Source: Arcicella sp. (GTDB taxonomy: Bacteria > Bacteroidota > Bacteroidia > Cytophagales > Spirosomataceae). From it: 35,995 bases of DNA. A program made the translations under genes and the position numbers. The notes below the pieces were generated by a model. It saw only the letters and a program-made list of their open reading frames with translations. It searched no databases and was not told the DNA's origin. The stretch lies in NCBI GenBank assembly GCA_025356745.1, contig JANXRS010000139.1, positions 1 to 35,995 on the forward strand, read 5' to 3'. Positions 1 through 35,995 of this stretch are shown here, piece by piece (within the stretch, counting starts at the first letter, position 1; every line of letters starts with the position of its first letter).

Positions 1-313
1 ACTTCATTTTTAGGTTTTATCTTAAATTGAATCTTTTTTCATTATCCAAAATAAGCTCAATTTGTATTTTTCCAAGCAGTTTTATTGTACTTTTAAATGC
101 GTTGAACCTGATAAAAAAATGAAATCTTTAGAAGCTATGAAAAAAAATTATTTAAAATATTAGTGATCAATGTTTTAAATAATAAAACTCACTTGTATTT
201 TAAAGAATATAAGTTTATTGAAATTTTAATTTTTTAACAAGTTTTACTCACTTTATTTTATCTATTTTTATAAGATATTAACTGTCATTTTCAAATTATA
301 ATCTTAAAATAAA

Positions 314-577
314 ATGCTTGGTCAAATTAATCCAACAAATATTTTCTTAGCAGAAGGTGATGATGAAGACGCTGACATTTTCAAGGATGCCCTTTCAGAG
401 TTGAATTTGCATACTAACCTTACCATCGTTCAAAATGGCATTTTACTAATGAATTTATTAGAAACTAGCGAAACACTTCCTGACATAATTTTTCTGGATT
501 TGAATATGCCTCTTAAAAATGGGTTAATTATAATCTTGACAAGTGTTATTTTTTTACTATTCCAAATATTATTATAA
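314..577 (+). pseudogene. Truncated response-regulator receiver domain
   Basis: ORF starts like a REC domain (IFLAEGDDEDADIFKDALSEL...LPDIIFLDLNMPLKNG) with the acidic pocket and phospho-Asp region, but switches to a low-complexity hydrophobic tail (LIIILTSVIFLLFQILL) right after the MPxKNG motif. The second half of the domain is missing. Confidence 0.75.
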
Positions 578-725
578 TTATTATTTTGAGATTTTATTGA
601 AATGATAATACTGAATTAACTTAATACTTTTCGTAACACTTATAAGATTGGAATTTTTGTATTATTATTTTCTAAAAATGTATCTTTACAAAAAATCTTT
701 CAAGTCCAAAAAATCAACAAAACCA

Positions 726-2630
726 ATGAAAAAAATCTTATTTCTATTACTAACCTCGCTCACAACTTTATCCCAGAATAACATCATTCCTGCTCCCGTG
801 AGTTATGAAATGTCCACAACGGGCGGAATGAGTATGTTTATGTTAGATTCCCGCACGAGTATTGATATTACCGACAATAACCCTGATGCTAAAAAAATTG
901 CTGAAAACTTTTTGAGTTCCTTGGGATTTATGGGTGGTCAAAAGCCCATTTTTAAGAAAGTTGAAAAGCCAACGACTCAAGATAAAGCAGTAATTTTTAC
1001 CATTAATAAAACGCCAAATACTCAATTAGGCAATGAAGGTTACACACTTGAAGTCACAGGTGAAACTATAAAAATGACCGCTAACAAACCTGCAGGGTTA
1101 TTTTACGCCATTCAATCGCTTCGTCAGATGATGCCTCCACAAACTGAAAACAGGGAATTTTCGATGGGAATGTTTCCGATAATGGGCTGTAAAATAACGG
1201 ATTATCCACGTTTTGGATGGCGTGGTTTGATGTTGGATGTAAGCCGTCATTTTTTTACGAAAGAAGAAGTTAAAAACTATATTGATTTGATGTCTCGTTA
1301 CAAATTAAATACGCTACATTGGCATTTATCAGATGATAATGGTTGGAGAATTGAAATTAAATCTTTGCCGAAATTGACTGAAATTGGAGCGTGGCGAGTA
1401 GTCAGAAACGGAGGATTCGGTAATCGTGAAGACCCAAAAGAGGGCGAACCTGCTACGTATGGGGGATTTTATACGCAAGAGGATGTTAAAGAAATTGTTG
1501 CGTATGCCAGTGAAAGAAATGTAACAATCGTTCCTGAAATTGATGTTCCTGGACATAGCATGGCGGTTTTGGCGGCTTACCCAGAATTATCAACCAAAAA
1601 AGATTTGAAGAGATCCGTAAACCCTGGAACAAATTTCGCTGATTGGTTTCCAAATGGTACTTTTAAAATGAAAATTGAGAATACCTTGAATCCATCGGAC
1701 GAAAAAGTTTATGAGTTTTTAGATAAGGTTTTTACGGAAATAGCACCTTTATTTCCTAACAAATACATTCACATGGGTGGCGATGAATGTTATCACGGAT
1801 ATTGGAAAGAAGATGCTGGTTGTCAAGCATTTATGAAAAAGAACAATTTAAAAGATGTGCATGAATTACAAAGTTATTTCGTAAAAAGAGTAGAGAAAAT
1901 TATCAATAAAAAAGGTAAAGTAATGATTGGATGGGATGAGATTTTGGAAGGTGGACTTGCCCCAAATGCAACCGTAATGTCATGGAGAGGTATGAAAGGT
2001 GGTATTGAAGCGGCTAAACAAAAACACGATGTGGTGATGTCGCCAAGTACTTTCGCCTATTTAGATTATATGCAAGGTGACCCATCAATTGAGAAACCAA
2101 TTTATGCCAGTTTATCTTTGAAAAAAGCTTATTCATTTGAGCCTGTTCCTGATAGTACGGATGCAAAATACATTTTGGGAGGACAAGGAAATCTTTGGAC
2201 AGAACAAGTTCAAAATTACCGCCATGCCTTATACATGACCTATCCAAGAGCATTTTCCATTGCGGAATCGACTTGGAGTCCGAAGGAAAAGAAGGATTGG
2301 GATGGTTTTATGGCAAGAACTGAAAGTCACTTTCAGCGTTTTGATATAGCCAATTTAAAGATTTCAAAAGCGGTATATGATGCCATTATTACTACTAAAA
2401 AAGATGGAGAAAAATTGATTTGTGAAATGAGTAATGATATTAAAGGTATAGATATTTTCTATACAACAGATGATTCTTTTCCAGATAAATTTTCGCCAAA
2501 ATATAACACTCCGATTGAAATTCCTACGGGTCCAGTAACGTTGAAAGTGATAACTTACAGAAATGGGCAACCTTTGGGCAGAATGTTGAGTATTCCAAAA
2601 GTTGATTTGGAGAAACGGGTTAAGAAATAA
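726..2630 (+). CDS. Beta-N-acetylhexosaminidase, GH20 family
   Basis: GH20 motifs: GWRGLMLDVSRHFF, LHWHLSDDNGWRIEIK, PEIDVPGHSMAVLAAYPEL, HMGGDEC, MIGWDEILEGGLAPNATVMSWRG. ATG at 726 (MKKILFLLLTSLTTLSQ) gives a signal-peptide-like N-terminus and is preferred over the listed 648 start. Confidence 0.93.
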   Translation: MKKILFLLLTSLTTLSQNNIIPAPVSYEMSTTGGMSMFMLDSRTSIDITDNNPDAKKIAENFLSSLGFMGGQKPIFKKVEKPTTQDKAVIFTINKTPNTQLGNEGYTLEVTGETIKMTANKPAGLFYAIQSLRQMMPPQTENREFSMGMFPIMGCKITDYPRFGWRGLMLDVSRHFFTKEEVKNYIDLMSRYKLNTLHWHLSDDNGWRIEIKSLPKLTEIGAWRVVRNGGFGNREDPKEGEPATYGGFYTQEDVKEIVAYASERNVTIVPEIDVPGHSMAVLAAYPELSTKKDLKRSVNPGTNFADWFPNGTFKMKIENTLNPSDEKVYEFLDKVFTEIAPLFPNKYIHMGGDECYHGYWKEDAGCQAFMKKNNLKDVHELQSYFVKRVEKIINKKGKVMIGWDEILEGGLAPNATVMSWRGMKGGIEAAKQKHDVVMSPSTFAYLDYMQGDPSIEKPIYASLSLKKAYSFEPVPDSTDAKYILGGQGNLWTEQVQNYRHALYMTYPRAFSIAESTWSPKEKKDWDGFMARTESHFQRFDIANLKISKAVYDAIITTKKDGEKLICEMSNDIKGIDIFYTTDDSFPDKFSPKYNTPIEIPTGPVTLKVITYRNGQPLGRMLSIPKVDLEKRVKK

Positions 2631-2637
2631 TTTAAAG

Positions 2638-3855
2638 ATGCTTAAAAATAAAAAAATACTCGTCGGAATTTCTGGCAGTATTGCGGCATATAAAATTGCA
2701 TTTCTGACTCGACTTTTGGTAAAAGAAGGGGCAGAAGTGCAAATTATAATGACACAAGCGGCAAAGGAATTTATTACACCTTTAACCTTAGCAACACTTT
2801 CTAAAAAACCTGTACTTTCGGAATTTGTAAAAGACCAAACAGGAACTTGGAATAATCATGTGGACTTGGGATTATGGGCGGATGTAATATTGATTGCCCC
2901 CGCAACCGCCCATACTCTCGCAAAATGTGCGAATGGTATTTGTGATGACTTATTGACTGCTGTTTATCTTTCAGCGAAATGCTCGGTGATATTTGCCCCT
3001 GCAATGGACTTAGATATGTACAAACATCCGAGTACAATTGAGAATTTACGAAAATTACAATCTTTCGGAAATCAAATAGTAAAATCAAATTTTGGTGAAT
3101 TAGCGAGTGGTTTAGTGGGTCAAGGGCGTATGGCTGAACCCGAAGAATTGGTTGAAATTCTTACTAAACACTTTTCTGAGAACACAATTCTGAAAGGCAA
3201 AAAAGTACTTATCACAGCAGGGCCAACCCAAGAACCAATTGACCCTGTGCGTTTTATAAGCAATCACTCAACGGGAAAAATGGGCTATGCGATTGCCGAT
3301 AAATTTGCTAAAGCGGGAGCAGAAGTTACGCTCGTTAGTGGACAAGTAGCTTTAAAATCGCCTGATGCAAGCATTAAATTAGTCAAAGTTCGTTCAGCAC
3401 AAGAGATGTATGAAATGACAAAAATGTATTTTAACGAAGCGGATATTATTGTTTTATCGGCAGCAGTAGCAGATTATACACCCACTGTTGTGGCAGATAA
3501 GAAAATAAAGAAGAAGGAAGATTCGTTTACTATTGAACTAACTAAGACAACCGATATTGCTAAAACATTAGGGCAAATTAAACGCACAACACAGCTGATG
3601 GTTGGGTTTGCATTGGAAACTGATAATGAAGTTGAAAATGCCCTTGGGAAAATAAAATCAAAGAATTTGGATATGATTGTGTTAAATTCTTTGCAAAATT
3701 CGGGGGCGGGTTTTGGACATGATACTAACAAAGTCAGTATCATTAAAAAAGACGGCACCATGATTGACTTTGAATTGAAATCCAAGCAAGAGGTGGCAAT
3801 GGATATTGTCGATGAAGTAATAAAAACTTTAATTGGTTCAACTATTCTCGCTTGA
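2638..3855 (+). CDS. coaBC: Bifunctional phosphopantothenoylcysteine decarboxylase/phosphopantothenate-cysteine ligase
   Basis: KKILVGISGSIAAYKIAFLTRLLVKEGAEV, APAMDLDMY, LITAGPTQEPIDPVRFISNHSTGKMGYAIA, AAVADYTP. ATG at 2638 preferred over the upstream in-frame 2602. Confidence 0.95.
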   Translation: MLKNKKILVGISGSIAAYKIAFLTRLLVKEGAEVQIIMTQAAKEFITPLTLATLSKKPVLSEFVKDQTGTWNNHVDLGLWADVILIAPATAHTLAKCANGICDDLLTAVYLSAKCSVIFAPAMDLDMYKHPSTIENLRKLQSFGNQIVKSNFGELASGLVGQGRMAEPEELVEILTKHFSENTILKGKKVLITAGPTQEPIDPVRFISNHSTGKMGYAIADKFAKAGAEVTLVSGQVALKSPDASIKLVKVRSAQEMYEMTKMYFNEADIIVLSAAVADYTPTVVADKKIKKKEDSFTIELTKTTDIAKTLGQIKRTTQLMVGFALETDNEVENALGKIKSKNLDMIVLNSLQNSGAGFGHDTNKVSIIKKDGTMIDFELKSKQEVAMDIVDEVIKTLIGSTILA

Positions 3856-3884
3856 ACCCAACGAGTGTACACGCTTAATGGATT

Positions 3885-4796
3885 ATGAAAAAATACAAGT
3901 TACTACTTTTACTCTCATTATTTATTGCTCATAGTTCATGGCTTCACGCCCAAGAATTGAACTGTAAAGTAACCATTTCAACCGATCAATTGCAAGTAAA
4001 TGAGCAACGGGGAGTTACAACTATTTACTCAGAAATTCAAAATGTTATTCAAGAATTTTTGAATAATCGCCGTTGGACGAATGATAATTTTTCTACGGAG
4101 GAAAAAATTAATTGTTCTTTATCAGTCATTTTAACGAAGGCAACTTCAAGTGGAGATTATGAAGCCAACGCTAATTTTCAAGTTAGAAGACCCATTTATG
4201 GTACGGGTTATGAAACAGTTTTGTTGAATTATGTCGATAAAAGTTTCAATTTCAAGTACGTTGCGGGAACGCCCTTGACGTATAATGATAATAATTTCAA
4301 TGATAACTTGACCCAAATGTTAGCATTTTATGCCTACGTTGCTTTAACATTTGATTATGATTCTTTTGGCAAAATGGGCGGAACAAATTATGCTCAAAAA
4401 GCCTTGAATGTGGTCAATTTGGCTCAGTCTGCGGGAGGTGCTTGGACGGCTTCGAATGATATTCGGAATCGCTATTGGGTTTCGGAAAACCTGCTAAATC
4501 AACAATTACAGCCTTTAAGAGAAGGTTTTTATACCTACCATCGTGTAGTAATGGATAACTATGCCACAAATCCTGCAGGAGGACGAAAACAGATTACAGA
4601 TTATTTGAATTTGATAAAACAGATTAGTCAATCCCGTCCTGGACAGATTTGGTATCGTTTATTTTTTGAGGCAAAGTTCTTGGAATTAATCAATATATAT
4701 GGTGATGCTCCTTTGGATGAACGCAAGAAAATTGTTCCTCTCCTGTCTTCACTAGACCCAAATAATTCTGAGGCTTATCGGAAATTGGGTAGATAG
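3885..4796 (+). CDS. porD: DUF4835 family protein, PorD-like (type IX secretion associated)
   Basis: Signal peptide then AQELNCKVTISTDQLQ...; matches the DUF4835/PorD pattern as remembered. Position directly after coaBC is typical in Bacteroidota. Confidence 0.8.
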   Translation: MKKYKLLLLLSLFIAHSSWLHAQELNCKVTISTDQLQVNEQRGVTTIYSEIQNVIQEFLNNRRWTNDNFSTEEKINCSLSVILTKATSSGDYEANANFQVRRPIYGTGYETVLLNYVDKSFNFKYVAGTPLTYNDNNFNDNLTQMLAFYAYVALTFDYDSFGKMGGTNYAQKALNVVNLAQSAGGAWTASNDIRNRYWVSENLLNQQLQPLREGFYTYHRVVMDNYATNPAGGRKQITDYLNLIKQISQSRPGQIWYRLFFEAKFLELINIYGDAPLDERKKIVPLLSSLDPNNSEAYRKLGR

Positions 4797-4935
4797 TTAT
4801 TGGTCATTAGGCGTAATCAAAGTATTCTTTTACTTTAATTACGCCTAATTTTAATTCCAAATAATCTATTATTAATTCTCAAGACTCTAAAAACCAATAT
4901 CAATTAACTACTAACCAGTACACCAATAATCACTT

Positions 4936-6483
4936 ATGCAAACCAACTATTATTTCCTTCGTCAATTATCAAAACGCCTTGAATCTGAATTAGTTGGCAT
5001 GGTAATGGCTGAATGTTTTTCGCAGGAAAAAGATGAACTTTTGATTGGTTTTTGTACGGATGGAAAACAATGGAAACAGCAGAAAGATTTTTATATCAAA
5101 GCTGTTCTTCATCCTGATTTTGCTTGTTTAAACTTTCCTGATGATTTTAAACGGGCGGGACGAAATTCTGCAAATTTATTTAAAGAACTTATTGATTTGA
5201 AGGTTATTGGCGTTCGGCAGTTTCTGAATGAAAGAGCCTTCGGAGTTTATTTTGAGAATGACTTTGTGCTTCTTTTCAAAATGTACGGGAATCGTTCTAA
5301 TCTTATTCTTCTACATGAGAATAAAGTAATTGACCTTTTCCATAATAAATTAGTGGCTGATAATAACTTTGACCTTGACACCCTCGACCGTGAAATTGAC
5401 CAAAGTAAAGAAGGTCTTTTAGCCCATGGTTTAAAAGCTACATTCCCTACTTTTGGCAAAGAAATAACGCAATATTTAAAGACTTTTCCAAACCCTACTT
5501 GGAACGATATCCAAGCTCTTTTGAATCAGTTAAACAAGCCATTTTTTCACTTAAAAATGCTTGATTTTCAACCCGTTTTGTCGTTAATTAAAGAAGGTGG
5601 AGAAATTCAGAAAACTTTTGAAAACCCCATCGAAGCGAGTAATAATTTCTATTATGCCTTCACTCGAATTAATGTTTTTGATAAGGAAAAAGCCGTTCTG
5701 GTTAAGGTTTTATTGAAACAGAAAAATCGTTGTCAGGTTTATGTTGATAAAAACTATCAACAAATTCAGCATATTGAAACAGGCATAAAAAACGATGAAA
5801 TTGCTAATATCATCATGGCAAATCTCCATGTAATTCCCGAACGAACGGAGGTGATAGAATTATATGATTTTTATAGAGATAAACCTTTAAAAGTCAGATT
5901 AAAACCAGATTATTCTCCCCAAAAAAATGCCGAAAATTATTACCGAAAATCAAAAAATGAGAAGATAGAAATCCAGAAAATCATGGAAAATATTGAGGCA
6001 AAAGAACAAGAATTAGTCGAGATTGACCAACAAATTCAAATGATTGAAAACATTGAAACGCTTAAAGAATTTAGAAAATTTCAGAAAGTAAACCAATTGA
6101 AACCCTCTCAAAAAAATGTGGAAACGGTGCAGGATTTATTTAAGTATTTCAAATTTGAAGGCTACGAAATTTTGGTCGGAAGAAATGCTAAAAATAATGA
6201 TTTACTCACTCAACGGTATGCCCGCAAAGATGATATGTGGCTTCACGCCCGTGATGTGGCGGGTTCACACGTGGTGATACGCAAACAGGCAGGTAAAAAA
6301 TTCCCTATAACCGTCATTGAACGTGCCGCAGGATTGGCAGCGTATTTCTCCAAAAGAAAAAGTGATACGCTTTGTCCTGTCATTGTTACACCTAAGAAAT
6401 TCGTTAGAAAAACCCGTGATTTAGGCGATGGGCAGGTGATTGTGGAGAAAGAAGAAGTCATTATGATTGAGCCTATGTTGTAA
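4936..6483 (+). CDS. NFACT family / RqcH-like RNA-binding protein
   Basis: N-terminal MQTNYYFLRQLSKRLESELVG; C-terminal NFACT-R motif ARKDDMWLHARDVAGSHVVIRKQAGK...PVIVTPKKFVRKTRDLGDGQVIV. Confidence 0.88.
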   Translation: MQTNYYFLRQLSKRLESELVGMVMAECFSQEKDELLIGFCTDGKQWKQQKDFYIKAVLHPDFACLNFPDDFKRAGRNSANLFKELIDLKVIGVRQFLNERAFGVYFENDFVLLFKMYGNRSNLILLHENKVIDLFHNKLVADNNFDLDTLDREIDQSKEGLLAHGLKATFPTFGKEITQYLKTFPNPTWNDIQALLNQLNKPFFHLKMLDFQPVLSLIKEGGEIQKTFENPIEASNNFYYAFTRINVFDKEKAVLVKVLLKQKNRCQVYVDKNYQQIQHIETGIKNDEIANIIMANLHVIPERTEVIELYDFYRDKPLKVRLKPDYSPQKNAENYYRKSKNEKIEIQKIMENIEAKEQELVEIDQQIQMIENIETLKEFRKFQKVNQLKPSQKNVETVQDLFKYFKFEGYEILVGRNAKNNDLLTQRYARKDDMWLHARDVAGSHVVIRKQAGKKFPITVIERAAGLAAYFSKRKSDTLCPVIVTPKKFVRKTRDLGDGQVIVEKEEVIMIEPML

Positions 6484-6733
6484 TTTGGCTTTTCTCCTTT
6501 AAAAAAATCAAGTTGTCGTCTACCTTTAAAATTTCTTATTTATCCATTCTCAAACTTCACAATCCTCTACCCTATTTATTACTTGAAAAAGGCAGCAATT
6601 TTCAAGAGGTTTATTTTTATTTATTAATAATAAAAGATATAACATAAAAAATGAAAGAACTTTTGGAAAGAAATAAAAATTTAGGGTCAAAAGTTTTGCT
6701 GCTATTGACAAGATAAATACTTTTATCGTTCCA

Positions 6734-7162
6734 ATGATAAAAGCACTTTTTAAATATCTTGCAATTCTATGTATACTCCTGTTGAGCGTTAGCGGTCAAC
6801 TCGTAGTAAATACACTTTATTCAAGTGCTTCATATCAACAAGTAAAAAATCAAACGTTTTCAGAAAATGTTGATGCTGACGTTCGGCAAAGCAATTTTAC
6901 TTCCATTTCCCCTTCTTCTATATTCAACAATAAAGAAAATTTTCTTTTAGAGTGCAATGAAGAATTTGAAGAAGACGATGAGGATAATGTTATTTCACAA
7001 AAAAGAAATATAGAAAATCCATTTATCGTATCCCCACTTTTTAATAATAACTACACTAAACTTTTCTTTCTTAAAAATCCCCAAGCCTTACATTTCAGTA
7101 AGCATTTTTCACATTTCTCTTACAATAAGTTATTTATCGTATTCCAAGTATTTAGGATATGA
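6734..7162 (+). CDS. Small secreted/membrane hypothetical protein upstream of RND operon
   Basis: 142-aa ORF with N-terminal hydrophobic signal (MIKALFKYLAILCILLLSVSGQ), acidic patch EEFEEDDEDN and C-terminal YNKLFIVFQVFRI; 152 nt before the efflux adaptor start. Confidence 0.6.
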   Translation: MIKALFKYLAILCILLLSVSGQLVVNTLYSSASYQQVKNQTFSENVDADVRQSNFTSISPSSIFNNKENFLLECNEEFEEDDEDNVISQKRNIENPFIVSPLFNNNYTKLFFLKNPQALHFSKHFSHFSYNKLFIVFQVFRI

Positions 7163-7314
7163 TGTAAAACTTTAGCGGTAATTAAACTTTGCCCTAATAA
7201 TCTCCCAACAAATTTTATTTTTTAATCGTAAAGTGTAATTCCCTTCCAACAAGGGCTACGAGTCTTGTTGTGTAGGCTATTACCCACTACTCCATTTTAC
7301 TAAAAAAGTTGATC

Positions 7315-8400
7315 ATGAAAAAAAATCTTATCCTTGCGGGTCTAGGTGTCTTATTGTGCTTTGCCAGCTGTACACCAAAAAAAGAGGAAGAAAAAAAAGA
7401 ACAAGTTACATTCCTTGTTACCAGTCCCTTAAAGAAAGATACTGTCGTTTTAGCTAATTATGTATGTCAAATTCGGGCTATTCAGCATATCGAATTGAGA
7501 GCTTTAGAAAAAGGTTATTTGCAGCATATTTATGTGGATGAAGGGAAGTACGTAAAACAAGGGCAATTAATGTTTCAAATTATGCCCGCTATGTATAATG
7601 CTGAATTAAACAAAGCTAAAGCAGAAACCAATTTCGTTGAAAGAGAATATCTTAACACGAAATCACTCGCTGATAGTAATATTGTTTCAAAAAATGAATT
7701 GGCTTTAGCCAAAGCAAAATTAAGTAAGGCAAGAGCCGAAATGGCAATTGCTCAAGTTCATTTAAGTTTTACGTCAATAAAAGCTCCATTTAGTGGAATT
7801 ATGGATCATTTTCAGGTGAGGCTCGGAAGTCTTGTTAATGAAGGAGACTTACTAACAACTATGTCGGATAATAGTAAAATGTGGGTCTATTTCAATGTTC
7901 CAGAAGCCGAATATCTGAACATTAAAACCAATCAGAATAAAGAAGATATGTTGCATGTAAAGCTTTTGATGGCAAACAATCAGATGTTTAAGTTTCCTGG
8001 TATTGTTCAAACTGTAGAAGCAGATTTTAATAACGAAACTGGAAATATTGCTTTCAGAGCAACTTTTCCTAATCCAGAAGGACTTTTGAGGCATGGAGAA
8101 ACAGGGAGTATCGTTATTTCGCAACCCTTAAAGTTGGCAATTATAATTCCACAAAAAGCTACTTTCGAAGTGTTGGAAAAGAAATATGTCTATGTGGTGG
8201 ATAAAAACAATGTGATCCGATCGAGAGAAATTAAGATAGCAGCCGAGCTTCCAAACATATTTATTGTTCAGAGTGGTCTGAAAATGGATGACAAAATCCT
8301 GTTAGAAGGTTTACGTCAGGTTAGTGAAAACCAAAAAATACAGTACAAATTCGTACAACCTGATTCTGTTATATCACATCTAAGTTTGTATGCCGAATAA
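7315..8400 (+). CDS. Efflux RND transporter periplasmic adaptor subunit (AcrA-like lipoprotein)
   Basis: Lipobox-like LLCFASC; HlyD/AcrA fold motifs (ALEKGYLQHIYVDEGKYVKQGQLMFQI, SFTSIKAPFSGIMDHFQVRLGSLV). ATG at 7315 preferred over TTG at 7309. Confidence 0.92.
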   Translation: MKKNLILAGLGVLLCFASCTPKKEEEKKEQVTFLVTSPLKKDTVVLANYVCQIRAIQHIELRALEKGYLQHIYVDEGKYVKQGQLMFQIMPAMYNAELNKAKAETNFVEREYLNTKSLADSNIVSKNELALAKAKLSKARAEMAIAQVHLSFTSIKAPFSGIMDHFQVRLGSLVNEGDLLTTMSDNSKMWVYFNVPEAEYLNIKTNQNKEDMLHVKLLMANNQMFKFPGIVQTVEADFNNETGNIAFRATFPNPEGLLRHGETGSIVISQPLKLAIIIPQKATFEVLEKKYVYVVDKNNVIRSREIKIAAELPNIFIVQSGLKMDDKILLEGLRQVSENQKIQYKFVQPDSVISHLSLYAE

Positions 8401-8425
8401 TTTTTTAATTTAAAAAATAAAAGAT

Positions 8426-11400
8426 ATGTTTAATCAATTCATACGTAGACCAGTATTTGCTATCGTGATATCAATCATGATTGTCTTTATTGGTTTGCTG
8501 GCAATCAAGAAATTACCCACTTCACAATTTCCTGATATTGCCCCAACAACTGTTAATATATTTATAGCTTATCCTGGAGCCAGTGCCGATGTATTAGTAA
8601 AATCAACGCTGATTACTTTAGAGCAGGCCATCAATGGTGTTCAAGATATGAGGTATATTGCTACTGATGCAACCAGTGCTGGTGAGGCCACCCTTAGGAT
8701 TATTTTTGAACCAGGTACTGATCCAAATGTTGCCGTTATCAGGGTAAAAACAAGGGTAGATCAGGTTATGCCACTCTTACCTGAATTAGTTCAGCGTGAA
8801 GGGGTTATCATTTCACCTGTTCAACCAAGTATGCTCATGTATGTCAACCTTTATTCCAAGGATAAAAGCATTGACGAAAAGTTCTTGTTCAACTACGCAA
8901 CCGTTAAAATGATTCCTGAGCTACAACGAACCAAAGGTGTTGCCAGAGCACAAATATTGGGTAGTCGGAGATATGCCATGCGTGTTTGGCTGAACCCTGA
9001 GCGTATGCGTGCTTATAGCATCTCTACGGAAGAAGTGATGAAATCTATTGGAGAACAAAGTATTATTGGTCGTCCTGGACGGATTGGTCAAAGTTCTGGA
9101 ATTGCTGCCCAATCACTTGAATATGTACTTACTTATAAAGGAAGGTATAGCGATCCGAAAGAGTATGAAGATATTATTGTTAGAGCCAACGCACAAGGTG
9201 AAAGCATTCATCTAAAGGATATTGCCAAAGTAGAGTTAGGAAGTGAATTTTTTGATATTTATTCTAATCTTGATGGAAAAGCCTCGGCAGCTATTGTGTT
9301 GAGACAAAACTATGGTAGTAATGCCAATGAAGTTATTGCGCAGGTAAAAGAGAAACTCGACTTAATGAAGCAGTCTTTTCCTCCAGGAGTAGATTATAAA
9401 ATCAGTTATGATGTATCTAAATTTTTGGATGCTTCTATTGAGCAAGTAATTGATACACTCAGGGATGCGTTTATTCTTGTAGCTTTGGTTGTTTTTCTTT
9501 TCCTTGGCGATTGGCGTTCTACTTTAATACCGATTCTGGCTGTACCAGTATCTTTAATTGGGGCATTTTTTGTTATTCAAGCTTTTGGACTTTCAATCAA
9601 CTTAATAACACTTTTTGCGCTTGTTCTTGCCATTGGTATTGTGGTAGATGATGCAATTGTCGTCGTCGAGGCCGTTCATGCCAAAATGGAAGAAGAACCA
9701 CATCTCACTCCGTACATGGCAACGAAAAAGGTACTTGGCGAGATTAGCGGTGCGATTATCGCTATTACTGCGGTAATGGTATCAGTATTTCTTCCTATTT
9801 CGTTTATGTCTGGTCCAGTAGGTACTTTCTACCGACAATTCTCAATTACGATGGCAAGTTCTATTGTAATTTCAGCCTTGATAGCCTTAACACTAACTCC
9901 AGTGCTGTGTGCCATGCTTTTAAAAAATAATCATGGGCAAGTCAAAAAGAAAAACATATTATCCAAAGCACTTGATAAATTCAATCAAGGTTTTGATAAA
10001 CTTACAGGATGGTATGTGGATTTGCTAAGATTAATTGTTAATCGAAGAGCACTTACGGTAATAATATTATTGGCATTCTGTGCTGGAATAGCCTACGAAA
10101 GCAAAATTCTTCCATCAGGATTTATTCCAAACGAAGATCAAAGTACGATTTATGCGATTATACAGACTCCTCCAGGATCGACCTTAGAAAAAACCAACGA
10201 AGTTTCTAAACGACTTCAGAAAATTTGTGAGGAAGTTAAGGGAATCGAATCAGTATCTTCTTTAGCTGGTTACGAAATTATGACAGAAGGAAGGGGTTCA
10301 AATGCAGGTACTTGTTTGATTAACCTTAAATCTTGGTCGGATCGTGACAAAAACGTGAAAGAAATCATGGAGGAATTGGAAGAAAAAACAAGAAATTTGG
10401 GAGCTACGGTTGAATTCTTTGAACCACCTGCAATTCCTGGTTTTGGTACTTCAGGCGGATTTTCTATGCGATTACTGGATAAAACAACCGATACAGACTA
10501 CCGTGAATTTGATAAAATCAACAAGGAATTTATGGCAAATTTGAGCAAACGTAAAGAACTTACGGGTTTATTTACATTTTTTGCTGCGAATTATCCTCAA
10601 TATGAACTCGAGATTGACAACAAGCTGGCAATGCAAAAAGGCGTATCTATCGGAAAGGCAATGGATAACCTTAATATTTTGATTGGTAGTACTTATGAAC
10701 AAGGGTTTACTAAATTCAATCAGTTTTTCAAAGTATATGTGCAGTCTGATCCAACTTTCAGGAAACTTCCTTCTGATCTTTTAAAGCTTTTTGTTAAAAA
10801 CGAAGCGGGAGAAATGGTGCCATATTCATCATTTATGACGCTTAAAAAAGGTCAGGGTCCCAATGAAATTACCCGTTTCAATTTATACAATTCAGCAGCT
10901 ATACAAGGACTTCCAGCTAAAGGTTATACTACAGCAGACGCTATACAAGCTATCCGTGAAGTTTCCGCAAAAACACTACCAAAAGGATACGATATTGCAT
11001 TTGAAGGACTTTCTTATGATGAAGCTAATCGTGGGAATGAGGCTCTATACGTATTCTTGATTGTATTGGCATTTGTTTACTTTGTTTTGGCAGCTCAGTA
11101 TGAAAGTTTTATCATTCCTTTAGCAGTAGTATTGTCTCTACCAGTTGGGGTATTTGGTTCATTTTTGTTGTTAAAATTGATGGGATTAGAAAACAACATT
11201 TATGCACAAATTGGACTTATCATGTTGGTTGGTCTATTAGGTAAAAATGCCGTTCTAATTGTGGAATTTGCCGTGCAGAAACGACAACAAGGAGAAACAA
11301 TTCTTGATGCAGCTATTGAAGGAGCCAGAGTTCGTTTTCGTCCTATCTTAATGACCTCATTCGCTTTCATTGCAGGATTAATTCCTTTGATTACCGCTAC

Positions 11401-11620
11401 TGGTGCTGGAGCTATTGGTAATCGTACCATCGGATCCTCGGCTCTTGGTGGTATGTTATTCGGTACTATCTTCGGAGTTGTTATTATCCCTGGGTTATAT
11501 TTTATATTTGGTAGTTTGGCCGATGGCAGGAAAATGATTAAAGATGAAGATGAAAATCCGTTATCAGAACAATTTGTTCATTCAATCGACAACTTTACTC
11601 ACTTAGATGATGAAAAATAA
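8426..11620 (+). CDS. Efflux RND transporter permease subunit (AcrB/HAE1-like)
   Basis: 1064 aa; MFNQFIRRPVFAIVISIMIVFIGLLAIKKLPTSQFPDIAPTTV, ALVLAIGIVVDDAIVVVEAVHAKMEE, GLLGKNAVLIVEFA, GARVRFRPILMTSFAFIAGLIPL. Confidence 0.96.
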   Translation: MFNQFIRRPVFAIVISIMIVFIGLLAIKKLPTSQFPDIAPTTVNIFIAYPGASADVLVKSTLITLEQAINGVQDMRYIATDATSAGEATLRIIFEPGTDPNVAVIRVKTRVDQVMPLLPELVQREGVIISPVQPSMLMYVNLYSKDKSIDEKFLFNYATVKMIPELQRTKGVARAQILGSRRYAMRVWLNPERMRAYSISTEEVMKSIGEQSIIGRPGRIGQSSGIAAQSLEYVLTYKGRYSDPKEYEDIIVRANAQGESIHLKDIAKVELGSEFFDIYSNLDGKASAAIVLRQNYGSNANEVIAQVKEKLDLMKQSFPPGVDYKISYDVSKFLDASIEQVIDTLRDAFILVALVVFLFLGDWRSTLIPILAVPVSLIGAFFVIQAFGLSINLITLFALVLAIGIVVDDAIVVVEAVHAKMEEEPHLTPYMATKKVLGEISGAIIAITAVMVSVFLPISFMSGPVGTFYRQFSITMASSIVISALIALTLTPVLCAMLLKNNHGQVKKKNILSKALDKFNQGFDKLTGWYVDLLRLIVNRRALTVIILLAFCAGIAYESKILPSGFIPNEDQSTIYAIIQTPPGSTLEKTNEVSKRLQKICEEVKGIESVSSLAGYEIMTEGRGSNAGTCLINLKSWSDRDKNVKEIMEELEEKTRNLGATVEFFEPPAIPGFGTSGGFSMRLLDKTTDTDYREFDKINKEFMANLSKRKELTGLFTFFAANYPQYELEIDNKLAMQKGVSIGKAMDNLNILIGSTYEQGFTKFNQFFKVYVQSDPTFRKLPSDLLKLFVKNEAGEMVPYSSFMTLKKGQGPNEITRFNLYNSAAIQGLPAKGYTTADAIQAIREVSAKTLPKGYDIAFEGLSYDEANRGNEALYVFLIVLAFVYFVLAAQYESFIIPLAVVLSLPVGVFGSFLLLKLMGLENNIYAQIGLIMLVGLLGKNAVLIVEFAVQKRQQGETILDAAIEGARVRFRPILMTSFAFIAGLIPLITATGAGAIGNRTIGSSALGGMLFGTIFGVVIIPGLYFIFGSLADGRKMIKDEDENPLSEQFVHSIDNFTHLDDEK

Positions 11621-13049
11621 AAAAACAAATAATAAGTTAATAATATTCGGAATATTATTACTGATATCAGCCTGTGTACCAAAATCATTGGTTCTGATTA
11701 ATAAAAATGAAAGTAAGTATGTTCCTGAGCGTTTCAATAATGCTCAGGACAGTACCAACACAGCAAAAACGGTGTGGAAGGATTATTTTACCGACCCCAA
11801 TCTGGCTGCTCTGATTGATACGGCATTGCATAACAATCAGGAATTAAATATTACTTTACAGGAAATTGAAATTGCCAGAAATGAGATTGGAGCCAGAAAA
11901 GGGGAATATTTACCCTTCGTGACTTTGGGTGGTGGGGCAGGACTTGAAAAAGTTTCGAGATATACCAGTCAAGGTGCCAGTGATGCTTCTACGGAAATAA
12001 AGCCTGGTACTGGAACCCCTGAAGTTTTGCCAAATACGTATTTTGGTGCTTTTGCCAGTTGGGAAGTGGATATTTGGCATAAACTCCGCAACGCCCGCAA
12101 GGTAGCAGTAGCCAATTATTTAGCTTCGGTTGAAGGTAAAAATTTCTTAGTAACAAATATTGTTGCTGAAATAGCCAATTCGTACTATGAATTGGTGGCT
12201 CTTGATAATGAATTGGATATTATTAAAAAGAATATTGTTGTTCTTACGAATGCTTTATCAATCATTAGACAAGAAAAAGACGCCGCAAAAGTGACAGAGT
12301 TGGCAGTTCGCAGATTTGAAGCAGAGGTTTATAAAACGCAAAGTCTTCAATATGACATTCAACAAAAAATTACCGTCGCTGAAAACCGTATTAACTTTTT
12401 GGTAGGTAGTTTTCCGCATCATATTCAGAGAAATTCACAACGTTTTAATGAATTAATGCCTAATAAAGTTTACACAGGTATTCCGACTCAATTATTGCAA
12501 AATCGCCCTGATATTAGGCAAGCAGAATTAAAATTAGAAGCGGCAAAATTGGATGTAAGCGTAGCCAAAGCCAACTTTTATCCTTCATTGAGGCTTGGAG
12601 CATCGTTGGGTTTTAGGGCGTACAATCCATTATATTTAGCCAATCTTCCAGTATCGTTGATATCATCGCTGGCAGGTGATTTAGCCGGACCATTGATTAA
12701 TAAAAACGCTATTATTGCGATGTATAAAAATGCAAATTCTAAGCAAATTCAAGCGGTTTACGATTACGAAAAAACTGTTCTGAATGCTTATATCGAAGTA
12801 GCAAATCATTTGTCAAATATTGATAACTTGGGGAAAAATTACGAAATGAAAAACAACCAAGTTCAGGCACTCACCCAGTCTACCGAAATCTCTTTAAAAT
12901 TGTTCAAATCGGCTAGGGCAGACTATATGGAGGTTTTATTAACCCAACGTGATGTCTTAGAATCAAGAATGGAACTTATTGAAACTCGTATGAAGCAAAT
13001 GAATGTATTAGTTAATACTTACCGAGCTCTTGGGGGTGGTTGGAATTGA
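11607..13049 (+). CDS. TolC/OprM-family outer membrane efflux protein
   Basis: Overlaps the RND permease end by 14 nt; lipobox-like LLISAC; LLQNRPDIRQAELKLEAAKLDVSVAKANFYPSLRL typical of outer-membrane efflux proteins. Confidence 0.93.
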   Translation: MMKNKKTNNKLIIFGILLLISACVPKSLVLINKNESKYVPERFNNAQDSTNTAKTVWKDYFTDPNLAALIDTALHNNQELNITLQEIEIARNEIGARKGEYLPFVTLGGGAGLEKVSRYTSQGASDASTEIKPGTGTPEVLPNTYFGAFASWEVDIWHKLRNARKVAVANYLASVEGKNFLVTNIVAEIANSYYELVALDNELDIIKKNIVVLTNALSIIRQEKDAAKVTELAVRRFEAEVYKTQSLQYDIQQKITVAENRINFLVGSFPHHIQRNSQRFNELMPNKVYTGIPTQLLQNRPDIRQAELKLEAAKLDVSVAKANFYPSLRLGASLGFRAYNPLYLANLPVSLISSLAGDLAGPLINKNAIIAMYKNANSKQIQAVYDYEKTVLNAYIEVANHLSNIDNLGKNYEMKNNQVQALTQSTEISLKLFKSARADYMEVLLTQRDVLESRMELIETRMKQMNVLVNTYRALGGGWN

Positions 13050-13085
13050 TTGAAACCACATAATGGTACGGTAGTTTGATGAAAG

Positions 13086-13257
13086 ACTTCTTCAAAAGTA
13101 ACGTATGTACTTATTTGGTGAAGAACCGCACCGCCGACAGTAAGGTAAAAAAGAATTTTGTCAAATTCTACATAATTCCGTCTTCAAATAGCCGTATCGA
13201 AGTGCAATTCGCTGTTGCGAAAATATTTTGTTATGGCTATTTGAAGCTTTTACTGTC
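13086..13257. repeat. Nested inverted-repeat element (multi-hairpin)
   Basis: Outer arms gacagtaa (13136-13143)/ttactgtc (13250-13257); inner arms cttcaaatagcc (13182-13193)/ggctatttgaag (13235-13246); apical ttcgc-tgtt-gcgaa (13208-13221); side hairpin gaattt-tgtc-aaattc (13153-13168); upstream hairpin ttcttca (13088-13094)/tgaagaa (13119-13125). Confidence 0.7.
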
Positions 13258-13340
13258 AAAATTAATTTTTGAGATACATTCTGCCCATGTCACAAATAGA
13301 ATAGAACCTACACAAAATACTTCTTTTTTCTCAATAACAA

Positions 13341-13985
13341 CTACAGTTTTTCAGAATCAATCCTCTCAGTCAATAACCTCTGCTCCTCCTTGGCTGGCAG
13401 TTGAAAATCAATATTCCAACCCATTGAACTCGCCATTTGGCTTAACATTATTACTGCTTGTTTCTTAGCAATTTTGGGCAATTCGCTGGTAATGGCTTTA
13501 GTTTGCATCGTTTGTTTAGCATCGGCCAACAAAGCTGTATATTCTTCGTTTTTGAATTTATTGAAAACCCTTGGTCGATGTCATAGAATTTATAATCAGA
13601 ATCTGTACTCAAAATTTCGGGTTCGGGGAATTGTTCTATAATCATCGTGCGAGTGCCTTCCTGCCAACGAATTTTTACTTTGGCAAAATCAAAACCCACC
13701 AAACCTTCGCTTTTGCTGCAATTAAAGCTTTTTTGTTTATGGTGGTTAATCCAAATAAAACTTCTTTTTCAGAACTATGGTCATAGATTTCCGAAAAATG
13801 ACCTTCTGCCAATACCACTTTAAAAACTTTTTCAATCCTTTCTAATAAAACGGATGACTCATTTTTGATGAGCATTCCTTGCTTATTGGTAAAATTATTA
13901 TAGATTAAAAAATACCGAAACCTGCGGCAATTTCAATTAAACAAAAGACGATATTTAGGATTGATAGCATCAGTTAATAAGTTTA
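13341..13985 (-). pseudogene. DUF4230 family protein, frameshifted
   Basis: Three overlapping minus-strand ORFs in different frames read as one protein: ...VVLAEGHFSEIYDHSSEKEVLFGLTTINKKALIAAKAKV // VGFDFAKVKIRWQEGTRTMIIEQFPEPEILSTDSDYKFYDIDQG // MLADAKQTMQTKAITSELPKIAKKQAVIMLSQMASSMGWNIDF. A further frameshift is likely at a T-run in the N-terminal membrane segment. Confidence 0.8.
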
Positions 13986-14019
13986 GTAATTTAGTTTTAG
14001 GTCAATTATAGAATTATAT

Positions 14020-14044
14020 TACGTATTCTATGTAAATACGTATT
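14020..14044. promoter_or_regulatory. Candidate operator: inverted repeat tacgtatt-N7-aatacgta with palindrome aatacgtatt
   Basis: tacgtatt (14020-14027) and aatacgta (14035-14042) are perfect inverted repeats; aatacgtatt (14035-14044) is itself a perfect palindrome; lies in the region upstream of the SSS symporter. Confidence 0.35.
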
Positions 14045-14219
14045 AAGTATTGAAAATGAACTAATATACCAAATATAATTTGCCCTTTTAGAAAAATACA
14101 AGTAACGTAAATATACATTTTATTAGAAATAATAGTAAAAAAATAGTAAATTAGAGGTCGAAATTAATCATTTATTTCATACCGTTATTCCAAATAACCA
14201 ATTAAAACACATTTATCCC

Positions 14220-15860
14220 ATGCAACCACAAGGTTTACAAACATTTGACTATTTAGTATTCTTATTTTACTTCGTCCTCGTATCAAGTTACGGCTACTGG
14301 ATTTATAACAGAAAAAAAGCAAAAGAAACAAACACACAAGACTTCTTTTTAGCGGAAGGTTCATTGACTTGGTGGGCAATTGGGGCTTCACTAATTGCTT
14401 CCAATATTTCTGCTGAGCAGATGATTGGGATGTCGGGTAATGGTTTTTCAATGGGACTCGGAATTTCTACTTACGAATGGATGGCGGCAGCTACTTTATT
14501 GGTAGTTGCGGTGTTTTTTATGCCAATTTATTTAAAAAACAAAATCTCAACCATGCCACAGTTTTTAAGCCAACGTTATAACAAAACGGTAAGTTTAATT
14601 ATGGCAATTTTTTGGTTGATTCTCTATATCACAGTAAATTTAACTGCCATTTTATATTTGGGAGCCTTAGCTGTTTCTGAAATTTCAGGAATTGGATTTT
14701 ATAGCTGTATGATTATGTTAGCCATTTTTGCAGTAATTATCACGATTGGAGGCATGAAAGTTATTGGCTTTACGGACGTGATTCAAGTATTCTTCTTAGT
14801 AATCGGCGGTTTAGCGGCTACTTATTTAGCAGTAACTTTAGTTTCAGGAACGGGCGGATTAAGTGGTTTGGTGGACGGTTTCAAATTAATGACCCAAAAT
14901 CACGACGACCATTTCCACATGATATACAGAGAAAGTGCTGACCCTCATGGTCATTCAAACTATATGTCATTACCAGGACTTACGGTTTTATTTGGCGGTA
15001 TGTGGATTGTGAACTTGAACTATTGGGGTTGCAATCAGTACATTACGCAACGTGCTTTGGGTGCAGATTTAGATACTGCTCGTAAAGGCTTATTATTTGC
15101 GGCATTCTTAAAATTATTAATGCCAGTAATCGTAACCTTGCCCGGAATTGCCGCTTATGCTTTATATCAAAAAGGAATGTTTCAAAAAGAAATGCTTGAT
15201 GCGACTGGTGCTTTTAACCAAGATAGAGCCTATCCTGTATTATTGAATTTATTGCCAGCGGGCTTAAAAGGTTTATCTTTTGCTGCGCTTACTGCCGCAG
15301 TAGTTGCCTCATTAGCAGGTAAGGCAAACAGTATTTCTACCATTTTTACCCTTGATGTTTTCAGACCTTATTTTGCGAAAGATATGTCTGAAAAACAATT
15401 AGTATGGGTTGGAAGAGTTGTTATTGTTGTTGCGATGGTTTTAGCAATCGTAGTTTCTCCTTTCATGGGAATTGATAAAAAAGGCGGTTTTCAGTTTATT
15501 CAAGAAATGACTGGACTTCTTTCTCCAGGTATTTTTGCGGCTTTTATAATGGGATTTTTCTGGAAAAAAACCAATTCAGCGGGAGCATTTTTTGCGATTG
15601 TGGGCGGTTTTTTAATTGCTTTATCAATGCATAATGACTGGCTACCAGGCACTGATTGGACACAAGTTCCCTTTCTTGACCGTATGGGATGGGTTTTTGT
15701 AATTTGTGTTTCAGTAATGTTTATTTTGAGTCTTGTTTTACCTGACGAGAAAAAAGGATTAGAAATTGATGCTTCAATGTTTAAAACTACACGAGGATTT
15801 GCCATCGGTGCGTTTATTGTAATTGCTACCATTATCTCATTATATACTTATTTCTGGTAG
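14220..15860 (+). CDS. Sodium/solute (sugar) symporter, SSS family, SGLT-like
   Basis: FFLAEGSLTWWAIGASLIASNISAEQMIGMSGNGF, NYWGCNQYITQRALGADLDTARKGLLFAAFLKLLMPVIVTLPGIAAYAL. Confidence 0.93.
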   Translation: MQPQGLQTFDYLVFLFYFVLVSSYGYWIYNRKKAKETNTQDFFLAEGSLTWWAIGASLIASNISAEQMIGMSGNGFSMGLGISTYEWMAAATLLVVAVFFMPIYLKNKISTMPQFLSQRYNKTVSLIMAIFWLILYITVNLTAILYLGALAVSEISGIGFYSCMIMLAIFAVIITIGGMKVIGFTDVIQVFFLVIGGLAATYLAVTLVSGTGGLSGLVDGFKLMTQNHDDHFHMIYRESADPHGHSNYMSLPGLTVLFGGMWIVNLNYWGCNQYITQRALGADLDTARKGLLFAAFLKLLMPVIVTLPGIAAYALYQKGMFQKEMLDATGAFNQDRAYPVLLNLLPAGLKGLSFAALTAAVVASLAGKANSISTIFTLDVFRPYFAKDMSEKQLVWVGRVVIVVAMVLAIVVSPFMGIDKKGGFQFIQEMTGLLSPGIFAAFIMGFFWKKTNSAGAFFAIVGGFLIALSMHNDWLPGTDWTQVPFLDRMGWVFVICVSVMFILSLVLPDEKKGLEIDASMFKTTRGFAIGAFIVIATIISLYTYFW

Positions 15861-15886
15861 AAAGTTATAAGATTTTTTAGCATATA

Positions 15887-15934
15887 ACGCAGGCTGGCAG
15901 CTCCACTGAGAGTTAAATCCAGCCTGCGTTTTTT
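15887..15934 (+). terminator. Rho-independent terminator after the SSS symporter
   Basis: acgcaggctgg (15887-15897) / ccagcctgcgt (15919-15929), perfect 11-bp stem, followed by a T-run. Confidence 0.9.
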
Positions 15935-16015
15935 ATAAAAGACCATAGTAAAATTAGTTTTTTTTGCCATTTTGAAAATCGTTAACTTTGTCGGCAAATA
16001 AATTATTATTAGATT

Positions 16016-16635
16016 ATGCGTAAAATTTACCTATCAATCCTCATACTATTTTCTTATAAAAATATTGCCCAAGATATTTTTATACCTGATTCTATCAAAA
16101 AAATATTGAAGCAACCCCTATAAATATACGTTTAAAAGTTGATGGAAAATTAGACGAATCTGTCTGGAATCAAGCTAAGGAAATTACCGATTTTATTCAA
16201 TTTTAGCCATACATTCTTGCCTCCAATAGTCACGACCTGTTCCAATTGAAGCGGGTTTTAGAATTGTAAACCGCTCCTTAAAAAGTAATTCGGAGGTCGT
16301 TTTACCAATAATCAATATCGAAATTTGGGAATAAAAATGAGTCTGGAAATAATCAACTTTATACTCTTTCGGGGCGTTTTGCTTTGAATCCAAGAGTACA
16401 ATTAATCGGATTTTATCAACATAATTCCATCAGTAATTTTGATGTTTGGAATGTTCGTTTTTCATGGGAATATAAGCCCTTATCGTTTATTTATTGGGTT
16501 TTTAATCAACGTGGCTATGATGATTTTAGAACACAATTATCAAACGATGGGTTAAGAAGAATAAAAACTGACCAATTATCTCGGCAAAATGAGCAACAGA
16601 CGATTGCGAAGATTTCTTATTTAAACCAATTTTAA
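16016..16635 (+). pseudogene. DUF5916 / CBM9-like outer membrane protein, internally deleted
   Basis: Starts MRKIYLSILILFSYKNIAQD, then out of frame INIRLKVDGKLDESVWNQAKEITDFIQF*; resumes as the barrel C-terminus GNNQLYTLSGRFALNPRVQLIGFYQHNSISNFDVWNVRFSWEYKPLSFIYWVFNQRG. The middle (most of a ~700-aa protein) is missing. TAACTTTG -7-like box about 30 nt before the start. Confidence 0.75.
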
Positions 16636-16699
16636 AAGTACAATAGATATCCAACTTGTTAAACTCTGAAGACAGGGAAATAACTGTCACATAAAAAGT

Positions 16700-17074
16700 A
16701 TGTCCAAAATATCAATCCGTCCAATCCTCACTTTTGAAAAAGAAGCAGAAAGTGATTTTGAAAAGTTTCAAAATGACGTATTACGTCCAATCTTGAAATT
16801 GCAAAATGATTTGCTTCTTGAAGTCTTCAAAACCTACTGCCATAAGCGAAAAGGCACATTTTATAAACTTTCTGAAAAAGAAAAAGCAATTTATATTGAC
16901 CAATCCGTTCGGAAAGACATGAAATTCAAACACTATCTTGAAGGTATCATCACGGGTATGTTTACCTTGGAAGAATACAAAACATTTCTCGAAAATGAAG
17001 AAGAATTAACCAAAAGGATGGTGAATTTATTGGTACAACGCTTACAGAGTCAATTTAAAACTGAAAATAAATAA
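16700..17074 (+). CDS. Conserved Bacteroidota hypothetical protein (often annotated 'glyoxalase')
   Basis: ILTFEKEAESDFEKFQNDVLRPILKLQNDLLLEVFKTYCHKRKGTFYKLSEKEKAIYIDQSVRKDMKFKHYLEGIITGMFT resembles a family I recall as conserved in Bacteroidota; the name is not functional evidence. Confidence 0.7.
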   Translation: MSKISIRPILTFEKEAESDFEKFQNDVLRPILKLQNDLLLEVFKTYCHKRKGTFYKLSEKEKAIYIDQSVRKDMKFKHYLEGIITGMFTLEEYKTFLENEEELTKRMVNLLVQRLQSQFKTENK

Positions 17075-18530
17075 ATTGAGCAGGTTGGTCATACATTCCC
17101 AAGAATAAAATTGCTAAAATGATTCCATAATATAATATCCAACGAACCAATAAAGGACTTCTACTTAATGATTCTCTAAGGCTTTTTCCACGCTGTTTTA
17201 GGTGGACAACTTCCATCACAACTATTGCAAAAGCTACCATTGCAAAATTGGTAACTCCTTTTCCTAAAAAGATACTTTTTTCAATAAACTCTTTATTTCC
17301 CAGTTGTTGCAATTGCTCGCCTAAGCCACTAAAAAGGTGTGAAGCAATGTAAGTAGCTTCCTGAATGTTAGAGGCACGGAAGAAAATCCAAGCGAAAGAA
17401 GTCAAGCAGAAAACTATTAAAATCTGGATTAATTTATATGAAAATGTAAATTTATTAATACCGATAATATTAACTATTTTATTTCTAAAATTAACCGTCA
17501 AGTTGCCAAAAACAAGATAAAATCCGTGAATCGCTCCCCAGATAACAAATGTCCAACTTGCTCCATGCCATATTCCAGAAACCAAAAACACAATAAAAAG
17601 ATTATATTCTCTTCGCCATTTAGAAACCCGATTTCCTCCTAATGAAATATACAAATAATCTTTGAACCAAGATGATAAGGAAATATGCCAACGTCGCCAA
17701 AATTCTGACATTGTTTTAGAAAAATAAGGTCGGTCAAAATTCTTCATTAGCTTAAAACCCATCACTTGAGCTGAGCCAAGTGCAATATCTGAATATCCCG
17801 AAAAGTCACAAAATATCTGGATTGAAAAAAATACAGTTGCCACAATGAGCGGCATTCCTGTGTGATTATAGGGATATTTGTACACATTTTCAACCATTAT
17901 AGCAAGGCGGTCGGCAATGACAACTTTCTTAAACATTCCCCAAGCCATTAGTTTCAACCCGTCTGTAACTCGTTTATAATCAAAGTTATGCTTTTCATAA
18001 AATTGATGAATTACATTCTGTGGACGTTCAATAGGTCCTGCCACCAATTGCGGATAGAACATCACATACAGAGCGTAAATCCCAAAATGGTGTTCTGCTT
18101 TTTGGTTTCCACGATATACTTCAATCGTGTAGGACATGGCTTGAAAAGTATGAAAAGAAAGACCGATTGGCAACAATATTTGAAGAAATGGAACAGGATT
18201 TTTTAGGTCGAATCCTTCTAAAAGCCACGTGAAATTAAGATTCAAGAAGTTGAAATATTTGAAGATTGCCAATACACCGATATTCGCAATGAGACTTAAA
18301 ATCAGGTAAAATTTGCGTTTTTCACCTTCAGATTGTTCAATATAAATTCCTGCAAAATAGTCAATCACTATTGTAAATCCCAGAATCAGGATATAAATAG
18401 GTTTGAAAACCATGTAGAAATAGCAACTCGCAATCAAAAGTAGGGCCCAACGGAAACGGTACGGTAGAACGAAATATAAAATCGTTACGATTGGGAAGAA
18501 AAGCAGGAATTCTATAGAGTTAAAAAGCAT
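17055..18530 (-). CDS. MBOAT family O-acyltransferase (AlgI/PatA-like)
   Basis: MLFNSIEFLLFFPIVTILYFVLPYRFRWALLL, AGPIERPQNVIHQF, DFSGYSDIALGSAQVMGFKLMKNFDRPYFSKTMSEFWRRWHISLSSWFKDYLYISLGGNR, VFLVSGIWHGASWTFVIWGAIHG. Confidence 0.95.
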   Translation of the reverse strand: MLFNSIEFLLFFPIVTILYFVLPYRFRWALLLIASCYFYMVFKPIYILILGFTIVIDYFAGIYIEQSEGEKRKFYLILSLIANIGVLAIFKYFNFLNLNFTWLLEGFDLKNPVPFLQILLPIGLSFHTFQAMSYTIEVYRGNQKAEHHFGIYALYVMFYPQLVAGPIERPQNVIHQFYEKHNFDYKRVTDGLKLMAWGMFKKVVIADRLAIMVENVYKYPYNHTGMPLIVATVFFSIQIFCDFSGYSDIALGSAQVMGFKLMKNFDRPYFSKTMSEFWRRWHISLSSWFKDYLYISLGGNRVSKWRREYNLFIVFLVSGIWHGASWTFVIWGAIHGFYLVFGNLTVNFRNKIVNIIGINKFTFSYKLIQILIVFCLTSFAWIFFRASNIQEATYIASHLFSGLGEQLQQLGNKEFIEKSIFLGKGVTNFAMVAFAIVVMEVVHLKQRGKSLRESLSRSPLLVRWILYYGIILAILFLGMYDQPAQFIYFQF

Positions 18531-19449
18531 GGTTTTTTATTGTCTCAATTAATTTTTGTGTACGTTCAATTCTACAATTCCCAAAAAGATGGAAATGGGT
18601 ATCGTAAAAACAATCATCTGGATAAATTCCATCAGATAATGTATTTATTTTCAAACAGTTAATGTTCTTTTGCATTTGTTTTTCATAATAATTTAAAGCT
18701 TCTTTATTCATGTTATATCCCGTTTGTGAATAACAGGGAAAATACCAATTAACCTCCCCTCCTTTTGCCCTAACTTCTTTGATAAATTCATTAATTGTTC
18801 GAATTTCAACCGAATAGTTTTGACTTTTAATCCCTGCCAAATCGTTAAGCGGACGTTTTGGAGGGTTATTTAAATGTGCTAACAAATCCCCTTTTTGAGA
18901 AAATCCTTTTCGGAAATAATCAGAAATTTTATCATCAACTTGGGGCGATTTTATTCGATTTGGAAAAAAAATCAAGTTCCGTGTGTAACGAGAAAAAAAC
19001 GATGCTTTTTTCTCTAAAAGGTCTAAGAAATTCACATATCCTACATAGTTATATGCTGGTGGATAGGCAAAAGCAGCCATTTGCTTAGAATAATCATCTC
19101 CCGACTTTTTGAGATAATACTCTGTACTCAATATTACTAAATCGCCTTTTTTAACTTCTGAAAGGGTTTCTTGTAAAATAAAATCAAGTCCAAAACCACC
19201 ATATAATCCTAAATTCACTACTGGACGTTGAAGTGAATTTTCAATAGAATCAGAAGATATTCCAAAGGCTAAACTTGAACCACCAGCCAGAATAATTTTA
19301 GGTTTTTGAATAGATTGGGCATATTTATGCTTATCGGTAATGGCAGCAAAGTAATTTTTCTCACTATCATCTTGAATCAAAATTATTCCGCCAATTGTTG
19401 AAATAATTAAGGTAACTAGAGTAGTAATTTTTATGATAAAGTTTAGCAT
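18520..19449 (-). CDS. SGNH-like extracytoplasmic protein, likely acyl-transfer partner (copy 1)
   Basis: N-terminal membrane anchor; Ser motif AGGSSLAFGISSDSIE; C-terminal Asp-His motif YDTHFHLFGNCR; overlaps the MBOAT start by 11 nt. Confidence 0.65.
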   Translation of the reverse strand: MLNFIIKITTLVTLIISTIGGIILIQDDSEKNYFAAITDKHKYAQSIQKPKIILAGGSSLAFGISSDSIENSLQRPVVNLGLYGGFGLDFILQETLSEVKKGDLVILSTEYYLKKSGDDYSKQMAAFAYPPAYNYVGYVNFLDLLEKKASFFSRYTRNLIFFPNRIKSPQVDDKISDYFRKGFSQKGDLLAHLNNPPKRPLNDLAGIKSQNYSVEIRTINEFIKEVRAKGGEVNWYFPCYSQTGYNMNKEALNYYEKQMQKNINCLKINTLSDGIYPDDCFYDTHFHLFGNCRIERTQKLIETIKNHAF

Positions 19450-19512
19450 TTTCTTAGATAGGTTTATATATTCAATAAAAGCTTGTAGTAGGAAGTCATC
19501 AGAATACTTCCG

Positions 19513-20466
19513 TTAGATTCCTTCCTGTTCTAACAATTGAATCAATCTCGAAGAAAATATTTTGCGACCTTGAGCATTTGGATGAAAAACACTATCGTAA
19601 AAAAAAACATCATCCATTACAGAGTTTTCTGGACTACCGAGAATCGTAAAATTCAAATTATTGTTAAATTGTTGCTTTATTTTATTAATTACAAGTATAT
19701 TTTTCTCATAACCACTTTCTACATAACAAGGAAAGGTGAAAAATACCTTTACGCCTTTCTGTTTTGCAAATGCTTCAAAATCATTCAAATCTTGAATTTG
19801 CTCACTGAATTCCGCATTAACTGATATTTCTGGAACTTCAAATTTGGGTTGTATATTATTTAAATGTCCAATCAAATCTCCATTTTTAGCAAAACATTTT
19901 CTAAAAAAAACGGAGGTGTTATCATTAATATCAATCGGTTTTCGGCGTGTACCCGACCACATTTCGCCAATTAAAAGTTTAAAATCAGTTAATCTATGAA
20001 GAGTATAGGCTCCTATTTCTTCTAAAAAAGATGTAAAATGAATCCAATCTTTTGCAGGAGGATAAAAATCAGAAACCACCAGTTTTTCTTCAGATTCACC
20101 TTCTGAAGTTGCTATATATTCCAAAGTTATCAACACAATATCCCCTTTTCTGACCGTTGCTCTAAGTTCATCCATCATAAACCTGCTACCCAACATAAAA
20201 TGAAGCGAGGCATTAACCACCGGGATTTCCAATTCTTTGGACAATAAATCGCTATCCACTCCAAACGCCATACTTGAACCACTCATCAATATCAAACGGG
20301 GTGATGGAATAGAGTCCAGCAAGTGCATTTTATCAATAATTCCTGCTAAATACGTATTTCTTGAGTTTGGAACAAAAGCTAAGTCAGCTTTACGAATTCC
20401 ATCAATTATTATAAGAGGAATAATTGCAATAAATATTACTCGTGTAAAAAATTTTATAAGTTTCAA
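19513..20466 (-). CDS. SGNH-like extracytoplasmic protein, paralog of downstream neighbour (copy 2)
   Basis: MSGSSMAFGVDSDLLSKELEIPVVNASLH...RKGDIVLITLEY and YDSVFHPNAQGRKIFSSRLIQLL parallel the neighbouring protein over its length. Confidence 0.65.
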   Translation of the reverse strand: MKLIKFFTRVIFIAIIPLIIIDGIRKADLAFVPNSRNTYLAGIIDKMHLLDSIPSPRLILMSGSSMAFGVDSDLLSKELEIPVVNASLHFMLGSRFMMDELRATVRKGDIVLITLEYIATSEGESEEKLVVSDFYPPAKDWIHFTSFLEEIGAYTLHRLTDFKLLIGEMWSGTRRKPIDINDNTSVFFRKCFAKNGDLIGHLNNIQPKFEVPEISVNAEFSEQIQDLNDFEAFAKQKGVKVFFTFPCYVESGYEKNILVINKIKQQFNNNLNFTILGSPENSVMDDVFFYDSVFHPNAQGRKIFSSRLIQLLEQEGI

Positions 20467-20510
20467 TCTATTATTGTGTTGCTCTTTTAATAGTGATAAT
20501 GTTACTTTGC

Positions 20511-21695
20511 TTACAATTCATACAGTAAATATTTCTTCCGAATCGTTTTATACTTCTCTAAATCTACTTTCCAAGACATTCTAATTTGCTTCTCACTCAT
20601 TCCAGCAATGATTTGTTTCCGTAGTGTGTCACTACCAGCCAATTTATCAAAGAAAGAAGGACTCCTAAAAAACTTAACTTTATTTTCTGATTTTTGGTAA
20701 AAGTTAATTGCATATTTCAAAGTAAATTTTTGCTTACGGGCATTAATCGTAGATAAATCTTCTCCGTAACACAACTTACCTTTTTGCGGTGGATTCTTTG
20801 CTCCAGGCTTGTCTTCGGGTGTAAAAGTAAAACTCCCATTATTAGGATTGGGCGAACCGATCACTTGAAATTGTTTATCCGTTCCACGCCCAACGCTCAC
20901 GTCCGTACCTTCAAAAAAACAAATAGAGGGATATAAAAGCATAGATTGTAAATTTGGCAAATTGGGAGAAGTAGCAATTGGTGGATAGTAAGCCGTTGAA
21001 TGTTTATAACCTAAACACTTGATTATCTGCATATTGCATTTTTTACTTCCACTCAACCAACCTTCACCATTTATCATTTGAGCCAATTCTCCAACGGTAC
21101 AACCATGTACAACAGGCACAGGATTTAAGCCTACGAACGAAGCAAATTTCTTATCCAACACCTGACCATCCACATAATGTCCGTTAGGATTTGGTCTATC
21201 CAAAATTAATAATTTTTTCGACTGTTCCGCACAGGCTTCCATAACGTAGTGCATCGTGGATGTGTAGGTATAAAACCTTACTCCCACATCTTGAATATCA
21301 AAAATTACAACATCAATTCCCTCTAATTGAGTTGCAGATGGCTTTTTATTTGCTCCATACAAAGAAACAATTGGTAAACCAGTCTTTTTATCAATGCCAT
21401 TAGCCACGTGTTCGCCCGCATCTGCCGTACCTCTAAATCCATGTTCTGGTGCAAAAATTGTTTTGATTTTAATACCTAAAGAAAGCAAAGAATCAGCCAA
21501 ATGGATTTTGCCAATCATTGAAGTATGATTTACCACTAAGGCTACTGTTTTGCCTTTTAAATCAGGAACATATAAATTGGTCTGCTCTGCTCCTGTTTTC
21601 AAAATTTTTGAAACATCAGTTTGCGTTGATGCACACGCCGTTAATGCACACAGATTTAAGAAGAAAAAAGTGTTTTTTATGAAAGTTAAATTCAT
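20511..21695 (-). CDS. DUF1343 protein, NamZ-like exo-beta-N-acetylmuramidase
   Basis: Lipoprotein-like signal (LCALTAC); GKTVALVVNHTSMIG, IKTIFAPEHGFRGTADAGEHV, IFDIQDVGVRFYTYTSTMHYVMEAC, ILDRPNPNGHYVDGQVLD, EGTDVSVGRGTDKQFQVIGSP are DUF1343 signatures. Confidence 0.92.
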   Translation of the reverse strand: MNLTFIKNTFFFLNLCALTACASTQTDVSKILKTGAEQTNLYVPDLKGKTVALVVNHTSMIGKIHLADSLLSLGIKIKTIFAPEHGFRGTADAGEHVANGIDKKTGLPIVSLYGANKKPSATQLEGIDVVIFDIQDVGVRFYTYTSTMHYVMEACAEQSKKLLILDRPNPNGHYVDGQVLDKKFASFVGLNPVPVVHGCTVGELAQMINGEGWLSGSKKCNMQIIKCLGYKHSTAYYPPIATSPNLPNLQSMLLYPSICFFEGTDVSVGRGTDKQFQVIGSPNPNNGSFTFTPEDKPGAKNPPQKGKLCYGEDLSTINARKQKFTLKYAINFYQKSENKVKFFRSPSFFDKLAGSDTLRKQIIAGMSEKQIRMSWKVDLEKYKTIRKKYLLYEL

Positions 21696-21705
21696 TGATT
21701 TATCT

Positions 21706-21738
21706 CAAATTTAGCAAAATCATCGTAATTTGTATCAA
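21706..21738 (-). promoter_or_regulatory. Bacteroidota-type promoter for the DUF1343-SGNH-MBOAT cluster
   Basis: On the minus strand TTG (21738-21736), 22 nt spacer, TAAATTTG (21713-21706), matching TTG...TAnnTTTG upstream of the start at 21695. Confidence 0.5.
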
Positions 21739-21794
21739 AATTAATACTCATACGTTGAGAAACAGAATAATTATTCAAATTTACAAAATACCGC

Positions 21795-23015
21795 ATGAAT
21801 TTCCCCTATTTCATTTCCCAACGTATTCAAAATACTAAAACTTCCTCATTTTCAGGCACGGTTACAAAAATTGGTATAGGTAGTATTGCCGTGGGTTTGG
21901 CGGTAATGATTTTAGCTTTTGCGGTATTATTTGGGTTTAAAAATGCCATAAATCAAAAAATATTTAGTCTCGCAGGTCACCTAAAAGTTGCCAAATTTTC
22001 TGCTAATGAATCTTACGAAGAATATCCCATTACAAAGCAAACAGATTTATTTAGAAACTATAAAAAAATTCCAGAAATTGCTCATTTACAGACCGTTATT
22101 CAGAAGGCAGGCATCTTGAAAACACGCCAAGACATTTTAGGTGTGGTGATGAAAGGTATTAGTAAAGACTTTGATTTTGAGCGTTTTCAACCAAATATTA
22201 TTGAAGGAAAACAGATTGAATTTTTAGATTCTACGTATTCAAAAGATATTTTAATTAGTAAAATTATAGCCAATAAACTTCAATTAAAAGTAGGTGATTC
22301 GCCCATTATTTATTTCCTGAACGCTACTGACCGACCACGAAAATTAACAGTTACAGGAATTTATGAAACCAGTTTAGAAGAATTTGATAAAAATCTTATT
22401 ATTGGAGACATAGGTCTAATTCAACGAATAAATGGTTGGGGAGCTGATTCAGTAGGGAGTTATGAGATTTACGTTAAAGATTTCGAACAATTAAATGCCA
22501 TCGCCAAAGTTGTTCAAGACAAATTACAGCCTGACATGAAGTTAAAGAAAATAACCGATACTTTCATGGGATTATTCGACTGGCTGAGTATGTTGGATAG
22601 AAATATGGTGATTTTTTTAACCCTGATTCTGTTTGTTGCGTGCTTTAATATGATTTCGATTTTGTTGGTTTTAATGTTGGAGCGAACACCAATGATTGGC
22701 GTTTTGAAAGCCTTAGGAGGCAGTGATTGGCAAATTAGAAAAATCTTTCTTTGGAGTGGTTTTTCCATGATTTTCAAAGGTTTAGTCTATGGAAATATCG
22801 GTGGAATTGGCATTTGTTTACTCCAAAAATACTATAAAATAATACCCTTAGATGCTGCAAATTATTACATGAATACCGTCCCGATTAATCTGAATTGGGG
22901 GGTGATTATGTTATTAAATCTCGCAACAGTTTCTTTGGTAGTATTGGTTTTAATTATCCCAACTTTCGTCATCACTCGCATTGAACCTGTCAAGGCAATT
23001 GTGTTTCGGAAGTGA
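21795..23015 (+). CDS. FtsX-like/LolC-LolE-type ABC transporter permease
   Basis: MNFPYFISQRIQNTKTSSFSGTVTKIGIGSIAVGLAVMILAFAVLFGFKNAI; MISILLVLMLERTPMIGVLKALGGSDWQIRKIFLWSG; C-terminal IEPVKAIVFRK. Confidence 0.92.
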   Translation: MNFPYFISQRIQNTKTSSFSGTVTKIGIGSIAVGLAVMILAFAVLFGFKNAINQKIFSLAGHLKVAKFSANESYEEYPITKQTDLFRNYKKIPEIAHLQTVIQKAGILKTRQDILGVVMKGISKDFDFERFQPNIIEGKQIEFLDSTYSKDILISKIIANKLQLKVGDSPIIYFLNATDRPRKLTVTGIYETSLEEFDKNLIIGDIGLIQRINGWGADSVGSYEIYVKDFEQLNAIAKVVQDKLQPDMKLKKITDTFMGLFDWLSMLDRNMVIFLTLILFVACFNMISILLVLMLERTPMIGVLKALGGSDWQIRKIFLWSGFSMIFKGLVYGNIGGIGICLLQKYYKIIPLDAANYYMNTVPINLNWGVIMLLNLATVSLVVLVLIIPTFVITRIEPVKAIVFRK

Positions 23016-23020
23016 AGAAT

Positions 23021-23063
23021 TTGTGATTTAGTAATTTTTCATTACATAATCACTAAATCACAA
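23021..23063. terminator. Candidate bidirectional terminator between convergent genes
   Basis: ttgtgatttagt (23021-23032) / actaaatcacaa (23052-23063), perfect 12-bp inverted repeat in the 67-bp gap between convergent CDSs. Confidence 0.6.
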
Positions 23064-23082
23064 TTAACTCAATTACAAATAA

Positions 23083-23982
23083 TTACAATAATGCTGCTCC
23101 AAAAACGCCCGCACTATCACCCAAAAGTGGTTTTATAATGGGCGTACTCAATTTTTTATTGTTAAAAATATACTTTTTAATTCTCTCATAACCTTCAGTA
23201 TAAAGTAAATCTATGTTGCCAACGCCTCCGCCAATAATAATTAAATCAGGGTCTAGAACATTAATTAATGTTGAGATTCCACGACCGTAAAATTCTAACA
23301 TTCGGTCAATTGTAGCTTCTGCAAATGAATCAGACTTAGCTTCGTATCTTTCCAGTATCTCCTTTAATTTTAAATGACTGCCTGTGTTTTTTTCGTAAAA
23401 ATGTTCTAGTCCACTTCCAGAAATAACCTTCTCGGCACAGCCTGATTTACCACAATAACAATCTTCCCCACCTTCTTCAAGAATATTATGTCCCCACTCA
23501 CCGCCAATTCCATGATGCCCTCTAATAACTTTTCCATGCACGACCAAACCTCCACCAACTCCAGTTCCCATAATTACCCCAAAAACTAATTCAGCATTTG
23601 GATAATTCTTGCCTGCACCCATCAGTGTTTCCGCCAATGCAAAACAATTGGCATCATTCGCCAACTTTACGGGTACACCCAAAACTTTTTCTAAATCTTG
23701 GTTCATCGGTTGCCCATTCATGCAAACGGTATTACAATTTTTCATCAATTGTGTTTCGGGGTCAAGAACGCCAGGAGTTGCAAAACCAATTTTATCAGGT
23801 TTTTCCCCTAAGTCTTCCGAAACCAAATTAACTAACTTAACTATTTGATTAACAATGTGTTGATAACCTTTATCAGCCTCCGTTGGAACACGTTTTCTGA
23901 TAATTACCGATAAATTATTTTCACTATCTAAAACGGCACATTCAATTTTTGTACCTCCTAAATCAATACCCCAAAGTTTCAT
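23083..23982 (-). CDS. ROK family sugar kinase
   Basis: MKLWGIDLGGTKIECAVLD, NDANCFALAE, GVIMGTGVGGGLVVHGKVIRGHHGIGGEWGHN, Zn motif CYCGKSGCAEKVISG. Confidence 0.94.
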   Translation of the reverse strand: MKLWGIDLGGTKIECAVLDSENNLSVIIRKRVPTEADKGYQHIVNQIVKLVNLVSEDLGEKPDKIGFATPGVLDPETQLMKNCNTVCMNGQPMNQDLEKVLGVPVKLANDANCFALAETLMGAGKNYPNAELVFGVIMGTGVGGGLVVHGKVIRGHHGIGGEWGHNILEEGGEDCYCGKSGCAEKVISGSGLEHFYEKNTGSHLKLKEILERYEAKSDSFAEATIDRMLEFYGRGISTLINVLDPDLIIIGGGVGNIDLLYTEGYERIKKYIFNNKKLSTPIIKPLLGDSAGVFGAALL

Positions 23983-23993
23983 GGTTAGCTTTT

Positions 23994-25028
23994 TTATCTA
24001 TTTTTATATATCCAATTAATTTTACTCAAAATTGATTCATCTTGTGTGAACCCTCGAACGTATTTTTCAATAAATTCTCCATCCTTTTTATCAATAGTTT
24101 TCAATCCTTTATAAAAATTATCAATCAATTCAATCGCTTTTTCAGGTTGGTTAGTGGTGAATAAGACCTTCGTCTCAGGCAATAAAAAACGGCCTGCAAT
24201 GGATTGTTTGTCTATTCCAATTTTTCGCAAAGTTTCTTTCATTTCTGCCATTTTTTCCAAAGAAAAACGATTTGCACGACTACTGTAAAGACTGTACATT
24301 ACCGTATTTTCAACCGTAGAAATAACATCTTGTTTAGGGTGTTTTGCGTAGTAAGCCTCTAAATTATTGACAACGTGCTTAAAAAGAGGATTCTCATCGT
24401 CAATGATGACTTTTTGTAAAACTAAAAAATTGATCGGATTTTGAAAATTTGCACTCTGCTGTTTTTCCGCAAAAGCATTCATAGCAGCAATATTAGCCGT
24501 TGTATCACAAATCATTCTTGACATATATCCATACTCAACCAGAAAATTGTCATCACGAACACCTTGCTGAAAATGATTCTTCCACGAAGCTGAATTTTTG
24601 GTGGAATCAATGGCACGGTCTGCCATCTCTTTGAGCAATTTTTCATTATTTTGTTCATCGCCTGACACTTGAATGTGCATCAATTTTTCGTCTTTATCCC
24701 AAAACGACATCATAGGCGTTGAAAGAACATAAATATTATGCTTTTTCCAAAACTCACGACCTTCGGGTGAATTTACTTCCACTTGATACGAAACAAATTT
24801 TTGATTGAAATATGCTCCAACATTTGGGTTGGTATCAAAGGTTTTTTTGAAGTTTTCACAATGCGGACAGCCAATGGCATAAATTTCCACAAAAACGAGC
24901 TTGTTTTGCTTTTTAGCTATTTCAAAGGCATTTTTAAGACTGGTCTTTACAAATTTAACGCCTTGGATTTGAGCATTTATACTTTGTGTAAAAAGCACAG
25001 CAATGCAAAAAGTTATGGTTTTTAACAT
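23994..25028 (-). CDS. Thioredoxin-like family protein with CPHC motif
   Basis: Signal peptide; KLVFVEIYAIGCPHCENFKKTFDTNPNVGAYFNQKFVSYQVEV; cis-Pro-like STPMMSFWD. Confidence 0.85.
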   Translation of the reverse strand: MLKTITFCIAVLFTQSINAQIQGVKFVKTSLKNAFEIAKKQNKLVFVEIYAIGCPHCENFKKTFDTNPNVGAYFNQKFVSYQVEVNSPEGREFWKKHNIYVLSTPMMSFWDKDEKLMHIQVSGDEQNNEKLLKEMADRAIDSTKNSASWKNHFQQGVRDDNFLVEYGYMSRMICDTTANIAAMNAFAEKQQSANFQNPINFLVLQKVIIDDENPLFKHVVNNLEAYYAKHPKQDVISTVENTVMYSLYSSRANRFSLEKMAEMKETLRKIGIDKQSIAGRFLLPETKVLFTTNQPEKAIELIDNFYKGLKTIDKKDGEFIEKYVRGFTQDESILSKINWIYKNR

Positions 25029-25085
25029 GGGTTATAATTTTTTTGTAGGATAAACTTTATTACATACCGACCTAAACGAGCAAAA

Positions 25086-25355
25086 TTAATCCATAAATTC
25101 TTTTTCTGCCTGTTGCCAATACGTTAGTGAATCTCCAAAATGTCGTCCATTTGATTCCCAAATTTGGTAGGCTTTTAAACGGATTTTTTCATCTATAACT
25201 TCATCTTTCCAAAAGGAATCACATGAGTTAGTAACAAAATTAAATGGTAAGTTTCCGAAGAAATCTTGCCGTCCTTCAATTTCTGCATTGTGTCGATAGC
25301 ACAACTTTTTGATAGGGCAATCACCGCCCATACACATGGTTATATCGTAAGGCAT
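25086..25355 (-). CDS. Small Cys-rich protein with a DUF2934-like C-terminus
   Basis: N-terminal MPYDITMCMGGDCPIKKLCYRHNAE cysteine cluster; C-terminal IRLKAYQIWESNGRHFGDSLTYWQQAEKEF resembles DUF2934. Confidence 0.65.
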   Translation of the reverse strand: MPYDITMCMGGDCPIKKLCYRHNAEIEGRQDFFGNLPFNFVTNSCDSFWKDEVIDEKIRLKAYQIWESNGRHFGDSLTYWQQAEKEFMD

Positions 25356-25378
25356 AAGACAAATTTAAAGTAAAATTT

Positions 25379-26302
25379 TTATCGCCTATTATCATCATCA
25401 TCCATCATACTCAAGTAACTCGCATAACGACTTGACTGTATTTCTCCAACCTTAACTGCTTGTATAACAGTACATTGAGGTTCATTTACATGCTTACAAT
25501 TATGATATTTGCATTTATTCAGTAATTCCCGCATCTCCGGAAAAAAGTGCGATAATTCAGCTTTCTCAATGTCAATTAACCCTAATTCTTTAATGCCTGG
25601 CGTATCAATAATGTAAGAATTCTCGGAGATTTCAAACATGGTTGAAAACGTTGTTGTGTGTACGCCCTTGTTCGCAAAAGTTGAAATTTCTTTTGTTTTT
25701 AAATCCAAATCTGGAGCAATTTGATTCACCAAAGTAGATTTTCCAACGCCTGAATGTCCTGAAATTAGTGAGATTTTATCCTTTAGAATATCCTCAAATT
25801 GTTGAATTCCAATTTTTGTAGTAGCAGAGGTAAATATGGATGGATATCCAATTTCATGATACATCGTTGCCAAATCAATCATGTATTCTTTTTCTTCTTC
25901 CGAAAGTAAATCTATTTTATTGAAAACAATAATGGTTGGTATTCTAAATGATTCCGCCGTTACCAAAAATCTATCTAAAAACCCCAAAGAAGTTCTTGGA
26001 AAATTTAGGGTAATAATGATAATGGCTTGGTCGAGATTTGCTGCTAAAATATGCCCATGAGCGGTTTTATGCACAGATTTACGAATAATATAATTTTCTC
26101 TTTGGCTAATCTCATGGATAATTCCCGTGTTTTCAATTTTATCTTCAATGTCAAAAAGGACTCTGTCTCCCACCGCAATTGGGTTGGAGGTTTTCAATCC
26201 TTTTATTTTAAACTTTCCTCTCAAACGGCATTTCCAAGTATGTTTATTTTCGTCTAAAACCTCATACCATGAACCCGTTGAACGCATTACTAATCCTTTC
26301 AT
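25379..26302 (-). CDS. rsgA: Ribosome small subunit-dependent GTPase A
   Basis: NFPRTSLGFLDRFLVTAE, FNKIDLL, LISGHSGVGKSTLVNQI, VHTTTFSTMFEI, IDTPGIKELGL, C-terminal Zn motif CKYHNCKHVNEPQC. Confidence 0.96.
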   Translation of the reverse strand: MKGLVMRSTGSWYEVLDENKHTWKCRLRGKFKIKGLKTSNPIAVGDRVLFDIEDKIENTGIIHEISQRENYIIRKSVHKTAHGHILAANLDQAIIIITLNFPRTSLGFLDRFLVTAESFRIPTIIVFNKIDLLSEEEKEYMIDLATMYHEIGYPSIFTSATTKIGIQQFEDILKDKISLISGHSGVGKSTLVNQIAPDLDLKTKEISTFANKGVHTTTFSTMFEISENSYIIDTPGIKELGLIDIEKAELSHFFPEMRELLNKCKYHNCKHVNEPQCTVIQAVKVGEIQSSRYASYLSMMDDDDNRR

Positions 26303-26360
26303 ATTTTAAAATCGTAAGTCTTTAAAAGCAATTTAAGTCATAGTTAATTTTACTTATCAC

Positions 26361-27650
26361 TTAAATACTTAGAACTTCTACTGCATATTTAATAACTTTA
26401 TCCGTTCCTCCCAAATTGTCCTCCACATATTTTCTAATAATAGTATATTGCTGGTTTCTTAATTCAATATCACTATATAATTTCTGAAATTCTAAAGCAA
26501 ATTCATCCGAATTATGAATAGCTTTTGCTCCCGTAAGTTGCTCTAAATCAATGGCTTCTTGAAATTTATGATAATTTTTATCGCCAAAAAAGATTGGTAA
26601 GCCAAAGGTTGCAGCTTCTAAGATGTTGTGCAGTCCTTTACCGTAGCTCCCTCCTATCCATGCAAAATCTGCGTATTGGTAGAGAGAGGATAACATTCCG
26701 ATATTGTCGATTATTAAGGTATTTGAAGTTAGGTATTGGAAATTATTCGTACTAATCTCAGAATATCTTACACTACTTCCTTTCAATTGCTTTCTCCAAC
26801 TCTCAATCTCAACCTCGTGAATTTCGTGCGGAGCAATGATTACGCTTAAATCTTTCGTAAAATTATTCAAAAATGGAACAATTACCGCAAAATCTTCTTG
26901 CCAACACGAACCAATAATCAATAAAGGTTTCCCATTTTTGAATTGTTCAATAATTGGTAATGATTTTCGAGCATCTGCAATTTGTTTTACACGGTCGAAA
27001 CGGGTATCTCCCCCAACTGTAACCCTCTGAAGACCAATATTTTGCAATAAATCTAATGAAGATTGATTCTGTACAAAAATATAATCAAAATACGTTAAAA
27101 TATTTCGATAAAACCCACCATATCCTTTGAAAAATATTTGATTAGGTCTGAAAATAGCGGAGAAAGAAATCACTGGAATTTGCTTTTCGTGTAGAATTCT
27201 AAGATAATTATACCAAAATTCATACTTCACAAAAAAAGCGATAGAAGGGTTTATTATTTCAATAAAATCTCTTGCATTTGAAGGCGTATCTGAAGGTAAA
27301 TAACAAATAAAATCAGCCCCTGTATAGTCTTTACGCACTTCATAACCCGAAGGCGAAAAGAAAGTTAGCACAATTTTATAGGCTGGAAATGTTTCTCTAA
27401 ATTTTTCAATAACGGGTCGTCCTTGCTCAAATTCACCAAGAGATGCACAATGAAACCAAGCAATTTTTGAGTACTGAGTTTCAAGTGCGAAATTTCTTTG
27501 ACTTTCGATTTTTTCTTGCCAATTACTAACTGCTAATTGCCAACTATTCCTTCCTTCAATCCATAATTTAGCCTTATGATTAAAAGGACTAACCATCCAA
27601 ATAATAAACTGATAGAAATAAATAGAGAAATTATATAGGAGTGCTGACAA
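26361..27650 (-). CDS. waaA: 3-deoxy-D-manno-octulosonic acid transferase
   Basis: AWFHCASLGEFEQGRPVIEKFRETFP, TFFSPSGYEV, YEFWYNYL, GGDTRFDRV, GSCWQEDF, APHEIHE, GGSYGKGLHNILEAATFGLPIFFG. Confidence 0.95.
   Translation of the reverse strand: MSALLYNFSIYFYQFIIWMVSPFNHKAKLWIEGRNSWQLAVSNWQEKIESQRNFALETQYSKIAWFHCASLGEFEQGRPVIEKFRETFPAYKIVLTFFSPSGYEVRKDYTGADFICYLPSDTPSNARDFIEIINPSIAFFVKYEFWYNYLRILHEKQIPVISFSAIFRPNQIFFKGYGGFYRNILTYFDYIFVQNQSSLDLLQNIGLQRVTVGGDTRFDRVKQIADARKSLPIIEQFKNGKPLLIIGSCWQEDFAVIVPFLNNFTKDLSVIIAPHEIHEVEIESWRKQLKGSSVRYSEISTNNFQYLTSNTLIIDNIGMLSSLYQYADFAWIGGSYGKGLHNILEAATFGLPIFFGDKNYHKFQEAIDLEQLTGAKAIHNSDEFALEFQKLYSDIELRNQQYTIIRKYVEDNLGGTDKVIKYAVEVLSI
27516..27543 (-). repeat. 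Four tandem degenerate heptamers inside the waaA CDS
   Basis: Minus-strand TTGGCAA TTAGCAG TTAGTAA TTGGCAA (plus strand TTGCCAA TTACTAA CTGCTAA TTGCCAA), encoding part of NSWQLAVSNWQEK. Confidence 0.8.
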
Positions 27651-27711
27651 AATATTTTGTGTTAGATTTCATTCAAAATTAACGCAAAAGGTATAAAGTC
27701 GCAAATCGGAA

Positions 27712-29922
27712 TTACAGATTCAACCAGTAAGTCATTTTTAAAACCACAGCACGGTTTTTAATTTCGTAATTATTCGGAAAATAATTATCGGTATAAACCA
27801 GGAAAATATCCGAAGCGGGTTTATATCTCCATTGCAAACGACTGTTGATGTTTATGTTCTGACGTTGTTCATTGTATTGAACAAATGTTGTAAAGAATAA
27901 TTTATTGGTAAACGTAATATCAACTTTCGGACTAATTAAAAGAAAGTGTGTTTTGACAATTTTATTTGTTTGTTCAGCCACAGGAATTTTTACATCACTA
28001 ATATTCACATAATTAATATTTGCCGAAATATTTACATAAGGCTGAAAACGGTAGCCTATCGTAGTTGATAAATTGAAGAGATTCCCATCACCGAAATATC
28101 CTCCGTAAGAACCAGAGAAATTAGTCGTATATTTTTTGCGAGGGGAAGAAATATATTCAAAATTAAACGTTTTATACCGATGTTCACTTCCAACTTTTAA
28201 TACGTCATTGGTTCCTTCATTTGTTGGGTCAAAATCGTATTGAAGCTTGTAATAATTACTCTGAAAATATAACACTAAACGGCTTTGTGATTTGAATGCT
28301 GAAACGTAACCAATTAAATGGGAAGCATCTGTTAATTCTCCATTTGTGTTCCAAAAATAGTCAGCAGAAGTTGTTGGTGCTTTGAAAAACACTTTACTAC
28401 TTATTTTTTTTGGATAATGCACGTAACTAATTTCATCAACTGCAATACGATAATAACCTCTTCGTGGCACATATCCGATTTCTGGTGTATAATTAATACC
28501 CACATTTTCGTGTTGCACATTAGCTACCCAATGTAAAGAAGCATACTGCAAATTATATCCTTGCATCACATCTTCCCCCTTTGTTTTGGGGCTAAATGAC
28601 TTCATAACTACTGCCTTGCCAGTCCACTCGTTATTGGCAGAAGCCAAATTATATTCAATTCCAAGATTCCTATTAAAATCTGTAAATCCAGCATTTGTTT
28701 TTTCACTAAAATTCAATGATTGTTTGTTCAAAAACATCATTCCAACGCTCGACCTTTTGAAGACTTTTTGTTGCAAAACCAAGGCCGTAAAATTCTGATT
28801 GGGTCGTCTGGTAGTATCGGTTAAATCAATCGAACCCGTTTGTATATTCATCGCTCCGATACGAAGATTACTGTTGAGTTTTCCACTCATTCTGGCTCCG
28901 TAAGTGATGGGAACGCCTAAACCGATGCGTCGTGAAAAGAAGGGACGGAGATTATCTAATCCAAAATTATTGAACAAATCGGCATTTTCTAAGAAGAACT
29001 GACGACGTTCAGGAAAAAACAATTCAAACCGACTCAAATTTGTTACTTGCCTATCTACATCCACCTGCGAGAAATCGGGATTCACCGTTAAATCCAAATT
29101 TAAAGCCGATGAAAGAGCGATTTTAGCATCCCCTCCAAAATCTTTTCTAAATGTTGCATTAATATTATTATAGAAATCTTTATTTATCCCTACCAACCCA
29201 TAAGGAATGATTGAAATATTGGCTTTAGGCGATGGAGGAAGTGTTTCCCAAGCTAATATACCAGTGAAAGCAAGCGAAAATCCTGCATATTGCCTCGGCA
29301 CTTTTGTCCAATTAGAAATCTCTTTCTGGTTAGGATAACTACGAGTAAAATTTATGCCCCAATTGGATACATCTTTTTTATACCGTAAAGTTTTGAAAGG
29401 AATTGCCATTTCTACAATCCAACGGTCGGCGAGATATTTGGTTTGCGAAAACCACTTATTATCCCAGTTCAAATTCTGAACTTGTCCTTCAGAAATTAAT
29501 CCTTCCAATTGTGCTCCAGCCGCATTTACTCCAAAAATAAACCCATTTGTTAAGTCATTAAAGGGTTCAATAATTATCTCAAATGCCTCATTCGCTCCAA
29601 AAGAAAAATCTCGTTTCATAGATTCAACGGTAGCCGTTTTTCCATCATTTGCTTTGAAACAAATGGCGGAAACATACAAAAAATTTTCGTCGTAAGTCAA
29701 TCTCACTTCAGTTTGATTCGTAGCACGAGCGGTATCTGTTGGAAATTTGAGCCAAAAATCTTTGGCTACATCGGTACTTTTCCAAGCCTGCTCATCTAAA
29801 ATTCCATCAATATTAATTTTGGATGTTGCAGGCTTGATTTGAAACTGGTAAGACTCATTTACTTTCTGTGATTGGGCGGTTTGTACAGATAAAATGAAGA
29901 TGAAGGGTAGCAGTTTTTTCAT
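27712..29922 (-). CDS. DUF5916 / carbohydrate-binding family 9-like outer membrane protein
   Basis: INIDGILDEQAWKSTDVAKDFWLKFPTDTARATNQTEVRLTYDENFLYVSAIC; PFFSRRIGLGVPITYGARMSGK; beta-barrel-like C-terminus. Confidence 0.9.
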   Translation of the reverse strand: MKKLLPFIFILSVQTAQSQKVNESYQFQIKPATSKINIDGILDEQAWKSTDVAKDFWLKFPTDTARATNQTEVRLTYDENFLYVSAICFKANDGKTATVESMKRDFSFGANEAFEIIIEPFNDLTNGFIFGVNAAGAQLEGLISEGQVQNLNWDNKWFSQTKYLADRWIVEMAIPFKTLRYKKDVSNWGINFTRSYPNQKEISNWTKVPRQYAGFSLAFTGILAWETLPPSPKANISIIPYGLVGINKDFYNNINATFRKDFGGDAKIALSSALNLDLTVNPDFSQVDVDRQVTNLSRFELFFPERRQFFLENADLFNNFGLDNLRPFFSRRIGLGVPITYGARMSGKLNSNLRIGAMNIQTGSIDLTDTTRRPNQNFTALVLQQKVFKRSSVGMMFLNKQSLNFSEKTNAGFTDFNRNLGIEYNLASANNEWTGKAVVMKSFSPKTKGEDVMQGYNLQYASLHWVANVQHENVGINYTPEIGYVPRRGYYRIAVDEISYVHYPKKISSKVFFKAPTTSADYFWNTNGELTDASHLIGYVSAFKSQSRLVLYFQSNYYKLQYDFDPTNEGTNDVLKVGSEHRYKTFNFEYISSPRKKYTTNFSGSYGGYFGDGNLFNLSTTIGYRFQPYVNISANINYVNISDVKIPVAEQTNKIVKTHFLLISPKVDITFTNKLFFTTFVQYNEQRQNININSRLQWRYKPASDIFLVYTDNYFPNNYEIKNRAVVLKMTYWLNL

Positions 29923-30217
29923 GAATTTAATAGTTTTATGAATTTAGGTAAGTAGTTACAAAGATAGTAAAAAATTGGTTAATGATTGAAAATAAGTGTT
30001 GATGTTCGTAAAATACTTTTCATCTCAGTTTTTATTAAAAAAATATTCAACTTTGGGATAGAGAAAGAGGCTGTTGAGAGAATATAAATATATTCGTAAA
30101 ATCTATGCCTTGAATTCTATATTTTATCAAAATCAGATTTTTGTACCTTATTAAATTCTCGTATTAAAACATTAAAATAGATTAAAAATAAACTTTCCAC
30201 AAGCATGAATGCCCCCA

Positions 30218-30241
30218 ATCGGTTTTGTAAAACCATGATTA
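30218..30241. promoter_or_regulatory. Candidate operator: aatc-ggtttt-gt-aaaacc-at-gatt
   Basis: Near-perfect palindrome with a 2-nt asymmetry, 42 nt before the APC permease start. Confidence 0.3.
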
Positions 30242-30283
30242 ATCCTTAATTTGTATCAGCATTTGTAAACCAAAAACCACTTC

Positions 30284-31702
30284 ATGCCGAAATCCCCTGA
30301 AAATCAAGGACAATTAGTTCGCTCCATTGGATTAACCTCCGCCATAGTTCTCATTATCAGTTCTGTGATTGGCACGGGTGTTTTTAAGAAAATTGCTGCG
30401 ATGTCGGCAGAGTTACAATCGCCAGTTTTAGTATTAATTGCTTGGCTATTAGCAGGTTTAATTAGTTTGGCGGGTACACTTTCCAATGCTGAAGTTGCCA
30501 GTATGCTCGCAGATTCGGGTGGGGAATTTGTTTATTTTCGTAAAATATATAATCGCTTTTTTGCCTTCCTATTTGGTTGGACAAACTTTGCGGTAATTCG
30601 TACCGCTTCAATCGCATCCATTGCCTACGTTTTTGCTCAGTCGTTAAATAGCCTCATTCCATTTCCTGAAACATCAAAAGCTTTATCTGAATTTAGTTTT
30701 TTGGGTTTGCATCTTTTTGATAATCTTAGCGTAAAGTTGGTGGGAATATCCTTAATTATTTTTCAAACTTATTTTAATTATCGAGGATTAAAATTAGGCG
30801 AAAATTTAAGCAGAGTTTTAACCGCATTAATGGTTGTTACTATGCTGATAATCATTATATTAGGATTAACTTCGAGCATCGGTAGTATGGATAACATCAC
30901 AACAAATAGCGTTAGATATGACCCTAATACAATGAATGGTTCGACGCTTTTCAAGGCATTGGCATTGGCTTGTCTGAGTGCTTTTTGGGGATACGAAGGT
31001 TGGGCAAGTGTGGGATTTATTGGTGGTGAAATGAAGAATCCGCAACGCAATTTGCCATTAGCCTTAATTTTCGGAACTTTAATAGTGATGGCAATTTACT
31101 TATTAATGAATTTTGTTTATCTCTATATTCTTCCAATTGACGAATTTATCAATATTTACGAATCTAAAAATGGAATTGCTGCCGTTGCCGTTGTCAATCA
31201 CTTTTTGGGTTCATCAGGAGGACTTTTAATTTCTTGCCTTATTCTGATTGCCACCTTCAACTGTTCAAGCACCACTATTCTTTTGGCTTCGAGATTATTT
31301 TATGCCATGGCGAATGATAAGATGTTTTTCAAAAGCGTTGATTACATCCACCCAAAATATAATACCCCTTCCAGAGCTTTATTTATTCAAGCAATTTGGA
31401 CTTCACTTTTAGTACTTTCGGGTACTTTCGATCAATTGACGGATATGTTGATTTTTGCGGCTTTTATTTTCTACGGAGCAACGGCTTTTGGGGTTTTTGT
31501 CTTGCGTAAGAAAATGCCCGATGCTCCCCGTCCATACAAAGTAATTGGTTATCCATTTGTACCAGCAATCTTTATATTATTTTGTATTGCTCTGATTGTC
31601 AATACCTTAATGCAAAAACCAGAAGAAGCATTGATTGGTTTAGGATTAATGGCAACGGGCTTACCTTTCTATTTTTATTGGAAAAGTAAGGAAAAGGTTT
31701 AG
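30284..31702 (+). CDS. APC family amino acid permease
   Basis: SIGLTSAIVLIISSVIGTGVFKKIAAMSAEL, SNAEVASMLADSGGEFVYFRKIYNRFFAFLFGWTNF, LACLSAFWGYEGWASVGFIGGEMKNPQRNLPLALIFG. Confidence 0.94.
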   Translation: MPKSPENQGQLVRSIGLTSAIVLIISSVIGTGVFKKIAAMSAELQSPVLVLIAWLLAGLISLAGTLSNAEVASMLADSGGEFVYFRKIYNRFFAFLFGWTNFAVIRTASIASIAYVFAQSLNSLIPFPETSKALSEFSFLGLHLFDNLSVKLVGISLIIFQTYFNYRGLKLGENLSRVLTALMVVTMLIIIILGLTSSIGSMDNITTNSVRYDPNTMNGSTLFKALALACLSAFWGYEGWASVGFIGGEMKNPQRNLPLALIFGTLIVMAIYLLMNFVYLYILPIDEFINIYESKNGIAAVAVVNHFLGSSGGLLISCLILIATFNCSSTTILLASRLFYAMANDKMFFKSVDYIHPKYNTPSRALFIQAIWTSLLVLSGTFDQLTDMLIFAAFIFYGATAFGVFVLRKKMPDAPRPYKVIGYPFVPAIFILFCIALIVNTLMQKPEEALIGLGLMATGLPFYFYWKSKEKV

Positions 31703-31720
31703 TAGATAATTTATTAGTTA

Positions 31721-31762
31721 GCAGTAAAATGGACATTTTAAAAATGATTTCCATTTTACTGC
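31721..31762. repeat. 13-bp perfect inverted repeat flanked by heptamer-like sequence
   Basis: gcagtaaaatgga (31721-31733) / tccattttactgc (31750-31762), flanked by ttattagttagcag... and ...actgccgactgtaaaac. Confidence 0.75.
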
Positions 31763-32046
31763 CGACTGTAAAACTTAATACTATATTCTAACTAATAGGA
31801 AGTTTTTTAAGCATAGATAAAATAATTTAATTTGTTGATAACCAATGAATTGAAGAACAATTGTCAATAATCTACAAGCCCCTATCGTTTATTTTTGGGC
31901 TAATTCATACTGTCGAAATGACTCATCGAATGGAAAATTATTCGCTCAATTTTAGGATAATTTTTCAAGAAATCTACCACCTTTAAAGTCATTCCAGTAG
32001 AATATGTATTGTCCACAGAAAGTTATTGTATTAAATAAAAATACAA

Positions 32047-32862
32047 TTAGAGGGAATTTCTCTGAATAAATAAAAATGGGTTGCGGATATGTTCTTTTTT
32101 ACCATTCAAAATAAGTTCGGCGGCGGTTTTTCCTAATTGAAAATGGTCAGTCGTAACGACAGTAATTCCGCCAGAAAGCACTTCTTTCACAGGCGTTTCA
32201 TTATAAGATAGGATACCAATATCAAGACCAATTTTTAAATTTTGAATAGTGCAATGTTTCAATATTTCAGCCAAAAATCGCTCCGATAAAATCAAATAAG
32301 CTTCATTTCTACGGATAATTCCATCGTTTACCTCTGTATAAATATTGTACGTTAAATTATTTTCAATGGCAAAACGAGTAACCCCTTCCATGATAGCAAG
32401 CGAATAAAAATACTTCTCTTGAATTACGAAGTTTAGGGTTTTATACTTGTTAATTAAGCTTTTAGCTTTCGAAAGTGCCTCATAAATATCTGCTTCAAAA
32501 TCCTGATAAACACAGGCATAATTTCCCCGAATAAATTCATTTCGTTTATCTAAAATCAATAATTTTTCTTTGGGAATGCTGTTCAGCGTCTTCAATATAT
32601 CTTCATTAATATGCGTTGCGTGAAGCATGATGGCGAAAAAATCATACGTGGTTAATTTATCTCGAATTACCTCCGCAAAATGAATTGAACTAGGATGAGT
32701 AATAGGGTGAATATATAAATCTACAGAGGCTCTACTACCAATTTGTAACAGAAATCCATTATAGATTTCATTGCGAAAATCACTGAGCTTATTGAAAATA
32801 AGTAACACTTTCAAATCAGTTTTTTCAGTTTTGTTTAAAGAAATGGCAAATGGGATACTCAC
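32047..32862 (-). CDS. Periplasmic-binding-protein-like sensor domain protein, HTH-less paralog of GntR regulator
   Basis: GTG start; parallels the 33255-34283 protein from its linker onward (KYKTLNFVIQEKYFYSLAIMEGVTRFA vs KYKTLNLVLTEEEYFDAELITGFRNFC; ILSYNETPVKEVLSGGITVVTTDHFQLGKTAAELILNGKKE vs IISLNDSCYKEILAGGITIISSKPKEIGKLAAEMIHGGKRQ). No GntR wHTH; in-frame stop shortly upstream. Confidence 0.75.
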   Translation of the reverse strand: MSIPFAISLNKTEKTDLKVLLIFNKLSDFRNEIYNGFLLQIGSRASVDLYIHPITHPSSIHFAEVIRDKLTTYDFFAIMLHATHINEDILKTLNSIPKEKLLILDKRNEFIRGNYACVYQDFEADIYEALSKAKSLINKYKTLNFVIQEKYFYSLAIMEGVTRFAIENNLTYNIYTEVNDGIIRRNEAYLILSERFLAEILKHCTIQNLKIGLDIGILSYNETPVKEVLSGGITVVTTDHFQLGKTAAELILNGKKEHIRNPFLFIQRNSL

Positions 32863-32909
32863 AAATTTATAATTTTACGCTAAATAAGTACTTGTAGTAT
32901 TAAAAAATA

Positions 32910-32950
32910 TCCTGTCTTATACAGAGGCAGTCAAGCAGGGTATAACAGGA
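32910..32950. promoter_or_regulatory. Hairpin in divergent intergenic region
   Basis: tcctgt-ct-tatac (32910-32922) pairs with gtata-acagga (32940-32950), 11 bp with a 2-nt bulge. Confidence 0.5.
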
Positions 32951-33089
32951 CAACAAAGGCATTTTAAAACCAATTTTGAAGGATTTATACCACTATTTGC
33001 AAGAATTATCCTAACGACTACAAGTATTCTGAACGTAATTTTACAGCACAAACAACTGTATTATTTCAATATTAAATTTAATTATACGA

Positions 33090-33221
33090 ATGAAATATAC
33101 TGGACAATTATTAACCAATAAAATCAAGAAAGTTCTTGCAACAAAAGGCGATTTTTACGAATTCACTTTAATTGCCATTATCTTTTTATTGGTTTTAATT
33201 CTTATAAAAATTGCCCTATAA
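33090..33221 (+). CDS. 43-aa small membrane ORF (single predicted TM)
   Basis: MKYTGQLLTNKIKKVLATKGDFYEFTLIAIIFLLVLILIKIAL*: basic N-terminus followed by a long hydrophobic stretch; 33 nt before the GntR start. Not in the supplied ORF list (too short). Confidence 0.5.
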   Translation: MKYTGQLLTNKIKKVLATKGDFYEFTLIAIIFLLVLILIKIAL

Positions 33222-33254
33222 ATTTCAAAAATTCACCAACACGACCCATTTATT

Positions 33255-34283
33255 ATGATAACAACGTTCAGAGATTTTGCTCAAGCAAAACAAGATTCAA
33301 AAACTCCAAAATATCAGCAATTAGTAAATACCTTGTTGATTGATATTGAAAAGGGTGATTTAAAAACGGGTGAAAGATTGCCTTCCATCAACGAAGCCAG
33401 TGAAGAATGCTATCTCTCACGTGATACCGTTGAACGTGCCTACTCAGAACTTCATCGCTTAGGCGTTATTACTTCAATTTTCAGAAAAGGCTATTTTATT
33501 TCTGGAAAATCGGCTAAAACGAAAACTAAAATTTTCTTTTTAGTGGGTAAAATTACAGAGAATAATAAAGCAATTTTCAACGCTTTTGTCAATTATGCGG
33601 GCAAAGAAGTGGCAGTTGATATTTTTACTTACAACTATAAAAACGATAATTTTAGAGATATCATCAATAATCATTTGGGCAACTATCATTATTATGTGAT
33701 TATGCCTCATTTGATTGAAGAAACCGAGGAAAACATCAAATGTTTAAAAAAGATTTCGGGTGAACGGCTAATTTTCCTTGAGCAAGCAATGCCTTCTTTG
33801 CAAAACGCTAATTCTTCAATTTTAAGCAATTCGGGTGAAGAGATTTTTAGTGTGATGCAACAAAATGCTAAGTATTTTAAGAAATATAAAACCTTAAATC
33901 TTGTATTAACGGAAGAAGAATATTTTGATGCTGAATTAATAACTGGTTTTAGAAATTTTTGCGAAGCAAATCATTATAATTTTCAAGTATTAGATGGTTT
34001 CCAAGATGAAGAGGTTGAAGAAGGTCATGTTTATCTCACAATGGATGATGCAGATTTAGTGGCTACCATCAAATCCGTTCAAAATCAGGATTTGGAATTG
34101 GGTAAACAAGTAGGAATAATTTCGCTCAATGACTCTTGCTACAAAGAAATATTGGCGGGAGGAATTACTATTATTTCTTCAAAACCAAAAGAGATTGGCA
34201 AATTAGCAGCTGAGATGATTCATGGCGGAAAACGCCAAAGTATGAATGTTTCGATGGAAATGATATTAAGAAAATCGCTTTAA
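33255..34283 (+). CDS. GntR-type transcriptional regulator with substrate-binding-like effector domain
   Basis: GntR wHTH: PKYQQLVNTLLIDIEKGDLKTGERLPSINEASEECYLSRDTVERAYSELHRLGVITSIFRKGYFI; C-terminal LacI/PBP-like region. Confidence 0.9.
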   Translation: MITTFRDFAQAKQDSKTPKYQQLVNTLLIDIEKGDLKTGERLPSINEASEECYLSRDTVERAYSELHRLGVITSIFRKGYFISGKSAKTKTKIFFLVGKITENNKAIFNAFVNYAGKEVAVDIFTYNYKNDNFRDIINNHLGNYHYYVIMPHLIEETEENIKCLKKISGERLIFLEQAMPSLQNANSSILSNSGEEIFSVMQQNAKYFKKYKTLNLVLTEEEYFDAELITGFRNFCEANHYNFQVLDGFQDEEVEEGHVYLTMDDADLVATIKSVQNQDLELGKQVGIISLNDSCYKEILAGGITIISSKPKEIGKLAAEMIHGGKRQSMNVSMEMILRKSL

Positions 34284-34336
34284 GGTTATAGTATTAGGTA
34301 AACTGATTGAATTTACGTTACATAGTTTACTTTTTC

Positions 34337-34376
34337 AAAAAAGGGAAGTTTCGTTTTTCGAAACCTCCCTTTTTTT
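34337..34376 (+). terminator. Rho-independent terminator
   Basis: gggaagtttcg (34343-34353) / cgaaacctccc (34359-34369), one mismatch, flanked by an A-run and a T-run. Confidence 0.85.
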
Positions 34377-34396
34377 ATGCAATACATAAATTTCCG

Positions 34397-34404
34397 TATC
34401 TTTG
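34397..34404 (+). promoter_or_regulatory. -7-like box TATCTTTG upstream of lpxH
   Basis: Matches TAnnTTTG; 48 nt upstream of ATG 34452 and just after the terminator. Supports 34452 rather than 34377 as the start. Confidence 0.45.
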
Positions 34405-34451
34405 GGGAAGATAAATTGGAAAATAATCCAAGCCGAACGCATAACAATCAC

Positions 34452-35246
34452 ATGAGTATAATTAATTTACAGAAAAACAAAAAAATATATTTTGCTTCAG
34501 ATTTCCATTTAGGCTATCCCGACCACCAAACAAGTCTTGTCCGTGAACGCAAAGTTGTAGCTTGGCTTGATTCCATAAAAGACGATGCTCAAGTAATTTT
34601 TTTGGTGGGAGATATTTTTGATTTTTGGTTTGAATATAAAAATGTTGTTCCGAAAGGCTTCGTTAGGTTATTGGGTAAATTGGCAGATTTAACGGATTCG
34701 GGCGTTGAAATTATCGTTTTTGCAGGTAATCATGATATTTGGATGTTTGATTATTTCACGAAAGAAATGGGCATAAAAGTTTATCGGGAATTTCAAGAAT
34801 ATACCATTCAAAAAGCAGAACAATCTAAAACTTTTTATGTAGTTCATGGAGACGGATTAGGTCCAGGCGATTTGGGGTATAAATATCTAAAGAAAGTATT
34901 TGAAAGTAAACTGTCGCAGTGGGCTTTTGGTTGGATTCATCCGCACGCAGGAATGACTTTGGCCATGTGGTGGTCGGGCAGTAGAAAAGGTGAAGAACGC
35001 ATCAAAGAAGAATTACAATTTAGGGGTGACGGCGAATGGCTTTGGAGTTTTGCTAAAGAACAAGAAGCCTTAAAACATCATGATTTCTACATTTTTGGGC
35101 ATCGTCATTTATTGTTAGATTTGCCCGTTAATGAAAATAGTAGATACATAAACCTCGGTCAGTGGGCGTATGATGATGAAGATAGTTATCATTTTGCTGT
35201 TTATGATGGAATAGACTTAGTTATTAAAAAATATTTACAGAATTAA
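34452..35246 (+). CDS. lpxH: UDP-2,3-diacylglucosamine diphosphatase, LpxH-like
   Basis: Calcineurin-like motifs: YFASDFHLGYP, FLVGDIFDFWFEY, VFAGNHDIWMF, VVHGDGLGPGD, IFGHRHLLLD. The ORF list start 34377 lies in the preceding terminator. Confidence 0.85.
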   Translation: MSIINLQKNKKIYFASDFHLGYPDHQTSLVRERKVVAWLDSIKDDAQVIFLVGDIFDFWFEYKNVVPKGFVRLLGKLADLTDSGVEIIVFAGNHDIWMFDYFTKEMGIKVYREFQEYTIQKAEQSKTFYVVHGDGLGPGDLGYKYLKKVFESKLSQWAFGWIHPHAGMTLAMWWSGSRKGEERIKEELQFRGDGEWLWSFAKEQEALKHHDFYIFGHRHLLLDLPVNENSRYINLGQWAYDDEDSYHFAVYDGIDLVIKKYLQN

Positions 35247-35250
35247 AACG

Positions 35251-35283
35251 ACTTATAGCATGACTTTGAGTCATGCTATAAGT
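35251..35283. repeat. Perfect 15-bp palindromic hairpin with 3-nt loop
   Basis: acttatagcatgact-ttg-agtcatgctataagt; lies between lpxH and the GH32 start at 35294. Confidence 0.9.
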
Positions 35284-35293
35284 AAAATCTAAT

Positions 35294-35995
35294 ATGAAAA
35301 AACTACTCATTTTCCTTCTTTTCCCATTTTTCACATACGCTCAAACGCCGAAAGAAACCCCTCATTGGAGACCAGATTATCATTTTTCCCCTCAAAAAAA
35401 CTGGATAAATGACCCAAATGGATTAATTTATCATCAAGGGCAATACCACCTTTTTTATCAACATAATCCCTTTGAAAACAAATGGGGACACATGAGTTGG
35501 GGACACGCCGTGAGTAAAAATCTTGTGGATTGGGAGCATCTTCCGCTGGCAATTCCAGAAGATTCAGTTTGGATTTTTTCGGGAAGTGTGGTAGTCGATA
35601 AAAATAATTCAAGCGGTTTCCAAATAGGCACTGAACCGTGCATGGTTGCCCTTTACACTGCCGATTATCATGATGGCAAAAAGGAGGCTCAATATCTTGC
35701 TTATTCCAACGATAGGGGAACGACTTGGACAAAATATACGGGTAATCCTGTGATAGATTTACAAATGGCAGATTTCCGTGATCCGCACGTAATTTGGCAT
35801 GAAAAAACTTCCCAATGGGTGATGAGTGTAGTCTTTCCGAAAGAGTATAAAGTCATATTTTATACCTCAAAAAACCTTAAAAATTGGACTCGTTCGGGTG
35901 AATTTGGCAATCAAGGGGAAATACGTAAAATATGGGAGTGTCCTGCCTTAGTTGAAATACCTATTGATGGTAATCCTCAGAATACTAAATGGTTA
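35294..35995 (+). CDS. GH32 family glycoside hydrolase (levanase/invertase-like), 3' truncated by window edge
   Basis: Open frame MKKLLIFLLFPFFTYAQTPKETPHWRPDYHFSPQKNWINDPNGLIYHQGQYHLFYQHNPFENKWGHMSWGHAVSKNLVDWEHLP; FSGSVVVD, ADFRDPHV, WECPALVEI are GH32 motifs. Absent from the ORF list because it has no stop in the window. Confidence 0.94.
   Translation, partial: MKKLLIFLLFPFFTYAQTPKETPHWRPDYHFSPQKNWINDPNGLIYHQGQYHLFYQHNPFENKWGHMSWGHAVSKNLVDWEHLPLAIPEDSVWIFSGSVVVDKNNSSGFQIGTEPCMVALYTADYHDGKKEAQYLAYSNDRGTTWTKYTGNPVIDLQMADFRDPHVIWHEKTSQWVMSVVFPKEYKVIFYTSKNLKNWTRSGEFGNQGEIRKIWECPALVEIPIDGNPQNTKWL

Follow-up and report, generated by a model that had tools for sequence, protein, structure and literature searches.

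Heptameric repeats and coding palindromes in bacteria

Heptameric repeats are over-represented in bacteria, and polymerase slippage has been hypothesised as their source (PMC4692102). TAACTGA heptamer direct repeats, found in Beggiatoaceae, Cyanobacteria and Bacteroidetes (MacGregor 2015, PMC4679880), are mainly intergenic and, when read in one orientation, carry a stop codon in every frame; their rare ORF copies are in the 'reverse' orientation and lie at protein peripheries (PMC4679880). GGGAATC / GGGGA(C/T)T heptameric repeats were described in Xanthomonas and Nostoc (PMC4692102). Palindromic DNA may also be tolerated in frame in unrelated housekeeping genes, as found for the Rickettsia palindromic elements (RPEs), which comprise families of about 150 bp with a conserved sequence and peptide (PMC10969869). 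Template switching is reported to homogenise the arms of inverted repeats and can build hairpins (PMC8604942, PMC7202029, PMC8794818).

The TAACTGA and GGGAATC repeats are the nearest known kind, and the array described here, located in the waaA gene of an Arcicella genome, is a variant of such bacterial heptamers. With TAACTGA repeats, the Arcicella heptamers share the unit length, the mainly intergenic arrays, the stops in one orientation and the rare in-ORF copies at protein peripheries. A. aurantiaca has the TAACTGA unit itself (TCAGTTA/TAACTGA), both ahead of gene starts and within alaS. Unlike TAACTGA repeats, the heptamers of Arcicella belong to many families within the genus and mostly form inverted pairs, and the family hosted by a single protein linker differs between species, TTRGYAR being that of the sequence studied here. 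As reported for GGGAATC repeats, the heptamers are found near stop codons and frequently in convergent inverted pairs, few are intragenic, and they vary strongly between relatives (PMC4692102). However, GGGAATC repeats are G-rich, of quadruplex type and belong to one family, whereas those of Arcicella are AT-richer, fall into several families and are also placed in frame inside essential genes. The new aspect is that unrelated heptamer families repeatedly occupy the same loops of essential proteins.

A degenerate heptamer array in the WaaA linker

The window, that is, the whole 35,995-nucleotide stretch analysed, comes from a 4.57-Mb, 520-contig MAG; the named members of its genus are Arcicella. 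The host gene, waaA/kdtA (26361..27650, minus strand), encodes a 429-aa 3-deoxy-D-manno-octulosonic acid transferase (Pfam PF04413, Glycos_transf_N, E=6.9e-44; PDB 2xci, E=6e-21). A hypervariable linker of about 29 aa, NSWQLAVSNWQEKIESQRNFALETQYSKI (27462..27548, minus strand), delimited by GR and AWFHCASLGEF, connects the N-terminal helices to the first strand of the N domain. Within it, the coding strand read from 27543 down to 27516 is composed of TTGGCAA TTAGCAG TTAGTAA TTGGCAA, which is translated in frame as GRNSWQLAVSNWQEK and encodes WQLAVSNWQ. The first-pass annotation had pointed to an in-frame heptamer tandem repeat that did not disrupt the protein, and both statements held, the fold being left intact, with an array of four units (28 nt) and not three.

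The four units give 32 of 42 unit-to-unit matches. Similarity of this level occurs a single time in the window; 30 third-order Markov resamples never attained it, and 3 codon shuffles out of 30 did. The linker showed a significant period of seven (p=0.001), and periods 5, 6 and 8-11 were not significant over its whole length. This signal was found to sit in the 28-mer (p=0.001), the remainder of the linker giving p=0.10 for the same period. Head-to-tail 7-nt units beyond chance were thus confirmed in waaA. Taken alone, the array is a weak tandem repeat: it scores only 37 in TRF, which gives 14 comparable rows for the window. The inverted arm was not significant in this copy (p=0.19), and a stable RNA fold was absent (z=+0.46).

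In an alignment of WaaA from 30 genomes, the flanks FNxKAKLWIxGR and AWFHCASLGEFEQG were conserved, while the linker between them differed across Arcicella lineages in sequence and in length (24-50 aa), its lengths not being simple multiples of 7 or 21. The window protein and that of the sister species (G003) are 82% identical and have linkers of equal length, whose ungapped DNA identity is only 39%, so that they are non-homologous. The proposal that the repeat entered waaA as a clean insertion of 7 aa (21 nt) was therefore rejected, since no such gap was present in any WaaA sequence compared and the whole linker is non-homologous even to that of the sister species. Nor did the second NWQEK turn out to be the native continuation. 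The residue at GR+3 was L, W, I or F in 38 of 43 scorable members of the WaaA family, and that at GR+7 was L, I or V in the same proportion (38/43). The first W of the window protein (GR-N-S-W), not the second, falls on GR+3, and its V falls on the hydrophobic GR+7. Because these two residues occupy family positions, the register suggests that the array probably grew from the native helix start and not ahead of a native NWQEK.

The predicted structures agree with the repeat being accommodated outside the conserved fold. In the AlphaFold2 model of the window protein, residues 37-52 form a helix (pLDDT about 90) and residues 53-62 a loop (about 66). In that of the congener G005, whose linker has 50 aa, disorder is predicted over residues 42-78 (pLDDT <50), and the remaining fold is intact. 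The mean pLDDT of the two models was 94 and 89, respectively.

It had also been proposed that the repeat was spreading. In the window genome this was not supported, because three or more TTRGYAR units were found nowhere else there: the 3-unit pattern matched the waaA site only (reversed control 0), and the 2-unit pattern was at background (15 matches versus 13 in the reversed control). A 214-kb sample of this genome showed no period-7 excess, and dispersed copies of the heptamer were not observed in it. They were observed in three congeners, in which arrays related to TTAGCAG are abundant (G005, 53 matches; A. aurantiaca, G007, 21; G004, 10; reversed controls 0, 0 and 1), which is the part of the proposal that stands. 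A second in-frame degenerate heptamer stretch, TGTTGGC TGTTGGC AATCAGC AGTCGGC, was identified in alaS of the window genome.

Recurrence of heptamers in essential genes and between genes

Beyond what the first-pass annotation had noticed, unrelated heptamer families, mostly with inverted arms, were found at the same WaaA site in other species. The linker DNA had a significant period of seven in 7/8 Arcicella species, including that of the window (p=0.001 each), and in six congeners the two halves of the linker were inverted copies of one another (p=0.003) and capable of forming a hairpin. Strong RNA hairpins were predicted for the linkers of G004, G006 and G005 (z of -9.4, -7.9 and -4.1). The A. 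rosea linker displayed neither the period nor the inverted arms, nor a stable RNA fold, and two of the three outgroups were also devoid of both sequence features; the third (G008) showed period 7 (p=0.004) and no inverted arms.

At least four heptamer families were distinguished in the linkers of Arcicella. Besides TTRGYAR in the window, TTCGATG/CATCGAA was found in G002, G004, G005 and G007, whose linkers are mutually alignable (pairwise z of 8-15), TTCTGRG/CYCAGAA in G006, and a GATTTCG/TTCGGAT type in G003. In contrast with the TTCGATG group, the linkers of the window genome (G000), G003 and G006 show no recognisable homology to one another (pairwise z of 2.6-3.1). Matches to TTCRATR were restricted to G002, G004 and G007. 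Of eight genomes, G006 alone contained the TTYTGRG family, which it has at four loci, one of them waaA. Since several forks within Arcicella are open in the single-gene WaaA tree, the changes of family are given as a count of families and not as mapped events. In Runella defluvii, about ten AGGGCAA units occupy the same WaaA site, against one or two related units in R. limosa and in another Runella, a series whose sequences suggest a pattern of seed and expansion. Because almost all related Arcicella species, and one species of Runella, have a seven-letter repeat of their own there, the WaaA linker is a tolerant site, or hotspot, where heptamer repeats keep arising in frame.

Other essential genes are affected as well. 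In A. aurantiaca, in-frame heptamers were found in alaS (DSGQLSVNSEQG and EKALSVINEQLAVI), leuS (LTPNPQPLT) and the N-terminus of mnmE. The leuS loop between SVRF and IEVFT harbors CCTAACC heptamers in G007 and G005 and a TTCGATG-like stretch in G002. G006 has two leuS copies, one of which contains a GC-rich palindrome in this loop, and in G000, G003 and A. rosea the loop is free of heptamers. The heptamers of G007 and G005 took the place of other sequence, the loop having the same length as in G000 and G003 (14 aa). As side observations, the LeuRS loops contain in-frame GC-rich palindromes (SPLTPRGG..SSPSGGGGG; YHPSHNGEGQGVRYPY) that differ from the heptamers and are RPE-like, the two leuS copies of G006 have different inserts, and LeuRS of the window genome diverges after GRSNFVY into a longer, unrelated segment without heptamers, to which the 13-aa loop of its relatives cannot be aligned.

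The Arcicella heptamers are analogous to RPEs, not members of them. As in RPEs, palindromic DNA is tolerated in frame in unrelated housekeeping genes (PMC10969869), here waaA, alaS, leuS and mnmE, with the WaaA fold kept in both models. However, RPEs are conserved in sequence and peptide (PMC10969869), whereas the Arcicella loci share only the period and the inverted layout, as seen in the low z-scores between G000, G003 and G006 and in the non-significant inverted arm of the window. The inverted arms that stay alike in coding sequence also resemble the homogenised inverted repeats and coding palindromes of two further reports, whose abstracts do not describe such arms as heptamer arrays (PMC8604942, PMC6649704).

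Array rates were obtained from samples of about 0.1-0.8 Mb per genome. A contiguous 380-kb stretch of the A. aurantiaca genome (contig C1) contained 28 period-7 arrays, versus six of period 8, three of period 9 and none or one for each of periods 4, 5, 6, 10 and 11. On this contig of a congener, the arrays were mainly intergenic and strongly depleted in coding sequence, only 4 of 27 loci falling in a CDS despite 87% coding density (p about 1e-17). Of the 68 array loci of G006 and G007 combined, 51 had an inverted repeat exceeding 20 shuffles, many with heptamer arms. Heptamer hairpins often begin at a stop codon, and the intergenic ones are enriched between convergent genes (10/20 versus 33/219 other gaps, p=0.0006). 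Large heptamer hairpins on C1 mostly had a T/G-rich arm first and a TAA-containing, A/C-rich arm second; a fixed chirality is not claimed, a stricter test giving only 10 versus 4. In the window, the preceding gene, an amino-acid permease, has a hairpin at its stop codon (31700..31783, plus strand; RNA fold z=-6.4), with 37-nt arms that are 73% complementary and contain TTATTAGTTAGCAG / CTGCCGACTG. TTATTAGTTAGCAG is one mismatch off the 2-unit TTRGYAR pattern, and the hairpin is probably of the heptamer type, now eroded, at a gene end as is usual for such hairpins.

Origin and persistence of the arrays

The reading preferred here, with a probability of roughly 0.68, is that of a degenerate heptamer minisatellite born by slippage in the hypervariable WaaA linker, with arms homogenised by template switching, and tolerated as stop-free passenger coding sequence. 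Heptamer units would originate and turn over in the linker through replication slippage from short native seeds, a process proposed as the reason for the tandem units and the graded Runella series, and the period of seven fits the heptamer over-representation reported in bacteria and its link with slippage (PMC4692102). Slippage alone does not yield two inverted arms of the same family; therefore, template switching between quasi-palindrome arms is invoked, as the simplest way in which the inverted halves may be kept alike (quasi-palindrome mutation). The window copy would probably represent a remnant of the 5′ (T/G-rich) arm, a conditional assignment because its inverted arm is not significant. 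Selection would purge arrays from coding sequence, except those that keep the frame, contain no stop and lie away from the conserved fold, and the encoded peptide would be a passenger without function, kept only in a loop or short surface helix. As for phase variation, a change of one 7-nt unit would shift the frame, and a degenerate array should be poor in slippage.

A mobile palindromic element, MITE/REP-like or RPE-style, inserting in frame into waaA and other genes with the heptamer hairpin as its body, would account for the inverted arms of six species and for one family lying at several G006 loci; GC-rich palindromes (AGCCCCC..GGGGGCT) are indeed in frame in G006 leuS, and another palindrome shares a leuS site in G006 and G007. 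However, no conserved ends or shared core were seen between heptamer loci, the period alone being common to them, unit variants are mixed within each locus, unit numbers are graded at one site in Runella, and the leuS heptamers of G007 and G005 were gained without a change in length, all of which makes such an element unlikely. Against the preferred reading, the four G006 loci of a species-specific family could mean that units move between loci, and the linker lengths given above also speak against it. A broader scenario is tentative, at perhaps one chance in four: through a genome-wide process in Arcicella and relatives, the same permissive loops (of WaaA, LeuRS and AlaRS) in essential proteins would receive species-specific heptamers in the form of matched inverted arms, older families would be overwritten or replaced, and hairpin DNA would repeatedly remodel coding sequence with the frame unbroken.

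Selection for an RNA hairpin (attenuator- or terminator-like) or for a length-tuned protein linker would agree with the strong folds of three linkers and with the enrichment of hairpins at convergent genes. It is nevertheless improbable, since neither the window copy nor A. rosea has a stable fold, the linker is unconserved in sequence and length, and no T-tract excess followed the heptamer hairpins (3.2 T in 8 nt versus 3.1 after other inverted repeats). For the heptamer hairpins as intrinsic terminators, the location at convergent gene ends fits and the T-tract count does not. Slightly less probable still, and disfavoured, is that the four heptamers resemble each other by chance, in a linker that is A/T-rich and unconstrained, without any repeat process; a solitary array, a 2-unit pattern at background, a low TRF score and a genome sample without period-7 enrichment are in its favour, but none of the Markov resamples reached the observed similarity, and period 7 recurs at one site in nearly all the Arcicella species and in R. 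defluvii.

On the preferred reading of slippage and arm homogenisation, one site of an important enzyme repeatedly receives new peptide from simple repeats, and the sister species serve as replicates. Two questions thereby become testable, namely the reason for a period of seven and the way in which the two hairpin arms change family together. For annotators, a short peptide that looks aligned (WQLAVSN or QNSELKT, for example) may derive from a repeat and need not be conserved. A 275-aa protein of A. aurantiaca (L198, 12920-13748) contains about 12 NQLPVTN-type units encoded by a 250-nt in-frame heptamer array.
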